The notes beneath the pieces are model-generated. The model was not told the DNA's origin and did not search any database. It saw only the letters and a program-made list of their open reading frames with translations. This document shows, piece by piece, positions 1-64,000 of a stretch of DNA of 64,000 nucleotides. Every line of letters begins with the position of its first letter. Within the stretch, counting starts at the first letter, position 1. The position numbers and the translations under genes were made by a program. The stretch comes from Pseudobdellovibrionaceae bacterium (GTDB lineage: Bacteria > Bdellovibrionota > Bdellovibrionia > Bdellovibrionales > Bdellovibrionaceae). The stretch is taken from NCBI GenBank assembly GCA_019637875.1, contig JAHBUW010000011.1, forward strand, positions 62,001 through 126,000, written 5' to 3'.

Positions 1-1
1 C

Positions 2-748
2 GGTCTGAAGTGTTACGCGCATTTCGGCACGGGGAACTACAATGTGCAGACCTCGCGTTTGTACACGGACTTGGGACTGTTCACCGCCAACGACGAGTTG
101 ACCGCGGAGCTCGTCGAGTTCTTCCATTACTTGACGGGCCGTTCGTTGAAGAGCGACTACAAACATCTTTTGATCGCGCCCGTGAATATGTTCAATCGCT
201 TCAAATTTTTGATCGAACGGGAAGCGCAAGTCGCGAAGGACGGAAAGCCCGCCCTGATCTTCGCGAAGATGAACAACATGGAAGAGATCGACATCGGCCT
301 TTCGCTGTACAAAGCGAGCCAGGCGGGAGTCGACGTGCGGCTGGTCGTGCGCGGCTTCTGTTCGTTGCGGCCGGGGATTCCGGGCGTGAGCGACCGTATT
401 CAAGTCATGTCGGTCATCGGCCGCTTCCTGGAGCATTCGCGCGTCTTCTACTTCCGTAATGGCGCGGCCGATCCGGTGGACGGCGAATTCTACTTAGGTT
501 CCGCGGATTGGATGTACCGCAATCTGCACGCGCGCGTGGAGTGCGTCGTGCCGGTTTTGGATCGCTCCTTGAAAGAGCGTCTGTGGGAGCTCGTGCAGCT
601 GCATTTGAAAGATCAGCGGCAGACCTGGGACATGGACGCCACGGGCGATTACAAGCAGCGCTCGGGCGCCGATTTGGGCCTACACCAGACCTTGATGACA
701 ATGGCCAAGCAACGTGCCACGCTGCCCGAAGAAGACGCGGGAAGCTAA
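2..748 (+). CDS. ppk: Polyphosphate kinase Ppk1, C-terminal part (5' truncated by window edge)
   Basis: The frame is open from base 2 and ends at a TAA at 746-748, leaving about 248 residues of the C-terminal domain. It begins with the PPK1 signature HFGTGNYN followed by SRLYTDLGLFTA, and later has FYFRNG and YLGSADWM, both typical of the PPK1 C-terminal phospholipase D-like fold. Ppk1 reversibly transfers the gamma phosphate of ATP onto polyphosphate, usually at the inner membrane. It is followed by a SixA-like phosphatase and a convergent exopolyphosphatase gene, which supports a polyphosphate locus. The catalytic N-terminal portion lies outside the window. Confidence 0.93.
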   Translation, partial: GLKCYAHFGTGNYNVQTSRLYTDLGLFTANDELTAELVEFFHYLTGRSLKSDYKHLLIAPVNMFNRFKFLIEREAQVAKDGKPALIFAKMNNMEEIDIGLSLYKASQAGVDVRLVVRGFCSLRPGIPGVSDRIQVMSVIGRFLEHSRVFYFRNGAADPVDGEFYLGSADWMYRNLHARVECVVPVLDRSLKERLWELVQLHLKDQRQTWDMDATGDYKQRSGADLGLHQTLMTMAKQRATLPEEDAGS

Positions 749-768
749 CGCGTTTTCGAGGGGGAAAT

Positions 769-1272
769 TTGAAGTTGATCCTATTTCGTCACGGTTTGGC
801 GATGGAGCGCGACGATTCTTTCGCGCTGAAGCTCGACGACTCCATGCGGCCCTTGGTGGAAAAAGGGAAAGACCGCACCCGTAAAATGGCGAAGGCGCTG
901 AAGCCCATCTTGGGCGATGTTAGCGTGCTGGCGACTTCGCCCCTTCTGCGCGCGGTGCAAACCTCGGAAATTCTGACCGGCGTGATGAGATTCGAGCAGA
1001 GCTTCGAAGTCACCGAGCTCGTCCCCGAGGCGCCACCCCAAGCGTTCGCGCGTTGGTTGCAGACGTCCGTGCCGCGCGCGACCTCGGTCGTGGCGGTCGG
1101 TCACGAGCCGCAGCTCAGTGTCTTCGCGAGTTGGTGTCTGGCCGGCGCGAACGAGAGCTTCATCGATCTGAAGAAAAGTGGCGCGATCTGTTTGGAAGTG
1201 GAAAGTTTCGATTCGTTGGCGCCCGGATTGGCGGAGCTGAAGTGGGTTCTCAGTCCGAAGGTTTTCGGCTGA
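769..1272 (+). CDS. SixA-like histidine phosphatase (phosphoglycerate mutase superfamily)
   Basis: This 167-residue protein has the RHG motif near its N terminus (LFRHGLAMER) and the second catalytic histidine in VGHEPQLS, the hallmarks of the histidine phosphatase branch that includes SixA phosphohistidine phosphatase. The start is a TTG at 769 with a purine-rich ribosome-binding site (GAGGGGGAA) just upstream. It lies 20 bp after ppk and is probably co-transcribed with it. In other bacteria SixA-like enzymes are often next to ppk or ppx. A role in dephosphorylating a phosphohistidine or a small substrate is family-level inference. Confidence 0.85.
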   Translation: MKLILFRHGLAMERDDSFALKLDDSMRPLVEKGKDRTRKMAKALKPILGDVSVLATSPLLRAVQTSEILTGVMRFEQSFEVTELVPEAPPQAFARWLQTSVPRATSVVAVGHEPQLSVFASWCLAGANESFIDLKKSGAICLEVESFDSLAPGLAELKWVLSPKVFG

Positions 1273-1308
1273 AATCGAATTCACGTCACCGCTCCGCGGT
1301 CGACGAAT

Positions 1309-2256
1309 TCACGTCTTGGAGTTGGCTGCGCCGTCGACGAGGCTGAGCAGGATGCCGTCTTTGAGGCCCACGGCGGGCATCAGCAGGCGGTGGACCGAGG
1401 CTTGTCGTAGGATCGCCTGCACGACGAGCGCCGCGGGCACGATGACGTCGGCGCGGTCGGGGCGCATTTCGAGTTTCGTGATCCGTTCTTTCACGCTCAT
1501 CCGGCGCAATTTCTGAATGATGTTTTCCAGTTCCAAATCGGTCATTTCGGTTTTCGAGCTGCGTCCAAGCAAAATGGGTTTCAGTTTGCCGAGGGTCTCG
1601 AGGTTGCCGCCGGTGCCGACCGCGAAGTCCAGCCGGTGAGCGGGCATATTCGCGTGCACGTATTGACTGAGCGGGCGGATGAAATCGCCGATGACCAAGT
1701 TGATCTGCGCTTCTTCGAGGTGACGACGCTTCAACATCTCGAGCGTGCGGACGGTGCCGAAGGGAAAACTTTGCGTCGCTTCGATGCGGCCTTGGTTCGA
1801 AAAGGTGACTTCCACGCTGCCGCCGCCGATGTCGATCAAAACCGCGCGGTGCTGCTCGAGCCGGACCTCTTGGCGAACGGCGCGGTGAACCCATTGGGCT
1901 TCGACTTTGCCGTCGATGAGTTCGACTTTGATCCCGCTTTTGCGCCGAACGAGTTCGACGAAGGCGGCGCCGTTTGCGGCCTCGCGTAACGCGCTCGTGC
2001 CGACCGCGCGCACGCGGGTGATGCCGAACTTTTTGGTGACCTGGCTGAATTTTTCGAAAGTTCGCGCGGACTCTTTGAGGTTCTTCGCGGAGATCTTTCC
2101 GCTTTTGAAAACATCCGCGCCCAGACGAATCGGAAACCGATACTTCTTGATCGGGGTGAACCCTCGGCTGTTCACCTCGACGATGATCATCCGAATGGCA
2201 TTGCTCCCGATATCAATCGCGGCTAACCTTTGACCAGCGAGGGGCGAGAAATTCAT
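1309..2256 (-). CDS. ppx: Ppx/GppA exopolyphosphatase
   Basis: The sequence has the ASKHA-fold phosphate-binding motifs of Ppx/GppA: AAIDIGSNAIRMIIVEV near the N terminus and LIDIGGGSVEVTF about 130 residues later. At about 315 residues it matches the short, two-domain Ppx form that lacks the C-terminal HD domain of the E. coli enzyme. It would release phosphate from polyphosphate ends or hydrolyse pppGpp. I chose the ATG at 2256 just before the first motif; an upstream in-frame ATG at 2298 would overlap the divergent barrel gene. It is convergent with the sixA-like gene, with only 36 bp between them. Confidence 0.9.
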   Translation of the reverse strand: MNFSPLAGQRLAAIDIGSNAIRMIIVEVNSRGFTPIKKYRFPIRLGADVFKSGKISAKNLKESARTFEKFSQVTKKFGITRVRAVGTSALREAANGAAFVELVRRKSGIKVELIDGKVEAQWVHRAVRQEVRLEQHRAVLIDIGGGSVEVTFSNQGRIEATQSFPFGTVRTLEMLKRRHLEEAQINLVIGDFIRPLSQYVHANMPAHRLDFAVGTGGNLETLGKLKPILLGRSSKTEMTDLELENIIQKLRRMSVKERITKLEMRPDRADVIVPAALVVQAILRQASVHRLLMPAVGLKDGILLSLVDGAANSKT

Positions 2257-2271
2257 GACGGAATTCAGCGT

Positions 2272-3366
2272 ATGACAAAGAAGCTCGTGTTGAAACACAT
2301 TTCCTTGTTGGCGCTGGGCTTTTTATTCGGTCCCGTGAGCTTCGCGGCCGCCCCGGAAACCGCGAAGGTCGAAAAGCTGGAATGGCGCGGTCAGGTCGGC
2401 GCCGAAAGCTTGTTGTATTTGAAGCCGTCCGGTCTTGCGGGCACGACCCTTTTTCAAATTCCTTTCGCGGGGCTAGAGCTGCGCGCCGACCTTTCCGGCG
2501 GATTGCGCGCCGAGTTCGAACTCAATTACCAGGCCCCGGTCGCCGCGGGGAACGAGCTGAACCCCCAGCGCGCGAATCTTTCGACGACGGTCGGTGATTT
2601 GCGTTTTCGCGCCGGTCTTTTTGAGCCCGCATGGCTGGAGGGCTACGAAGAATTTTGGCCCTACGACCGCTACTCGCGGGACCTGGGTTGGTTTTTCGAA
2701 CGTTGGGGCTACCTGCGCGCCGCCGACTACGGCGTCGAGCTGTTTCACCGCACGGACGGCGGGGGCTTCGGCATCGCGCTCGTGAATGGCGAAGGCGTAC
2801 GCGCGTCCGAGCAGGGGCCGCAGAAGGACTTCCACGTTTGGGGCGGACTCGATTGGCGAAATGAAGAAGGTCGCCGGACGGAACTGCTGCTGACCGCGAT
2901 TCGCGGGGGTTACGAAAACGTGCCTTCCGTCGATGCGGGTAAAGAGCGCGTGATTTTGAGCGCGCGCAGCTCGGCGCCAGAGGGTTGGCGCGCGGGGCTC
3001 GAAGCGATGTTCACCCGCGATCCGGTGGACGCGATCAACGCCAAGGTCGTCGACGGCACGGATCTTTTGGATCGAGGCGGGGAGCGTATCGCGGGACGTA
3101 TGGGATCGGCGACCCTCGGTTACGGGGGCGCGCGCGCCGAAGCGGGCGGTCGTCATAGTCTGGTCGCGCGTATGGACTTGATCGAACCGATCAGCGGCGA
3201 AGGTGACCGTGGGGTCACTTCGACGCAATTGTTGTATCTGTATTCCCCCACTCCGGGTGCGGAGTGGCTCGTGCAGATCTCGAATCTGGATTACGGCGAT
3301 CGCCATTCGAACGCGATTCGCGACGAAAACACCTGGAGAGTTTCATATCATGTCCGCTGGGATTAA
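2272..3366 (+). CDS. Outer-membrane beta-barrel (porin-like) protein
   Basis: This 364-residue protein starts with a clear Sec signal peptide (MTKKLVLKHISLLALGFLFG, ending SFAAA). Alternating aromatic and hydrophobic strands with Gly- and Arg-rich turns follow, as in phosphate-selective or generic porins of Gram-negative bacteria (for example EFWPYDRYSRDLGWFFERWG near residue 125). It is divergent from ppx, with the two starts only about 15 bp apart. Its 3' end overlaps the next gene by 17 bp, so the two are probably translated together. The position between polyphosphate and Pho genes makes a phosphate-related porin tempting, but nothing in the sequence proves the substrate. Confidence 0.75.
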   Translation: MTKKLVLKHISLLALGFLFGPVSFAAAPETAKVEKLEWRGQVGAESLLYLKPSGLAGTTLFQIPFAGLELRADLSGGLRAEFELNYQAPVAAGNELNPQRANLSTTVGDLRFRAGLFEPAWLEGYEEFWPYDRYSRDLGWFFERWGYLRAADYGVELFHRTDGGGFGIALVNGEGVRASEQGPQKDFHVWGGLDWRNEEGRRTELLLTAIRGGYENVPSVDAGKERVILSARSSAPEGWRAGLEAMFTRDPVDAINAKVVDGTDLLDRGGERIAGRMGSATLGYGGARAEAGGRHSLVARMDLIEPISGEGDRGVTSTQLLYLYSPTPGAEWLVQISNLDYGDRHSNAIRDENTWRVSYHVRWD

Positions 3367-5041
3367 GACCTTCATGCAAAAATACGATCGCGTTTTGATG
3401 TTCGCGATCTGTCTGGTCGCGCTGCTCTTGGTTTGGCACCCGCTTTTCCAGAATGAGTTCGTGATGTGGGACGACGACTTCAATATCTACGAAAATCGTT
3501 TGATCCGCGATGGGACCTGGTTGGATTTTTGGAAGAACGCCTACATGGGATTTTACATCCCGGTGACCTACACGATCTGGGACGCGACCGCGTACCTTTT
3601 CGGGCAGGACAATCCACGCCCGTTTCAAGTTCTGAATTTGTCGTTTCACTTTCTGAACGGCGTGCTGTTGTTTTACTGGCTGCGCTGGCTGGCGCGTCGG
3701 TTTATCGGTGAGAGCACGGGATACCCGCGCTCTTGGATGCTCGCTTTGGCGGTGCTGCTTTATTTGCTGCACCCCTTGCAGGTGGGGGCCGTCGCATGGC
3801 ATTCGGGCTTTCGCGATCTGCTGTCGACCTTCTTCACGTTGTCGGCGCTTTTACTGCTGTTCACGTGCCGAAGCTGGTGGACGTGGGGGCTCGCCGTGCT
3901 GGCTTTCGCGACGGGGCTTCTGTGTAAGCCGGCGTCGGTTTACCTGCCGGGCCTGACGTTGATGTTGGCCTTCGCGCTGCCGCTCGCGACTGACAGAAAG
4001 CGCATTTTTTGGTGGTCGGGTCTGAACCTCGCGCTGGCGGCGGTTTTCGTTTACGTGACCCGGACGATCCAGGGCCAATTCATGATCGGGCTGGACGCGG
4101 CCCCGTTGCTGGATCGTCCCGTCATCATTTTGGACTCTTACGGTTTCTATATTCGCCAATTCTTCTTTGGCGGTCCCCTTTCGGTCGATTACGGCCGTCA
4201 GCCCGGGCGCTTGATGGAGTGGGGTCTTTACTGGCAGACGCTGCCTTGGATCGCCGGCTTTTTGCTCGCGCTGATCGCGATTTTCTGGCGCGCGTGGCGG
4301 CCCGCATGGATTTTCATGATGCTTTGGTTGGTGCCGCTGTCGCCGACGAGCGGCCTCGTGCACTTCAATTTTCAGCGGATCTCGACCGTGACCGATCACT
4401 ATTTCCAACCGGCCATGCCCGCGATGTGTTTTTTGCTTTTGTTCATTTTCTGGCGTTTGGGAACGGGAATGCAGGCGCGGCGTTTGGCCATCTCGCTGAG
4501 CGCGGTGGCGCTGATTTTCATCGGTTATCGCAGTCACGCGCGGATCGGCGTCTGGCACGACTCCGAAACTCTTTTTCATTCGATGATCGACGTGACGCCG
4601 TTCAGCCACAGCGGGAACAATTATCTGGGGTATTTTGCCTACCGCCGTCAGGATTGGCCGGCGGCCGAGAAGTACTTCCGTGACGCGCTCGCCAGCCAGC
4701 CTTGGTCGGGGATCGCCTCGGGCAATTACGCCTATTCTTTGATCAAACAGGGTCGCTATGAAGAGGCCCATCTTGTCCTGCGTGACTTCCTGAAGGATCC
4801 CGAGTTTTTCCGGCTGAACGAAGTGCACCGCCACGTGATCGCGATGAATTTTCTGGCGAACGGCCTCGCGCTCGCGAACTTGGGGCGCTATCCCGAGTCC
4901 TTTGCTTCGATCTGTCGCGTGTTCGAGTTCAAGCCGGAACAACGCGATCAGAACGACGCGACCGACACCTTAAGGAAGCTTCAAGCACAGCTGAATCCGC
5001 AGAATCCCGAGAGCGTGACCTGCCCGCAACCGGTGAATTAG
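3350..5041 (+). CDS. Polytopic GT-C-like membrane protein with C-terminal TPR repeats
   Basis: This 563-residue protein begins at ATG 3350, inside the end of the upstream barrel gene. The first helix is followed by WDDDFNIYENRL, resembling the acidic first-loop motif of GT-C glycosyltransferases and of TMTC-type membrane TPR proteins. About ten hydrophobic segments follow up to roughly residue 410. The last 150 residues are helical repeats with TPR-like spacing (YFAYRRQDWPAAEKYFRDAL, then GRYEEAHLVLRDFL). It probably transfers a lipid-linked sugar to an exported protein or envelope polymer, which is inference from fold. It could instead be a non-catalytic membrane TPR protein. Confidence 0.7.
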   Translation: MSAGIKTFMQKYDRVLMFAICLVALLLVWHPLFQNEFVMWDDDFNIYENRLIRDGTWLDFWKNAYMGFYIPVTYTIWDATAYLFGQDNPRPFQVLNLSFHFLNGVLLFYWLRWLARRFIGESTGYPRSWMLALAVLLYLLHPLQVGAVAWHSGFRDLLSTFFTLSALLLLFTCRSWWTWGLAVLAFATGLLCKPASVYLPGLTLMLAFALPLATDRKRIFWWSGLNLALAAVFVYVTRTIQGQFMIGLDAAPLLDRPVIILDSYGFYIRQFFFGGPLSVDYGRQPGRLMEWGLYWQTLPWIAGFLLALIAIFWRAWRPAWIFMMLWLVPLSPTSGLVHFNFQRISTVTDHYFQPAMPAMCFLLLFIFWRLGTGMQARRLAISLSAVALIFIGYRSHARIGVWHDSETLFHSMIDVTPFSHSGNNYLGYFAYRRQDWPAAEKYFRDALASQPWSGIASGNYAYSLIKQGRYEEAHLVLRDFLKDPEFFRLNEVHRHVIAMNFLANGLALANLGRYPESFASICRVFEFKPEQRDQNDATDTLRKLQAQLNPQNPESVTCPQPVN

Positions 5042-5126
5042 AGGGGCCCCTTCTTCATGTCAGGATTTGGTTTTTTTGCTCGACTTTGATTGCGTTTGAA
5101 CCGACCATCGCTCAAAAACAGGGGGG

Positions 5127-5795
5127 ATGGCGGCCGTGGAAAGGCAATTTCAAAACCAACTTGATGAGATCAAAAGTTTGCTGCTTTCGATGGGGAACTC
5201 CGTCGAGAAAGCGCTCGAGACCGTCGTCACGGGCCTGATCCAACGCGACCTCGAAAAGCTCGAGGGCGTCTTCGCGATCGAAGAGCGGATCAATCACTAC
5301 CAAGTCGAGCTCGATCAAGTCTGCACGGAGTTCCTGGCGAAACAGGGACCGGTGGCGACCGATTTGCGACTCGTCATCTCGATCATCAAAATCAATTCCG
5401 ATCTCGAACGCATGGGCGATCAGTGCGTGAACATCTCGCACTCCGCGAAGGACTTCATCCAACAAAAAGGCAGCTTCTCACTGCAAGACATCCAAGTGAT
5501 GGCCGCGGTGGCGCAGAAGATGGTGAAGGACGCGCTCGATTGTTTCGTCACGCGCAATGCGGAAGTCGCACAAAAAGTGCTGATGACGGACGATGAGCTC
5601 GATCAACGCAAACAACAGGTGTTTAACCAGATGGTCGCGGCCATGAAAAAAGATTCGACGGTGGTGGAGCCCGCCATGGATTTGATTCTGATCGCGCGCA
5701 ATCTGGAAAGGATGGGCGACCATGCTACCAATATCGCAGAGGACGTCATTTTCGTCAGCACCGGAAAGGACATCCGGCATGGTAAGTACTCTTGA
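5127..5795 (+). CDS. phoU: Phosphate signalling regulator PhoU
   Basis: This 222-residue protein has the two-fold PhoU helical-bundle repeat. The first half contains DLRLVISIIKINSDLERMGD and the second DLILIARNLERMGDHATNIAED, each with the E/DxxxD metal-binding pattern of PhoU. PhoU restrains the PhoR kinase according to phosphate status. The ATG at 5127 follows a G-rich ribosome-binding site. The gene overlaps phoB by 17 bp. No pstSCAB transporter genes are in the window, which is unusual for phoU. Confidence 0.95.
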   Translation: MAAVERQFQNQLDEIKSLLLSMGNSVEKALETVVTGLIQRDLEKLEGVFAIEERINHYQVELDQVCTEFLAKQGPVATDLRLVISIIKINSDLERMGDQCVNISHSAKDFIQQKGSFSLQDIQVMAAVAQKMVKDALDCFVTRNAEVAQKVLMTDDELDQRKQQVFNQMVAAMKKDSTVVEPAMDLILIARNLERMGDHATNIAEDVIFVSTGKDIRHGKYS

Positions 5796-6495
5796 CGTGA
5801 CTCCCGGCCAAGTGCTCGTGGTGGAAGATGAGTCCGAGATCCGTGAACTCATCAGCCTCCTCTTGCTTCGCCAAGGCCATCGCGTACAACAGTGCGCTTC
5901 GGCTCTGGAAGGGCTGGATCAACTCCGCAAGAATACTTTCGACCTGATCGTCCTCGACTGGATGCTGCCCAACATGAGCGGCATCGAATTCCTGAAGCAG
6001 CTGGATCCGATCGCGGGCCAATCCACCAAAGTTCCCGTCCTCATGGTGACCGCGAAGACCGAACCGGGCGACATCGTCCAGGGGCTCGAGGCGGGGGCCG
6101 ACGACTACATCACCAAACCTTTTGAACCCAGCGTTTTGACGGCCCGAGTTAAGGCTCTGCTGCGTCGCACGCAAACCTTGAAAGGCCCCGGAGCGCCACG
6201 CTCCCAGCTCAAAGTGGGCGAGATCGCGATGAATATGGACACCTACGAGGTCAAATTGAAGGGGGAACCCATCCATTTGACGCCGTCGGAGTTCAAAATC
6301 CTGTCGGAAATGATCCTGAATCAAGGCCGGGTGCTGACCCGGGATCAGTTGATCGAGACCGTGCAGGGGGAAGGGATCTCCGTGACCGGGCGTACGATCG
6401 ATACGCACGTCTTTGGCCTCAGAAAGAAACTGGAGTCGGAAGCCGATTGGATTGAAACCATTCGGGGAGTCGGCTACAGAGTTCGAGCTGAATGA
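5779..6495 (+). CDS. phoB: PhoB-type response regulator
   Basis: This 238-residue OmpR/PhoB-family regulator has a receiver domain with acidic pocket VVEDE (residues 14-18), phospho-acceptor Asp60 in LIVLDWMLPN and the conserved Lys in YITKPFEP. A winged-helix output domain follows (LTPSEFKILSEMILNQGRVL and the terminal RGVGYRVRAE). The start at ATG 5779 lies inside the end of phoU, and the 3' end overlaps the next kinase gene by the sequence ATGA, so phoU-phoB-phoR forms one translationally coupled operon. Confidence 0.93.
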   Translation: MVSTLDVTPGQVLVVEDESEIRELISLLLLRQGHRVQQCASALEGLDQLRKNTFDLIVLDWMLPNMSGIEFLKQLDPIAGQSTKVPVLMVTAKTEPGDIVQGLEAGADDYITKPFEPSVLTARVKALLRRTQTLKGPGAPRSQLKVGEIAMNMDTYEVKLKGEPIHLTPSEFKILSEMILNQGRVLTRDQLIETVQGEGISVTGRTIDTHVFGLRKKLESEADWIETIRGVGYRVRAE

Positions 6496-7946
6496 AGAGC
6501 GGATTTTTCCCCTGGCGTATATTCTGGAAGTTCTACCTGACGCTCATCGTTCTTTTGAACTTGAGCTTCGTCGCGGCTTTGTTCGCGGCGACGGTGCTTG
6601 GCGACTTCAGTTTGGCGGACCCGCGTTTGCCGGCGATCTTCGGTCTTTTTCTGATCGTGACTTTGGGGATTTCCGCGCTCGCCGCCTACCGGGTGGCCGC
6701 GCCGCTGAAGCGCGTGATCTTGAAGGCGCTCCGTCTGGCGCATAAAAAGCGCGATCTCAACATCGACGAGTCGGCGAAGGACGAAGATCTTTTCGAATAC
6801 CAGCCCGGCGAATACTACGAACTCGAACAGGCGCTCGACCAGATCCGCCGCAAGATGAAGAAGCGCCGGATCCAGCTCGCGCACGAGCGCGAAGAGTCGC
6901 AGGCGCTCATGAGTTTCCTGGCCGACGCCGTCGTGAGCGTGGATTGCGACGAGCGCGTGAAGTTCTTCAACTCCAGTTTCGCGAAACACTTTCTGAGCTC
7001 TGAGCAGATCAAAACGTCGAACGAAGGCGGGCCGGGCCTGAAGCTGATCGACATTTTTCGTGACGACGAAGTCCTGTTCAAGATCCGTCAGGTGAAAAAA
7101 GACGGACTGGTGCAGACACTGCAGAAGCGCCTTTCGACCAAGATCGATCCGACGGGCCGCTATTTCTCGATCATCATTACGCCTTTACGCGAGGAAAAAA
7201 CGCGCGAGATCTACGCTTCGCTCGTGTTGTTCCACGACATCACCGAATACCACCTGGCCGAGCAGATCCGCGTCGAATTCGTCGAGAACGCCTCGCACGA
7301 GCTGCGCACGCCGCTCACGAGCATCAAGGGGTTTGTGACCACCGCGCTCGACGACGCGCAGGCGGGACGTTTCGACCTGATGTCGTCGTTCCTGAAAACG
7401 ATCTCGAAAAACGTCGATCGCCTGAGCGAGCTCGTGAACGATCTTTTGACGATTTCGAGTCTGGAGAGCAGTGGGGTGCTCAACCTGGAAAATATCGAAC
7501 CGCAAGAGATCACCGAAGAGGTGATGGAGCGGCTTTCGCCCTTGGCCAGCAACAAAGACATCATGATGAAGGCGACGTACAATCGCGGCGCGTTTCGCGG
7601 CGATTACCGGTTACTGGATCAGGTGCTCACGAACCTCGTGGGGAACGCGATCAAGTACATTCCCACGGGCGGTCGCATCGAGATCCTGTGGTCGACGGAT
7701 CCCGGGACCGACATCGTTCGCCTGACCGTGAAGGACAACGGACCGGGCATCGCCGAAGAGCATCTGCATCGTCTGTTCGAGCGATTCTACCGCGTCGATA
7801 AAGCGCGCTCACGCGATGTGGGCGGCACGGGGCTGGGCCTCGCCATCGTGAAGCACGTCGTGCAAAGTCACGGCGGGCAAATCTCGGTCCGCTCGGAACT
7901 GGGACGCGGCTCCGAGTTCATCGCGCATTTTCCGGATCGGCTTTAG
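6492..7946 (+). CDS. phoR: PhoR-type sensor histidine kinase
   Basis: This 484-residue protein has two N-terminal membrane helices (about residues 10-65), a HAMP-like linker and a PAS-type sensor region around 130-255. The dimerisation domain carries the phospho-acceptor His269 in ENASHELRTPLTSIKGF. The ATPase domain has N box VGNAIKYIP, DNGPGIAEEHLHRLFERFYR and GGTGLGLAIVKHVV. The architecture and the four-base overlap with phoB make it the cognate PhoR. PhoR normally phosphorylates PhoB under phosphate limitation. Confidence 0.92.
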   Translation: MKSGFFPWRIFWKFYLTLIVLLNLSFVAALFAATVLGDFSLADPRLPAIFGLFLIVTLGISALAAYRVAAPLKRVILKALRLAHKKRDLNIDESAKDEDLFEYQPGEYYELEQALDQIRRKMKKRRIQLAHEREESQALMSFLADAVVSVDCDERVKFFNSSFAKHFLSSEQIKTSNEGGPGLKLIDIFRDDEVLFKIRQVKKDGLVQTLQKRLSTKIDPTGRYFSIIITPLREEKTREIYASLVLFHDITEYHLAEQIRVEFVENASHELRTPLTSIKGFVTTALDDAQAGRFDLMSSFLKTISKNVDRLSELVNDLLTISSLESSGVLNLENIEPQEITEEVMERLSPLASNKDIMMKATYNRGAFRGDYRLLDQVLTNLVGNAIKYIPTGGRIEILWSTDPGTDIVRLTVKDNGPGIAEEHLHRLFERFYRVDKARSRDVGGTGLGLAIVKHVVQSHGGQISVRSELGRGSEFIAHFPDRL

Positions 7947-7948
7947 GC

Positions 7949-8239
7949 TTAATCTTTCGCGTTTTTGACGGCGGAGCGGACGGCTTCGAAGATGCGGTCT
8001 TCGTCGCGGCCGCGATCTTCGACGTTCAGGAACCACTCATTTTGCGGGTAGATCACGCAGGCGATGCCTTCTTCGCACTTGCCCATGCAGCCCGCCGAGG
8101 ACACCCGGACGCTTTTGCCGAATTCGTTTTTGCAACGGTCCTTCAGGCGTTTACGCAGCTCTTCGGCGCCCTTCGATCCGCATTTGTGGGATTTGTCGGG
8201 GGAATTTGTGCAAACGAATAGGTGGGCTTTGAAACTCAA
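7949..8239 (-). CDS. Thioredoxin-like 2Fe-2S ferredoxin
   Basis: This 96-residue protein matches the (2Fe-2S) ferredoxin family related to the NuoE thioredoxin fold: an N-terminal LFVCTN strand-loop, a second Cys in SHKCGSKG, and the paired cysteines in SSAGCMGKCEEG, giving four ligands. The likely start is TTG 8239, with GAGGTG upstream. It ends three bases after the convergent phoR stop. Its partner is unknown. Proteins of this type act in electron transfer or as small FeS carriers. Confidence 0.85.
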   Translation of the reverse strand: MSFKAHLFVCTNSPDKSHKCGSKGAEELRKRLKDRCKNEFGKSVRVSSAGCMGKCEEGIACVIYPQNEWFLNVEDRGRDEDRIFEAVRSAVKNAKD

Positions 8240-8278
8240 GTTGGCACCTCGAAGGACGCAGTGTAAATCGCGGGAATC

Positions 8279-9193
8279 GTGAATGCAACGAAGCCTAGCC
8301 CCGAAATCAGCGCCCTTTTTCAAGAGACCTATGGGGCCTTTTGGGGCGAACGCTGGCCCGCGCTTTGGAACGCGCTGAGCGAAAAAGAGCTGCGCGTCGC
8401 CCGTATGAACCGCTTTTCCACCGGGGCTTTGCCGCTGCCGGCGTGGCGCACCGACGCGCCGGGACTCTTCACCCTGGAGCGGCCCGCCGCCGAAATCAGT
8501 GCGGCGCGGGGCCCGGAGGGGCTCCTGGCTTACTACATTATGGATCCCGCGAGCGTTTTCGCGGCGCGCGCTCTCGAAGTGGGGCCGGACGACACTGTGC
8601 TGGATCTGTGCGCGGCGCCGGGCGGGAAGTCTCTCGTTCTGATTGAGGCGTTGGCCGACGGGACGGGCGAGATTTTGCTCAACGAGCCCTCGATGCCTCG
8701 CCGTGAGCGCCTCAAAAAAGTGGTGCAGCAGTATGTCGATCGCGGCGTGCGCGACCGCGTGCGCTTGACCGGAAAAGACGGCGGTAAATTCGCGCTCACG
8801 CACAAAGAATCCTTCGAGCGCATCTTGGTGGACGCCCCCTGTTCAGGCGAGGCGCACCTTTTGGAAAACACGGAAGAGCGCGAGCGCTGGACGCCCCAGA
8901 AGTCGAAGGGGCTGGCGCAGCGCCAGTACGCGCTGCTGACCGCGGCGCTCGAGGCGCTGAAGCCGGGCGGCACGCTCGTGTATTCGACCTGCACGGTTTC
9001 CAAGTGGGAAAACGAAGGTGTGGTGGAAAGGTTTCTCGCGAAAAAAGGCGACCGTATCGAAGGGATCGGTTGCGTGGTTCCCGAAGGCGGCGAACGCGTC
9101 GAGATCGCGGGCGGTGGTGAAGGGATTTACTTTTTGCCGGATCGGGCGGGTTTCGGCCCGATCTTCATGTCACGATTTAAGAAGAAAGACTGA
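8279..9193 (+). CDS. RsmB/NSUN-family 5-methylcytosine RNA methyltransferase
   Basis: This 304-residue protein has the SAM-binding motif LDLCAAPGGKSL, the motif IV cysteine in VDAPCSGEAH and the motif VI cysteine in VYSTCTVSKWENE, all diagnostic of m5C RNA methyltransferases. It lacks the N-terminal NusB-like domain of RsmB and is closer in size to the NSUN4 type. The likely substrate is rRNA cytosine. The GTG start at 8279 is only 39 bp from the divergent ferredoxin start, so the promoters must overlap. Confidence 0.88.
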   Translation: MNATKPSPEISALFQETYGAFWGERWPALWNALSEKELRVARMNRFSTGALPLPAWRTDAPGLFTLERPAAEISAARGPEGLLAYYIMDPASVFAARALEVGPDDTVLDLCAAPGGKSLVLIEALADGTGEILLNEPSMPRRERLKKVVQQYVDRGVRDRVRLTGKDGGKFALTHKESFERILVDAPCSGEAHLLENTEERERWTPQKSKGLAQRQYALLTAALEALKPGGTLVYSTCTVSKWENEGVVERFLAKKGDRIEGIGCVVPEGGERVEIAGGGEGIYFLPDRAGFGPIFMSRFKKKD

Positions 9194-9214
9194 GCCGCCG
9201 GTGGGTGGCGCGAG

Positions 9215-9481
9215 TCATGAACTCCGCACGCGCGCTTTGCGGTTGCGGTAGTCTTTGGGGCTGACGGAGCCGTAGGTTTTCTTACGGTAGATCTCGATCA
9301 GCTCCTCGTTGAGGTCGCGCTCGACGACGTTCATCAAGAAGTGCGGGATGTTTCCCTGCGCCATCAACTCGGCCATGTATTCGGCGGTGACGTTCAGGAT
9401 GAAGTCCGACTCGCTTTCTTCGGCGAGATCGGAACGTTCCAGACGGAGCATCATCAATTCAAATAAGCGGTCGTTTTTCAT
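9215..9481 (-). CDS. Conserved-looking small hypothetical protein
   Basis: This 88-residue protein is predicted to be mostly helical and acidic in its first half (ERSDLAEESESDFILN), with a basic C terminus (YRNRKARVRSS). It has no signal peptide or membrane segment. It starts at ATG 9481 (MKNDRLFELMMLRLE) and is divergent from the NFACT gene 90 bp away. I do not recognise the family. Its amino-acid composition and codon use look like those of real genes nearby. Confidence 0.6.
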   Translation of the reverse strand: MKNDRLFELMMLRLERSDLAEESESDFILNVTAEYMAELMAQGNIPHFLMNVVERDLNEELIEIYRKKTYGSVSPKDYRNRKARVRSS

Positions 9482-9571
9482 TCAATGATTCCTTCGGAGT
9501 TCAAACTCTAAAGGTTAACGGGACTCGTTGATTTTCTTGAGGGAGTCGGCGCCCGGGGGTAAAGTCGAGGC

Positions 9572-10864
9572 GTGAAATCGCTGAACGAAAATGAGCTGCG
9601 CGAACTGGTCCAATGGATGAAACCTTTGGTCGAAAACTCGCGCCTTCAGGACGTTGGGGTGGACGGAGACGGACTTTGGCTTGAGATCTACCGCCAAGGA
9701 GTTCGGCGAATTTATTTCGATCTCAAACCGGGCCGCGGTTTCATGGTCCTTTGGTCCGGGGACGCGAAAGCGCCGCGGAAAGGATCTTCCAAACCCCTCG
9801 CGCTTTTTTTGAATTCGCATGCGAAAAATTTAGAGCTGCGGGAGCTGCGCATGAAGGAAGGATTCGGCCGGGTCGTCGAACTTTTCTTCACCTCCCAGGA
9901 CGGCGAAAAGACGACGACCTTGACCGTGGTCCTGATCCCGCAGGCGTTGAACGCGACGGCGGAATCCGGCGGCAAAAAACTGCATTGGGATAAACCGAAA
10001 CCGCTCGAACCGCAAAACCAAGTCGCGGACTTTCCGGTCCGTTATGACGATTGGGATTTGTACCTGCACGAGTACATGGAGCTGCACCGCGGTCCCCGGA
10101 CGGTGGATCAACCGGTGGATAAGGTTCCCGTCATCGATCCGCGCTTGAAGACCTGGAAGAAAGACCTCGATAAAAAACGTGGGGTCATCATCAAGTTGGA
10201 CGAGGCGCTGGCCGCCTTGGATGGCGATGCGTGGCGGGCCTTTGGCGAAGAGCTGAAGTTCGGTCGCGACCTGCCGGAGCATCCCCTTTGGGACGCGAAG
10301 CTGAATTTGCACGACAATCGCGAACGCGCGTTCCGCAAGGCGAAAGAGTCGAAGCAGAAGGTCGAAGGCAACCGCGAGCGCCGGGAAGAGCTCTTGATCG
10401 AGATCGCGCGTTTGGAAAGTTGGCTCGAAGATCCCGCCCGCGCGCCCGCGCCGCGTGAAGTGGTGAAGGGGCGCGGCACGAAGGCGCTCGAGAAAACCGA
10501 AACGAAGGGGCGGACGCTCAATTTGCCCTCGGGGCTGCAGGCGGTTTACGGGCGTTCGGCGAAGGACAATCTGGCGATTCTGCGGCAAGCGCGGGCCTGG
10601 GATTTGTGGCTGCATCTGAAGGATGAACCCGGCGCGCACGCGATCATTTTTCGGGAAAAAAACGAAAATGTCGGAATTCACGACATCGAAGAGGTCGCGC
10701 AGTGGCTTTACAAAGAGAGTCACGGCAAAAAGACGCGAATGGTCGGTCTGCGTTTCGAGGTCATCGTCGTCGAATGCCGCTTCGTCCGTCCCATCAAGGG
10801 CGATCAGCTCGGTCGCGTAAATTATCACTCGCCGACCGTGTACAGCTTCGCATCAAAGGATTGA
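9572..10864 (+). CDS. NFACT-family protein (RqcH/fibronectin-binding-like), short form
   Basis: This 430-residue protein has an NFACT-N-like N-terminal half, a charged helical middle (about residues 200-310, probably coiled coil) and a C-terminal NFACT-R domain (YGRSAKDNLAILRQARAWDL and LHLKDEPGAHAIIF). RqcH proteins bind stalled 50S subunits with peptidyl-tRNA and direct alanine tailing. In the region where RqcH carries its conserved Asp-Arg pair this protein reads EGFGRVVELFF, with Gly99-Arg100, so the Asp is missing. It is also shorter than the usual 550-580 residues. The start is GTG 9572 after AGTCGAGG. Confidence 0.8.
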   Translation: MKSLNENELRELVQWMKPLVENSRLQDVGVDGDGLWLEIYRQGVRRIYFDLKPGRGFMVLWSGDAKAPRKGSSKPLALFLNSHAKNLELRELRMKEGFGRVVELFFTSQDGEKTTTLTVVLIPQALNATAESGGKKLHWDKPKPLEPQNQVADFPVRYDDWDLYLHEYMELHRGPRTVDQPVDKVPVIDPRLKTWKKDLDKKRGVIIKLDEALAALDGDAWRAFGEELKFGRDLPEHPLWDAKLNLHDNRERAFRKAKESKQKVEGNRERREELLIEIARLESWLEDPARAPAPREVVKGRGTKALEKTETKGRTLNLPSGLQAVYGRSAKDNLAILRQARAWDLWLHLKDEPGAHAIIFREKNENVGIHDIEEVAQWLYKESHGKKTRMVGLRFEVIVVECRFVRPIKGDQLGRVNYHSPTVYSFASKD

Positions 10865-10936
10865 TTTTAGAGCTTTCGTCAGTAGGATCGAGGACTTGAA
10901 AACTGAAGTCCGGGACCCAAAAATCGGAGGTCGCCC

Positions 10937-11887
10937 TTGATCGAAGTGCGCGCGTTGACGAAGAAGTACGGCGAAAATCTCGCCATCAACAATTTGAACT
11001 TCAATGTCAATAAAGGGGAAGTCGTCGGCTTTTTGGGGCCGAACGGGGCCGGCAAATCCACGACGATGAAAATCATCACGGGCTTCATGGCGCCGACCTC
11101 GGGGGAAGCGCGCGTCTGCGGCTTTGACGTTTTCGAAAGTCCGCTCGAAGTGAAGCGCCGGATCGGTTATTTGCCGGAAACCCCTCCCGTGTACGGCGAC
11201 ATGCGGGTACGCGAATACCTGGACTACGTCGCCGAGCTGAAAGGCGTACCCGCGAATCTGCGCGCGAAAGGCGTCGATGGAGCGTTGGAAAAAACGAATC
11301 TCGGCGCGGTCGAAAAACGTTTGATCCAAAACTTGTCGAAGGGCTTCCGTCAACGCGTCGGTATCGCCCAGGCGCTCGTCTCGAATCCCGAGGTGCTGAT
11401 CCTGGATGAGCCGACCGTCGGTCTGGACCCCAAACAGGTCGCCGAGATTCGCGACCTGATCAAAGAGCTGCGCGGCGAACACACCGTCATCTTGTCGACG
11501 CACATCCTGCCGGAAGTGCAGGCGACGTGCGAACGGATCATCATCATCAACCGCGGCCACATCGTCGCGCAAGACTCGCTCGAGAACCTGTCCGCGCTGC
11601 AAGCTTCCGGGCGGCGGATCCATTTGAAGCTGCGTAAAGCGCAAGAAACGGCGCCGGGCTTCATCGGGGGGACGCGCGGCGTGCGCGCCGTGAAAGCGGG
11701 CGCGACGCCCGTGGAATGGGAGATCGACGCCGAAACGGACGAGCAGATCATCGAGGATCTAGCGCGCGCGGCGATGGATCAAGGTTACGGTTTGCTGGAA
11801 ATCGGCTCGGTCAAGGTGGGCCTCGAGGACATCTTCATGAAATTGACTTACGGTTCGGGCGAGTCCGCACCCACGGCGGAGGTTTAA
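10937..11887 (+). CDS. ABC transporter ATP-binding protein (GldA-like)
   Basis: This 316-residue ATPase has Walker A GPNGAGKST, the signature LSKGFRQRVGIAQAL, Walker B VLILDEPTVGLDP and the H-loop STHILPEV. The C-terminal 90 residues are the extra domain seen in ABC-2 exporter ATPases such as GldA and NosF. The start is TTG 10937 after a strong CGGAGG site. The next gene, a permease, begins immediately after the stop. Together with the permease and the following GldG-like protein this makes a Gld-type exporter, named after gliding-motility systems but widespread in non-gliders. Confidence 0.9.
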   Translation: MIEVRALTKKYGENLAINNLNFNVNKGEVVGFLGPNGAGKSTTMKIITGFMAPTSGEARVCGFDVFESPLEVKRRIGYLPETPPVYGDMRVREYLDYVAELKGVPANLRAKGVDGALEKTNLGAVEKRLIQNLSKGFRQRVGIAQALVSNPEVLILDEPTVGLDPKQVAEIRDLIKELRGEHTVILSTHILPEVQATCERIIIINRGHIVAQDSLENLSALQASGRRIHLKLRKAQETAPGFIGGTRGVRAVKAGATPVEWEIDAETDEQIIEDLARAAMDQGYGLLEIGSVKVGLEDIFMKLTYGSGESAPTAEV

Positions 11888-12661
11888 ATGAGTCCGACGA
11901 TCACCATCTTCAAAAAAGAGTTCCGCGGTTTTCTGTTCAGCCCCGGATTTTTGTTGGTCTGCGCGTTGGTCATGACGATCGTCTCGTGGATCTACCCCAC
12001 GCAGCTGAAGGTCTTCGACATGCAGCTGAAGAACGCCATGTTTCAGCAAGGCATGCCGACGCAAGGGCTGAACATCCACTACGCGGTTTTCCTGCGTCTG
12101 CTGCAGTACGTGAATCTGATGCTGATTCTGGTCGTGCCCGCGCTGACCATGCGTCTGTTCGCCGAAGAAAAGAAAATGCGGACCTTCGATCTGCTTTTGA
12201 CCTCGCCGGTCACCAGCGTGCAGATCGTGCTCGGGAAATACCTGGCGGCATTGGGGGCGATCCTCGTGGTGATGGGGTTGGCGTTTCTGTACCCGGCGAC
12301 GACTTGGATTTTCGCGTCCTTCAGCTGGTTGCCTTTGATCGTGGCGTTCGCCGGCATCTTTTTGGTCGCGGCGGTGTACGCGGCGATGAATCTGTTCTGT
12401 TCGTCCCTGACGGAAAGCGCGATCGTCGCCTACGTCATGGCCGTGATCTTCAATCTGTCGATCTGGTTCGTCGGGATCGGGGCCGAGATCGCCGACGGCG
12501 CGACGATTCGGGCGGTGCTGGATCACGTCTCGTTGAATTCGCACTTGGCCAGTTTGGTCGAGGGCACGGTGCGGACCAGCAGTTTGGTGTTTTTCGGCAG
12601 CGTGATCTTTTTGTTCGGTTTCTTGAGCGAGCGGGTGGTCGAAAGCCACCGGTGGAGGTAA
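11888..12661 (+). CDS. ABC-2 type permease (GldF-like)
   Basis: This 257-residue protein has about six hydrophobic segments in the ABC-2 permease arrangement and starts directly after the ATPase stop. It includes RLFAEEKKMRTFDLLLTSPV, the characteristic cytosolic motif of ABC-2 exporters of the Gld/Nos type. It ends three bases before the next start. It would form the channel energised by the upstream ATPase. The substrate is unknown. Confidence 0.88.
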   Translation: MSPTITIFKKEFRGFLFSPGFLLVCALVMTIVSWIYPTQLKVFDMQLKNAMFQQGMPTQGLNIHYAVFLRLLQYVNLMLILVVPALTMRLFAEEKKMRTFDLLLTSPVTSVQIVLGKYLAALGAILVVMGLAFLYPATTWIFASFSWLPLIVAFAGIFLVAAVYAAMNLFCSSLTESAIVAYVMAVIFNLSIWFVGIGAEIADGATIRAVLDHVSLNSHLASLVEGTVRTSSLVFFGSVIFLFGFLSERVVESHRWR

Positions 12662-12664
12662 GTC

Positions 12665-14206
12665 ATGAGTCAACTCGGTAAGCTGCTTCTGCTCGGCGCG
12701 CTGCTCAGCCTGATCTCGTTCATCGTGTTCTTGGCGCTCTTGCAAGCGTGGGTGCCCTTCCACTGGGTCGCGATCTTCTTCATGGTGACCTTCACCGGCG
12801 GCGCGATCTATCTGGACCGCAAGTTCTATTCGGAGTTCTTCTCGATGAAGACGACGAAACAGGGACTCAGCATGGGAACGTTGATTCTGCTCGTGGTCTG
12901 CATCCTGAGCGCGGTGAATTTCGTGGGCGCGCGTCGCTACCTGACGCTCGATCTTTCGGCGGCGAAGGTGAATTCGCTTTCCGAGCAGTCGCTGAAGATT
13001 CTGGACACCATGAAGGACGACCTGAAGGTCATCTACTTCTACAACACCGGGATGGAAGGCGTCGAAACGAACCGCAAACAGTTCGTCGATCTGATCCGCA
13101 AGTATCAAGATCATTCGCCGCGCATTCAGCTGGATTTCGTCGACGTGAACACGCGTCCCGATCTGACTGAAAAGTATCAGATCAAGCAAGGCACGCAGGC
13201 CGTGCTGATGGAATACCAGGGGCGGACCAGCTTGATCGAAAAAATCGACGAGCAGGAAATCACCGGCGGTCTGGTGAAGGTTTCGCGCGCGACCGCGAAG
13301 AAAATTTTGGTCGTCAGCGGGCACGGCGAGCTGCCGCTCGACAGCGCGCCCGGTGGCGACAGCGCGAGCTTCATGAAAAGCCTGCTCGAGGGCAATCGCT
13401 ACGATGTCGGCACGTTCACGTTCGCCGAAGCCGGTCAGGTCCCGGCCGACGCCGACGTCGTGATGATCTTGGGGCCGAAACAGCAGTTTTTGGAGAGTGA
13501 AGTGCAGGCGCTCGAAGCCTATCTGGAAGGTGGCGGCGGCGTCCTCTTGGCGCTGGAGCCCCATCAAGCGACGGGCCTGGAGCCTTTGCTGAACCGCGTG
13601 GGCATCAAAACCGCGAACAATTTCGTGCGCACGACGATCAAACTGCCCATCGGCGAAACGACCGATCCGCGTTTCACGCGCGGGAGCGTCTTTTCGCCGA
13701 CGAATCCCATCACGCGCCCTTTTGGACAGAACCAGTTCACGGTCTTCCGTTTTCCGCAGTCGATTGAACGTGTGGGAACGAATCCGCCCGAGGGACTGCA
13801 GATCGACGATCTGGTGCGCACCGACGCTTCGTCTTTCGCGGTGACCAATTTGCAAGCGACGCAAAAATCGGCGGACGGCCCGTTCACCGTCGCCATGGGC
13901 ATCAAAGGAAAAATGCCGGGCGCCGCGGACGCGAAAGAGTTCCAGATGGTGGTCATCGGCGATCGCGAGTTCGTCAACGATCAGTCGCTTTACCAGAATT
14001 TGAACCGGGACCTGCTTTTGAACGCCGTGGCTTCACTCGCGCGGGAAGAGCACATCATCTCGATTTCGCCGAAAGAAGTGGGCCGCACGGAACTCGTCCT
14101 TCTGGACACGAGCTTCGTGCTTTATATCTTCCTGTTCGCCATTCCGTTGCCGCTGGCGCTTTACGCCGGCAGCTTCGTGATGTGGTGGCGCCGTCGGAGC
14201 GCATAG
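12665..14206 (+). CDS. GldG-like ABC auxiliary protein
   Basis: This 513-residue protein has two N-terminal membrane helices, a large periplasmic region and a C-terminal helix (LVLLDTSFVLYIFLFAIPLP) with a basic tail. The soluble part matches the GldG/IFT52-like layout: ARRYLTLDLSAAKVNSLSEQ at its start, then a Rossmann-like section (KKILVVSGHGELPL, DADVVMILGPKQQFLESEV). It sits directly after the permease, as in other Gld-type systems, where the ATPase, permease and GldG form one exporter. Confidence 0.82.
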   Translation: MSQLGKLLLLGALLSLISFIVFLALLQAWVPFHWVAIFFMVTFTGGAIYLDRKFYSEFFSMKTTKQGLSMGTLILLVVCILSAVNFVGARRYLTLDLSAAKVNSLSEQSLKILDTMKDDLKVIYFYNTGMEGVETNRKQFVDLIRKYQDHSPRIQLDFVDVNTRPDLTEKYQIKQGTQAVLMEYQGRTSLIEKIDEQEITGGLVKVSRATAKKILVVSGHGELPLDSAPGGDSASFMKSLLEGNRYDVGTFTFAEAGQVPADADVVMILGPKQQFLESEVQALEAYLEGGGGVLLALEPHQATGLEPLLNRVGIKTANNFVRTTIKLPIGETTDPRFTRGSVFSPTNPITRPFGQNQFTVFRFPQSIERVGTNPPEGLQIDDLVRTDASSFAVTNLQATQKSADGPFTVAMGIKGKMPGAADAKEFQMVVIGDREFVNDQSLYQNLNRDLLLNAVASLAREEHIISISPKEVGRTELVLLDTSFVLYIFLFAIPLPLALYAGSFVMWWRRRSA

Positions 14207-14228
14207 GACAGGTTCCAAGGAGTTGCGC

Positions 14229-15683
14229 ATGAAAAAGAACAAAGCCCTCTTCATGTGGTGCGCCGTCGCCGCGGTCGCCGTCGCGGCCGCGATCTTCGAC
14301 TACCAATGGGACCGGCGCCAAGAAGAACGCAAATCCCAAGCCTCGCGGCTTCTGAAGTTCGAGTCCGCGCAGATCGCGGCGTTCGAGCTGACCGGAGGAT
14401 CTTATTCGATCAACCGCGAAGGCACGCCGCTGATGACGAACAAGTCGCGTTTCGAAAAGACGCCCGAAGGTTGGTGGATCAAGTCGCCCATCGACGAACG
14501 CGCGAATCAAGATGAAGTGCAGGGTTTCGTGGAGGGACTGGTGCATGAGCGCGCGCAGGAAGTGCCTCTGAATGACCCGAATGTCGACTGGTCGCAGTTC
14601 GGTCTGCAAGAGCCGGCGGGCGGCGTGCAGGTCTTCGATACGACCGGCGCGAGCGTGACGCTGACCGTGGGCACGCGCAAGAATTTCCAAGGCGATCCCT
14701 ACCTTCGCCGCAGCGACGAAGCGAAAGTCTTCCTGGGCACGAACTCGTGGCTGACCCGGATCGAAAAGCAGCTGCGTGACTTCCGCGACAAGCGCATCTT
14801 GCGTGAGCCTTCGATGAAGCTCCGGAGCGCGAAGTTCACCGAAGGCGGCAAGTCACTGACCTTCGAGCTGAAGGACGCGACGTGGTTTTCGCCGGAGCAT
14901 CCGGAGTGGAAACTCGATCAGGCGAAGGTGCGCGAGGTTCTCGCGAATCTGGTCGGTCCCGTGATCGCCGAGTTCAAACGCGAGAGCGAGCCCACCGAGG
15001 CCGAGCTGGCGTCGGCGGGGCTTGCGCCCGCGGCGCTGAAGATCGAGGCGCGGATCGACGGTCAAGAAGCCCCGTGGACCGCCGACATCAGCCGTCCCGT
15101 GAATCAGATTCACCAGGTTCTGATGTCGCATCCCCGGCTGTGGGTCGCGGCCAACGAAGGCGAAGTCGGCAAGTTTTTCGGTTTAGATCCCCGGCAGTAC
15201 CGCGATCTGAAAAGTCCGCTCGAGTTCGATCAAGGACGGGTGGCCCGGATCGAAGTCAAACGCGGTTCGGATTTCATTCGCGCTGAAAAGAAAGCCGATG
15301 CGTGGACGATCGTCGAAAAATCGAAAGCGGACTTGGAAGTGACCTCGGAAAACGTCACCCAGCTGGTCGCGGGCTTGCGCGAGCTGCAAGCGACGGAATT
15401 CCTGGCGACCAAGACCAGCACGAGCCCCGATAGCCGCACCGAAATCAAACTTTACAACAACCAAGGCGAGACCGTTTTGGCTTTGAATCTGGGCGGGAGC
15501 ACGAGGAAATTGGGCGAGCTGGCCCTCTTGACGGCGCAGTCGAACCTGTCTGCGGAAGGCTTCAGCCTCGAGCAGCAGAAAGTGCAAGAGCTCGGCATCA
15601 ATCCCTTGTTGGCGCGTGAGTTGCGTCCCGCAAAAACCGAAGCCACCCCGACCCCCGCCGCGGCGACGGAAGGTACGCGATGA
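14229..15683 (+). CDS. DUF4340-type membrane-anchored protein
   Basis: This 484-residue protein has one N-terminal membrane anchor (LFMWCAVAAVAVAAAIFDY), then repeated beta-rich modules with the pattern WWIKSP / VTLTVGTR / VFLGTNSWL, typical of DUF4340 proteins that sit beside GldG. ATG 14229 is preferred over TTG 14223 because it sits six bases after AAGGAG. The C terminus is Pro- and Thr-rich. It overlaps the next gene by ATGA. It is probably a periplasmic accessory of the ABC exporter. Confidence 0.78.
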   Translation: MKKNKALFMWCAVAAVAVAAAIFDYQWDRRQEERKSQASRLLKFESAQIAAFELTGGSYSINREGTPLMTNKSRFEKTPEGWWIKSPIDERANQDEVQGFVEGLVHERAQEVPLNDPNVDWSQFGLQEPAGGVQVFDTTGASVTLTVGTRKNFQGDPYLRRSDEAKVFLGTNSWLTRIEKQLRDFRDKRILREPSMKLRSAKFTEGGKSLTFELKDATWFSPEHPEWKLDQAKVREVLANLVGPVIAEFKRESEPTEAELASAGLAPAALKIEARIDGQEAPWTADISRPVNQIHQVLMSHPRLWVAANEGEVGKFFGLDPRQYRDLKSPLEFDQGRVARIEVKRGSDFIRAEKKADAWTIVEKSKADLEVTSENVTQLVAGLRELQATEFLATKTSTSPDSRTEIKLYNNQGETVLALNLGGSTRKLGELALLTAQSNLSAEGFSLEQQKVQELGINPLLARELRPAKTEATPTPAAATEGTR

Positions 15684-16672
15684 GCCCTAAAATCAAAATC
15701 ACTTCCCCGACGCGCGTGGATCTGGCGGGCGGAACTTTGGATTTGTGGCCGCTTTACGCCTTCATCGGCGGGGCGACCACCGTCAACGTCGCGATCAGTT
15801 TGTGGACCGAGTGCGAGATGGAACCCTTCGCCGACGGTGTTTCGATTCACTCGGACGATCTTAAGAAATCATGGACCTTCCCCGGACGCGCAACGCTGGT
15901 TTCGAGCACGGATCCGGAGTTGGCGTTTTACCGCACGCTGTTTGAAGCGGTGCCGGATTTGGATCACGTCGCCGTCCGCACGCGTTCGCAGTCGCCGGTG
16001 GGCGGTGGGATTGGGGGCAGCTCCAGTCTTTTGATTTCTTGTTTGAAGGCGGCCCACGAATTCACCGGGCAAATTCTGCCGGGCACGATCGAGCTGACGA
16101 TGTGGGCGCACCAGCTGGAGGCGCGGATGCTCCGCACGCCCACCGGAACGCAGGATTACGTCCCGGCGATCACGGGCGGGCTGAACCTGATTCATTTCTC
16201 GGATCGCAAAATGACGAACGAGGTTTTGCCGGTCAAGGGCACCCCGCTCGAGACGCACTTTTTGCTGGTGAACACGGGACGGTCGCATCACTCGGGGCTG
16301 AACAACTTTGACGTGCTGGCGCGCACCGTGAACCGCGACGAGGTGGTTTTCGGGGCCTTGAAGTCCTTGAAGTCCGTGGCGAACGAGCTGGTCACCGCGA
16401 TCCGCGGTCGGGACTGGTCGGTGGTGCCGGATCTGTTCCGGCGCGAGCTGGACGCCCGCTTACAACTGACCCCGAAATTTTCAAGTCCCGAAATTGAAAA
16501 ACTGCACGACCTCAGCCGTCAAGAAGGGGCTTCGGCCCTCAAGATCTGTGGCGCGGGCGGGGGAGGATGTGTGATGATTTGGGTGGAACCTCGGGCTCGC
16601 GAAAGGGTCGTCCACGCATGTCAAAACGCCGGCTTCCAAACGCTCAACGCCGCACCGGTGGATCCTCTGTAA
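15680..16672 (+). CDS. GHMP-family sugar kinase
   Basis: This 330-residue protein carries the GHMP kinase hallmarks: PTRVDLAGGTLDLWP at the N terminus, the glycine-rich phosphate loop SPVGGGIGGSSSLLISCL and the C-terminal CGAGGGGCVMIW. It is closest to the galactokinase/heptose-kinase-like branch (HddA-type), which phosphorylates sugars for nucleotide-sugar synthesis. It is translationally coupled to the DUF4340 gene. Its 3' end overlaps the next gene by 55 bp. The association of a sugar kinase with a Gld exporter suggests a glycan or sugar-containing export substrate, which is inference. Confidence 0.82.
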   Translation: MSPKIKITSPTRVDLAGGTLDLWPLYAFIGGATTVNVAISLWTECEMEPFADGVSIHSDDLKKSWTFPGRATLVSSTDPELAFYRTLFEAVPDLDHVAVRTRSQSPVGGGIGGSSSLLISCLKAAHEFTGQILPGTIELTMWAHQLEARMLRTPTGTQDYVPAITGGLNLIHFSDRKMTNEVLPVKGTPLETHFLLVNTGRSHHSGLNNFDVLARTVNRDEVVFGALKSLKSVANELVTAIRGRDWSVVPDLFRRELDARLQLTPKFSSPEIEKLHDLSRQEGASALKICGAGGGGCVMIWVEPRARERVVHACQNAGFQTLNAAPVDPL

Positions 16673-17496
16673 AAAGGGATTCGCAGCAGCGCTTCGTGCG
16701 TTTTCTGGGGCTGTCGATCTCGGGCGGGAAGTCGGACAAAGCCTGCCTGGCGGTGGTCGACTACTACCCCGAATCGAACCGCCTTTTTCTGAACCGCATT
16801 TTCGACCGCATCAAGGCCGAGGAGTTCATCTCGGCCGATCACAAAGTCCACGAATTGATCCAGCAGTTTTCGGAAAACGCGCACTCCCTCGGCATGGATG
16901 TGCCGCTGAGCCTTCCGGTCTGCGTGCGCTGCGAACTGCCGTGCCCGGGTTATGAAACCTGCACGGTCCCGCAGATCAAATGGATGCGGGCGATCTATCA
17001 AGAGAGCGACAAACCCAAACCGAAGAAGATGTTCACGCCCTACACGCAGCGACCGCTCGATCTGTGGTTGCAAGAGAACATGGACGACGGCATCGACGTG
17101 CAGCACGCGCTCGGCGCGAACCTGGCGCCGCTCGTGGCGCGGGCGCATTTTATCCGTCGGCGTTTGGCGTTGGACGTCTTCGAGGCCCATCCGCGGATCG
17201 CCGTTTGGCGTTTGGGCCAGCAGCTGAAAGTGAACCGCAGTCAGCTGAAGGTGTACCGCAACTCCGTCGGCGGCGATGAGGCGCGGCGGATCTTTCTGCA
17301 GGCGATGAGCGATCAGCTCAAGGTTTTCTTCTATCACCACGATTTGAAGCTCATGACCGAAAACTTCCACGCGTTCGAGAGTTTTCTGTGCGCGTTCACG
17401 GGCTATCTGCGCCACGGAAACCAGACCCAAAAACGTCCGGCGAGCTTCCCGAAAAACGAAGTCTGGGTGGAACTTCCCCGCGATTCCGAAAAGTAA
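16618..17496 (+). CDS. DUF429-type protein (predicted RNase H-fold nuclease)
   Basis: This roughly 292-residue protein starts at ATG 16618 inside the kinase gene. Features typical of DUF429 are FLGLSISGGKSDKACLAVV, GMDVPLSLPVC and the late VFEAHPRIAVWRLG. A compact cysteine cluster (CVRCELPCPGYETC, around residues 102-115) may bind metal. The family is predicted to have an RNase H-like fold, but its biochemical role is not settled. The basic N-terminal tail (about 20 residues) might not be translated if a later start is used. Confidence 0.72.
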   Translation: MSKRRLPNAQRRTGGSSVKRDSQQRFVRFLGLSISGGKSDKACLAVVDYYPESNRLFLNRIFDRIKAEEFISADHKVHELIQQFSENAHSLGMDVPLSLPVCVRCELPCPGYETCTVPQIKWMRAIYQESDKPKPKKMFTPYTQRPLDLWLQENMDDGIDVQHALGANLAPLVARAHFIRRRLALDVFEAHPRIAVWRLGQQLKVNRSQLKVYRNSVGGDEARRIFLQAMSDQLKVFFYHHDLKLMTENFHAFESFLCAFTGYLRHGNQTQKRPASFPKNEVWVELPRDSEK

Positions 17497-17563
17497 GCCC
17501 TTTGCCTGGACCTTCGGAGAGGCGGGGCCCGGATGGGACTCGAGGGGCGGAGGGGATCATGTC

Positions 17564-18514
17564 ATGATGGAAGCGATGTCACGTTTCACATTCGCGATCG
17601 TTTTCCTCGCGTTGTCTTTGCTTGCGCCGCTGGCGCAGGCGCAATACCGCCACGAGCTTTTGCGGCGACTGGCGGTCTTTCCCATCGGCGGCACCCAGGC
17701 CGCGAGTTCCGAAGAGGCGTGGTGGCAGGTCCGCGAAGTGCTCACGAAAGATCAGCGCTTCCTGGTCGCGAGCCGCCGATTCATGATCAATCGCGGGGTC
17801 TTCCAGGCGCGCGAGACTTTGAAGCCCGCCGACGCGATCATCTTGGGTAAAATTTTGGATGCCCAGGCGCTCGTGACCTTATTCGTGGTCGATCGCCGCA
17901 TCTTGATGAACATCTACGACGGCGAAAACGGCTATTTGCTGTGGACCGGCGAGATGGAGTTCCATCCGGCGCTCCCCATCAACGACCAGCTCGTGAAGGC
18001 CGGTCAGAAGTTGATGAACGATTTCCTGTTGGATCTTCCCTACCAGGGTTACCAGATCGTCGATTCGCTGAAAGAGAAGGCCGTTTTTGAAGAGAACGGC
18101 GAGCGTCGCGCTTGGGTGTCGGTCGGGAATACCAGCCGCGTCGAAGTGGGCGACAGCGTGCAGTGGATCGAAGTCGTCGGCGACCCCAGCCGCGTTTTCT
18201 TCAAAGACGGCAGCCAAGTGCAAATCGTCGCGGAAGGTCAGGTCGTCGAGATCAAATCCGACCGGGTCCTCGTGAAAGTCTCGCGTGTCCGGAACCTCGA
18301 GGATCTGCGCGAAAATGCGTTGGTGCGGTTACCCAAAGAGGTTCGGCTGCTCAAAGACATCTACATGAACAAGGACCGAAGCGCCGATCTGGCGCCCGAA
18401 TATCTCGCCTCCGAGATGAGACCCGTCGGGGATGTGGAAAAAAGGCATTCGTCCACCACGACCTCTTTGGCGTTCATCTTCAATCTGGCGGCGATGATTC
18501 TTTTGGCTTTCTAG
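17564..18514 (+). CDS. Exported protein of unknown function with C-terminal hydrophobic helix
   Basis: This 316-residue protein has a signal peptide (FAIVFLALSLLAPLAQAQ), a globular N-terminal region beginning LAVFPIGGT and a beta-rich C-terminal part (WVSVGNTSRVEVGDSVQWIE). It ends with a hydrophobic stretch, LAFIFNLAAMILLAF. The N-terminal region resembles periplasmic proteins that report on curli or CsgG-like nucleotide-free folds, but I do not assign a family. GGAGGGGA at 17549-17556 fits ATG 17564; ATG 17576 is also possible. It is followed 25 bp later by a HAD phosphatase on the same strand. Confidence 0.62.
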   Translation: MMEAMSRFTFAIVFLALSLLAPLAQAQYRHELLRRLAVFPIGGTQAASSEEAWWQVREVLTKDQRFLVASRRFMINRGVFQARETLKPADAIILGKILDAQALVTLFVVDRRILMNIYDGENGYLLWTGEMEFHPALPINDQLVKAGQKLMNDFLLDLPYQGYQIVDSLKEKAVFEENGERRAWVSVGNTSRVEVGDSVQWIEVVGDPSRVFFKDGSQVQIVAEGQVVEIKSDRVLVKVSRVRNLEDLRENALVRLPKEVRLLKDIYMNKDRSADLAPEYLASEMRPVGDVEKRHSSTTTSLAFIFNLAAMILLAF

Positions 18515-18539
18515 TTTTTAGGGAATAAGTTGGTAGGCG

Positions 18540-19613
18540 ATGGATTGGAAGTCGCGCAGTCAGATCACCGATGACGTGGTTTATTTCCGGTACGTGCCGG
18601 AATCGTTGGAAGCCAACGTGCAGGACGTCTTCGTCTGGGATTTGGATAAGACCTACCTGGATACTTCGATCGATTCGGCCCGCGCGCTGCTCATGACCGT
18701 GATCGAACGCGCGCTCGCGAAAAAGAACGTCCCCGGGACCAACACGTTGTTGCAGGTGCTCGCGCAGACTTGGACCTCGGCGCATCAGCAAAGCCGTCTG
18801 CCGATCTATTTCATCACGGCCTCGCCGCCGCAGCTCGAAGCGCGGATTCTGGAAAAGTTCGAGATCGACGGGATTCGCCCCTTCGGCTGCTTTTACAAGG
18901 ACAACTTGCGGAACCTGGCGCCCAAGCGTTGGTGGCGTTTGACGAAACAGGTCGGCTACAAGGTGCAGGCGCTGCTGCAGTTGCGCACGCGGCTGCGCGA
19001 GGACGTGCGCCAGGTCTTCTGGGGCGACGATTCCGAATCGGATGCGATCATCTACAATTTGTATTCGGATATTTGCTCGCGCCGGATGTCCGCGCAGGAG
19101 ATCCGGAACGTCCTGCGCGGTTTCTTCGTCACGGGCGAGCAGGTCGATCGTATCTTGATGTTGCAGAGCTCGGTTCCCGAGAACGATCCCGTCGAGCGGA
19201 TCTACATCAACCTGGCGACCGATACGGATGCCGATTGGTATCTGAAGTTCGGCCGCCGCACGCTGCCGATCGAGAATTACTTCCAGGTCGCGGTGGACTT
19301 GTTTCAGGATCAACGTCTGAGCTCGGACGCCGTCTTGAGCGTCGCGCAGGATATGATCTTCAATCACCGCTTCAGCCCGGAAGAACTCGTGCGCAGCTTC
19401 GAAGACCTCGTTCGTCGGCAGATTCTGGGGCAGCAGTGCGTGGACCGTTTGCTGCCGATCTTCATCGACAAAGGCATGATGCCGGCGGGGTACCGTCCCC
19501 GCATGCAAGTTCCGAAAGAGACGAAGGTTGAGAACGGGCGCGTGTACGAACTGGAAGGCCACTTCGAGCCTTGGGTGCAGGGCCGTATCGACTATCTACA
19601 CGATTACCGCTGA
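18540..19613 (+). CDS. HAD-like phosphatase (App1/DUF2183 type)
   Basis: This 357-residue protein has the HAD motif I DLDKTYLD, motif II-like ITASPP, a conserved Lys in RWWRLTKQVGYKVQAL and motif III WGDDSESDAIIY. The order matches the App1-type phosphatidate phosphatase domain (DUF2183). The C-terminal 150 residues are helical and carry no motif I recognise. It may act on a lipid or phosphoprotein substrate. Its 3' end overlaps the convergent histidine-kinase gene by 10 bp. Confidence 0.75.
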   Translation: MDWKSRSQITDDVVYFRYVPESLEANVQDVFVWDLDKTYLDTSIDSARALLMTVIERALAKKNVPGTNTLLQVLAQTWTSAHQQSRLPIYFITASPPQLEARILEKFEIDGIRPFGCFYKDNLRNLAPKRWWRLTKQVGYKVQALLQLRTRLREDVRQVFWGDDSESDAIIYNLYSDICSRRMSAQEIRNVLRGFFVTGEQVDRILMLQSSVPENDPVERIYINLATDTDADWYLKFGRRTLPIENYFQVAVDLFQDQRLSSDAVLSVAQDMIFNHRFSPEELVRSFEDLVRRQILGQQCVDRLLPIFIDKGMMPAGYRPRMQVPKETKVENGRVYELEGHFEPWVQGRIDYLHDYR

Positions 19614-21445
19614 CGCCCTTCTGGTGTACGTAAGCGGATGACGAACTGGGTGTGCGGAGAATCCGGGTTCAAAGTCAGTTCCCCCCCGTGCTGTTGCACG
19701 ATGCCCTTGGAAATACTTAGTCCCAAACCCGTGCCCTGACCGACCTGTTTCGTGGTGAAGAAGGGCTGCATGATTTTTTCGGCGTTCTTCGCCGAGATGC
19801 CGCGGCCGCTGTCGGTCACGGTGACTTCCACCCACTCGGCGTTGCACTGTTTGGCTTCGATGCGCACCCAGCGTTCGGGTAAATCCAACACGGCGTCGCG
19901 CGCGTTCGTCAGCAGGTTCAGAATCACCTGACCCAATTGGACGGGCTGGCACTCGACTTCGATTTCGGCGTCGCACTGGACTTGCAGATCGATCCCGCGG
20001 TTGCGCATGGCCTCGCTGCACAGAGAGGCCGCTTCCCACACCACCGAGCTGAGGTTTTCGCGTACGAAGGGATCCTGACTGCCGTCGCGCGAAAAGGCGC
20101 GCAAACCGCGGATGATCTTGTTGATGCGGACGCAGGTCTTTTCGATTTTGTCGAGCGTCTCGAGGATCACGAGTTTGTCGATTCTGCCGCCCTCGACCTG
20201 TTCGCGAAGCTTTTGCGTCCGCATGGAGATAATCGCGAGCGGATTGTTCACTTCATGCGCGATCCCGCCCGCCATTTCGCCGAGCGAGGACATCTTCGTC
20301 GAGTAAAGAAGCTTCTGACTTTGCTCGAGGACCAAATGCTCCAAACCTTCTTTGGAGCGTTGGAGTTCGGCCTCTTGTTCGCGCAAAGTGCCGAAGGCCA
20401 CCCGCAAACGTTCGGTCATGTCGTTGAACGCCTCGGCGAGGAGTCCCATCTCGTCGTCGGTTTCGACGGGGACCTTCAAGTCGAGGTTGTGGGGACCGAG
20501 ATGGCGTGTCGCCAACGTGAGTTTCAAGAGCGGACGGGTGCCGCGATCGATGATCAGGAACGCGAGTCCGGTCATGAGCAGCGCCGTGAAAACACCCGCG
20601 GCCAAGGGCCACGCCATGATTTCGGCCGCCCAGGCGTTGAGCGCGCGATGCTCGTGGACCGCGATCAGATGCCAGCGACCCGAGAGCGGCCGGTGGTAGG
20701 CCGAGTAGCTTTCTCCGTCGGCGGTGAATTCGAATTGGGTTTCGCCTTTCTGCGCGTGCTCGAGCGCGATCCGGTCCACATCGGAAAGATCGGCGGAGTG
20801 AAAGGGGAGCCCGGGGTGACTGAGGATGCGGTTCGACTCGTCCGTCACGAACAGGTAGCCCTTTCGCCCCAAGGAGACCGCGCCGATTTCATTGAGAAGG
20901 GCGTCGGTGAACCGACAGATCGCGATGACGATGCTTTCGGGCTCGACCCGTTGGGCGGTGCAAAGCGCGGGCTTTTCGTAGGCGCGGGAAAGGACCATCT
21001 CGTGGGCGATCGATCCTTTCAGGGCGTCCCGGAAGTAGGCGCGATCGGCGTACCGGAACTTCGCCGGGGGGACGAGATCGCTGCGCACGATGTTCGTGCC
21101 GTCGGCGTTGATCGCGTGCACGTTGTAAAGGGCGGGCTCGGCGGTCGACATATGGTTGACGATCCGTTGCCATTCCTTCTGGGGATGATCGCGGAGTTCG
21201 AGCGCCATGTAGCGAACGAAGGTCGCGTTCAGGCTTTTCGCGTTTTCGATCTTCTGCGCGTAGTCTTCCATTTTGTCGCGAATCTCGGTGTCGAGAAAAG
21301 TCGCGACGATGCGGCCCGCGCCCCAGAACGTGAAAACGCCCCAAACCAGAAGGGGTGGTCCACCGAGCAGAACGAGCAGAAAGAAAAGTCGGTTACGCAG
21401 TCGCCGCGGGATCTCTCGTGTGGGAGCCGGCGTCGCGGAGGTCAT
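19604..21445 (-). CDS. Cache-domain sensor histidine kinase
   Basis: This 613-residue membrane kinase has a helix at about 20-45, a periplasmic dCache-like region (DGTNIVRSDL, RYADRAYFRDAL, GRKGYLFVTDE), a second helix at 277-300 and a HAMP domain. His397 is the phospho-acceptor in MAGGIAHEVNNPLAI. The ATPase domain includes NLLTNARDAV, DSGRGISAKNAEKIMQPFFT and GTGLGLSISKGIVQQHGG. The start overlaps the upstream gene by ATGA, so the two are coupled. No response regulator lies beside it, and its partner is unknown. It would sense a small periplasmic ligand. Confidence 0.88.
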   Translation of the reverse strand: MTSATPAPTREIPRRLRNRLFFLLVLLGGPPLLVWGVFTFWGAGRIVATFLDTEIRDKMEDYAQKIENAKSLNATFVRYMALELRDHPQKEWQRIVNHMSTAEPALYNVHAINADGTNIVRSDLVPPAKFRYADRAYFRDALKGSIAHEMVLSRAYEKPALCTAQRVEPESIVIAICRFTDALLNEIGAVSLGRKGYLFVTDESNRILSHPGLPFHSADLSDVDRIALEHAQKGETQFEFTADGESYSAYHRPLSGRWHLIAVHEHRALNAWAAEIMAWPLAAGVFTALLMTGLAFLIIDRGTRPLLKLTLATRHLGPHNLDLKVPVETDDEMGLLAEAFNDMTERLRVAFGTLREQEAELQRSKEGLEHLVLEQSQKLLYSTKMSSLGEMAGGIAHEVNNPLAIISMRTQKLREQVEGGRIDKLVILETLDKIEKTCVRINKIIRGLRAFSRDGSQDPFVRENLSSVVWEAASLCSEAMRNRGIDLQVQCDAEIEVECQPVQLGQVILNLLTNARDAVLDLPERWVRIEAKQCNAEWVEVTVTDSGRGISAKNAEKIMQPFFTTKQVGQGTGLGLSISKGIVQQHGGELTLNPDSPHTQFVIRLRTPEGRQR

Positions 21446-22272
21446 TCCAACGTCAACGGGAAGAAGGTCGAAATCGGAGTTCCCGGGAACGAACGGAACT
21501 GCACGCGCGCAAGCACATTGGTCACGCACTTCTTCAGCTCTTCATCCTTCAATGCCACCGAAGAGATTTCGATGAGCCCGACTTTGCCGGTGTTTTCGAT
21601 GGTGAAGTTCAGGGACAGGTCACCCTTGGCGTCGGGCTGTTTCTGCAAAAGGGTGGTGTAACACTTCATGAAGTTCCCGCGTTGGGCGCGCAGGATACCG
21701 ACGATTTCGTCTTCCGAAAGTCCACCTTCGGCTTCGGTCGAGTAAGGGTCGGCGCTCGCGGTGGGTTTGGCGACGGGTTCGTTCGCGAGCGCGAGTTTGT
21801 GGTAGTCGGCGCCGGGCACGCGGGTGCCGTTTTTCGAAATGAAAAGTTCGCCGGCACGGCCGGGCTCTTCGACGCGGATTTCTCCACGTTGGATGATCAG
21901 GGTGTCTTGAACGTCGTCGCTCAATTCATTGCGTTCGGCGAGGACGAGGGAATCGGGGAAAATCCGCACGGTCGCGGTATTGTCGAAAAGGATGAGCGCT
22001 TCGCCGGTGTCTTCGGTTTCGATGGACTCACCGGGCATCAGCGCGGTCACGCGATCAATTTTGCGTTTTTTCTCGAAGCCGGGGGCCAAGACCCAAACGT
22101 TGCCGGTGACGTGCTCCACTTGGGCGACCCGGAATTGGTTGACGGCTTTTTTCTGCTGGCGGTGTTGGATCCAGAAGGACAGACCGAGGCCGATCAGCCC
22201 GAACACGAGGAGCCCCGAAATCAAAAGCTTCGCTTTGGCGGCGTTTTTGCCTTTGGGAATCGGGGCGTTCAT
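21442..22272 (-). CDS. FecR-domain protein with AgmX/PglI-like C-terminal domain
   Basis: This 276-residue protein has one membrane helix (residues 16-35) and a FecR-type beta-rich region, GNVWVLAPGF through ETEDTGEALILFDNTATVRI. The C-terminal domain has the spaced cysteines and TonB-C-like strand pattern of AgmX/PglI proteins (FMKCYTTLLQKQ, FTIENTGKVGLIEISS, LKKCVTNVLARVQFRSFPG). Such C-terminal domains occur in myxobacterial motility and secretion proteins. It is coupled to the Cache kinase and lies directly after secG. The pairing suggests an envelope-stress or secretion signal, which is inference. Confidence 0.75.
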   Translation of the reverse strand: MNAPIPKGKNAAKAKLLISGLLVFGLIGLGLSFWIQHRQQKKAVNQFRVAQVEHVTGNVWVLAPGFEKKRKIDRVTALMPGESIETEDTGEALILFDNTATVRIFPDSLVLAERNELSDDVQDTLIIQRGEIRVEEPGRAGELFISKNGTRVPGADYHKLALANEPVAKPTASADPYSTEAEGGLSEDEIVGILRAQRGNFMKCYTTLLQKQPDAKGDLSLNFTIENTGKVGLIEISSVALKDEELKKCVTNVLARVQFRSFPGTPISTFFPLTLE

Positions 22273-22278
22273 CGGAGT

Positions 22279-22656
22279 TTAGTTTCCGGTTCCTGCCGGC
22301 TGAGCGGCGGGCGCACCGGTCGCTTCCGTCGGCATCGTATCGCCACCGGGAGTTGTCGCGGGAACGCCGGTGGGAGCCACGGCCGCCGCGGGAGTGACGG
22401 GCATGCCATCCAAAATCGAAGAGCGCGAACGCACCGAGAAAACCGAAAGCGTGATGCAAGTGACGGCGAAGATCGCGGCAATCCAGCGGGTCATCTTCTG
22501 CGCGAGAGTCGTCGCGCCGGTCGCGCCGAGAACGGAGTTCGAACCACCGCCGCCGCCGAAGACGCCGACTGAACCGGATTTGGTGTCTTGGATCAGAACC
22601 AAAACGATCAAAATCAAAGCGACCAAAATGTGGACGATGGCGATGAAGCTTTCCAT
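22279..22656 (-). CDS. secG: Protein translocase subunit SecG
   Basis: This 125-residue protein has the SecG form: an N-terminal helix (AIVHILVALILIVLVLIQ), the conserved GGSNSVLGATGATT loop and a second helix (WIAAIFAVTCITLSVFS). A long low-complexity tail rich in Pro, Ala and Thr follows. SecG assists SecYE during protein export. It is transcribed with the two downstream genes, separated by only six bases from the FecR-type gene. The long tail is unusual but common in this phylum-level neighbourhood. Confidence 0.9.
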   Translation of the reverse strand: MESFIAIVHILVALILIVLVLIQDTKSGSVGVFGGGGGSNSVLGATGATTLAQKMTRWIAAIFAVTCITLSVFSVRSRSSILDGMPVTPAAAVAPTGVPATTPGGDTMPTEATGAPAAQPAGTGN

Positions 22657-22681
22657 GAGACTCCTCTAGTCAATGGGATGC

Positions 22682-22711
22682 ACTGTAGAAGAGGGACTCC
22701 GCTTCGGTCAA
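22682..22711 (-). promoter_or_regulatory. Candidate sigma70-type promoter for secG operon
   Basis: On the minus strand TTGACC (22706-22711) is followed after 18 bases by TACAGT (22682-22687), about 25 bases upstream of secG. The match is moderate and no experimental support is available from sequence alone. Confidence 0.35.
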
Positions 22712-22789
22712 AACGCGGGGTGCGTCAAACCCTGGGAACCCTGAATTTTTTTGTGAATTCGGCGCGGTCCCCGCAAACTGAAACCGCCG

Positions 22790-23968
22790 ATGAAATCGAA
22801 ACTGACCCTCTCTCTTCTGCTTGTGATGACGGCATTTCAGCCTCTGCGCTCCTTTGGACAGGGTGAACCCGTGGCGCCGCCGAAGGAATCCGCCCCGAAA
22901 AAGGGCACAAAGGCGAAGGGCTCTTCAAAAAACGCCTCTAAAAAGCGCAAAACTCCCGAAGAAATTCACGACGAAAAATACGAAAAGGCCTTGGGTTGGG
23001 CTTCGAAAAAAGAAGCCGACCGGCGTCGTCGCCGAGAGGCGCTCGAGGCCGACGCGGGGCCCTCGCGTGAAGAGCTCATTTTGAAAGGCCAAGAGCTGTT
23101 TCGGTTTCGCGAGTGGGTGGGGAGCTACCAACCCAAAATGGAAATGGCGCCGCTTTTCCCCTCGGGTGGGGAGGGGGTCGCGCCGGACTACGCGGCCTTG
23201 GAGAAGGAATGGGCCGAGGCCTTTCCGCGCTTTCAAAAACTTCAGGCCCGCACGGTGGAGAACATCGGAAGTCCGCGTGGCGAGCTCGAAGATCTCGAGC
23301 TCCGCGAGAAGGTGCGTGCGCTCTACCGCGTGAGTCTTCTGCGACTGCGTTTAAGCGGTGCCGAACAAGTGGGCGCGTGGCTGCGGACCGAGGGCGAAAC
23401 GTGGCTGCGTGCGTGGACCGCGGTGGCTTTCGACGAATCGACCGCCGAAGCGATTCGTTTCGTGAGTGGCGAGCGCCAGGATTTCGCGCGCGAACTGCTG
23501 GCGAAACGTCGGTCCGTGATTCAGGCCGGGGGCGCTTTTCCCGACGAAGAGGTCGCGTTCATTCTGCGTTCGATGCAAAGACCTTGGCCCATCGACCGGG
23601 TCTTCATGACCGAAGCTCGTAAAACCCTGAAACCCGGGTCGCAAATGGTGGCCAACGGGATCGCCGGGGATCTGCAGCGGCTTCCGGATCGCAGCCTGGC
23701 GCAGCTTCGTAAAATCCGCCGGGGAGGGAATCTGCCGGGGCTCGCGGAGTTGGACCGGTTCTACACCGAGGATGACGTGAAGCTGCGTCAGCGCGAAGAA
23801 GATCTTTTTCACGAGCTGATTCTGCGTTGTGAGCTGGGGCGTTACCAAAAACAGCACGGCGCGCCCGCGAAAAGCCTCGAGGACCTGGTGAAAGCCGGAT
23901 TTCTGGACAAAATCCCGACAAACTCCGCGACTGGGAAGCCCTGGGCCATAACGCAGCTCCAGCAGTGA
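22790..23968 (+). CDS. Exported protein of unknown function
   Basis: This 392-residue protein has a signal peptide ending about residue 24 (SFGQG), a Lys/Ala-rich linker (residues 25-65) and a long helical body. The C-terminal stretch YQKQHGAPAKSLEDLVKAGF followed by PTNSATGKPW resembles the C-terminal block seen in pseudopilin-like and prepilin-associated exported proteins. I do not recognise the family. It lies 30 bp upstream of tmk and may be in the same transcript. Confidence 0.6.
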   Translation: MKSKLTLSLLLVMTAFQPLRSFGQGEPVAPPKESAPKKGTKAKGSSKNASKKRKTPEEIHDEKYEKALGWASKKEADRRRRREALEADAGPSREELILKGQELFRFREWVGSYQPKMEMAPLFPSGGEGVAPDYAALEKEWAEAFPRFQKLQARTVENIGSPRGELEDLELREKVRALYRVSLLRLRLSGAEQVGAWLRTEGETWLRAWTAVAFDESTAEAIRFVSGERQDFARELLAKRRSVIQAGGAFPDEEVAFILRSMQRPWPIDRVFMTEARKTLKPGSQMVANGIAGDLQRLPDRSLAQLRKIRRGGNLPGLAELDRFYTEDDVKLRQREEDLFHELILRCELGRYQKQHGAPAKSLEDLVKAGFLDKIPTNSATGKPWAITQLQQ

Positions 23969-23998
23969 CTTTTCCCGGGAAACCGAAGACAAAACCTG

Positions 23999-24637
23999 AT
24001 GCCATTTTTGGTTTTTGAGGGCCTTGACGGCTCGGGGAAAAGTTCACTGATGTCGGCGCTCGAAGGCGAGCTGCAGTCCAAAGGACAGCGGACGCTGCGG
24101 ACGCGTGAACCGGGTGGAACTCCGCTCGGTGATGAGATCCGTGAATTGATTTTGCGAACCCAGGGCGCGGCCCCGACGGCGCGGACGGAGCTCCTGCTTT
24201 ATGAAGCGAGTCGCGCGCAACATTGCGATCTGGTGATTCGTCCCGCGCTCGAAAGAAATCAATGGGTCCTTTGCGACCGCTTCACGGCGAGCTCCATCGC
24301 GTTTCAGGCGGGGGGGCGCGAGATTCCGCTGACCTGGGTGGAGCGCCTGAATGAGTTCGCGACCAGTGGCCTGAAGCCCGACGTCACCGTGCTTTTGGAT
24401 TTGTCCGTCGAGGAAAGCCGTCGTCGTCGCAATCATCGCAACAACGAGACCGGCTCACAGCAGGATCGCATCGAATCCGAAACCGACGTTTTTCACGAAA
24501 AGGTTCGGCACGGCTTTCTGAAGCAAGCCGAGCAAGATCCGAAATCTTGGATCGTGCTCGACGCCGCGAAGTCGCCCGCGCAACTTCTGCAAGAGCTGCT
24601 CTCGAAGCTCAAGGGCTTCAAATGGGACGCATTCTAA
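23999..24637 (+). CDS. tmk: Thymidylate kinase
   Basis: This 212-residue kinase has the P-loop FEGLDGSGKSS, TREPGGTPLGDEIR and the DRF motif in CDRFTASSIAFQ. It makes dTDP from dTMP. Its 3' end overlaps holB by 16 bp, as expected for the common tmk-holB arrangement. The ATG at 23999 sits directly before the P-loop. Confidence 0.94.
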   Translation: MPFLVFEGLDGSGKSSLMSALEGELQSKGQRTLRTREPGGTPLGDEIRELILRTQGAAPTARTELLLYEASRAQHCDLVIRPALERNQWVLCDRFTASSIAFQAGGREIPLTWVERLNEFATSGLKPDVTVLLDLSVEESRRRRNHRNNETGSQQDRIESETDVFHEKVRHGFLKQAEQDPKSWIVLDAAKSPAQLLQELLSKLKGFKWDAF

Positions 24638-25584
24638 GTCGCGTCTCGGGACATTCCGAAATCATCCGCACGCTTTTGCAAACGCGTCTTTCGGATCGTG
24701 TGCCGTCGACGCTTTTGTTTACCGGCCCCGAAGGGGTTGGTCGGCGCATGGTCGCGCTTGGCTGGGCGCAGGCCCTTCTTTGTCCCGTGGATCCCGATGG
24801 CTGCGGCGAATGTGGCAGCTGCCTGCGGGTCGAAAAAAACGAAAGCGAAGGTCTGCGGATCGTCGAGCCGGAAAAAAATCTGATCAAGATCGAGCAGTCG
24901 CGCGAGATTTTGGGTTTCCTGAATTTGCAGGCGCTGACGCCTTATCGCGTGATCTTGATCGATGGGGCCGAATCCCTCAACCCCCAGGCGGGAAACGCCC
25001 TTTTGAAAGTGCTGGAAGAACCGCCGCCGAAAACGGTTTTCATTTTGATCGCGCCGACCCCGCGCCACGTACTGGCGACGCTGCGTTCGCGCGCGCTCAA
25101 GGTCGCGTTCCATGCGCTCAGCGATGAAGAGCTGCGCCGGGCGCAGCCGGCGCCGGACTGGGCGATCCATGCGGCCCAGGGGCGCGTGACCAAGTTAAAG
25201 AAGCTGGTGTCGAACGAAAGCCAAGAGGAGCGTTCGCTCGTTCTAGAGACGCTCAAGTGGTGGCTCGAAGACGCGCAGTCGTATTTGCGCCCGGCTTTCC
25301 GCGAGCGGGTGAAGGACAAGGACTTCGCGCTGGAACTCGCGCGTTCGTTTCAGGGGTTTTTTCGCGATCTCGAAGGCCGCCGCTGGAACTTGGGGATGCC
25401 GAGCCAGTTTCCCGAGGCCGGGGAACTTTTACGCCAATTCCCCGCGGAGGCGGCGCCGGGCCTTTTTGAGATGAGTTTGGGACTGGAAAAAGAACTCAAA
25501 GCCCATCGCGACGTCCAGCTGCTGTTCGAGGAATTTTGGATTCGCTCGCATCAGCTCGCGAAGACGGGTAGAATGAACGCATGA
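24622..25584 (+). CDS. holB: DNA polymerase III delta prime subunit
   Basis: This 320-residue clamp-loader subunit begins at ATG 24622. It has a degenerate P-loop (FTGPEGVGRRMVALGWAQAL) as expected for delta prime, a zinc module (DGCGECGSCLRV), the LIDGAESLNPQAGNALLKVL strand and LEEPPPKTVFILI. It helps load the sliding clamp. It overlaps both tmk and tatD, giving a tmk-holB-tatD operon seen in many bacteria. Confidence 0.9.
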   Translation: MGRILSRVSGHSEIIRTLLQTRLSDRVPSTLLFTGPEGVGRRMVALGWAQALLCPVDPDGCGECGSCLRVEKNESEGLRIVEPEKNLIKIEQSREILGFLNLQALTPYRVILIDGAESLNPQAGNALLKVLEEPPPKTVFILIAPTPRHVLATLRSRALKVAFHALSDEELRRAQPAPDWAIHAAQGRVTKLKKLVSNESQEERSLVLETLKWWLEDAQSYLRPAFRERVKDKDFALELARSFQGFFRDLEGRRWNLGMPSQFPEAGELLRQFPAEAAPGLFEMSLGLEKELKAHRDVQLLFEEFWIRSHQLAKTGRMNA

Positions 25585-26384
25585 GCGACGCGAAGACCGG
25601 CGCGGGTGCGCCGATTGAATGGATCGATATCCATGCCCATTTCGACATGCTGGAGGATCCTCCCGAGGTCGTGATCCAGAAGGCCGAGGCCGTCGGCGTG
25701 AAACGGATGATTACCATCGGCACCGAGCCGAGCGATTTTGAATTTGTCCGCGCGACGGCGCAGAAGTTCTTCCCCGTGGTGGCGTGCACGCTGGGGGTGC
25801 ATCCGCACCAAGGCGTCGTGTACAACGACGAGGTGGCGGCTTATCTTCGCGCGCATTTGGCGGAAAAAGAAGTGGTCGCCGTGGGTGAGATCGGCCTGGA
25901 TTATTATTACAATCAGTCGCCCAAGGACGAGCAGCGGGCGGCTTTCCGCGCGCAGCTCGCCATCGCCGAAGAATTCAAGATGCCCGTGCAGATCCACACC
26001 CGCGACGCGGATGAGGACACGGTCGAGATCTTGCGGGAGTTCAACGGCCGCGTCCGGGGCGTGATCCACTGTTTTACGGGGACGCCGTGGCTCGCGCGGG
26101 AGTGCCTGAATCTGGGCTACAATATCTCGATGAGCGGGGTCGTGACCTTCAAAAATGCCGAAGAATTGCGCCAGACGTGCAAATTCATCCCGCTCGATCG
26201 TATTCATGTCGAAACCGACTCGCCCTTCCTGGCGCCGGTCCCGCAACGGGGGAAGAAAAACCAGCCCGCGTTCGTCGTGCATACCGCTCAGTTCGTCGCG
26301 GATCTTCACGGGATCGAGCTTGCGGAGCTCGCGCGCCGGACGAACGAAAACGCGCGTCAACTCTTCCCGAAACTGAATTGGTGA
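25581..26384 (+). CDS. tatD: TatD-family metal-dependent hydrolase/DNase
   Basis: This 267-residue protein has the metal-binding set of TatD: DIHAHFD near the N terminus, GEIGLDYYY, QIHTRDADED, HCFTGTPW and ETDSPFLAPVPQRGK. It overlaps holB by ATGA. TatD proteins are metal-dependent exonucleases or phosphoesterases. Some act on 3' ends or D-amino acid-tRNA substrates. It ends 57 bp before gap. Confidence 0.92.
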   Translation: MSDAKTGAGAPIEWIDIHAHFDMLEDPPEVVIQKAEAVGVKRMITIGTEPSDFEFVRATAQKFFPVVACTLGVHPHQGVVYNDEVAAYLRAHLAEKEVVAVGEIGLDYYYNQSPKDEQRAAFRAQLAIAEEFKMPVQIHTRDADEDTVEILREFNGRVRGVIHCFTGTPWLARECLNLGYNISMSGVVTFKNAEELRQTCKFIPLDRIHVETDSPFLAPVPQRGKKNQPAFVVHTAQFVADLHGIELAELARRTNENARQLFPKLNW

Positions 26385-26441
26385 TTGCCTTTTAGGAGGG
26401 GCGGCGCGATAAATCCGCCATCCATTCCGAAGGAGATCTCC

Positions 26442-27446
26442 ATGGCGAAATTGCGTGTTGGTATCAATGGTTTTGGCCGTATCGGTCGCGTTCTTTTCCG
26501 CGCGGGCTTTGAAGAGCTCGATATCGTCGGCATCAACTCGCTCGACTCGATCGACGGCGTCGCGCACCTGCTGAAATACGACAGCGTTCACGGCACCTTC
26601 AAAGCCGACGTCAGCCATGACGAAAAGAATCTGATCGTGAACGGGAAGAAAATCCCCGTTTCGTCGACGAAAAATCCCGCCGATATTCCTTGGAAAGCTT
26701 GGGGCGTGGACGTGGTGCTCGAGTGCACCGGCGCGTTCAAGAAGAAGGAAGACTTCATGCTGCACGTGAAGGCCGGCGCGAAACGCGTTCTGGTCTCGGC
26801 GCCGGCGGAAGGCGCGGATCGCACCGTCGTTTACGGCGTGAATCATGAAACCTACAATGCGGAAACCGACTTCGTCGTTTCGAACGCGTCGTGCACCACG
26901 AACTGTTTGGCGCCGATGGCGAAAGTGCTGCACGAAACTTTCGGCGTCGTGAACGGCACGATGTTGACGGTCCACTCGTACACTTCGGATCAACGCCTGG
27001 TCGATGCGCCCCACAAGGATCTGCGTCGCTCGCGCTCGGCGGCTTTGTCGATGATTCCCACGACGACCGGTGCGGCGAAAGCCGTCGGTCAAGTCTTGCC
27101 GGCGCTCAAGGGCAAGGTCGACGGCCTGTCGATCCGCGTCCCCACGCCCAACGTGTCGCTCGTCGATTTCACGTTCAACTCGGAAAAAGACATGACGAAG
27201 GATTCGATCAACGCGGCTTTGACGGCGGCGTCGAAAGGCGCGCTGAAAGGCGTGCTCGCGGTCGAAGAGAAAGAGCTCGTCAGCTGCGATTTCAACGGCA
27301 ACGCGCATAGCTCGATCGTCGATCTGTCGATCACCATGACGGCGGGACCGCGCACGGCGAAGGTCATGTCGTGGTACGACAACGAGGCGGGCTTCTCGAA
27401 CCGCATGGTGGATTTCGTCAAGTACATGGCTGCGAAGGGATTGTAG
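26442..27446 (+). CDS. gap: Glyceraldehyde-3-phosphate dehydrogenase
   Basis: This 334-residue enzyme has the NAD-binding INGFGRIGR motif and the catalytic Cys151 in SNASCTTNCLAP. It oxidises glyceraldehyde 3-phosphate to 1,3-bisphosphoglycerate. The ATG at 26442 is preceded by AAGGAG. It is followed, after a structured 269-nt element, by pgk and then tpiA, giving a lower-glycolysis cluster. The stop codon is only two bases before the element begins. Confidence 0.96.
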   Translation: MAKLRVGINGFGRIGRVLFRAGFEELDIVGINSLDSIDGVAHLLKYDSVHGTFKADVSHDEKNLIVNGKKIPVSSTKNPADIPWKAWGVDVVLECTGAFKKKEDFMLHVKAGAKRVLVSAPAEGADRTVVYGVNHETYNAETDFVVSNASCTTNCLAPMAKVLHETFGVVNGTMLTVHSYTSDQRLVDAPHKDLRRSRSAALSMIPTTTGAAKAVGQVLPALKGKVDGLSIRVPTPNVSLVDFTFNSEKDMTKDSINAALTAASKGALKGVLAVEEKELVSCDFNGNAHSSIVDLSITMTAGPRTAKVMSWYDNEAGFSNRMVDFVKYMAAKGL

Positions 27447-27448
27447 CG

Positions 27449-27717
27449 AGGTCCTAACCCTTCACTAGTTGAAGGTTGAATCGAATGGAAAAATGTCAGA
27501 TGCAAGAAGCGACGACAAACCATAGCCGGGTCTATGGTGCGGAGGAGCGACGCAGCCAGATGGCTTTTTTCCATTCGACCCGCAGGGCAGATCTAAAAAT
27601 GCCTTGCTCTTCGTTACATCGAGCTCGAATTGGCAAGAGCCAGTCCTTCGCTCGATGCGCCTCGATCAAGGCATTTTTAGATCTGTTCAATCTTCAACTA
27701 GTGAAGGGTTAGGACCT
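27449..27717. repeat. Symmetric multi-branched inverted-repeat element between gap and pgk
   Basis: The element fills the intergenic gap to within two bases on each side. Outer arms 27449-27480 and 27686-27717 are complementary over 32 bases with one G-U-type mismatch. Immediately inside, 27481-27578 closes through 13 bp (27481-27493 with 27566-27578) and 27588-27685 closes through 18 bp (27588-27605 with 27668-27685); both arms are exactly 98 nt. A 9-nt mini-hairpin (CCCGCAGGG) separates them. Each arm holds inner hairpins: 27519-27525 with 27532-27538 in the first, 27617-27624 with 27650-27657 in the second. GC is about 49 percent, well below nearby genes. The pgk ribosome-binding site (AGGA, 27711-27714) lies in the outer right arm. 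It may be a regulatory RNA or a mobile element. Confidence 0.85.
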
Positions 27718-27719
27718 AC

Positions 27720-28943
27720 ATGGCGGGCTTGAAAGGGATTCAGCTGATCAGTGATTTCGATCTTTCCGGAAAAACCGTATTCCTGCGGTTGGACCTGAAC
27801 GTGCCGCTCGACAACGGCAAGATCACCGACGAGACGCGGATCACCGCGAGTCTGCCGACCATCAAGTACGCGCTGGAAAAAGGCGCGAAGCTCGTCGTGG
27901 CGTCGCACTTGGGGCGTCCCAAGTCGGCGGGCGACAAAAAGTACTCCATGGAGCCCGTGGCGGATCGTTTGGGCGAACTGCTGGGCGTGGAAGTCATCTT
28001 GATCGAAGAGCCCGGTTCGGACGCCGTGAAGCACAACCTCATGGGGCTGAAGAGCAATCAGCTGATCCTGCTTGAGAATCTGCGCTACAACGAAGGCGAA
28101 ACCGAAAACTCGGAGTCCTTCGCGCAAGAGCTCGCCGCGGGAATCCAAATCTACATCAACGACGCCTTCGGGGCGAGCCACCGCGCGCACGCCTCCATCG
28201 AAGCGCTGCCGCGTTTGATCCCGAAAAAAGGGATCGGTTTTCTGATCGAGAAAGAAGTGAAGATCCTCGATAAGCTGATCGAGACGCCCGAGAAGCCTTA
28301 CCTCGCGATCCTCGGCGGCTCCAAGGTCAGCGATAAAATGGGCGTCATCGAAAATCTGATCGATAAGGTCGATGCGTTCATCATCGGCGGCGCGATGGCC
28401 TACACTTTCTTGAAGGCGCAGGGGCTTCCGGTCGGAAAATCCCTCGTGGAAACCGATAAGCTCAGCTACGCGCGCGAAATGCTTGCGCGGGTCGAAGCTC
28501 GTCGCAAGACGATCCTTCTGCCCGTGGATCATGTCTGCGTTCCCAGTTTCGACTCCAATGAGTCCCTCACGACCGCGGATGTCGCGATCCCCGAGGACAT
28601 GATGGCGCTCGACATCGGACCGAAGTCGATTCGCAATTTCGAAGCGGCGATCGCTTCGGCGAAGACCGTTTTCTGGAACGGTCCCATGGGCGTTTTCGAG
28701 CGTCCGGCCTTCCATCGCGGAACTTTCGCAATTGCGGAGGCTTTAGCTAAAAATTCTGGATTCCGGATCGTGGGTGGTGGGGACTCGGCGGCCGCGGCGG
28801 AAGCCTCGGGATTTGCTGATAAAATGACCCATATCTCAACGGGTGGTGGCGCGTCTTTGGAGTATCTCCAAGGGGATAAGCTGCCTGGACTCGAAGTCCT
28901 TCGTCAGAAAAAACAATCCGAGAAGGACCCGGTTCGGCTATAA
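27720..28943 (+). CDS. pgk: Phosphoglycerate kinase
   Basis: This 407-residue enzyme has the N-terminal RLDLNVPLDNGKITDETRI substrate motif, LASHLGRPKS-like strand (VASHLGRPKSA), NDAFGASHRAHAS and the C-terminal FWNGPMGVFE with GGGDSAAAAE. It makes ATP from 1,3-bisphosphoglycerate. The ATG at 27720 is two bases after the structured element, and its ribosome-binding site is inside that element's outer stem, so translation may depend on how the RNA folds. Confidence 0.96.
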   Translation: MAGLKGIQLISDFDLSGKTVFLRLDLNVPLDNGKITDETRITASLPTIKYALEKGAKLVVASHLGRPKSAGDKKYSMEPVADRLGELLGVEVILIEEPGSDAVKHNLMGLKSNQLILLENLRYNEGETENSESFAQELAAGIQIYINDAFGASHRAHASIEALPRLIPKKGIGFLIEKEVKILDKLIETPEKPYLAILGGSKVSDKMGVIENLIDKVDAFIIGGAMAYTFLKAQGLPVGKSLVETDKLSYAREMLARVEARRKTILLPVDHVCVPSFDSNESLTTADVAIPEDMMALDIGPKSIRNFEAAIASAKTVFWNGPMGVFERPAFHRGTFAIAEALAKNSGFRIVGGGDSAAAAEASGFADKMTHISTGGGASLEYLQGDKLPGLEVLRQKKQSEKDPVRL

Positions 28944-28970
28944 TCAAGTCTCGGGAAACGAGGCTTGGCG

Positions 28971-29588
28971 ATGAGATTCGGGTTCGTTTTGGCGTTCCTT
29001 CTATTGGGCACCGGTTTCGCCTTCGCGCAGTCGGTGCAGTCACCGCAGTGTTTGCCCGCGACCGATGAGGCGAAGGGCTGGCCGATCAAAGCCATTTACA
29101 TGCACGGTCTTTTTAAAGGTGAGGGCGGGCCCGATACGAATGGGTTTCGCGCGCTCGAGGCCGGCAATCGCAAAAAGCTCGACGAATATGCGCGCAAGTT
29201 GAAGATCCGGATCGCGGTGCCCGTGGCGCCGGTGAACGGTCAATTTCGCAATTGGAACTCCACGGGAATCAAACAAGTCGAAAAGCAGGCGCGCGAGGCG
29301 TGCGGGGGCGCGACGCTGGCCGAGGGTCGCGCGCTGATCGGTTTCTCCAACGGCGGTTACCGCTCGCGTAAATACGCGCACGACTGCGAAAGCACGCGGG
29401 GCTACGCCGCGATTCTTTCCATCGGGGCTCCGAATAACACGACCACCGCGGCTTGCGCGGGGACAAAACACGTGAACACCGCGCCGCACGTGATGCCGGA
29501 CTTCAGCTATTTTGAAAAACATCTGGCGAATTTAGGCCGGGGCGCACCGTCCGGGAAGTCTCCCGCGCCGGGGGACTCGCGACGTTAA
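28971..29588 (+). CDS. Secreted alpha/beta-hydrolase-like protein
   Basis: This 205-residue protein has a signal peptide (LAFLLLGTGFAFAQ), an oxyanion-region-like YMHGLFKGEGG and a nucleophile elbow GFSNGGY, all consistent with an alpha/beta hydrolase. Cysteines in SPQC, EACGG, HDCES and AACAG could form disulfides after export. It sits between pgk and tpiA with short gaps (27 and 65 bp), an unusual place for a secreted enzyme. The substrate is not predictable from the sequence. Confidence 0.65.
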   Translation: MRFGFVLAFLLLGTGFAFAQSVQSPQCLPATDEAKGWPIKAIYMHGLFKGEGGPDTNGFRALEAGNRKKLDEYARKLKIRIAVPVAPVNGQFRNWNSTGIKQVEKQAREACGGATLAEGRALIGFSNGGYRSRKYAHDCESTRGYAAILSIGAPNNTTTAACAGTKHVNTAPHVMPDFSYFEKHLANLGRGAPSGKSPAPGDSRR

Positions 29589-29653
29589 CGGGATACGCAC
29601 ATTTCAACGCGCGCATCCTTGAGTTTCGTGCTCGTTCGCGGTCCATAGATTCT

Positions 29654-30424
29654 ATGACAAAAACTCAAACTTGGATCGCCGCAAACTGGAAGCTGAACAA
29701 ATCCCCGAAAGACACCCGCGCCTTCTTCGAGGAATGGCTGCGCGTGGGCGGAGAGTCCGCCTGGGACTTCGGCCCCGACGTTTCGCTGGCCTTTTTCCCG
29801 CCGGCCACAAGCCTTGAGGCGGTCGCGCAGTCGCGCAACGCCAAACCCGGCTTTGAATTTGGATCGCAGAACGCCTACTTCGAAAAATCCGGCGCCTTCA
29901 CGGGGGAAGTTTCGGCCGAGGTCGTGAAGGAACTCGGAGGCCGCTTCGTGCTGATCGGTCATAGTGAACGTCGCACCCTGTTCGGCGAAACCGATGGGAT
30001 CCTCGCGAAGAAGGTCGCGCTCGTGCAAAGTTTGGGGCTGACCCCGATGTTCTGCATCGGTGAGACCCTCGCGGAACGTGAAGGCGGAAAGACCGGCGAG
30101 GTCCTGAAACGCCAATTGAAAGAGGGCCTGGTCTTGGCGAAAACCGATCTGCCGCTGGTCGTGGCGTATGAACCCGTCTGGGCGATCGGGACCGGCAAGG
30201 TCGCGACCCCCGAGCAGGTCAAGGACACGCATGCGTTGGTGCGCCAAGAGCTCGAAGCTTTGGGTTTCAAAAACGTTTCTTTGCTCTACGGCGGGAGCGT
30301 GAAGGCCGACAATGCCGGCGCGCTTTCGAAAATTCCCAATGTGAACGGATTTTTGGTCGGGGGCGCGAGCTTGGAGTGCCAGAGCTTCCGCGCGATCGCG
30401 ATGGCCGCGGCGGCTGGGGTCTAG
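29654..30424 (+). CDS. tpiA: Triosephosphate isomerase
   Basis: This 256-residue TIM-barrel enzyme has Lys13 in AANWKLNKSP, His103 in IGHSERR and the catalytic Glu173 in AYEPVWAIGTG. It interconverts dihydroxyacetone phosphate and glyceraldehyde 3-phosphate. A FadL-like gene starts one base after its stop. Confidence 0.95.
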   Translation: MTKTQTWIAANWKLNKSPKDTRAFFEEWLRVGGESAWDFGPDVSLAFFPPATSLEAVAQSRNAKPGFEFGSQNAYFEKSGAFTGEVSAEVVKELGGRFVLIGHSERRTLFGETDGILAKKVALVQSLGLTPMFCIGETLAEREGGKTGEVLKRQLKEGLVLAKTDLPLVVAYEPVWAIGTGKVATPEQVKDTHALVRQELEALGFKNVSLLYGGSVKADNAGALSKIPNVNGFLVGGASLECQSFRAIAMAAAAGV

Positions 30425-30425
30425 A

Positions 30426-31700
30426 TTGCGCTTTCTCGTCCCGGTTTTGCTGATCGCGATCGGTCTGACGGTTTGTGTGCCGTCGTCCGAGGCCGCTTTC
30501 GGCAACTACAACTCCATTTTGATCGGCGATATGTCGGCGGGTATGGGCGGCGCCGCCACCGCCGTCGCGGAAGATTCCGCCGGGGGGGCTTGGTACAATC
30601 CGGCGACGCTCGCGGCGATGAAGGGCGAAAGCTTTTCGGCGGCGGTGGGGATCTACAAAAAATTCGATACGACTTACGGTCAAGGCGACGACCTGATCTC
30701 GTCGGCCTTGAAGGTCAATCAGGGTTTCTTTCGCGCACTTCCCTCCTCATCGGGGTCGGTCATCCGTCCGAAGCAGGTTGAATGGCTGCGGGAGTGGACG
30801 CTGGCGCTGTCCATCCTGGTGCCGGAGTTCGATCAGTACCGCGGACAGGTTTCGAAATCCGATGTGAACAGCTCGACGCTCACCCTGACCGACGAATCCC
30901 TGTGGGCGGGCGGCTCGCTTTCGCGCCAGATTTCGAATACGGAGTATTTCGGAGTTACGATCTACTACACGGCGCGCGCGCTGACGAAGTCCGTAAACGA
31001 CCGCACCTACCGGGGACCGAACGATTTCAGAATCTTCACGGAAGACCGAAACCTGACGCAGAACGGGATGGTCGTCATCGTCGGTTATTTGAAAGACGTG
31101 ACCGCGCATTGGTCGTGGGGCACGTCGATCCGTTTTCCCAGCGTGCATATCATGGGGCGTGCCTCTTATCTGGCGAACACTTTTGAATCTGGACAAGCCG
31201 AGCAGCCGGTTTCTTTGACCGAGCTGGATTCAAAAACGCGCATTCCGCCGCGCCTGAACTTGGGTGTGATGTGGCGGGACAACGAGCGCTGGATCATTGC
31301 GGCGGATTTGAATCTGCACGGTTACGAACAGTACGAGGACATCCAAGTCACCCAGCCCGGCGTCGCCGAAAAGCTAGAGCATCGCGCGCTGGCGAACGTG
31401 TCGGTGGGCGCGGAATACAAATTCACGAACTGGTTCAAAATGCGGGGCGGAGTTTTCACGAACTTCTCGAGCTTCCCCAAACCTGACGCTTCCACGTCAA
31501 GGGGACAGGCGGATCAGGTGAATCAGCTGGGCTTTTCGGCGAATGCGGCTTTCCGCAGCGGTCAGATCGAGTACACCTTCGGCGGCTACTACTCGGGCGG
31601 GCGCGGGGATGGTGTGCAGCGTGTGGATCACCAGTACGTGGTGTTACCCAAGGTGCAGAACATCTACACGATGCTCGTGGGCACCAGTTACTACTTCTAG
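30426..31700 (+). CDS. FadL/OMPP1-like outer-membrane protein
   Basis: This 424-residue protein has a signal peptide and then SAGMGGAATAVAEDSAGGAWYNPATLA, the N-terminal motif of the FadL/OMPP1 transporter family. A long beta-rich barrel follows, ending VGTSYYF with a terminal aromatic residue. Such porins import hydrophobic molecules. The start is TTG 30426, one base after the tpiA stop, so it is likely in the glycolytic transcript. Confidence 0.78.
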   Translation: MRFLVPVLLIAIGLTVCVPSSEAAFGNYNSILIGDMSAGMGGAATAVAEDSAGGAWYNPATLAAMKGESFSAAVGIYKKFDTTYGQGDDLISSALKVNQGFFRALPSSSGSVIRPKQVEWLREWTLALSILVPEFDQYRGQVSKSDVNSSTLTLTDESLWAGGSLSRQISNTEYFGVTIYYTARALTKSVNDRTYRGPNDFRIFTEDRNLTQNGMVVIVGYLKDVTAHWSWGTSIRFPSVHIMGRASYLANTFESGQAEQPVSLTELDSKTRIPPRLNLGVMWRDNERWIIAADLNLHGYEQYEDIQVTQPGVAEKLEHRALANVSVGAEYKFTNWFKMRGGVFTNFSSFPKPDASTSRGQADQVNQLGFSANAAFRSGQIEYTFGGYYSGGRGDGVQRVDHQYVVLPKVQNIYTMLVGTSYYF

Positions 31701-31737
31701 ATCTTCTAGGCCTTCTCGGCGTTCTAGACGATGGCGC

Positions 31738-31980
31738 CTACCGCCGGGCGACGACCAGACGCTTCGACTTTTTCGCGTGCGTATTGGCTTTGCCGCTTTC
31801 GATTTTGCGGGTGACGGCTTTGATCGGCCGTGCCGGTTCTTCCACGCGCGTCGTACTCACGGTGCGCGAAGGACTTTCGAGCAGCGGCGTCGTCATCAAA
31901 CCCACCAATAAGAGCGAGATCGAAGCGAGCGTTAAGCGCGCCATTTCTTGTTTTGGACTCATCACTTGTTTCATCCCCAT
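31738..31980 (-). CDS. Small exported or membrane protein, basic C-terminal tail
   Basis: This 80-residue candidate has one hydrophobic segment (LTLASISLLLVGLMTTPLL) and a strongly basic C-terminal tail (THAKKSKRLVVARR). Candidate starts are ATG 31980, 31974 and 31962, none with a strong ribosome-binding site. It is convergent with the FadL-like gene and divergent from the caspase-like gene. No family is recognised. It could be a spurious frame, but the hydrophobic segment and the position favour a real small gene. Confidence 0.45.
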   Translation of the reverse strand: MGMKQVMSPKQEMARLTLASISLLLVGLMTTPLLESPSRTVSTTRVEEPARPIKAVTRKIESGKANTHAKKSKRLVVARR

Positions 31981-32222
31981 GAACCCCAAAAGGAACGGCC
32001 GGAACTCCCGGACGCGTTCGACTTGCGCCGTACGTGAGCGAAAATCGCGCCAGTGCGGGGACCTTGCCAATTCGTGGCGGCGCCCCTGATCTTGAATTCC
32101 TTTCCCGTTCGTACCGCAGTTTGACGGCCCTTCCCCCCGCGGGCCCCCCGTGCCTTCGTCCCCGCGCGGAACGCTTCTTGTAATGAGCCCGGGCAAGTCA
32201 TGCGTGCAGGGGAGACTTGGGG

Positions 32223-34772
32223 ATGGTCATGGGGATTCAGGGTTTGATCTTGTCCGTCGTTTTGGTGGCCGTGGGTTTCCCCGCGTTCGCCAATACGTCG
32301 TCCGCGAAGAAGACCGTCTGCACCATCACCATCAATAGCAATCAAGAAAAAGAACTCTTCCGCAAAAAGCTTCCCGCCGACAAATTCCGTATCGTGGAGC
32401 TGATCCCCGAAAGCGCGCCGGGCCTCGCGTGGATCGAGGGCTGGGCGGGCGCGAACTGGTTCAAGAAAGCCTGTGAAAAACGTGTTCAGTGCGATGTCCT
32501 CGTCATCTCGGGGCACTTCGCCGGCACGTTCTTCGGGAAGTCGGGCCAGAGTTTGTCGCTCAATGAAATGGAAAAGGCGAGCTGCCAAAGCGCCTGCGAC
32601 GGCATCTTCAAACGTCCGAAAGAGGTCTATCTTTTCGGTTGCAACACCTTGGCGGACAAATCGCTCGATCATCGCCGTCCCGAAGACTACGTGGAAGTGT
32701 TGCGTGCCGACGGCTTCAGCGTCGAAGAGGCGCACTCGATCGCCCTGCAACGTTATACGCCCTGGGGTTCTTCGAATATGGACCGCATGCGTTCGCTTTT
32801 CCCGAATGCGGCCGGACTTTATGGCTTTCACTCCACGAGCCCTCTCGGCAAATATATCGAAGCGCCGCTCGCGAAGTATTTAGATGGTCGCGCAGCGACC
32901 TACGCCCAAGAACTCGACACCATGAAAATGGGCGACCGGAATACCAAACTGGCCGAAGCGCTGAAGATGTTTTCGTTCCGCCAAGCCGACGCCGCGGGGG
33001 CGGCCGCGCAACCGCTCGTCTGCCGGATGAGCGTGAAAGCGGACTCGAACGGCGAGATGGCGAAGGACTTGGGCTTGATCTCGGCGACTTTACATTCGGA
33101 AGAACCTTTGCGGGATCTGCCGCAGGTTCTGGAACGTTTGCGACACTATGAAGAGCGCGGTGGCGCGCCCTTCCGCGCTTGGCGTGATTCCGAGACGGGG
33201 ATCGTCGAAAAGCTTCGCTCCATGCTGGGCGCGAAAGAGCTGCAGAACCACTTCGTGGTTCGTTTGGGCCTGCTCGAGCTGCTGCAGATTCTGTCGGGCG
33301 CGCAATCCGTCGCGGTCGACTACCGTGACCTGATGGAATCGACGCTTAAATCTTTGAACGGTCACCGTGCCCAAGAGATCTGCGCGCAGCGGGGCTCGGG
33401 CCTGATCGCGTCCCAGCGTTTGCCCTCGGAGTGGGTGGAGCGTTTCGCGTCCGCCGCGAACGCGAAGTCGCGGGACACCGTCTTCGGCGCGCTTTCGTGC
33501 CTGAACTTCGCGACGGACCCGGCGTGGCTGAAGAAGGGTTATCCCGCTTCGTTTCTGCACGCCCAGAACTGGGGCGACTCGAAAGAGGCACTGACCCGTC
33601 TGTTGGTGGCGAAGCCGGGAACGCAGAACCTGGACATCCTGCTACCGCTGCTGACCGAGCAGCCCATGAGTCCCGACGTGCAATCGGCGCTCGCGGCCTA
33701 CTTCAAACGTCCGGCTTCGACCATAGCGCTGTTGAAAGCCGCGCGTTCGGCGCGTCTTTTGACGGACGAAGCGAAACTCGCGATCATCGACATGACCCGC
33801 ATCGGGGGCGACGACGAGCTGAAGGGCGAGTGGATCCAGTTCTGGCGCGCGCAGAAGCCCTCGTCGGAACTGGTGCAACGCGCGCTATTCGATCACGCGC
33901 GCCGCGAGGACGATCCGTCGTCTTGGCTGGCGGTTTTCGGCGGCGTCGAGTTGCACGCCTCGGTCCGCGCGCATCTGGTCTCGCTGATCGAAAAACCCGG
34001 CGAGCTCGGCCGTCGTTTCATTCTGAATCTGCTTTCGCGTCTGACGAACGAAGGTGAAGGTCTTTACGGCCTGGCTTTCGCGATGACGAAAGATGCGGAC
34101 GCGGGCCTGCGCACGGAAGCGGTCGACGTTTTGTCGCGCCACTTTTTCGAGGCCATCGATCCGTCGCTGGAGCCGCGAATGCTGGAACTTTTGCGCAACG
34201 ACACCGACGAAAACGTGCTCGAGCGCACCCTGCGATTCTGGGCGAAACGCGGCACCCGCGACGCCGCCGTTCTGGCCGCGATCGACAACGTGTGGGTGCG
34301 TGGCGATGAGTACGGTGACGTGCGCCGGACCGCGAGCGACGTGCTGGCGCACCTGGGGACTTTGAACGCCACCATGGACGCCGCGATGATCGACGCATGG
34401 TGGGGGCGTTTGATGAAGGCCCCGAAGGATGGCGAAGCCGAAGCCCAGCTTCTGCAGATGCTGGCCGCGGGGACTTGGAAGACCCACGCCCGTCGCGATC
34501 AACTCGTCACCCGCTTCCAGCGCGATCTGCGCTCGGAAGATTCGCGCCGTCGCGTCTTCGCCCAGAAGGCGATCTTGCGGAACGGAAATCCCGACGCCAC
34601 ATTCTTGGAGCGCTCGGCGCGTGAGCTCGAAACCGCGGTGCGGGACCAGAACTGGATGGGCGCGCGCGAGCTGGGCTACGAGCTCGAGAAGTTCCGCAGC
34701 CACCCGCGCGTCGCGAAGGCGCTCCGCGTGTTCGAAACTGAACTCGAGTCGAGTTTGGGCACCGAGCTTTAA
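32223..34772 (+). CDS. Secreted caspase-like (clan CD) protein with C-terminal helical repeats
   Basis: This 849-residue protein has a signal peptide ending around residue 24. The N-terminal 220 residues have a His/Cys arrangement of caspase-like peptidases: VISGHFAG with His98 at the end of a strand, then VYLFGCNTLA with Cys140 at the end of the next. DVLVISGH and EVYLFGCN are the matching beta strands. From about residue 240 to the end the sequence is made of helical segments of HEAT-like length rich in Arg, Ala and Leu. It is followed by MoxR-DUF58-transglutaminase genes on the same strand. The protease call rests on motif geometry and was not tested by structure prediction. A CHAT-type or inactive homologue is possible. 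Confidence 0.6.
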   Translation: MVMGIQGLILSVVLVAVGFPAFANTSSAKKTVCTITINSNQEKELFRKKLPADKFRIVELIPESAPGLAWIEGWAGANWFKKACEKRVQCDVLVISGHFAGTFFGKSGQSLSLNEMEKASCQSACDGIFKRPKEVYLFGCNTLADKSLDHRRPEDYVEVLRADGFSVEEAHSIALQRYTPWGSSNMDRMRSLFPNAAGLYGFHSTSPLGKYIEAPLAKYLDGRAATYAQELDTMKMGDRNTKLAEALKMFSFRQADAAGAAAQPLVCRMSVKADSNGEMAKDLGLISATLHSEEPLRDLPQVLERLRHYEERGGAPFRAWRDSETGIVEKLRSMLGAKELQNHFVVRLGLLELLQILSGAQSVAVDYRDLMESTLKSLNGHRAQEICAQRGSGLIASQRLPSEWVERFASAANAKSRDTVFGALSCLNFATDPAWLKKGYPASFLHAQNWGDSKEALTRLLVAKPGTQNLDILLPLLTEQPMSPDVQSALAAYFKRPASTIALLKAARSARLLTDEAKLAIIDMTRIGGDDELKGEWIQFWRAQKPSSELVQRALFDHARREDDPSSWLAVFGGVELHASVRAHLVSLIEKPGELGRRFILNLLSRLTNEGEGLYGLAFAMTKDADAGLRTEAVDVLSRHFFEAIDPSLEPRMLELLRNDTDENVLERTLRFWAKRGTRDAAVLAAIDNVWVRGDEYGDVRRTASDVLAHLGTLNATMDAAMIDAWWGRLMKAPKDGEAEAQLLQMLAAGTWKTHARRDQLVTRFQRDLRSEDSRRRVFAQKAILRNGNPDATFLERSARELETAVRDQNWMGARELGYELEKFRSHPRVAKALRVFETELESSLGTEL

Positions 34773-34869
34773 GCTGCTCAACATAATCTTTGTCGGCCGC
34801 GGGTCGCCTTTGGCCCAGGACCCTCTTTGGTGGTTCGGGGTGTGAGTTTTCACCGCTAAGATCAAGGAC

Positions 34870-35796
34870 ATGAGTGAAGCCCTATGGCGCGCGCGGGGAA
34901 CGAAATCCCTCGCCGAGTTGGAACGTATTTTTCGCGGTCACCCCTTCGAAGCGCGGCTCGCGATTGCGACCCTGTGGAGCGGCGGCCACCTTTTGATCGA
35001 AGGTCCGCCTGGCACCGGCAAAACGACGCTCGCGAAAACGCTCGCGCAGGTTTTCGGTTTGCCGATGAAGCGCGTGCAGATGACGTCGGACCTGCTGCCC
35101 TCGGATTTGACGGGCGGCTTCGTTTTGCGGCCGGATCGCAGCTTCGAGTTTCGTCCGGGGCCGCTGTTCACGGAAGTGCTGCTGCTGGATGAGCTGAACC
35201 GCGCGACGCCGCGAACGCAAAGCGCGTGTCTGCAGGCGATGGAAGAACGCCAGATTTCGATCGAGGGGGAAACCCGTCCGCTGCCGTTTCCTTTTTTGGT
35301 GATCGCCACGCAGAATCCGATCGACTCGAAAGGGACTTTCCCGCTGCCGGAATCGCAGCTGGATCGCTTCACCACAAGGCTCGAGATCCTGAGTCTGGAG
35401 CGAGGTGAAGAGAAAAAACTTCTGGCCCGGCGTCATGCGGAAGTGAACGCCATCGCGACCGAACTCGCGCAGGAGGATCGGCCCGCCGCTCGTGAGTTCG
35501 AATCTTTGTTCGCGTGGGTCGAGGCCACGCACGTCTCGGACGTGGTGCTGGAGGATGTGCTGAACCTCGCCGAAAAGGCGCGCACGGTCGGGACGCTGTC
35601 CACGCGGGCCGTGCAAAGCGCGTTGACCCTGGCGAAGGCCATGGCGCGCCTGGCGGATCGCGATTTCGTGACCCCCGAGGACGTCCGCACGATTTTGCCC
35701 AATACCTGGGGACACCGTTGGCAACGCCATTCTACCGAGAGGACCACCGATGCGTTGGCGAAAGTTCTGGCCGCGACGCCTTATCCGCGTGCGTGA
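34870..35796 (+). CDS. MoxR-type AAA ATPase
   Basis: This 308-residue ATPase has Walker A EGPPGTGKTTLAKTLA, Walker B VLLLDELNRATP, sensor IATQNPIDSKGTFPLPESQ and the MoxR C-terminal lid (LSTRAVQSALTLAKAMA). MoxR ATPases help activate or assemble proteins with VWA or DUF58 domains. Its 3' end overlaps the DUF58 gene by 47 bp. Confidence 0.93.
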   Translation: MSEALWRARGTKSLAELERIFRGHPFEARLAIATLWSGGHLLIEGPPGTGKTTLAKTLAQVFGLPMKRVQMTSDLLPSDLTGGFVLRPDRSFEFRPGPLFTEVLLLDELNRATPRTQSACLQAMEERQISIEGETRPLPFPFLVIATQNPIDSKGTFPLPESQLDRFTTRLEILSLERGEEKKLLARRHAEVNAIATELAQEDRPAAREFESLFAWVEATHVSDVVLEDVLNLAEKARTVGTLSTRAVQSALTLAKAMARLADRDFVTPEDVRTILPNTWGHRWQRHSTERTTDALAKVLAATPYPRA

Positions 35797-36691
35797 ACGG
35801 ATCTACATCTTGCCGACGAAAGCGGGACTGGTCTTTCTGGGCTTTACCGTTTCGTTGCTCTTGATGGGGGCGATCTACGGCAGCCAGCTCGTGAACCTGA
35901 TGGCGTTTTTGCTGCTGACGCTGTTCGCGCTGTCGATGGTGATGACCCACCAAAACCTGCAAGGGCTGAGCGAACTTCGGGTTCGGCGCCCCGAGGCCTT
36001 CGCGCAGGAAGAAGGCGCGCTCGAATTCTTTTTTCGCAACAAAGATGGTTCGGTCAAAGAAGGCTTGATGCTTGATTTGCTCGCGGAGCGCTCCGTGCGC
36101 CCGTGGGGGAAAAGCGCGCGGAACTTCGCGCTGGAGGACGCGGCGACCGAACGCCACGACGTCCACACCCTTTTGAAATTCACGCCGGAAATGCGGGGAC
36201 GTTTAAAGGTCGAACGCTTGCGGTTGTCCACGCGCGCGCCGCTGGGACTTTTCTATGCTTGGCGTAGCGAGGACGTGAAGTTCGATCTGTGGGTGTATCC
36301 CGAACGACGTTCGACCGTGATCGCGCCGCAACCCGAACGCGGCGACCAGGGGGACGCTTCGCCGCGAACGGACCGCGCGGAAATCTGGGGGGACTCGCAC
36401 CCCGCGGATTTCGGCGGCTCTTTGCGGCGTCTGGATTGGGCGCGTACGGCGCGGACCGATCGCGCCTGGGTTCGCCCGTGGAACGCCGAAGACGGTGCCC
36501 GCAAATACCTCGATTGGGAGAACTTCCAAGATCTGGATCTCGAGCGACGCCTTTCACTTTTCACGTTCGAAGTCGATCAAAGTCTGAATCGCGGCGACGA
36601 GCTTGAGGTGCGGGGTCCCTGGGGCGCCCGCACGGTGGATCGCGGCTCGGCGAGGGAGCTGTGGCGCCTTTTCGCAGAGTGGCCACGGTGA
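35750..36691 (+). CDS. DUF58-domain membrane protein
   Basis: This 313-residue protein has two N-terminal membrane helices (about residues 22-62) followed by a soluble region with the DUF58 signature GGSLRRLDWARTARTDRAWV, preceded by GDSHPADFGG. The ATG at 35750 lies inside the MoxR gene. DUF58 proteins pair with MoxR and with transglutaminase-like membrane proteins, as here. Confidence 0.88.
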   Translation: MRWRKFWPRRLIRVRERIYILPTKAGLVFLGFTVSLLLMGAIYGSQLVNLMAFLLLTLFALSMVMTHQNLQGLSELRVRRPEAFAQEEGALEFFFRNKDGSVKEGLMLDLLAERSVRPWGKSARNFALEDAATERHDVHTLLKFTPEMRGRLKVERLRLSTRAPLGLFYAWRSEDVKFDLWVYPERRSTVIAPQPERGDQGDASPRTDRAEIWGDSHPADFGGSLRRLDWARTARTDRAWVRPWNAEDGARKYLDWENFQDLDLERRLSLFTFEVDQSLNRGDELEVRGPWGARTVDRGSARELWRLFAEWPR

Positions 36692-36698
36692 GTAACCA

Positions 36699-38735
36699 AT
36701 GAAGATCGAACGTCTGATCGCCCTCTATTCCGGCGTGCATCTGTTCATGCTCTTCCCCGTCCTGCCGGACTGGGTGAAGGTGATCGCGATGGGGGGATGG
36801 GCGCTCGGCATGATCGCGATCGAGCGTAAACGCCCCTGGCCGTCGGCGTTGATGCAGGCCTTCGCCGGTATCGGTTTCGTGGCGACGTTCTTCGCGGTAC
36901 GCCCCGTGTTCGGCATCGAAAATTCGGCGTGTTTGGCGGCTTGGGTGCTGGCGTTCCAAATTCATCATTTGCAAACCGCGCGCACGCGGCTGACCCAATT
37001 GATCGTTTGCGTTTTCGCGTTGGCGATTTACCTGGTGAACGACGCGAGTCTCGGGAACATGTGGCTGATGTTGTTGGACTTGGTGTTCTTCTTCGCGATG
37101 TTGCACACGTCACAAGGGGCGCGCCAAACGGCGTTTCGTTTGGCGACGCTGCGGTCCGCGTTGAAACTCATGGTGTTGAGTTTTCCCGTCTGGATTTTGA
37201 TTTTCTTTTTCTTCCCGCGTTTCACGTTGCAGCTGTGGGGGAATGAGAAAGGGATCGTCGCGAAAAGCGGTTTCGCCGACGAGATCCGCCCGGGACAGAT
37301 CGGTAAGGTCGTGCAACGCGACGAGGTCGCGTTTCGTTTCGCCTACCGAGAGGCGCAAGAGCAAAGATATTTCTACTTCCGCGGTGGGGTCTTGAATGAA
37401 ATCAAGGGCGGACTTCACTGGACACGCGGGGAAACCCGGGCCTTCCCCCGCGACGACGGGCGCAACATCGAGTTCGGTTTCTTGCATGAGGTTTGGCTGG
37501 AGCCACGGTGGTCCCGTTACCTTTTTGCCGGAGAGTTCGCGCAAGGTGTGATCACCGGCTTCAGCGTCGGCGCCCGCGACATCGAGTCGCTGGGAGCCTC
37601 GGTCTTTCAATTTCGTTTCACGCCGCGCCGGTTGACGTATTACCAGGTCAGCTCCACGAAGGTGGACATCGCCGAGGGGATTTCGAGTGAAGAACGCGCG
37701 GCCACGCTGAAATTGCCGGACCCGGTCCGCGAGGATTTGCAGCGATTGAAAGAAGGACCGAAGCTGCAGGGTTTACCCGCCGCCCAAGCGGTCGCGGAGT
37801 TGGACGGCTGGTACCGCGCGCAGAAGTTTCGCTATAGCCAAGAGGTTCCCACGGTACCGAACGAAAGCGTCGCCGCATTTTTGAACGACGTGCGCGTCGG
37901 TTTCTGCGAACACTACGCCGCGAGCTCGGCGGTTCTTTTGCGCGCGGCGGGAATTCCGGCGCGCGTGGTGATCGGATTTTTGGGGGGGACCTACAACCCG
38001 ATCGCCGAGTCTTACACAATGTTCGATCGCGATGCGCACGCCTGGACCGAGTACTACGACGAGACTCAACGTCGCTGGGTGCGCTACGATCCCACGGCTT
38101 CGATTCAGCCACTGCGGTTTTCGATCGGCAGCGAAATCTACCGGCTGTCCCCGGAAGAACTGGATCTGGCGGCCAGTGGCCGTCGTGCCACCGATTGGCT
38201 CAGTCGCTTGACGGAAAGGGCAGGCCTGGTTTGGGATGCGTGGTCGCACGAACTCGAACGTCGCATCGTTTTCTACGACGCCAGCTGGATGAGTCGTCTT
38301 TACGAAGACATGGGCATCCCGCAATGGGGGCCGTGGATCACCGGCTTCGTCGCGCTCCTCAGTGCGGCGCTGCTGCTGACGTTTTTGCGCGGACTCTTCC
38401 GTGTCCGCACGAAGCTCTCGCGCGGCGAAAAGTTGTGGCGCGAGGTGCGCGCGTATTTCCAGATTCCCGTCGACATCGCCGGCGAGGGCCGCGCTTTCGA
38501 GGTGATCGCACGCGCGGCGGGAAGCGGGGCGCCGCAGGTTCGACATTTCGCCGCCCGGTTTTTGCGTTATCGATACGCAGAACGGACGGCGGATCGCCCC
38601 CGCTGGCGTGAGCTGCGCGGCGAGTGGCAGAGTTTGAAACAGCAAGTGTCGAAGGATGGAACGCGGGAGCGCGCCGTGCGGGCCTTCGTTCCCTCCGCAT
38701 CGCCTCACGTTAAGTCTTCGGAATCGGCAACCTAA
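36699..38735 (+). CDS. TgpA-type membrane transglutaminase-like protein (DUF3488)
   Basis: This 678-residue protein has about six N-terminal membrane helices, a periplasmic transglutaminase core and a final helix near residue 550 (WITGFVALLSAALLLTFLRG) with a cytoplasmic tail. The catalytic triad is Cys403 in VGFCEHYAASS, His447 in DAHAWTEYYDE and Asp464 in VRYDPTAS. It is the third gene of a MoxR-DUF58-TgpA operon, with seven bases separating it from the DUF58 gene. It probably acts on envelope proteins or peptide links. Confidence 0.9.
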   Translation: MKIERLIALYSGVHLFMLFPVLPDWVKVIAMGGWALGMIAIERKRPWPSALMQAFAGIGFVATFFAVRPVFGIENSACLAAWVLAFQIHHLQTARTRLTQLIVCVFALAIYLVNDASLGNMWLMLLDLVFFFAMLHTSQGARQTAFRLATLRSALKLMVLSFPVWILIFFFFPRFTLQLWGNEKGIVAKSGFADEIRPGQIGKVVQRDEVAFRFAYREAQEQRYFYFRGGVLNEIKGGLHWTRGETRAFPRDDGRNIEFGFLHEVWLEPRWSRYLFAGEFAQGVITGFSVGARDIESLGASVFQFRFTPRRLTYYQVSSTKVDIAEGISSEERAATLKLPDPVREDLQRLKEGPKLQGLPAAQAVAELDGWYRAQKFRYSQEVPTVPNESVAAFLNDVRVGFCEHYAASSAVLLRAAGIPARVVIGFLGGTYNPIAESYTMFDRDAHAWTEYYDETQRRWVRYDPTASIQPLRFSIGSEIYRLSPEELDLAASGRRATDWLSRLTERAGLVWDAWSHELERRIVFYDASWMSRLYEDMGIPQWGPWITGFVALLSAALLLTFLRGLFRVRTKLSRGEKLWREVRAYFQIPVDIAGEGRAFEVIARAAGSGAPQVRHFAARFLRYRYAERTADRPRWRELRGEWQSLKQQVSKDGTRERAVRAFVPSASPHVKSSESAT

Positions 38736-38840
38736 CGCGAATGCTGCGTCAAGTCATTAGTCAGGATTCCTCAGTCAAATCAGGGAGTTGTTTTAAAGCC
38801 ACCGCTATTAGGACGAAGGTCCAGGTGCTATCTTTAAAGC

Positions 38841-39209
38841 ATGTCCAAAACACCCACCGTCCAGTTCCGTCGTTGTCATGTTTGCGGCACCCTCAACCAC
38901 CTCGATCCCGAGCGCGAAAATAGCGTCCACGCCTGTGATGGGTGCGGGAAGCATCTTGCTCCTTTCTACTTTTTTGAAGAGAGTGAGCAGTCCGGAGTTT
39001 CAGATAACGGCCTCCTTCTCAGTCTCCGCGCGGAATCCGTCGGCTACCAACCCTTGTGGGGCTTCTCGGTGCTGTGGACGCCCTCGGAGGACGATCAGGG
39101 AGTCGACGTCGTAACGGAAGCCCGGGCGGAAGGACGGCTCCGTGGAACTCGAAAAAGGCATCATGGAAGTCGCGTTGAGCGATATCCAAAAGGCCCGCGA
39201 AAAGATTAA
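38841..39209 (+). CDS. Small zinc-ribbon protein
   Basis: This 122-residue protein has a zinc-ribbon motif: CHVCG and, about 20 residues on, CDGCGKHLAPFYFFEE. The rest is Gly- and Ser-rich with a basic C-terminal end. The start is ATG 38841 (MSKTPTVQFRRC). Its end overlaps the threonine ammonia-lyase start by about 68 bp, so the two genes are coupled. The last 25 residues look less conserved-like and may be a read-through into the next gene. Function unknown. Confidence 0.6.
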   Translation: MSKTPTVQFRRCHVCGTLNHLDPERENSVHACDGCGKHLAPFYFFEESEQSGVSDNGLLLSLRAESVGYQPLWGFSVLWTPSEDDQGVDVVTEARAEGRLRGTRKRHHGSRVERYPKGPRKD

Positions 39210-40392
39210 GAACACGATCCGCCGCACGGAGGTCGTGCGGTCCTCGCTCCTGTCGGACGAATTCAAAGCCGACATCTGGCTCAAGCTCGAAAATACCCAG
39301 CACACCGGAAGCTTCAAGCTCCGGGGCGCTTTCAACAAAATCTCCACGCTGACCGAAAGTGAAAAAGCCCGCGGCGTCGTCGCGAGCTCGGCGGGCAATC
39401 ACGCCCAAGGCGTCGCGTTCAGCGCGAAGCAGGCCGGCGTGAAGTGCACGATCGTGATGCCCGAAAACGCGCCCCTCATCAAAGTCGAATCGACCCGCGC
39501 GCACGGCGCCCAGGTTGTTTTGCACGGTGAAATCTACGACGAAGCCTTCGACAAAGCGAAAGAGATCGAACGTGAACAAGGTTCGATCTTCGTGCACCCT
39601 TACCAGGATCCGCTCATCATCGCGGGCCAGGGCACGATGGGGCTCGAGCTGTTCGAGGACATCCCCCAGCTCGCGACCGTCATCGTACCGATCGGCGGCG
39701 GGGGCTTGATTTCAGGAATCGCCGTCGCGTTGAAATCCCTGAATCCGAAAATCCGGATCATCGGCGTGCAAAGCGAGCAGGTCGATACGATGTACCGCAT
39801 GTTCCGCGGCGAGAAAGTGCAATCCTCCACGCGGGTGCCGACCATCGCCGACGGGATCGCGGTGAAACGCGCGTCGCCGATCATGTTCGAAAGCTTCATC
39901 AAGAAATACGTCGACGAGATCGTGACCGTGAACGATGACGAAATCGCCGAGGCGATCGTCAATCTGCTGGAGCGGCAAAAGACCGTGGCCGAAGGCGCGG
40001 GGGCCGCGGCCCTGGCCGCGCTTCTGGCGCGCAAAGCGCATCCCCAAGGCCCCACCGCGATCGTGATCGGCGGCGGGAACATCGACCTCAACATCATCGA
40101 AAAGGTGATCGAGCGCGGGCTCGTGCGCAAGGGCCGTTTGGTCGAGATGTCGGTGATCGTCGACGATCTGCCCGGGAACCTCGCGAAGCTGACCCAGATT
40201 TTGGCCGCGAACCGCGCCAACATTCTGGAAGTGCACCACGACCGCGTGTCGATGGGGCTCGATCTGCGCCAGACGAAAATCGATTTCGTGCTGGAAACCA
40301 CGAACCGTGAACACGTCGAGCGTATCCGCAACGCTTTCCGCCAGGCCGGCGCGCGCCTTTCAATCGTCGGCGCGGACGCATCCCATATTTAG
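39142..40392 (+). CDS. ilvA: Threonine ammonia-lyase with C-terminal ACT domain
   Basis: This 416-residue PLP enzyme has the lysine loop GSFKLRGAFNK (Lys59 from GTG 39142), SSAGNHAQGVA, PIGGGGLISG and the C-terminal ACT domain (MSVIVDDLPGNLAKLTQILA). It converts threonine to 2-oxobutanoate for isoleucine synthesis, and serine to pyruvate. ATG 39163 with AAAAGG upstream is an alternative start. HisC follows within 17 bp. Confidence 0.92.
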   Translation: MELEKGIMEVALSDIQKAREKIKNTIRRTEVVRSSLLSDEFKADIWLKLENTQHTGSFKLRGAFNKISTLTESEKARGVVASSAGNHAQGVAFSAKQAGVKCTIVMPENAPLIKVESTRAHGAQVVLHGEIYDEAFDKAKEIEREQGSIFVHPYQDPLIIAGQGTMGLELFEDIPQLATVIVPIGGGGLISGIAVALKSLNPKIRIIGVQSEQVDTMYRMFRGEKVQSSTRVPTIADGIAVKRASPIMFESFIKKYVDEIVTVNDDEIAEAIVNLLERQKTVAEGAGAAALAALLARKAHPQGPTAIVIGGGNIDLNIIEKVIERGLVRKGRLVEMSVIVDDLPGNLAKLTQILAANRANILEVHHDRVSMGLDLRQTKIDFVLETTNREHVERIRNAFRQAGARLSIVGADASHI

Positions 40393-40408
40393 CGAAGGAG
40401 ACTCTCTC

Positions 40409-41560
40409 GTGAAAGTGTCACCCGAAATTCTGAATCTCGTCCCGTACAAAACCGGCAAGCCGATCAAGGAAACCCAGCGCGAGTACGGGCTGAGCGAGGT
40501 GCATAAACTCGCCTCCAACGAAAATCCCTTGGGCATTTCACCGAAGGTGAAAGCCGCTTTGGCCGGCGCGCTCGGCGAGATGCACCGCTATCCGGACCCC
40601 GCTTGCTATGAGCTTGTTTCGCTGGTGAGCGAGCTGTGGAAGGTCCCGCGCGAGAAGATCTCGGTGGGGAACGGCTCGAACGAGATCATCGATCTGCTGA
40701 TCCGGATCTACTGCGCGCCGGGCGAGGCGATCCTGACCTACGATGCCGCATTCGTGGCCTACGCGGTCTGCGCGCAAGCGGCGCGCGTGAAAAACGTCGT
40801 CGTGCCCTACGAAAAAGATTTCCGCATGGATCTGGGCCGCATGGCGCAGACGCTGCGCGAGCGCAAGGCGACGGACAAAATCCGTTTGGTCTTTCTGCCG
40901 AATCCGAACAACCCGACGGGCGTTTACATCCCCGAGACCGAGGTCCACGCGTTCCTGCGCGAGTTCGGAAATGATCCGGATCTGCTCATCGTTTTCGATG
41001 AGGCCTACACCGAGTTCGTGCGCGCGAAGGACTATCGGTCCGCGCTGACCGAAATGAACGAGTTCAAAAGCGTCGTCGTGATCCGGACTTTGTCCAAAGC
41101 CTACGCATTGGCGGGTTTGCGGGTGGGTATTTTAGTGGCACCCACGGACGTCGTCGATTTGTACAACCGGGTCCGGAATCCCTTCAACGTGAACGAATTG
41201 GCGCAGGTCGCGGCTGTCGCGGCGTTGCAAGATCAGGAGTTTGTCAGAAAAACGGTGGAACTCACCTGGCAAGGTCTTGATTATTTCGCCAAGGAGCTTG
41301 AGAAACTAGGGGTTCCCGCGGTGCCGTCGCAGGCGAATTTCGTCTTGTTCGACACCCGCCGGGACGTGAAAGCTTTGAATGAGGCGCTCTTGCGAAAGGG
41401 CGTGATCCTGCGGCCCGTTTTGAACTACGGGCTCACAACGCATCTGCGGATGAGCGTCGGCACCGAGACCGAAAATCGGGCGGCCATCCGGGCCCTGGCT
41501 GAAGTGCTGCCGAGTCTTCCCGAGGTCGGCCCCGCCGGTCCTCAGGGACGGGCGAACTGA
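40409..41560 (+). CDS. hisC: Histidinol-phosphate aminotransferase
   Basis: This 383-residue fold-type I aminotransferase has KLASNENPLG at the N terminus, LPNPNNPTGVY, FDEAYTEF and the PLP lysine Lys230 in RTLSKAYALAGLRVG. The start is GTG 40409 eight bases after GAAGGAG. It converts histidinol phosphate and imidazole-acetol phosphate. An aromatic-amino-acid aminotransferase role is possible because other his genes are not in view. Confidence 0.88.
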   Translation: MKVSPEILNLVPYKTGKPIKETQREYGLSEVHKLASNENPLGISPKVKAALAGALGEMHRYPDPACYELVSLVSELWKVPREKISVGNGSNEIIDLLIRIYCAPGEAILTYDAAFVAYAVCAQAARVKNVVVPYEKDFRMDLGRMAQTLRERKATDKIRLVFLPNPNNPTGVYIPETEVHAFLREFGNDPDLLIVFDEAYTEFVRAKDYRSALTEMNEFKSVVVIRTLSKAYALAGLRVGILVAPTDVVDLYNRVRNPFNVNELAQVAAVAALQDQEFVRKTVELTWQGLDYFAKELEKLGVPAVPSQANFVLFDTRRDVKALNEALLRKGVILRPVLNYGLTTHLRMSVGTETENRAAIRALAEVLPSLPEVGPAGPQGRAN

Positions 41561-41596
41561 AGTCAGGTTTTTTGAGGGGACAGGTACGGTTGAAAG

Positions 41597-42274
41597 ATGA
41601 TGGACATGGGAAAAGTAGTCACAATTGATGGTCCCGCCGCGAGCGGAAAAACTTCGGTCAGCCGTGAGCTCGCAAAGCGTCTGGGCTGGAAGTGGGTGTC
41701 CACGGGCGCGTTTTATCGCGGGCTCGGTTACGCGGCCTTGAAGTTGAAACTGGATCTGAACGACGAGGACGCGCTCGCCGCGCTCGCGCAACGTTCGGAC
41801 GTCTGGGCCGTCGAGATGCGTGACGAAGAAACCAAAGTTCTTTTCCAAGGTCGCGACGTCACCAATGACGTGCAGGCCGAGGACATCGGGCAGGTCGCCT
41901 CGAAGATCAGTCACTTCCCCAAAGTCCGCGCCAGCCTGCTCGCGTCCCAGCGCGACTGCCAAGCGACGACGGAGGGTTTGGTCGCCGAAGGACGCGATTG
42001 CGGAACCATCGTGTTCCCGGGTGCCGAAGCGAAAATCTATCTGACCGCGAAGCAAGAAAACCGCGCCGAGCGCCGTGCGAAAGAGCAGGGCCTCTCGACG
42101 GAAGAAACCATCGAAGCCCAAAAGCAGCGCGACCTTCAAGACTCCACCCGTAAGGCGGCACCGCTCGCGGTGGCCGAAGAGGCTTTGGTCGTCGACACGA
42201 CGGACCTGAACTTCGAAGAGGTCGTCAAAGCGGTGGAAGCCTTCGCCCGTCCCCGCATCGTCGGCCACGCGTAG
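41597..42274 (+). CDS. cmk: Cytidylate kinase
   Basis: This 225-residue kinase has the P-loop TIDGPAASGKTSVSREL, STGAFYRGLGY, EGRDCGTIVFPGA and the C-terminal helix that binds CMP. It makes CDP and dCDP. ATG 41597 is followed nine bases later by ATG 41606 (MGKVVTID), which is also a good start. A terminator lies 85 bp after the stop, inside the second structured element. Confidence 0.92.
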   Translation: MMDMGKVVTIDGPAASGKTSVSRELAKRLGWKWVSTGAFYRGLGYAALKLKLDLNDEDALAALAQRSDVWAVEMRDEETKVLFQGRDVTNDVQAEDIGQVASKISHFPKVRASLLASQRDCQATTEGLVAEGRDCGTIVFPGAEAKIYLTAKQENRAERRAKEQGLSTEETIEAQKQRDLQDSTRKAAPLAVAEEALVVDTTDLNFEEVVKAVEAFARPRIVGHA

Positions 42275-42509
42275 GTAGCCGGGGGCGGAGACGCTGACTT
42301 GTTGAAACGCGATGCGTTTCCAAGAGGGGTCATAGTCGCACTTTGAATATTTCTTTTTAAAACCCGAGAGAACCTCGGGTTTTTTTGCGTCCGCCACTTC
42401 CGAATTGGAAGTCCGAGGCGGACACTTCTTGAGTCGATTTGGCCGATCGCCGCCCCCATTTTCGGGACGGCGCATTTCAACAAGTCAGCGGCTCGGCGCC
42501 CCCGGCGAC
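42275..42509. repeat. Second inverted-repeat element with nested hairpins after cmk
   Basis: The space between the cmk stop and the convergent lipoprotein stop is almost entirely filled. Arms 42275-42311 and 42470-42509 are inverted repeats of about 37 bases with one 2-nt gap and a few mismatches. Inside are a terminator hairpin (42359-42383), a bulged hairpin 42389-42423, and a stem 42448-42452 with 42468-42472. The left arm holds ACTTGTTGAA (42297-42306), close to ACTAGTTGAA in the gap-pgk element. It may be an RNA element shared with that locus or a bidirectional terminator region. Confidence 0.7.
42359..42386 (+). terminator. Rho-independent terminator after cmk
   Basis: A 10-bp stem (AAAACCCGAG at 42359-42368 with CTCGGGTTTT at 42374-42383) with a 5-nt loop is followed by a run of T. 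It would end the ilvA-hisC-cmk transcript. Confidence 0.88.
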
Positions 42510-42511
42510 CT

Positions 42512-45500
42512 TCAGAGCCCCAGGGCCGCGCGAAGGTCTTGGTCCAGCTTCTTGAGGCGGTCTTTGTTGGTCGTCGCGCGAATGGATTTGAGCGTCTCGG
42601 CGATTTTTTTGGTGGTCGCTGTGAGGTCCGCGCCTTCGCTCCAGAGGACCGCGTCGGTGGTCAGCACCGTCGCCTCGAAGGCCGCGCGCATCGACTTGAT
42701 GCGGTCCGTACCCGACGGAGGATTCGCCAGCTCGCGTTTCAGCATCGCCAGGAACTCCACGACGTCTGCGGAAGCCAGGCGTGTGTTCGCGGCGTTCAGC
42801 TTTTCTTCCAGCAGATCGTAAGAGTAGCCCTGAATCATCGCGACCGCTTGCAGGTTCGAGACGCTGTCGGCCTTGCGCGTGAAACGCTCTTCGAAGCCCG
42901 CGCCCAAAAGTCCGCGCGCGCCTTCGAAAGCGCCGAGCAAGGTCAAGTCGATCGCCGCCGTGGGCACGCGTCCCGCCAGGTTCATGCGGAGCAGATCGTG
43001 CGCGACCTGCTGGCAAGAGTCGAGCGGCGCGCAGCCGACCGCGATCACGGCCAGGTTGTTTGCGATCTGCGCGTTGAAGGCGTCGAACGCATCCGCGCCT
43101 TTCAATGCGAGCGTCAGGCGTTTCGCCGACAGATAGGGACGCAGCGAGGGGAGCTCCGCGTACGCAGCGACGATCTGCGCGTTCAACGCTTTCAGATCTT
43201 CCGCGCGGGTGAGCCAGAGCTTCGCGCCGGCGACACCGGGGTCACGTTCCAACCCACGGATGAAGTTCGCGCCGTTTTGAACCTCTTGCGCGGTCCACAG
43301 AATCAAGTCGGTCAAGAGCGGCAGATCGGCGGTGCCGCCGATGACGCCGTTCGCGACCGCGAACTGGGCGAACTGGTTCAGCTCCTGAAGGCCCAGGCCG
43401 GTTTTGGAGGTGAGCTCCGCGCGGCGCGAGTTCAAGTAGCGAACCACGTCCATGGCGAGCGCTTGCGAAGCCTGTTGCAGACGGCTTTCGCGGGTCGAGC
43501 TCACGTTCCATTCGCGGTGGATCTGCGACAGTTCGCGATAATTCGAAACCTGCGCAGCCGGGGCTTGCAGGATCGTCTCGACGAAGCGGAAGTCCTCGGT
43601 CGAAAGATCGCTTTCGATCAACCGGCGCCAGTCCGCGACGACTTCCGCCGCCACGGGATCCAAACGCAGATCGCCACCCGATAGCGGCTTCAGCAGCGCG
43701 ATCCAGCGGTTCACGCGGTTCAGGTGCTCGGCGCGGATCTGGCTGCGCGAAGCGCGGTCCGCGAAAGTCGCGAAGCTGCGCGAAACGCCGACGTTATTGG
43801 CTTGGGTGCGCAGCTCTTGGGAAAGTCCGTTGAGCAGGGCGTCGACTTCGGCCGCGCGACGGCGGACCTGCTCGACGCGTTCGGCTTCGCGGCGCTCGGC
43901 GAGCACGCGCTGGACGACGGCTTGCGGATTGTCCATGGCGCGGATTTTCTCTTCCGCGCGCAGACCACGGACGCCATCGATGAAGGTCGCGATTTCATTT
44001 TCGCCCATGTTCGCCCACAAGCTGGGTTGATAGCGTTGCATGATGCCGTCCATCGCCAGGCCCGCTTTGCTGAGGCGGAGCGCGACGAAGATCATTTTAT
44101 CCAGGGCGGTCGGTACGAAACGGCGCGCGCTGAAAACGGAGTCGTAGAGTTGGGTTTTCGTGACCAGCTCAAACGCGAAAGGCGTGAGCTCCGGCGCTTT
44201 GGCGATCTGCGCGAACAGATAGGCGTTGGCTTTCGCGGTTTCGGTGTAGCGCCAGTCCTTCTGGGCGCCCCACCACGCGGGCAGCGGTTCGAAACCGAAA
44301 CGCGCCAGCGACGAACGCGTGATTTCGTTCACGAAGGTCTCGCTCACGCGGGGAGCGAAGGCCTGACGATCTTGGTAGATCGCGAACATCTGGCCGATGA
44401 AGTCGGGACTGAAGACGGCAAGGCCCGTGTCGATTTCGCTCGACTGGCAGGCCGCGAAAAGCTGCGCGCTTTGCAGCTCGCTGCCCGCGTCGAAGGGGCG
44501 CGTGCGCAGGACTTCGTTCAGACACTGAGTCTGGCGGGCGGGCGTCAGACCTTCCAGACGTCCACCGGCGCTGGTCAGCGCGCCGCTGATGCGGGTGCCG
44601 GTGCGGTCGGTGATCGTGAAGTCGAAGGTGTAGGCGACGAGCACGCGACGACCCGAGTTCACGTAGAAGAGGTAGTCAAAGGCCGGACCACGGAATTGAT
44701 AGGCGAAGCGGAGCACGTTCGCGCGGAAGGGATCCGCCGACACCGGCAGGATCATGCGCATGCCGTCGGCCACGACGGGGCTTTGCAGCTCACCGCCCTC
44801 GAGCCACAGGCCCGCGCCGGTCAACGCCGGATCTTGGAACTTCACGGTCGAACTTGCGACGGGCAGGTTTTCGTAGGCTTGCGGGTGGAAGAAGTTCAGG
44901 AACTGGCGCAGATTTTCGTTCGAGGGCATGCGGCGGGGCGAGTATTCGCCACGGAAGAACGCGAGCGGGACGCGGGTATCGACCTTCATGCCGAGACCTT
45001 CACGGAACGGGAAGAGGTCACGCTCCATCGACAGGGAAACGCGGTGGGGGACGATGCCGTCCTCGAGCTTCGTGCCGACCTTCGATTGGATGACGGGGTT
45101 CAGGTTCGAATGCAGCGACACCGGCAGGTCTTTGAAGAGCGCGGTTTGGTAAGCGACCTTGCCGTCGACCACCAAAAAGCAGTTCTGCGCGGCTTGGCGC
45201 AGTTCGATGCGCGAGCGTCCACCGCGCAGGTTGGTCTCGTTGAACTCGGCGATCAGGCTGGAGTCTTCCAAACGTTTGTTCTCGATGACGCCGTTCTTTT
45301 GCAGATCGACCAGGAAGTAGAAGTCCGCCGTGTTCACCACCATCGTGCCGTTCGTGCGATCGAACAGCGCGCGGGCATCCCACTGATACGTCACGGCCGA
45401 ATCGAAGCTGCGACGGCTGAGCGGATCGTCTCCGCCGAAAGAAACGGCGCTACAGTTTTTGAGCGGCATCGCTTTCCAGTTGCGGACACGCTGGGCGAAG

Positions 45501-45721
45501 TCGAGCGTGAGCGGCGCGAGCGCGGCTTCTTCCAGCGCGCGGCCTTGATCCATCATTTTCTGTTGTTCTTCGAAGCCGGGCCCCGGATTCGGGACGGGCG
45601 TGGACTCGACCGCCGGAGCGCAAGCGACCAGAAGACCAGCGCAAGCGACCAGAAGACCAGCGCAGGCGTTCAATACCATTGCCGCAGCCGCGACCTTCAG
45701 GACGTTCCAGAAACGGATCAT
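42512..45721 (-). CDS. Very large lipoprotein of unknown function
   Basis: This 1069-residue protein starts at ATG 45721 (MIRFWNVLKV), three bases after GGAGGAG. The signal region contains three possible lipobox cysteines because a 21-base unit is duplicated: LNAC, then LVAC twice (AGLLVACAGLLVACAP). The mature protein is long, with beta-rich early parts (LRFAYQFRGPAFDYLFYVNSG) and a helical C-terminal third rich in Leu, Ala and Arg. No domain is recognised. It faces an Ig-like lipoprotein gene divergently. It is probably anchored at the outer membrane. Confidence 0.72.
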   Translation of the reverse strand: MIRFWNVLKVAAAAMVLNACAGLLVACAGLLVACAPAVESTPVPNPGPGFEEQQKMMDQGRALEEAALAPLTLDFAQRVRNWKAMPLKNCSAVSFGGDDPLSRRSFDSAVTYQWDARALFDRTNGTMVVNTADFYFLVDLQKNGVIENKRLEDSSLIAEFNETNLRGGRSRIELRQAAQNCFLVVDGKVAYQTALFKDLPVSLHSNLNPVIQSKVGTKLEDGIVPHRVSLSMERDLFPFREGLGMKVDTRVPLAFFRGEYSPRRMPSNENLRQFLNFFHPQAYENLPVASSTVKFQDPALTGAGLWLEGGELQSPVVADGMRMILPVSADPFRANVLRFAYQFRGPAFDYLFYVNSGRRVLVAYTFDFTITDRTGTRISGALTSAGGRLEGLTPARQTQCLNEVLRTRPFDAGSELQSAQLFAACQSSEIDTGLAVFSPDFIGQMFAIYQDRQAFAPRVSETFVNEITRSSLARFGFEPLPAWWGAQKDWRYTETAKANAYLFAQIAKAPELTPFAFELVTKTQLYDSVFSARRFVPTALDKMIFVALRLSKAGLAMDGIMQRYQPSLWANMGENEIATFIDGVRGLRAEEKIRAMDNPQAVVQRVLAERREAERVEQVRRRAAEVDALLNGLSQELRTQANNVGVSRSFATFADRASRSQIRAEHLNRVNRWIALLKPLSGGDLRLDPVAAEVVADWRRLIESDLSTEDFRFVETILQAPAAQVSNYRELSQIHREWNVSSTRESRLQQASQALAMDVVRYLNSRRAELTSKTGLGLQELNQFAQFAVANGVIGGTADLPLLTDLILWTAQEVQNGANFIRGLERDPGVAGAKLWLTRAEDLKALNAQIVAAYAELPSLRPYLSAKRLTLALKGADAFDAFNAQIANNLAVIAVGCAPLDSCQQVAHDLLRMNLAGRVPTAAIDLTLLGAFEGARGLLGAGFEERFTRKADSVSNLQAVAMIQGYSYDLLEEKLNAANTRLASADVVEFLAMLKRELANPPSGTDRIKSMRAAFEATVLTTDAVLWSEGADLTATTKKIAETLKSIRATTNKDRLKKLDQDLRAALGL

Positions 45722-45919
45722 GAGCTCCTCCATTTGGGCGACAATCTTCAATGAACGCGCACGGGGTTCAACTCGGAAACACGGTATTGAAGCGGCGGGC
45801 CAAGTCCCGGATCGGCACGACTTTGTGAAAGCCCCGTGAATCGATTTGGAGCGGGCGGGGCCCTTAGATTTCGTGAAGGGGGGAGGCTTCGCATAGACTG
45901 GAACGACGGGAGAAACCAG

Positions 45920-48157
45920 ATGTTCCATCATGTGTTGAATTTCAGCAGCCGTTTCTTCGTCCTCCTGCTCGCGGCCTCGCCCCTGTTCTTCTTTCAAAAC
46001 TGCGCGCAGAACTTCGATCTCGCGTCGGTCGGCGACGTGAACTCGCTGGGCGATCAGTTCATGCAGCCGTCGTCGTTCGTGCTCGATCGCGGCACCGGGT
46101 ATTCATCGCGTTTGCTGCTGCCGGTGCACCTGACCTCGCCCGACGCGCGCGAAGTCTTGATCACGCAGAGTCGGGATTGTCAGCCCGCCGCCGGGGAAGG
46201 CTGGCAGCCGATGGCGGCGACTCAAGTGTATCCGCTTCCGCAGCGTGACCGGGCGTACCGTCTGTACGTGAAATTCCGCACGCTGCCGCTCGATCTGGGA
46301 AAAGCCGTTTCGCTCGAAACGAGCTGCGTAGGTGCGGACATCGTCCATGATGGAAAGCCGCCGGTGGTGAGTGTCTTGAGTCCCCAACCGGCGGCGACCG
46401 CGGGGACCGCCGTTCCGGTCGACATCGACGCGCGCGACAACCACGAGCTTGAGCGTTTGCAGTGCACGCTCTTCAACGCCGGGCTGCTCGCGGGCAAAGT
46501 GATCGACTGCGCGGCGAAGTTCACGCTCGCGTCGCTGGCTCTCGGCGAGAATCGACTGGAAGTTTTGGCCATCGACCGCGCGGGCAACGAAAGCACGGTC
46601 GAGACCTACAAGGTCTTCGTCGATCAGGTGAAACCGACCGTGGCGATACTGACTCCGGCGAGCGGCGCCTCGCTCGCCACGCCGAGCGTGAATTTCACCT
46701 TCACGGTCGACGATAACTATCTGCCGGGGTCGGCGCAGCGCGAGTGCCGGGTGGATTCGGGCGCGAGCGTCGTGCAGAACTGGGTCCGCTGTTCGAGCGC
46801 GGGCCAGCACACTTCGCCCGCCCTGACGAACGGCAACTATCGTTTCAGCGTGCGCGCGATCGACACGGTCGGCAACGTGTCCGAAACCGCTTATCGCGAC
46901 TTCACGGTGAACGCGGTCGCCGGCGCCTTCGTCGTCGCGGGTCTAAAAGATAAGGGCGGCGGGGATACGACCGTCGATGAGTGGCTCGCGGGCGACCGCA
47001 AGCCGCAGGTCGTTTGGGGCGCTTCCGCCGGCGCCGTTCGTTATGAGGTTTCGATTCACGACGCCGGGGGCGGAACGGTCTGCGCGGTTCAGAACGTGAG
47101 CTCGCCCGCGCTCAATTTCGCTTTCGATTGCGAGCTGACGGATGGGAACGTCTACGGCGCGAAGGTCGTCGCGTACTCGGCGACGGGGCAGCCCACGCCG
47201 GCGCCGCTTTTCACGTTCACGGTCGACGTGACGGGGACGCCCGCTTCGCTCGCGAGCTTCAGTCTGTCGCACGCGAAGGTCGAGCTGCGCGCGCAGGCGG
47301 ATGGACCGGTGACCGAGTTCCAATGTCTTCATCGCTTCACCCCCGAGAACGGCGCGCCTTACAATCTGGGCACGACGGACTGTCGCGGGACGGTCCTGTT
47401 CCAGGGCGGGGATCACCGCGCCGGTCGCCACGAGATTCGGGTCGTGACGAAGGATCCGGCGGGGAACTCGCGCACGACGCTCGTGAAGTCCTATACGGTT
47501 CACGCCACGGACTGCGCCAAGATTCCGGGCGCGCTCACGTCTTGCCCGCTCGTGCACGACCGCTTCAACCGTGAGTTCACCGGGCCCGAGTTGACCGGAA
47601 CGCACGATCTGGTGCCGTGGCTGAAACATCTGGATACCGCACTCGGCTCGAGCGTCGATTACGGCGGTATCTTCCGCGCCGCTCAGTTCGGTGCGTGGCC
47701 CGCGGCGAGCTCCGCCGAGGGCTTGATCCTGGCGGGCGTCGCCGGGAAAGACATCCTGCTGATCACGAAGCCTTACGATCTGTCGGGTTATGCGCGTCGG
47801 GTTGTGAAGTTCGATTACGCGACCTTGAGTTTAGGCGCGGGTGAAGACGTGCGCGTGGAGTACTGCGCGGGCACGGCGCAGGAGTGCGGCGTCTACGGCG
47901 CGGGCGATGGCGCCGCGCTCACGGACGGCGCGCGCTGGAAAAATCTCGCGACGCTCGCGAAAAGCGCGGATCCGAATCTCACCGGCGTCGGGGTAGGGGC
48001 GGAACAATGGCTGGTGGCCGAGCACGAACTCCCCGCGGTCGGTGGCGAAACCTACGTGCGTTTGCGCTACCAGTTTTCCGAGGGCTTCGCGGCGAATCGC
48101 CAAACGCTGCTCGACGGCGTGATGATCGACAATTTCAAAATTCTCGTCGACCGGTGA
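45920..48157 (+). CDS. Large lipoprotein with Ig-like/cadherin-like repeats
   Basis: This 745-residue protein has a lipobox FFQNC with Cys28. Repeats of bacterial Ig-like type follow, for example PTVAILTPASGASLATP and KPPVVSVLSPQPAATAG, each about 95 residues and beginning with a Pro-Val strand. The C-terminal part (from about residue 560) is a different beta-rich domain with WP/WLVAEHELPAVGGETYVRL. The likely role is adhesion or envelope display. It is divergent from the giant lipoprotein gene. The last 23 bp overlap the convergent PAP2 gene. Confidence 0.7.
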   Translation: MFHHVLNFSSRFFVLLLAASPLFFFQNCAQNFDLASVGDVNSLGDQFMQPSSFVLDRGTGYSSRLLLPVHLTSPDAREVLITQSRDCQPAAGEGWQPMAATQVYPLPQRDRAYRLYVKFRTLPLDLGKAVSLETSCVGADIVHDGKPPVVSVLSPQPAATAGTAVPVDIDARDNHELERLQCTLFNAGLLAGKVIDCAAKFTLASLALGENRLEVLAIDRAGNESTVETYKVFVDQVKPTVAILTPASGASLATPSVNFTFTVDDNYLPGSAQRECRVDSGASVVQNWVRCSSAGQHTSPALTNGNYRFSVRAIDTVGNVSETAYRDFTVNAVAGAFVVAGLKDKGGGDTTVDEWLAGDRKPQVVWGASAGAVRYEVSIHDAGGGTVCAVQNVSSPALNFAFDCELTDGNVYGAKVVAYSATGQPTPAPLFTFTVDVTGTPASLASFSLSHAKVELRAQADGPVTEFQCLHRFTPENGAPYNLGTTDCRGTVLFQGGDHRAGRHEIRVVTKDPAGNSRTTLVKSYTVHATDCAKIPGALTSCPLVHDRFNREFTGPELTGTHDLVPWLKHLDTALGSSVDYGGIFRAAQFGAWPAASSAEGLILAGVAGKDILLITKPYDLSGYARRVVKFDYATLSLGAGEDVRVEYCAGTAQECGVYGAGDGAALTDGARWKNLATLAKSADPNLTGVGVGAEQWLVAEHELPAVGGETYVRLRYQFSEGFAANRQTLLDGVMIDNFKILVDR

Positions 48158-48782
48158 TCCCGGCGACGAGTTTCTTCGAGCGGCGCAAACTTTCCGGCGT
48201 GAGCTCGGCCAGATAACAAACCACCGGGACCAGGAAAAGACCCGCGATCACGTCGGCGGCATAGTGCTGCTTGATGAAGACGGTCGCGAGCGCCACGCCC
48301 ACGGCCATCAGGTAGAACGCGACGCCGAAGGCGCGGTAGCGCGGGATCCGGTGGTAGGACGCCGCGATCAGAAAGCTGTGCAGAACATGCAGACTGGGAA
48401 AGCAGTTCGCGGGCGGATCGATTTTGTAGATCATCGCGATGATCCAAGGGGCGAGACCCGGAAGCTCTTCCACGTTCGCGAGACGTAACGGATGGGTCGG
48501 GAACGCGATGAAGACGAGCGCCGAAATCGCCGAGGCCCAGGCGACGCGTTTCCACAAAACGCGCAGCTCGTCGGCTCGGGGGACCAGGACAAGCGGAACG
48601 CCGAGGAGCACGTAGTAGAAAAGGTAGGGCCACGCGAAGGCGGCTTGAAAGGGGATCAGCGCATCGATCCACGTCTGCACGTCGACGTAACGTTCTTCCG
48701 GAGTGAGCAGGAAGTTGCCGAAGCCCACGGCGCCGTAAAGCACCGAGATCCCGGCGACCACGCTGATGTGTTGTAAGCGCAT
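48135..48782 (-). CDS. PAP2-superfamily membrane phosphatase
   Basis: This 215-residue protein has about six membrane helices and the PAP2 catalytic motifs CFPSLHVLHSF (PSxxH) and VFIKQHYAADVIAG (with the catalytic His and Asp). This arrangement matches PAP2_C, found in lipid phosphatases and inositol-phosphoceramide-type synthases. It probably acts on a phospholipid or lipid carrier. It lies just downstream of a TetR gene on the same strand. Confidence 0.82.
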   Translation of the reverse strand: MRLQHISVVAGISVLYGAVGFGNFLLTPEERYVDVQTWIDALIPFQAAFAWPYLFYYVLLGVPLVLVPRADELRVLWKRVAWASAISALVFIAFPTHPLRLANVEELPGLAPWIIAMIYKIDPPANCFPSLHVLHSFLIAASYHRIPRYRAFGVAFYLMAVGVALATVFIKQHYAADVIAGLFLVPVVCYLAELTPESLRRSKKLVAGITGRREF

Positions 48783-48795
48783 CCGAAGATTTTAA

Positions 48796-49416
48796 CTAAT
48801 CGGCCTCGAGGTACGCAAGCAGCAAGCGTTTGACCTCGGTCTTCACTTTGTCCTTGGAGACGCGCGGTTGCGTGGCGCCCGGAGCCGCGAGCCCCAGAAA
48901 AGTTCCGCGCAGGGCCTGGACCATGACGAAGATCGCGGCATCGAGATCACGTTTCACGAGGTTCGGTTTTTTCAGCAGGAGGAGCGCCTTCACGAACGGC
49001 GCGAGTGTGGATTCGAAACTTTCGAATTTCCGCATGGCGTTTTCCTCATCGTTGGAACGGAAAAGCAGCGGCAGCAAAAAAATCTCGAGGGGCGCGTCGC
49101 GGGGATCGGGCGCATCGAAGACGGCATCCACCACGTCGTGCACGATGCGTTCGATGGGTTGAACGACGACGCCCAGATCCAGAACCGCGCGCACGCGACC
49201 GCGCCGCGCTTCGACCAGATCGTTCAGCAGTTCGGCGAAGATCTCTTCTTTGTGTTCGTAGTACTGGTAGAGCGTTCCGATGCTGATTCCCGCTTTTTCG
49301 GCGATGCGGTTCGTGGTCGCGCGGTCGATGCCTTCCTCGAGGAGGACCTGAGCCGTCGCCTGCTTGATGAGCGCGAGGGTCTCTTTCCCTTTGGTGGTGG
49401 AAGCTTGTCGTTTCAA
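48796..49416 (-). CDS. TetR-family transcriptional regulator
   Basis: This roughly 206-residue regulator has the TetR DNA-binding helix-turn-helix ATTNRIAEKAGISIGTLYQYYEHKEEIFAEL. A TTG at 49416 preceded by GCAGGTAAG is favoured; ATG 49455 gives 13 more residues. It is divergent from a fatty-acid hydroxylase gene. A palindrome CTCAT-ATC-ATGAG (49498-49510) lies just before the hydroxylase start and could be its operator. The ligand is unknown; lipid-derived molecules are common. Confidence 0.83.
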   Translation of the reverse strand: MKRQASTTKGKETLALIKQATAQVLLEEGIDRATTNRIAEKAGISIGTLYQYYEHKEEIFAELLNDLVEARRGRVRAVLDLGVVVQPIERIVHDVVDAVFDAPDPRDAPLEIFLLPLLFRSNDEENAMRKFESFESTLAPFVKALLLLKKPNLVKRDLDAAIFVMVQALRGTFLGLAAPGATQPRVSKDKVKTEVKRLLLAYLEAD

Positions 49417-49513
49417 GCACTTACCTGCTTTCCGCGGGCCCGGTGGGCACCGCATCCAGGACCTGAGCCCCGCACGAGTCGGAGATCTGAGGAAAAGCTC
49501 ATATCATGAGTCC

Positions 49514-50290
49514 ATGGAACTTCTCTACTCGATTCTGTTCTTCACTTTCGCTCTCGGTCTTTTCCATGTCGTTCGTTACCTGGTGCTGGCGGGGGGTGCG
49601 TACCGGCTGTTCTGGATTCGTCTGCGGCCGTGGACTGAGCGGCGACGTCTGCAGCCGGGGAAGGGCGAGGCGGCGTTCCCGCGCGCGCAGCTTTGGCGTG
49701 AGTTCCGAAATTCGGTGGGGACGTCAATCCTGTTCGGCATCATCTTCGCGCCCATGCTTTCGCCCGCGACGCGCGACTTCACCCGCGTTTATACGGACGT
49801 GGGGGACTACGGCGTGCCCTACTTGATTTTCAGTTTCGTATTCCTGGTCCTCGTCAACGACACCTACTTTTACTGGATGCACCGGCTGATCCATCACCCG
49901 AAGCTTTTTCGCCGCATCCACGCGGTTCATCACGAGTCGCGCTCACCGAATCCGATGACCGCTTACAGCTTCAGTTTGGCCGAGGGCGTGCTCGAGTTCA
50001 TTTGGGTGTGGCCGATCGTTCTGCTGATGCCCGTTCACGAGCTGACGCTCGCGGCGTTCGGGGTTTTCGCGCTGATTTTGAATATCGTGGGTCATTTGGG
50101 ATTTGAGATCTATCCGGAGTGGACGAAGGACCACGCGGTTTTGAAATGGCTGAATCGTCCGACCTATCACGATGAACACCATCGACTGTCGCGCGGGAAC
50201 TACGGTCTGTACTTCACGTTCTGGGATCGTTGGATGGGGACGTTGAGGGAGAGGGTGCGGCCGACTGTGGGTGAGCCGGCCGTCGGTTGA
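49514..50290 (+). CDS. Fatty-acid hydroxylase/sterol desaturase-type membrane enzyme
   Basis: This 258-residue di-iron membrane protein has the histidine boxes HRLIHHP, HAVHHES and HDEHHRL and about four hydrophobic segments. The family hydroxylates or desaturates lipids using O2. The ATG at 49514 sits four bases after the palindrome mentioned for the TetR gene, and the TetR gene is divergent. With the neighbouring PAP2 enzyme it suggests a lipid-modification locus. Confidence 0.85.
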   Translation: MELLYSILFFTFALGLFHVVRYLVLAGGAYRLFWIRLRPWTERRRLQPGKGEAAFPRAQLWREFRNSVGTSILFGIIFAPMLSPATRDFTRVYTDVGDYGVPYLIFSFVFLVLVNDTYFYWMHRLIHHPKLFRRIHAVHHESRSPNPMTAYSFSLAEGVLEFIWVWPIVLLMPVHELTLAAFGVFALILNIVGHLGFEIYPEWTKDHAVLKWLNRPTYHDEHHRLSRGNYGLYFTFWDRWMGTLRERVRPTVGEPAVG

Positions 50291-50294
50291 AGAC

Positions 50295-50741
50295 CTAGTA
50301 CTTCGACAGATCCGTGCAGTTGAGCGCGTAGCCGCGTTCGCTGTCGGCGAGGTGGAAGAACTTGTCAGCTTTGCCGATGGCATATGCGCCGGTGGGTTTT
50401 TCGCCCATTTCGGTGATCGACAAAACCATATAGCCCTCGGGCACATCGACGCCGCCGATGCTGAAGATCTTCGCGCTTTTCAAAAAACGCTGCACTTGTT
50501 TGGGGTTCGCCAAACGCTGCGCTTCCGCCACCATCTCGTCTTGCGTGAGGGCGCGTCCATCGGCCAAGACGTAGATGTTCACTTGCGAGCCTTTGACCGG
50601 GTTCACGGGCGCGGTCCAAAGGGTTTGATCGAAGGCGCCTTGGACTTGCGGATTCTCTTTCTGGATGTGGCAGCGGAGTTCGGCTTGAGCTTGGAGTCCG
50701 AGAAGCGCGGTCAGGGCCAGAGTCAGGATTTGTGCTTTCAT
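50295..50741 (-). CDS. Small exported protein of unknown function
   Basis: This 148-residue protein has a signal peptide (MKAQILTLALTALLGLQAQA) and a compact mature domain with two Cys (LRCHIQ and ALNCTDL) that may form a disulfide. The start at ATG 50741 has AGGAAC upstream. It is convergent with the hydroxylase gene, with four bases between stops. No family is recognised. Confidence 0.68.
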   Translation of the reverse strand: MKAQILTLALTALLGLQAQAELRCHIQKENPQVQGAFDQTLWTAPVNPVKGSQVNIYVLADGRALTQDEMVAEAQRLANPKQVQRFLKSAKIFSIGGVDVPEGYMVLSITEMGEKPTGAYAIGKADKFFHLADSERGYALNCTDLSKY

Positions 50742-50983
50742 CTTCAGTTCCTTTCGTGGGCGTTTCGGCCCGGTTGTTTTGATGAATGTAATTTGCGCGA
50801 TGCGTCGCAAATCCGATAGATCAGGTTTGCAAAAAGTAACTCAAATAAATAACCAAAAAGTAAACATACACAAATATTGGAATTAACGTAGATTTTCGGC
50901 ATGAAGAGAATTCCGGAAGGCCGAAATCACCTTGAGGAACGCAGACTTCCTTTCTATTCCGGCCCTTCTAATAAGGAGAAGCC

Positions 50984-51526
50984 ATGAACTTCAAAACCCT
51001 GATCCCGAGCCTTTTCATCAGTCTTTTCATCGCGGGACCCGCGTGGGCCTTCGAACCCCAAGACGTCTGTTCGGCGGTGGGCTGCACTCCCGAAATGAAG
51101 GCGATCGCCGACAGCTTCGTTTCCACGCAGCCGGTGCAAATCACCGAAGGTCGCGTTTACAGCGGTGTTTGTTATTACATCTCGGGTTCGACCAAACCTG
51201 AATATGCGCATGCGGGCCTCGCGGTCTTCACCCCGAACGCCGAGCAGACCGAATATCGCGGCCTGTTCTCGTTCTACGGAAAGCCCAGCGACTACGCCGC
51301 GCTCGATTACGAGGCGGCTCTGAAGCGCGTCTCCAGCACGAGCGGCAACGTGAATGTGCTTCAAAATCTGCCGAAGTATTCGGGCTACCAGCGCGTGAAC
51401 GGCTCGGCGAATCTGAACTACTGGTTCGGCATGAACGCGGATCAAAGCCGCATGTCGTTGCTTTCGGTTTGGATCTTCGATGGTGGCTTGGGCCAAGTCG
51501 CTTTCTGTGATATGCAAAAGCACTAA
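50984..51526 (+). CDS. Small exported Cys-containing protein
   Basis: This 180-residue protein has a signal peptide ending AWAFE, cysteines in DVCSAVGCTPE and SGVCYYISG, and a C-terminal pair (FCDMQKH). The start ATG 50984 follows AAGGAGAAG. The next gene, a TetR regulator, overlaps the stop (TAATG). The upstream 242-bp intergenic region holds two inverted repeats. The size and exported nature resemble the convergent small protein at 50295-50741, although the sequences are not clearly related. Confidence 0.65.
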   Translation: MNFKTLIPSLFISLFIAGPAWAFEPQDVCSAVGCTPEMKAIADSFVSTQPVQITEGRVYSGVCYYISGSTKPEYAHAGLAVFTPNAEQTEYRGLFSFYGKPSDYAALDYEAALKRVSSTSGNVNVLQNLPKYSGYQRVNGSANLNYWFGMNADQSRMSLLSVWIFDGGLGQVAFCDMQKH

Positions 51527-52134
51527 TGCGGAAGAAGAAAAAACCGTCCCCGCGCGTGCCCCGTCAGGAGCGCGCGCAAACGACCTATACCAGCATCCTC
51601 GAGGCCACCGAACGTATTCTGCGTACGGAGGGGCTGGGGAAACTCAGCACGAACCGCATCGCCAAGATCGCGGGCGTGAGCATCGGTTCGGTTTACCAGT
51701 ATTTCCCGGATAAAAAAGCGATCCTCAAATTGGCGGGCGAAAGTTACGGCGAAAAGTATCGCGCCCGTTTCCGCGCGCACGTCGAAGCCGCCAAAGCCAC
51801 GAATCTGAAGGCCGCCCTGCGCGCGCTTCTGGACGGCGTCGTGCACGCCCATCGCTTTGATCCGCGCACGCACGCGGCCATCGCCGAAATCCGCGCGGGA
51901 CAGCCGCCCGTGAAAGATCGCGGACCTTATTACGACTACTTCGCGACGACGCTCGCCGCGCACCGAAGCGAGATCCGTCGCCGCGATCCCGAAATCTACG
52001 TGCACGCCGTTTTCCAGACGCTCGATGCGCTGGCCCACGTGATCACCGAACGTCGCGTGCCCGGCGGTGACGAAAAGAAATACGCCGACGAGATCGTGCG
52101 TATGGTGCATGCTTACCTGACCGTTAAAATGTGA
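51526..52134 (+). CDS. TetR-family transcriptional regulator
   Basis: This 202-residue regulator has the TetR HTH LSTNRIAKIAGVSIGSVYQYFPDKKAILKLAGE. The start ATG 51526 overlaps the stop of the exported-protein gene. A perfect palindrome GTGAGCG-GT-CGCTCAC overlaps its end (52131-52146), a good TetR operator. Downstream are a broken TonB receptor and a Bcr/CflA exporter, which it may regulate. Confidence 0.86.
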   Translation: MRKKKKPSPRVPRQERAQTTYTSILEATERILRTEGLGKLSTNRIAKIAGVSIGSVYQYFPDKKAILKLAGESYGEKYRARFRAHVEAAKATNLKAALRALLDGVVHAHRFDPRTHAAIAEIRAGQPPVKDRGPYYDYFATTLAAHRSEIRRRDPEIYVHAVFQTLDALAHVITERRVPGGDEKKYADEIVRMVHAYLTVKM

Positions 52135-52146
52135 GCGGTCGCTCAC
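52131..52146. promoter_or_regulatory. Candidate TetR operator
   Basis: A perfect 7+7 palindrome with a 2-nt centre, GTGAGCGGTCGCTCAC, of the TGAGCG/CGCTCA kind bound by many TetR proteins. It overlaps the end of the TetR gene and precedes the receptor fragment and the exporter. Confidence 0.5.
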
Positions 52147-52217
52147 TTCAATTGGCTTGCGATACGGAGCGCGGGATTCGGACCTGAATCCACCGGTTTA
52201 AAGGTGTTGCACGCCAA

Positions 52218-52676
52218 ATGAAAGCTGAGTCCCGTTCCCGCCCGGACGGCGTTACACTCGCGCGCACGCGGGGACTGGAGTCTTCGCTCAAGCGTCGCTT
52301 CGGCCGGATCGAGGCGCGGCTCAGCTATACGCGCAGCCAGGGTGAAAACGTGACCGATGGCACTCCGCTGACGGCGGTGCCGCGGGACGTGGCGAACGTG
52401 GGCGTCGACTATCGTTTCAATGATCGAGTCTCGTCTTACGTGAGCGCGCTGCATACGGGTGTGCAAGTCGTGGACGACGCCGGAACAAAACTTGATCTTG
52501 ACCCCTACACGGTTGTAAATGCGGGCGGTACTTACGTCCTTCCGCGCGCCTGGATGGAGAATTCCAAAGTCGGTTTCGGCGTGCAAAATTTGGCGAACTT
52601 GGGACTCGACAACCGCTACGGTTACGGCGAGCTCGGTCGCCGCTATTATCTGCGCTTGCAAGTGGAAACTCGATGA
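52218..52676 (+). pseudogene. C-terminal remnant of a TonB-dependent receptor
   Basis: The 152-residue frame starts at ATG 52218 without signal peptide or ribosome-binding site. The content matches the last strands of a TonB-dependent siderophore receptor: LTAVPRDVANVGVDYRF, VVNAGGTYVLPRAW, FGVQNLANLGLDNRYGYG and a final strand ending YYLRLQVETR. Only about 80 bp separate it from the TetR gene, so the plug and most of the barrel are missing, consistent with a deletion. Its stop overlaps the exporter start. It is probably not functional. Confidence 0.78.
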
Positions 52677-53905
52677 CCCCGATTCCGATGGACCGACATG
52701 AGCTAGACCGCCGCCGCCTCCAAATCATTTTGATCCTGGGGGTGCTCAGCGCGTTGGGTCCGTTGTCGATCGATATGTACCTGCCGGCGTTCGCGGCCAT
52801 CGGCGCCGACTTCGGCGTCGCCGTCGATCGGGTGGAGCTTTCGCTGGCGTCGTATTTTTTGGGCCTGTCCCTGGGGCAGATCTTTTACGGCACGTTGACC
52901 GATCGTTACGGTCGCAAGAAACCGCTTTACGCGGGACTCGCCATTTACGTGATCGCGGCGGCGGGCTGCGCACTCGCGCGCTCCATCGACCAACTGATCG
53001 TGCTGCGTTTTCTGCAAGCGCTGGGGGCTTGCGCGGGCGCGGTGATTTCACGCGCCGTCGTGCGTGACCTGTTCGGGCATCGCGAATCCGCCCGCATTTT
53101 TTCGGCGCTGCTTTTGGTCATGGGGATCGCGCCCATCGTCGCTCCGCTCGCCGGGGGATTTCTGGTGAAGTACGCGGCCTGGCCCGTGATCTTCTGGATC
53201 TGCGCGGGATTCGCGGCTTTGACCTTGATCGCGCTCGGGATGTTTTTGCCGGAAAGTAAAGCCGCGGATCCCTCGGTTGAATTCAGCAGAGCTTTTCACG
53301 TTTACGCGGGCATCTTCCGTGACCGGGAGTTTTTGCGCAACGCCTTGGCCGGCGGTTTCGCGCAGGCCGCGATGTTCGCTTACATCACGGCGTCGCCCAA
53401 CGTGTTCATCAACGTCTTCGGCGTTGCCGAACAAAACTTCGGCTGGCTGTTCGGTGCGAACGCGGCGGGACTGATTTTGTGCGCGCAAATCAACTCGCGA
53501 CTGACTCGCAGTTTCCGTCCCGACCAGATCCTGCGGGTGAGCATTTCCATGATCGCGGTGCTCGGGGTGGTGTTGGTGGCGGTGAGCCTCTGGGGTGGCG
53601 GCCTTTGGTTGACGTGGGCGCCGCTCTTTTTGTTCATTTCGACTTTGGGCGTGACCTTCCCGAATTCGACCGCCGACGCGTTGGCCAGCCAAGGTGTGCG
53701 TGCGGGGTCGGCCTCGGCGCTCATCGGAACGATTCAGTTCGTACTTGCGGCGATGGCGTCCGGAATGGTCAGCGCATTTCACGAGGCGAGCGCGTTTCCG
53801 ATGGCGGTCACGATGGCGACTTGCGGGATGGCTTCGGCCCTGATTTACTTTGGGCTGGAGAAAAAGACATGGCCCGAGGCACCCACCGCAACCTCGTTAT
53901 CTTAA
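52673..53905 (+). CDS. Bcr/CflA-family MFS exporter
   Basis: This 410-residue transporter has about 12 membrane helices. The first is LSALGPLSIDMYLPAFAAI with MYLPA, a Bcr/CflA hallmark; the loop after helix 2 has DRYGRKK, the MFS motif, and RFLQALGACAGAVISRAVVR follows. It overlaps the receptor remnant by ATGA and the sirtuin gene by 37 bp. Bcr/CflA transporters export drugs or small peptides. It may have been part of a siderophore system with the lost receptor. Confidence 0.87.
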   Translation: MTPIPMDRHELDRRRLQIILILGVLSALGPLSIDMYLPAFAAIGADFGVAVDRVELSLASYFLGLSLGQIFYGTLTDRYGRKKPLYAGLAIYVIAAAGCALARSIDQLIVLRFLQALGACAGAVISRAVVRDLFGHRESARIFSALLLVMGIAPIVAPLAGGFLVKYAAWPVIFWICAGFAALTLIALGMFLPESKAADPSVEFSRAFHVYAGIFRDREFLRNALAGGFAQAAMFAYITASPNVFINVFGVAEQNFGWLFGANAAGLILCAQINSRLTRSFRPDQILRVSISMIAVLGVVLVAVSLWGGGLWLTWAPLFLFISTLGVTFPNSTADALASQGVRAGSASALIGTIQFVLAAMASGMVSAFHEASAFPMAVTMATCGMASALIYFGLEKKTWPEAPTATSLS

Positions 53906-54582
53906 CCGGCGCCGGCATCTCGGCCGAGTCCGGGATCCGCACCTTCCGCGACGCCGACGGCTTGTGGGAAGATCACCGCATTGAAGACGTCGCGACGCCC
54001 GAAGCCTTCGCGCGCGACCCGGTGCTCGTGCAACGGTTCTACAATTTACGTCGGGCGCAGCTTCTGGAAAAGTCCTTGGCCCCGAACGCGGGGCACTTGG
54101 CGCTCGCGCGTTTGGAAGAAGAGTGGGACGGCGACTTTCTGCTCGTCACCCAAAACGTCGACAATCTGCACGAACGCGCGGGCAGCCGTCGCCTGCTCCA
54201 CATGCACGGAGAGCTGCAAAAGGTGCTTTGCCTGTCGTGCGAAGGCCGCTCGTCGTGGACCATGGACTTGAACGCCGAGATTCCGTGTCCGCGTTGCCAA
54301 ACCTCGGGGCAGCTGCGCCCCGATATCGTGTGGTTCGGCGAGATGCCCTACCACATGGACGTGATCCAAGAGTCGCTCGAAAGCTGCGGGCTCTTCCTGG
54401 CGATCGGGACGTCGGGGCAAGTTTATCCGGCGGCGGGTTTCGTCCGCTGGGCGGGCCGCGCGCACAAGATCGAGTTGAATCCGCTTTCGACGCCGGTCTC
54501 GGATGACTTCGACGAGCACGTGCGGGGGCCCGCAAGCGTGACCGTGCCGGCGCTCGTCGAAAAACTTCTGGCTAGCGTTTAG
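53869..54582 (+). CDS. cobB: CobB-type NAD-dependent protein deacylase (sirtuin)
   Basis: This 237-residue sirtuin has the NAD motif LTGAGISAESGIRTFR, LVTQNVDNLHERAG, the catalytic His in HMHGEL, and a zinc-type CLSCEG with CPRCQTSG. The FYNLRR segment keeps the Tyr-x-x-Arg pair that in CobB and SIRT5 confers desuccinylase activity. ATG 53869 follows CTGGAG and overlaps the exporter gene by 37 bp. The sequence continues to a Val-rich C terminus. Confidence 0.9.
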   Translation: MARGTHRNLVILTGAGISAESGIRTFRDADGLWEDHRIEDVATPEAFARDPVLVQRFYNLRRAQLLEKSLAPNAGHLALARLEEEWDGDFLLVTQNVDNLHERAGSRRLLHMHGELQKVLCLSCEGRSSWTMDLNAEIPCPRCQTSGQLRPDIVWFGEMPYHMDVIQESLESCGLFLAIGTSGQVYPAAGFVRWAGRAHKIELNPLSTPVSDDFDEHVRGPASVTVPALVEKLLASV

Positions 54583-55612
54583 CGGTCGGGGGCACGCGGG
54601 TGCCGCGTTGACTGAGCAGACGGCGCACGAGTCCGTCATCGTCCTCGTCCCACAAATCACCCGTGATCTCTTCGAAGATGTCCTCGATGGTCACCAGGCC
54701 CTTCAGCTCGCCGTTCGCCATGACGATCGCCATGTGACGACGTTTTTCCTGCAGTTGGCGGAGCGTGGGCAGGATCGCGGCGTCGGTCGAAACCGTGACG
54801 GCCGGGCGGATCAGCGTTTGCCAGTCGCGACTTCCGGAAGAGGCGAACGCCAGAAACTCTTTCGAGTTCAGCGTGCCTTCGAGTTCGTTGTTGTGAATGA
54901 CGGGCAGGCGCGTGTGTCCGCTTTGGATCACGCGATTCAAAACCGATTCGAAATCCGCGCGGTGATCGACGTAGCCGACCTGCGCCCAGGGGAGCATGAT
55001 GTCGCCGATGCGACGGGTTTCGATGTTCGCCAGATTCACGATGTACTGCTGGTGGAACTTCGGGATGCCTTCCAGATCGACGTGTGGCGAGGCCTCGGCG
55101 TCTTTTTGTTTCGGCAGGATCTTCAGCAGAAGCTTCGTCGAAATCTCGAGCAAGGTGACGACGGGGGAAAGCAGCTTTTCGCCGAGTTCCAGCCAGAAAA
55201 AGCCGAAGGACAAGACGCGCATGGGGTAACGAAGCGCGATCGTTTTCGGAACGAGTTCGCCGACCACGACGCTGAAGTAGGTCAGCGGCAGGACGATCGC
55301 GGCGATCGCCAGCCCCTCCGACATTCTTTCGGAAAGACCGAACTGCGCTTCGAAATAGGGGGCGAGAGTTTCCTCGGCGCCGGCTCCGCCGACCGCGGCC
55401 GAGATCGCGCCGACGAGCGTGATGCCGATTTGGATCGTCGAGAGCGCGCGCTCGGGATTGTCTTTCAGCAGCAGGATGCGACCGGCTTGCTGGCTTCCTT
55501 TTTTGGCGAGGGAGCGGAGTTCGGGCTTACGGACGGTGACCAACGCCATTTCAAGGGAGGCCAGCACCGCGTTTAGCCCCAGGCAGATCAGAATGATGAA
55601 CAATGGACCCAT
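54572..55612 (-). CDS. CNNM/CBS-domain membrane protein (CorC/TlyC-like)
   Basis: This 346-residue protein has an N-terminal DUF21 (CNNM) domain of four helices with the ALVTVRKPELRSLAKKG and ITLVGAISAAVGG motifs. A CBS-domain pair follows (GDIMLPWAQVGYV ... HTRLPVIHNNELEGTLNSKE, and MAIVMANGELKGLVTIEDI). It ends with a C-terminal acidic segment. Family members are linked to Mg2+ or Co2+ transport. It is convergent with cobB, overlapping by 11 bp. Confidence 0.86.
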   Translation of the reverse strand: MGPLFIILICLGLNAVLASLEMALVTVRKPELRSLAKKGSQQAGRILLLKDNPERALSTIQIGITLVGAISAAVGGAGAEETLAPYFEAQFGLSERMSEGLAIAAIVLPLTYFSVVVGELVPKTIALRYPMRVLSFGFFWLELGEKLLSPVVTLLEISTKLLLKILPKQKDAEASPHVDLEGIPKFHQQYIVNLANIETRRIGDIMLPWAQVGYVDHRADFESVLNRVIQSGHTRLPVIHNNELEGTLNSKEFLAFASSGSRDWQTLIRPAVTVSTDAAILPTLRQLQEKRRHMAIVMANGELKGLVTIEDIFEEITGDLWDEDDDGLVRRLLSQRGTRVPPTAKR

Positions 55613-55653
55613 AAAGGTGGATCCAGCATGCCTTGACGGCCGTCGGTTTGGCA

Positions 55654-55698
55654 AATGCCTACCTGAGCACCGTGTTCAACGCGCTCGGTAGAGGCATT
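55654..55698 (-). terminator. Hairpin between outer-membrane protein gene and CNNM gene
   Basis: The arms AATGCCTACC...GAGC (55654-55668) and GCTCGGTAGAGGCATT (55683-55698) form about 14 bp with two small bulges. It lies 24 bases downstream of the minus-strand gene ending at 55722 and could terminate it. There is no clear T tract, so the terminator call is tentative. Confidence 0.4.
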
Positions 55699-55721
55699 GA
55701 CTCCATTAAAAATCCACAATT

Positions 55722-56966
55722 TTAGGGATGGAAGTAGGCCGAGATCAGGAAGCTACTGGTCGCGTACGAAGGATAGTAGTGCGCGCCGACGGAAGGGTAG
55801 AAGAAGAGCCACGACTTCGGATATTTCCACGTCAAACTTGCGCCGAAGCCCACCGTGAGCGGATCGGTCTGCATCGAGGCGATCCGTTCGGCGGACGCTT
55901 TACCGGGCGACAGCGAAAGCCCGAACGTCGAATACCAATGGGGCGCGAAGCGGTACTGCACGTCCGCGTAGTGCGAGATCGGCGAAAGCTGCTCGTGTTC
56001 GAAATCCGAGTTCTCGAGCGCCCCGTAGTTGTGATTCATCTGCGCGAGGTACGAGAACGCCCACTCATCATTCAAGAAATAGTTCCCGATGACCGACAGC
56101 CCGTTCTGGTGAAAGCGCAGGGGCAGAAAGCCGGATAGCGAGAACGTCAAATGCGAGTAGCCGAGGGCGAACGCCCACGGCTCGGAGTTGTAGAAGCCGA
56201 CCTTCGCCGAAAAGTTGAAGGAGTTGTCGAGCGTGTACAGGAAGGGATTCGTGCCGACCTGGATGCCGTCGAACACACCGACGTTGACCGAGTTGAGCAG
56301 AAAGAGGCCCTCGATGGAATCCGTGCCGGCGATGCGGGAGTACGAGAACTGCCAAGGACGCAAGGTCCGTGCGGATTCGGTGCCGTGGGCGTGGAACAGG
56401 TCCCCGCGGTCCAGACGACGCTCGATCGTTTCGCTGGCCACCGTCGTGCGCAGTGAAAAGTCCGATTCGTAGGTTCGCACCGGTGTCGACGTCTCGTAAC
56501 TGCGAACGGGCGTGGAGGACGGAATCGAGTCGTACGCCGCGACGACCGGTGCGGGGCGCGGGCGTTTCGTATTTTTCGAGAGACGGCGGGGAGCCGGCTT
56601 CGCGGACGCGCGCACGAGCGCATCGAGGCGCGAGGCTTCGCGGGCATGTTTGCGGGAGCGGCGTACGCTCGGTTTCTGGTGAAGGTGATGCAGATCGGAT
56701 TCAACGTGGGCGCCGCCGACGGCGACACGGTCGTTCGTATGGGTGCCGCCGAACTCGTCGGGCACTTCGATGCGATGGGCGTCGCGGGTCAGCCGCGTCG
56801 GCGTCTTATAAGTGCGGGCGTGGTGGGGCGCGACTTCATAACGTTTCGCGCGCGCGGCCTTCGATTTCTTCGAGGGCGCCTCTTTCCGCAGACGGACGTT
56901 CTGCGCGAAAGCGAGATCGCCCAGCAAAAGAAACAGCGGCAAAAGAAGAAGAATCACTTTTCTCAA
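55722..56966 (-). CDS. Outer-membrane protein with disordered N-terminal region and C-terminal barrel
   Basis: This 414-residue protein has a signal peptide (LLLLPLFLLLGDLAFAQ), a basic low-complexity stretch (residues 23-160, with repeated TPVR motifs) and a beta-rich C-terminal barrel of about 220 residues ending SAYFHP. The basic part may contact DNA, peptidoglycan or lipopolysaccharide. It overlaps the upstream gene by ATGA-type coupling. The likely partner is the small barrel encoded just upstream. Confidence 0.68.
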   Translation of the reverse strand: MRKVILLLLPLFLLLGDLAFAQNVRLRKEAPSKKSKAARAKRYEVAPHHARTYKTPTRLTRDAHRIEVPDEFGGTHTNDRVAVGGAHVESDLHHLHQKPSVRRSRKHAREASRLDALVRASAKPAPRRLSKNTKRPRPAPVVAAYDSIPSSTPVRSYETSTPVRTYESDFSLRTTVASETIERRLDRGDLFHAHGTESARTLRPWQFSYSRIAGTDSIEGLFLLNSVNVGVFDGIQVGTNPFLYTLDNSFNFSAKVGFYNSEPWAFALGYSHLTFSLSGFLPLRFHQNGLSVIGNYFLNDEWAFSYLAQMNHNYGALENSDFEHEQLSPISHYADVQYRFAPHWYSTFGLSLSPGKASAERIASMQTDPLTVGFGASLTWKYPKSWLFFYPSVGAHYYPSYATSSFLISAYFHP

Positions 56967-57601
56967 AAGCGGTACCCCACGTTCAGGCCGACCGAAGGGG
57001 TGATCTGTCCGGTATAAAGAAGAAGGGCCTGGCCGCGGAAAAGAAATCCGCCGCGTTGGGCGAATTCGTAACCGCCGCCGAAGTTCGGGATCGGCAAGGT
57101 CGCCGAGACCAGATCCATTCCGCGCACCAGAAGGTTCGCCTCTTGACCGCCGGCTTCGGCTTTCATCGAGATATCCTCGGAACGGCCTTGAATCGAAAGG
57201 ATGGTGACGCCGCCCGTGACGAAGGCGCGGTGAACGGGCTGAGTGGTCACGTAGTAATTCGCGAAGAGCGGCAGCGTGATGACGTCGGCGGTGACGCCCA
57301 TCGCGCCGATGCTTTGGTACGAAAAACCGGCGCCGAACGCGAACTCGCGCCGGGGGCTGTACTCGGTATTCAATGAATAGTAGCCGCCGCGTCCGAAAAG
57401 CTCCGCGTGCAGGGCCCAGTGGCGTTCGGGGGCGGGTTTGGGTTTCGGGCTTGTCAGCAGCTGGGTTTGGGGCGTCCGCAAAGAGTTGACCTGACGTTTA
57501 TGGGCCTTCGCGCGCAAGGGGCGGGCGTGCAGCTCGGGCGTCAACATCAGGGCGACGAGGCAAAGCGAGAGGGCCAGCTGGAAGTGCCGAAAGAACGTCA
57601 T
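56963..57601 (-). CDS. Small outer-membrane barrel protein
   Basis: This 212-residue protein has a signal peptide (ALSLCLVALMLTPELHA), a basic Pro/Lys linker and a short barrel-like domain (FGRGGYYSLNTEYSPRREF ... LNVGYRF). It ends with the typical C-terminal aromatic residue. ATG 57601 (MTFFRHF) is preferred; 57607 is two codons earlier. It is co-transcribed with the downstream barrel gene. Confidence 0.66.
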   Translation of the reverse strand: MTFFRHFQLALSLCLVALMLTPELHARPLRAKAHKRQVNSLRTPQTQLLTSPKPKPAPERHWALHAELFGRGGYYSLNTEYSPRREFAFGAGFSYQSIGAMGVTADVITLPLFANYYVTTQPVHRAFVTGGVTILSIQGRSEDISMKAEAGGQEANLLVRGMDLVSATLPIPNFGGGYEFAQRGGFLFRGQALLLYTGQITPSVGLNVGYRF

Positions 57602-57838
57602 GATCACGGCTATTGAAAACCCGGTGCCTACGGGGGGCCGCTGGGTTCATTCTGAGCGGGAAGGGACGTGGGGGCGACGGAAACCGGCGCCGACCGTCAA
57701 GCCCGCACGCAGGTGTCAGGGGCCGCGCGGAAATTGTCCGTCGGGAGGGCGACGTTTCATTCCGGGACGTGGGGAGCGCGGTCGTTGTCGGCGCGGGGTC
57801 CGGGGCTTGCTGTTCCCTTCCTTCGAGGAGACTTCGCC

Positions 57839-58297
57839 ATGAAATATCTGAACTGGGCCTTGATCGTTTCTTTGCTGCCCGTCGTGTTGATTTCGGCCGC
57901 CTACGCGGGAACGTCGGAACGCTCCGCGGAGTCGTTGCGGAGACTGCGCGTTTGGGCCTGCGAAACCGGGATCGCGAAAGCGGATCTCGAGCGGGCGCTG
58001 AAGATCCCCGGTCAAAAACGTCTCTACTTCGTGGACCTCGGCCAGCATGGCCAGATGAAGCGTCTTTTCTTTTATGAAATCGGCACCGGTCGGATTTCCC
58101 AAGCCACGTCGCGTCCTCGCGGGGCGGCCTTCGTGACTTTCGATTCGCTGGAGGCTCCGCAAAATCCCGTGTGTGAACCCGCACAGGGCGATCACCGGAC
58201 CGACGAGTCCTTCGAACGCACGGAACGTCTGCCGATGGATTCGGACCTTTCGCAGATCGAAATCCATTCCGGTGAAGATCAGGGCGGCCTTCAGTAA
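57839..58297 (+). CDS. Exported protein of unknown function
   Basis: This 152-residue protein has a signal peptide (NWALIVSLLPVVLISAAYA) and a globular region with one Cys (RVWACETG) and a late acidic C terminus. The ATG at 57839 follows GAGGAG eight bases upstream. It is divergent from the small barrel gene. No family is recognised. Confidence 0.6.
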   Translation: MKYLNWALIVSLLPVVLISAAYAGTSERSAESLRRLRVWACETGIAKADLERALKIPGQKRLYFVDLGQHGQMKRLFFYEIGTGRISQATSRPRGAAFVTFDSLEAPQNPVCEPAQGDHRTDESFERTERLPMDSDLSQIEIHSGEDQGGLQ

Positions 58298-58387
58298 TTT
58301 CCACCGTACAAAATACCGACACTGGAAAGTGACGAGCTTTGTCCGTTAAAACCACCGGGTTCAAACCAATTGGTGAGGGAGAATCCG

Positions 58388-58771
58388 GTGAAGTCCGTTT
58401 TGCTCGTGCTTTTGATATTGTCCGCGACCGTGGCCGAGGCCCGTCGCGGTTTCGAGGGTGTCTGCCGTCATTTTGAAAACCGTGACTCGAACCGTTCGTG
58501 CTTCATGGAGTACGACGGACAAGAGCGCGCGTTCTGCCAAGTCTGCACCGAGAACAAATCTTGTTTCATGGCGTTCGACGGCAAGACCCGCGCATTCTGC
58601 GAAGCCTACAAAGAGAACAAATCCTGCTTCATGGCCTTCGACGGTGAAGACCGCGGCTGGTGCGAGGTCCTGAAGGAAGACAAATCGTGCTTCATGGCAC
58701 TCGACGGAAAAGCCCGTCAGGCCTGCGAGCGGGGCTTCATCCCGCGCGAACACCGGTTCTGGCTCCGCTAA
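58388..58771 (+). CDS. Secreted protein made of four Cys-rich 21-residue repeats
   Basis: This 127-residue protein starts at GTG 58388 with GAGGGA upstream. After a signal peptide (LLVLLILSATVAEA) comes a leader, then four tandem units of 21 residues: RSCFMEYDGQERAFC, KSCFMAFDGKTRAFC, KSCFMAFDGEDRGWC and KSCFMALDGKARQAC, each with spacing CFMxxDGxxRxxC and an acidic-basic linker. Two Cys per unit suggest one disulfide per repeat or metal binding. It is followed by a terminator. No family is recognised. Confidence 0.75.
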   Translation: MKSVLLVLLILSATVAEARRGFEGVCRHFENRDSNRSCFMEYDGQERAFCQVCTENKSCFMAFDGKTRAFCEAYKENKSCFMAFDGEDRGWCEVLKEDKSCFMALDGKARQACERGFIPREHRFWLR

Positions 58772-58830
58772 GCTCTACGCCTCTGGTTGAGCTTGAGCCG
58801 CAGGTGAACGTCGAACTTTTCGACGAAGCG

Positions 58831-58869
58831 ACCCCCTTCGGGAAATTTCGATCTCCCGTGGGGGTTTTT
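58831..58869 (+). terminator. Rho-independent terminator after the Cys-rich repeat gene
   Basis: The stem ACCCCC with GGGGGT (58831-58836 with 58860-58865) continues inward with CGGGA and TCCCG (58839-58843 with 58854-58858). It is followed by TTTTT. It separates the Cys-rich gene from the transglycosylase-like gene. Confidence 0.75.
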
Positions 58870-58941
58870 GCGTTTTCATCGGCGTCTATAACCGACCTCG
58901 CTGGCACCGGAATTGGAAGACGTCCATGCCTGGAGGTCCGC

Positions 58942-59844
58942 GTGTTCGTCTCGCTGCGCCGACATTTGAGCTCCGTGCTGCGCCCCTTGCTGGGCGCCGG
59001 TCTCGTGTGGATCGCGGCGTCCTCCGCCCACGGCGTGCAGGAGCATCCCTTCCGCGAGCCCGTGCAGGTCTTCCATACGCCCTACGGCATGCCCATCATG
59101 GTCCGCACGGGCGGCCCGACTTACGATGAGTATCTGAAAACCTCGCGCGAGGAACTGAAGTCCCACGGCTACCAAGAGTGGCGTTGGGAAGGTCAGAAGT
59201 CGAAGTGCACGACGTGCCCGATCTTCATTCTACCGAAAGAGCGTGAGATCGAGACCGCGAAGGTCTACGCCTTCATCCGCGCGCTCGAGACCAAACGGGA
59301 TGACCTGCTTCGTCTGTACGGCTCGGATCCGCAGGAGTACAATCTGCTCGCGCAGATGGCGGTGGGGATCTTGGGCCGCGAGTCCGAGTTCTTCCAAAGC
59401 CCCCGTTACCGCGTGAAGGAAAACGCGCAGTGGGCGATTTACCTCATCAAAGTCGTGCAGATCTACCTGGAAGGCTCCGATCGTGATCCCGAGTTGAACA
59501 GCCGCGGCCCGACGCAGATCAAGATCGTCCCGGAAAAAATCGCCGCGACCTTCGGGGTGAAGCACGAGGATCTTTACATTCCCGAAAACGCCGCGCTCGC
59601 GACCATGGGGTATTTGATCGAAGCGCTCGCCGAGCTCAAACGCCGCGTGACGCTGAATCACCTGACGTTCGTGACGCCGGATTCTTACGCGGACTATCTG
59701 CCGTACATCTACTTCGGTTCGAAACGTCAGCTCCTGAACGGCACCGCGACCCCGGACCGGAACATCTACATCCGCGATATGCGCAAATACATGACGTGGA
59801 TCGAGATCTACGAAGGCCCGGCGCGCTCGGTGCCTTTGCACTAG
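58942..59844 (+). CDS. Secreted lysozyme/lytic-transglycosylase-like protein
   Basis: This 300-residue protein starts at GTG 58942 with TGGAGGT upstream and has an N-terminal hydrophobic leader (LLGAGLVWIAASSAHG). The lysozyme-like core has the catalytic-Glu-type GRESEFFQSPRY followed after 50 residues by SRGPTQIKIVP and later a helix ATMGYLIEALAEL. This order (ExxF, then GPTQI) is that of SLT-type lytic transglycosylases. A Cys pair CTTC lies before it. It may cut peptidoglycan, consistent with a predator-like lifestyle, but activity is inference. Confidence 0.65.
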   Translation: MFVSLRRHLSSVLRPLLGAGLVWIAASSAHGVQEHPFREPVQVFHTPYGMPIMVRTGGPTYDEYLKTSREELKSHGYQEWRWEGQKSKCTTCPIFILPKEREIETAKVYAFIRALETKRDDLLRLYGSDPQEYNLLAQMAVGILGRESEFFQSPRYRVKENAQWAIYLIKVVQIYLEGSDRDPELNSRGPTQIKIVPEKIAATFGVKHEDLYIPENAALATMGYLIEALAELKRRVTLNHLTFVTPDSYADYLPYIYFGSKRQLLNGTATPDRNIYIRDMRKYMTWIEIYEGPARSVPLH

Positions 59845-59846
59845 CA

Positions 59847-61448
59847 TTAACGAACCAAGCAAGACGGATTCGTCGTCGCCACGTTCTGCAGCGTCCAGAT
59901 GAAGTCGGCCTGCGTCCCGCCGTTGTTGAACCACGTTTGCCAGATCGATTCCTTTTCGGCCGTCCAGCAGCCCGGCAGATAGAGGTCGAACTGCGTCCGG
60001 ATGAAACTCGCGGGAGCGGAAGGCGGCGGGGTCGGCGCCACGGGGGCACTGGCATTGCCTTGGGCGATCATGCCGCCGCTGGTGTCGATGCGATTGCCCG
60101 ATTCGATGATCGAGCCCGCCGCGCCGTCATTAAAGATCGCGACCCGTTGTTCCGCGCCGATGGCCGGGAACTGGTTGCCGGTCAGGGTCATGGTCCCGCC
60201 GCCGATGTTGTGGATGCCCGAACGGTTGCGGTCGTCGCGGCCGCGGTGGCCGTTATTTGCGAAGGTCGACGCGCTGATCAGCACGTTCTGCGCGGCGCTC
60301 AGAACACCCGGGCCGCTGGAATTGACCACCATCAGATTCGACATGTTCACGGTGTTCACGCCCGCGGCGAGGTAGATGCCGGGGGTGTCGTTCGCGATCG
60401 TGTTGAAGTCCAGACCGCTGAAGCCCGACATCTCGATGAACGTATTCGAGATCGCGTGCAGGCTGCCGCCGTGGATCGCGATCTCCGCGCCCCCGCCCGC
60501 GTATCCGTCGTTCCCGAAGAACGAATTCGTCATGCGCAGGCTTTCCACTTTGTGGCCGTTCGCGGTCGCCAAGACGACGCCGCCACGTTTGTTGTGGAAG
60601 GTGTAGATCCCGTCCCAGTTTCCGACCGACATCTGACCGCTGTCGGGGCTGGCGTAGATGGCGAAGCCGTCGTTGCGGGTGAAAAGCAGATCGCGCATGT
60701 AGTACTGGGTGGGGCCGGGGTGCTGGAGGTTCGTGAAGACGAGCCCGTGGCGCGCGCACTCGTTCACGCTGATGTCGCGGATTTGGGAATAGGCCGTCAC
60801 GCCCAGGTAAAGTCCGTCGAACTGTTTTTCGATCCAGAGCGCTTCGATGACGCCGTTGTTGTTCGACTTTCCGGTGCGCACGCCGTTGTCGCCGACGGCG
60901 AGGTCGCCGTGCGTGCGGATCAGCGAAAGATTCGCGACGCGGTAGTAGTCGACGAAGTCGCCGATCTGAACCTGCGGTCCCGGGGCGCTCATCTTCAGGA
61001 TCGTCCCGAAGGCCGTCGCGCCGACGAGGGCCACGCGGTTTCCTTGCAACGTGAGGGTCGCGGACTGTTCATACTCGCCGGCGCCAAGGAAGAGGCTCAC
61101 GCCGTCCGTGATCGTCACCGCTTCGTCCAAACGTCCCGCTTCCGCGCAGATGGCTTTCGCACCGGCTTTGAGGGCGGCGTTGATCGCCTGCGCGGTGCTG
61201 CCGTTGACGGGAAGGGCCGGGGTGCAGCCCGCGGGGGCCTGCGCCGAGGCTTGGCTCAGATTGTTTTGCAGAGGGGCCGCCATGGCTTGCAGACGGGCGG
61301 GGGCGGATTCGAGTGCGCGGCTGAAGTTCGTGCCTTGGGCAAGGCGCGTGGCGTTTTCTAAACGGAGGTCTTCCCGCAGATCGAAGCCGGGAGCGCAGGC
61401 CGCTTGCAGCAGCGCGATCAAGATGAGTCCGGTGAGTTTGGTTTTCAT
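59847..61448 (-). CDS. Lipoprotein with right-handed beta-helix (pectate-lyase-like)
   Basis: This 533-residue protein has a lipobox LQAAC and, after an Ala-rich linker, a pectate-lyase-like start (INAALKAGAKAICAEAGRL). Many short repeats with NN, GN and VGD patterns follow (NRVALVGATAFG, NGVIEALWIEKQFDG, NNGHRGRDDRNRSG), typical of a parallel beta-helix. The C-terminal part has two Cys (PGCWTAEK and NPSCLVR). It may bind or cleave a polysaccharide. The gene is convergent with the transglycosylase-like gene, two bases between stops. Confidence 0.75.
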   Translation of the reverse strand: MKTKLTGLILIALLQAACAPGFDLREDLRLENATRLAQGTNFSRALESAPARLQAMAAPLQNNLSQASAQAPAGCTPALPVNGSTAQAINAALKAGAKAICAEAGRLDEAVTITDGVSLFLGAGEYEQSATLTLQGNRVALVGATAFGTILKMSAPGPQVQIGDFVDYYRVANLSLIRTHGDLAVGDNGVRTGKSNNNGVIEALWIEKQFDGLYLGVTAYSQIRDISVNECARHGLVFTNLQHPGPTQYYMRDLLFTRNDGFAIYASPDSGQMSVGNWDGIYTFHNKRGGVVLATANGHKVESLRMTNSFFGNDGYAGGGAEIAIHGGSLHAISNTFIEMSGFSGLDFNTIANDTPGIYLAAGVNTVNMSNLMVVNSSGPGVLSAAQNVLISASTFANNGHRGRDDRNRSGIHNIGGGTMTLTGNQFPAIGAEQRVAIFNDGAAGSIIESGNRIDTSGGMIAQGNASAPVAPTPPPSAPASFIRTQFDLYLPGCWTAEKESIWQTWFNNGGTQADFIWTLQNVATTNPSCLVR

Positions 61449-61650
61449 GTTTCCCCCTTGAAACCAGTTTGCGCTTTTCCGTGAAGACCGCGTCTGACAT
61501 CGCCCGCAAATGGCGTGTCGGTTCGAGACACTTTCCTAAAATGCCCGAATCACCACCGGCAGACGTTTGGATTTCATGAGGTTTGAGAAGACTTCGTCTC
61601 GAATCAACTCGACCTTTGGCAAATGCCGAAAAGTCAGACAAGAGGTAGCC

Positions 61651-62028
61651 ATGCGCAGGTCATCACTTCAAGGCGTGCGAATTCTGGTGGTCGACGACGA
61701 AGAAATGCTTCGCGAGGTGGTCGTTGAACTTTTGCAGCAAAAAGGCTGCGTGGTCAGCGAGGCTCCAAGCGGCAACAAGGCTTTCGAAAAACTGAAGGCC
61801 GAAGACTTCGATGTTCTTTTGACCGATGTGCGGATGCCCGATGGCGACGGACTCCGTCTGATCCAGCGTTTGTGCGATGAGCTGCCCCACCGCCGCCCGC
61901 AAATCCTGGTCTGCTCGGGATTCAGCGACGTCACCACCGAGATGGTCCGCGATCTGCGGATCGCGCGTATCCTGCAGAAGCCCTTCACCATGACCGAGCT
62001 CGTCGATATCTTGATGAAGCTGATTTAG
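61651..62028 (+). CDS. CheY-like single-domain response regulator
   Basis: This 125-residue receiver domain has VVDDEE near the N terminus, phospho-acceptor Asp59 in LLTDVRMPDGDG, the Thr/Ser region LVCSGFSD and the conserved Lys in LQKPFTM. AGAGGTAGCC precedes ATG 61651. With no output domain it probably acts through protein-protein contact; the Cache kinase 40 kb away is one possible partner, not shown. It is convergent with a broken transpeptidase gene. Confidence 0.88.
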   Translation: MRRSSLQGVRILVVDDEEMLREVVVELLQQKGCVVSEAPSGNKAFEKLKAEDFDVLLTDVRMPDGDGLRLIQRLCDELPHRRPQILVCSGFSDVTTEMVRDLRIARILQKPFTMTELVDILMKLI

Positions 62029-62039
62029 TCGGCCGGAGT

Positions 62040-62368
62040 TTAACGGCCGCGCGGCGTCCGGTCGTCGCGCATGACGACGGGCTGACCGATCGACACACGC
62101 GCGTAAAGATCCTCGATATCCTCGTTCAACATCCGAATGCAGCCGTAAGAGGCGAACGAGCCGATGCTCGAGCGCATGGCCGACGCGGTTCCGTGAAGGA
62201 CTTCGCATGGATCACGATCGTGCCGGGAGCGTAACGATAAGCCTCCGCGTAACGCGTGAAGGTGGGCTTCGCCTGGGCCGCTTGGGCGAAGCCCAGAACG
62301 AAGGCGAGCGGGAGCGCGAACATGGCGAACGCCCAGAAGAGGACGCGGGCCGGAGATGTCGGAGACAT
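62040..62368 (-). pseudogene. Decayed L,D-transpeptidase (YkuD) gene with frameshift
   Basis: From ATG 62368 the frame gives a signal peptide (VLFWAFAMFALPLAFVLGFAQ) and then TRYAEAYRYAPGTIVIHAKS, after which it runs on out of frame to a stop at 62126. In another frame from about 62205 to 62040 the sequence reads LHGTASAMRSSIGSFASYGC followed by IRMLNEDIEDLYARV. That is the catalytic block of YkuD L,D-transpeptidases with the nucleophile Cys. One indel near 62205 breaks it, and the 80 or so residues expected before the motif are also mostly missing. Resequencing error for the indel cannot be excluded. Confidence 0.7.
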
Positions 62369-62797
62369 GGACGAGTCTGTGTTTTTCACAAAGAAAACTC
62401 CTTCAAAGCCAAGAGATTCGCGCAGTTCGCGTGTTCGGAGCAAAAGAGCAAAGGGCGGGCCGAGAGAGGGATTGCCTGTTTTTCGGGCGGAATATCCCTC
62501 GTGGGGCGCTCGTCTTGATCTTCCCCTGAGGAAGTCCCGGGACCGGGCCGCCAGAGCGGATTTTAATCCCTTTGACAGACGCTTCATGAGCCCTCTAAAT
62601 GATCGGCACATCTTGTCCAAGAGAAGGCTTCACTCACGAATAACGACCCGTGGGAATTGAACTTTCAGGAAGACAGGGTTGGGGAATTTGCCCCGTTCGT
62701 TCACCACGGACACTGGACCCGGATTCACAAAACGGTGTGGTCAATACACCCGAATCCACCAACAAGTTCAGAGTCCTCAAGGAGGTTCTTTTTGTAT
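62369..62797 (+). other. Non-coding region with rpsA leader
   Basis: These 429 bases hold no convincing gene. The first 200 bases show no motif I can assign. From 62572 there is a candidate promoter, then a leader of about 190 nt with two hairpins: GGGG-AATTT-CCCC near 62675-62685 and a nested stem 62721-62726 with 62752-62757 enclosing 62734-62738 with 62746-62750. The rpsA ribosome-binding site AAGGAGG lies at 62779-62786. Such leaders may mediate autoregulation by S1 protein. Confidence 0.6.
62572..62599 (+). promoter_or_regulatory. Candidate sigma70-type promoter for rpsA
   Basis: A perfect TTGACA at 62572-62577 is followed after 16 bases by TCTAAA (62594-62599), four of six matches to the -10 consensus. 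The predicted transcript would have a leader of about 190 nt before the rpsA ATG. Confidence 0.5.
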
Positions 62798-64000
62798 ATG
62801 AGTCGTCAACTCTCAAAAGCTCAGCAGGAAAAAGCAAAGGTTTTGGCCTTGCTGGATCAGGCTGACTCCGATGTCGCCCAAAATCCTGGAATTGAAACTA
62901 AATCGTCGCTCAAAAACGACTTCGAAACGCTGTTCAGCGAGTCGATGAAAGAGCAAGATTTTAAAGCGGGTGATATCGTCACCGGCACCGTCGTCGAAGT
63001 TCAAACCGACTACGTGCTCGTCGACATCAATTACAAATCCGAAGGCCTTGTGCCGATCAACGAATTCCGCATCGTCGATGGCGTCCGTGCCGTAAACCCG
63101 GGCGACAAAGTCGAAGTTCTCATCGATCGGATCGAGAACGAAAACGGAATGATCGGTCTGTCGAAGAACAAAGCCGACATGATGAAAGCTTGGAACGACA
63201 TTTCCAAAGCGGCCGAGAACGAAGAAGTCATCGAAGGAACCGTCATCGCCAAAGTCAAAGGCGGTCTGTCGGTCGATATCGGTGTCACGGCGTTTTTGCC
63301 CGGTTCGCAGATCGATCTGCGTCCCGTTCGCAACATGGACCAGTTCATCGGCAAGAAGTACAAATTCAAAGTCATCAAGTTCAACAAGAAGCGCGGAAAC
63401 ATCGTTCTCTCGCGTCGCGCGTTGCTTGAGGAAGAGCGCGAGTCGCTCCGCACCCAGACTCTGGATCAAATCAAAGAAGGATCGCAAGTCACGGGCGTCG
63501 TGAAGAACATCACCGATTACGGTGCGTTCATCGACCTCGGCGGCATGGACGGTCTTCTCCACATCACCGATATGTCGTGGGGCCGCGTGAAGCACCCTTC
63601 GGAAATCATCAATGTGGGCGACGAAATCCAAGTGAAGGTCCTGAAGTTCGACAACGAAAAAGAGCGCGTCTCTTTGGGCTTGAAGCAACTGCAGCCTGAT
63701 CCGTGGGAAACCGTGAAACAAGCTTTCCCCGTCGGCGCGAAGCTGAAGGGCAAAGTCGTTTCGTTGGCGGAATACGGCGCATTCGTCGAACTGGCTGAAG
63801 GCGTTGAAGGCCTGATCCACGTTTCGGAAATGAGCTGGACGAAGCGCGTGAAGCATCCCTCGCAGATCCTGAACGTCGGCGACGAAGTGGACGTCCAAGT
63901 TTTGGAAGTCGACACCGAGAACCGCCGTATCTCGTTGGGTATGAAACAACTGATGGCGAATCCCTGGATCGAGATCAAAGAATCGTACCAGCCCGGAACG
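62798..64000 (+). CDS. rpsA: 30S ribosomal protein S1 (3' end cut by window edge)
   Basis: The ATG at 62798 follows AAGGAGG. The 401 visible codons contain repeated S1 domains: GDIVTGTVVEVQTDYVLVDI, then VIEGTVIAKVKGGLSVDIG, GSQVTGVVKNITDYGAFIDL and GAKLKGKVVSLAEYGAFVEL, each followed by LxHxxDMSW or VSEMSW and VGDE. S1 brings mRNA to the 30S subunit. The full gene usually has five to six such repeats, so the remainder lies outside the window. Confidence 0.95.
   Translation, partial: MSRQLSKAQQEKAKVLALLDQADSDVAQNPGIETKSSLKNDFETLFSESMKEQDFKAGDIVTGTVVEVQTDYVLVDINYKSEGLVPINEFRIVDGVRAVNPGDKVEVLIDRIENENGMIGLSKNKADMMKAWNDISKAAENEEVIEGTVIAKVKGGLSVDIGVTAFLPGSQIDLRPVRNMDQFIGKKYKFKVIKFNKKRGNIVLSRRALLEEERESLRTQTLDQIKEGSQVTGVVKNITDYGAFIDLGGMDGLLHITDMSWGRVKHPSEIINVGDEIQVKVLKFDNEKERVSLGLKQLQPDPWETVKQAFPVGAKLKGKVVSLAEYGAFVELAEGVEGLIHVSEMSWTKRVKHPSQILNVGDEVDVQVLEVDTENRRISLGMKQLMANPWIEIKESYQPGT

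Follow-up and report, generated by a model that had tools for sequence, protein, structure and literature searches.

A double-hairpin repeat between gap and pgk of a Pseudobdellovibrionaceae bacterium is probably a miniature mobile element related to IS5-type insertion sequences

Several families of dispersed palindromic repeats described in bacteria resemble the element studied here in part of their features. The Correia elements of Neisseria, also known as NEMIS or CREE, are likewise miniature and have paired ends that form a long hairpin in the mRNA (PMC2649163). Binding or cleavage by RNase III at Correia elements alters the expression of neighbouring genes, and differences among strains show their mobility (PMC2649163). 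These elements measure from 71-73 to 157 bp and carry promoter and IHF sites (PMC2649163), whereas the element described here is a three-way junction of 269 nt in which no promoter was found. IS5-family MITEs and the Chunjie element of Geobacter uraniireducens (Chen et al. 2008, as cited in the review PMC10969869) are also short, non-coding, dispersed and mostly intergenic, with terminal inverted repeats; to judge by the title of Chen et al., Chunjie is located within an operon and leaves it undisturbed. That review describes neither a double inverted core of hairpins with tandem G.A mismatches nor a placement flush with stop and start codons, both of which are found here. The SPRITE repeats of Streptococcus pneumoniae (PMC3049150) are terminator-like and enriched near gene 3' ends and between convergent genes, in which they resemble the single hairpins of a related genus (g7, see below), but they have an 18-bp stem, a U tract and AAAA/TTTT ends, and they lack the double hairpin and IS5-type ends. 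The Ype, Efa and Bor stem-loop repeats (Petrillo et al., PMC1590033) are similar in being large, in preferring the 3' ends of coding sequences and in being plausibly co-transcribed with them; their species and sequences differ, and Bdellovibrio is absent from the text of PMC1590033. Finally, the REP sequences tagged GTAG or CGTC (PMC3733652) are dispersed palindromes, often dimeric, and their CGTC class has no transposase at hand, as is the case here. REP sequences were rejected as an identity for the present elements, since they span 20-40 bp and end in an unpaired tag, whereas the elements studied here measure 97-270 nt and have paired, IS-like ends. The literature on bacterial palindromic repeats that was searched, a partial coverage of the field, contained no description of this repeat family and no mention of Bdellovibrio.

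The element occupies positions 27449-27717 of the window, that is, of the whole stretch of 64,000 nucleotides that was analysed (Table 1). Its length of 269 nt and its layout of 32+98+9+98+32 are exactly those of the preliminary description, which had also correctly recognised the outer inverted repeat of 32 nt, the location of the pgk ribosome-binding site within the outer stem, and the two-base spacers on both sides (CG after the gap stop and AC before the pgk ATG). The low GC content noticed there was borne out as well, with 49.1% for the element vs 59.7% for the window. As for the closing stems of the arms, put at 13 or 18 bp, the value for the left arm stands, and that of the right arm was corrected to 19 pairs in the minimum free energy (MFE) structure. 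The downstream pgk gene is 60-71% identical to pgk genes of Bdellovibrionales.

Table 1. Features of the gap-pgk junction and of the element inserted in it (window positions)
Feature	Position	Strand	Evidence or remark
gap (glyceraldehyde-3-phosphate dehydrogenase)	26442..27446	+	upstream gene; ORF and codon-based gene call
gap stop codon TAG	27444-27446	+	2 nt before the element
Left terminal inverted repeat (5' strand of outer stem)	27449..27480	+	31 of 32 paired
Left arm, closing stem of 13 pairs	27481..27578	+	folds; homologous to free hairpins of relatives
Tandem G.A mismatch part of core	27506..27551	+	three GA/GA 2x2 loops with Watson-Crick pairs between; MFE structure
Central mini-hairpin CCCGCAGGG, 9 nt, at junction	27579..27587	+	fold and alignment
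Right arm (inverted core hairpin), closing stem of 19 pairs	27588..27685	-	opposite-strand self-match
Right terminal inverted repeat (3' strand of outer stem)	27686..27717	+	holds AGGA (27711-27714), an SD-like motif before pgk
pgk (phosphoglycerate kinase)	27720..28943	+	downstream gene; start 2 nt past the element

The predicted RNA fold of the element had an MFE of -147.2 kcal/mol in comparison with -76.9 ± 5.3 for dinucleotide shuffles (z -13.3), and none of 200 shuffles was as good; under DNA parameters the z value was -13.8. Alignment with the other copies and with an IS5-type end placed AGGTCCTAACCC at the end of the left terminal inverted repeat, with the consensus AGRGCCTATCCC. The left arm corresponds to the core hairpin of the family in plus orientation (CAGATGCAAG..GCGACGAC..stem..GGAGGAGCGACGC..CAG), and the two arms are inverted copies of this one conserved core rather than unrelated hairpins.

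Known structured elements were compared with the locus. The poor fit to retrons and attC sites that had been stated at the outset was confirmed by the absence of the defining features of both: the neighbours are gap and pgk, with no adjacent reverse transcriptase, and the hairpin ends read AGGTCC...GGACCT and show neither GTTRRRY nor RYYYAAC boxes. A scan of 27449-27717 for promoters and terminators found neither; no GC-rich hairpin with a free T-tract, as expected of an intrinsic terminator, is present, and the T5-T6 runs lie within stems. Neither the window nor 19 loci of relatives matched an Rfam covariance model at gathering score, save for neighbouring RNase P RNA and tRNA genes, and L001 and L131 matched none even at E<=1.

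A nucleotide search of the genome revealed five further copies with 77-82% identity over the matched stretch. The six close copies are all 268-269 nt long and have identical boundaries and fold, including three pairs of the central mini-hairpin that are invariant; their pairwise identity does not exceed 88%, which indicates that none is a recent donor. A covariance model built from these six copies and used to search the genome and its relatives retrieved in this genome eight full-length copies and three single-arm elements. The eight full copies lie at unrelated loci and contain no transposase ORF. Two of them (L101 and L102) form a diverged subfamily, in which the opposite-orientation core shared by both arms is clearest, and a further locus, L190, is a solo end, the remnant of an element most of which has been deleted. 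Among 31 arms, tandem G.A mismatches (GA/GA) account for 41 of 76 symmetric 2x2 loops. One single-arm relative (L105, G000:C2:23816-23929) lies directly 3' of the lexA stop codon, before an imuA-like gene.

The window contains a second long inverted repeat at 42270-42512 (31 nt, 87%), which surrounds an intrinsic-terminator-like hairpin between cmk and a convergent gene and has a fold z of -8.7. Its ends of about 45 nt recur at about nine other places, in some of them as a near-perfect palindrome (GGTAGCCGGGGGCGCC...GGCGCCCCCGGCTACC), a recurrence that indicates another palindromic repeat family.

BLAST searches with the element gave no match in 59 relatives or in collections of phages and plasmids. 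Scanning viral and GTDB contigs for its pattern likewise gave no hit beyond its own genome, and one free hairpin had no BLAST match among phages and plasmids. Searches by sequence only would thus have yielded an orphan, and the covariance model was needed to find the relatives. This model matched in 26 of the 66 genomes of the family, the own genome included, and in five other families of the same order. A strict core pattern (TGCAAGGCG...CAACGCAGTC) was present in 20 of 369 genomes of the phylum, all 20 of them in this family, up to 33 times in one genome and with no control hits. Three architectures were found: single hairpins, about 97 or 121 nt long, chiefly in genus g7, which is probably Bdellovibrio; one hairpin within a terminal repeat (about 159 nt); and, in the own genome and in G029, the double hairpin, which measures about 270 nt. 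Two g7-type or core hairpins have particular features: one core hairpin (L132, G068:C1:3797688-3797785) adjoins an RNase P RNA gene (Rfam RF00010, 1616-1998, minus strand), and a g7 hairpin (L266, G006:C1:579729-580428) carries, with respect to its G036 ortholog, a 63-nt insert bearing palindromes of its own.

The single hairpins of g7 raise the question of a family of bidirectional terminators, that is, long A-tract/T-tract hairpins located right after stop codons that spread as terminator-bearing repeats. A stop codon meets the right end of 35 of the 47 g7 hairpins, mostly within 0-5 nt, 17 of the 47 lie between convergent genes, their stems read AAAAAGG...CCTTTTT, and several of these sites are occupied in sister species by ordinary intrinsic terminators. 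However, the window element is internal to an operon that leaves no space for a pgk promoter, the scan of the element showed neither terminator nor promoter, and a strong terminator at this position would silence the glycolytic pgk gene. The terminator reading thus fits genus g7 and was rejected for the family as a whole on account of the operon-internal copy of the window; as an explanation of the repeats we regard it as distinctly unlikely.

The ends of the elements provide information on their mobilisation. Genome G029 carries an insertion sequence of the IS5 family (Pfam DUF4096, DDE_Tnp_1) whose terminus is AGGGCGTGTCCTCATTTGACTGG and reads TA|GGGCGTGTCCTCATTTGACTGG. Element ends in G005, G025 and G044 agree with this terminus at 19-21 of 23 positions (16 for one diverged G005 end), the L101 end of the own genome at 15, and the ends of the close copies at 9-14; the window copy agrees at 10 of 23 (shuffle p 0.04), and the full-length element of G029 itself has different ends (7 of 23). 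Termini are conserved between genera, as AGAGCCTATCCYAAAA is found both in the own genome and in G012. Furthermore, the terminal A is preceded by T at 25 of 38 ends (background 0.25, p 1e-7), and TA..TA flanks are present in 9 of 19 elements vs 1.2 expected. The window copy has TA on its right side only. Taken by themselves, this single TA and the end match are weak evidence, and the copy is assigned on the strength of its close siblings and of the other family members. From comparison of the sequences, these data point to a TA-targeting IS5-type transposase as the putative mobilising enzyme. No match to an IS5-type (DUF4096) transposase or a homologous DDE protein was found in the own genome (G000), and the DUF4096 transposase is also absent from the hairpin-rich genus g7. 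This indicates non-autonomous copies, possibly relics, and would call for a transposase that was supplied in trans or has since been lost. A MITE may outlive its partner, and a transposase in the same genome is not strictly required. In another genome, an IS5-type element (L186, G008:C225) has a 76-bp inverted repeat at its ends, an extra passenger-like ORF and its transposase in two separate frames.

Both similar elements and compensatory changes, on which the preliminary description had staked its case, were found. In the alignment of the six copies, 97.9% of the cells were paired vs 87.9% in shuffles, and two-sided changes were observed at 39 of 102 pairs vs 14.7 in shuffles. Two-sided cells numbered 62, vs only 2 one-sided cells of G-U type. 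Selection on RNA only should leave more G-U pairs, and the scarcity of these intermediates fits better with pairing at the DNA level or templated correction between the arms, to which we infer that the covariation of the stems is pointing. One form of such correction is template switching in a DNA hairpin, by which one arm of a quasi-palindrome is rewritten from the other, so that two-sided changes arise as single events and not by selection; this process is compatible with a MITE. It is also consistent with the hairpin pairs within g7 genomes, which are up to 97.5% identical and differ by single compensated pairs. Orthologous hairpins of g7, on the other hand, showed 19 broken and 8 G-U pairs vs 13 two-sided changes, indicating that correction is not immediate, and the mismatched GA core is conserved and has not been turned into perfect pairing. 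Quasi-palindrome correction is therefore put forward tentatively, as a possible but not favoured source of the covariation. Eight of the 11 orthologous g7 hairpins were conserved above their flanks (for instance 99.2% vs 87.3%). The pair L178/L261 was an outlier, with 72% identity between the elements vs 94% in the flanks, as if one of the two elements had been replaced.

The gap-pgk junction was empty in eleven relatives, in which the genes lie -1 to 38 nt apart with no element. Similarly, in g7 the hairpin of one species may be missing at the orthologous site of its sister, pgk-tpiA being among such sites, with a plain junction or an ordinary intrinsic terminator in its place. Gene context, taken from a codon-usage gene caller, located the six close copies at gap|pgk, purB|purC, HIT|rhomboid, a divergent junction before a glycosyltransferase gene, xseB|ispA and carboxylase|enoyl-CoA hydratase. 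In all six the next start codon lies 0-3 nt past the right end (p ~3e-10 even under intergenic-only insertion, with gene density taken from the window), which places the ribosome-binding site inside the stem, and in four of the six a stop codon lies within -2 to +4 nt of the left end. At L097, L102 and the remnant L190, the TAG stop consists of a host T and the first two bases of the element, and at L096 a TAA stop is completed by its first base. The first bases AG of the element thus restore TAG upon insertion at TA, and insertion at the TA of a stop codon keeps the stop, which explains why the element abuts stop codons. At L099 the upstream HIT-family ORF extends 31 nt into the element before its stop, as if the insertion had replaced the original C-terminus of this gene.

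Folding predictions gave a probability of being unpaired of 0.00 for the SD zone of the downstream gene in free RNA, alike in the six copies. With 14 nt of the left strand kept from pairing, as they would be under a ribosome at the upstream stop, this predicted value rose to 0.26-0.67, and removal or cleavage of the left strand was predicted to open the SD zone to a similar extent. As pgk must be made, it is likely that the long duplex is either opened by coupling or cleaved; the model suggests that translation of pgk would require either opening of the stem by the terminating gap ribosome or cleavage, and that the element may shape the expression of gap and pgk. By analogy with the Correia elements, which offer a precedent, RNase III may process the long duplex at gap-pgk. 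These features could also be read as those of a cis-regulatory or mRNA-processing RNA, co-opted or arisen to set the gap/pgk ratio through translational coupling or RNase III cleavage, the structure being kept by selection on RNA. The exact stop-element-start arrangement in four of the six close copies, the start-flush position in all six, the SD predicted to be hidden unless the stem opens, and the higher conservation of most orthologous g7 hairpins relative to their flanks speak for such a role. Against it, the downstream genes (pgk, purC, rhomboid, glycosyltransferase, ispA, enoyl-CoA hydratase) share no common pathway, the near lack of one-sided G-U cells is not what RNA selection should leave, and no Rfam family was matched even at E<=1. 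We consider this origin unlikely.

Altogether, the element is probably a non-autonomous MITE derived from an IS5-type (DUF4096 and DDE) insertion sequence, with an unusual double-hairpin architecture. Of the alternatives raised in the preliminary description, that of a miniature mobile element with terminal repeats has thus gained ground, through the eight full copies and their relatives, the IS5-type ends in the family, the terminal TA and the empty sites in relatives. The other, a regulatory RNA tying pgk translation to folding, may yet hold in so far as the SD of pgk is predicted to be fully paired unless the stem is opened. Against the MITE reading weigh the absence of a DUF4096 transposase from this genome and from g7, the poor end match and one-sided TA of the window copy, the lack of a recent donor among the six copies, and the different ends of the full-length element in G029. 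The outer 32-bp stem would correspond to the terminal inverted repeat and the interior to two inverted cores carried by the family throughout the order. This reading draws on sequence comparison, namely on the repeat family, the compensatory changes, the IS5-like family ends, the TA ends and the empty junctions of relatives.

In the mechanism that we propose, a transposase acting in trans would have inserted the element at a TA of the very tight gap-pgk junction. As the ends read (T)AG..., a TAG stop would be recreated whenever the TA of a stop codon is hit, and the right end would place a weak SD (AGG) immediately ahead of the following start codon; such insertions could thus be tolerated. 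In the polycistronic mRNA the element would fold into a three-way junction that hides the SD of pgk. According to the folding predictions, a gap ribosome at the stop 2 nt before the stem could melt the first 12-14 pairs and thereby free the SD and AUG of pgk; alternatively, RNase III could cut the long duplex and separate the two messages. A more far-reaching version, to which we give little credence, is that of a domesticated bridge from stop to start, in which the outer stem of a MITE-derived three-way junction would juxtapose both codons, the terminating ribosome would open the start in a coupling across 269 nt, and the tandem-G.A core would be bound by a host protein throughout the order.

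The repeat family spans a bacterial order that includes predators, and its insertions in the tight junctions of central-metabolism operons leave these intact. That a stop is restored (TA + G) provides a simple rule for the survival of a 269-nt insertion. Through the conserved tandem-G.A core and the rarity of G-U intermediates, it becomes testable whether such palindromes are maintained at the DNA level, and likewise whether a mobile element can set the stoichiometry of two genes in one operon.
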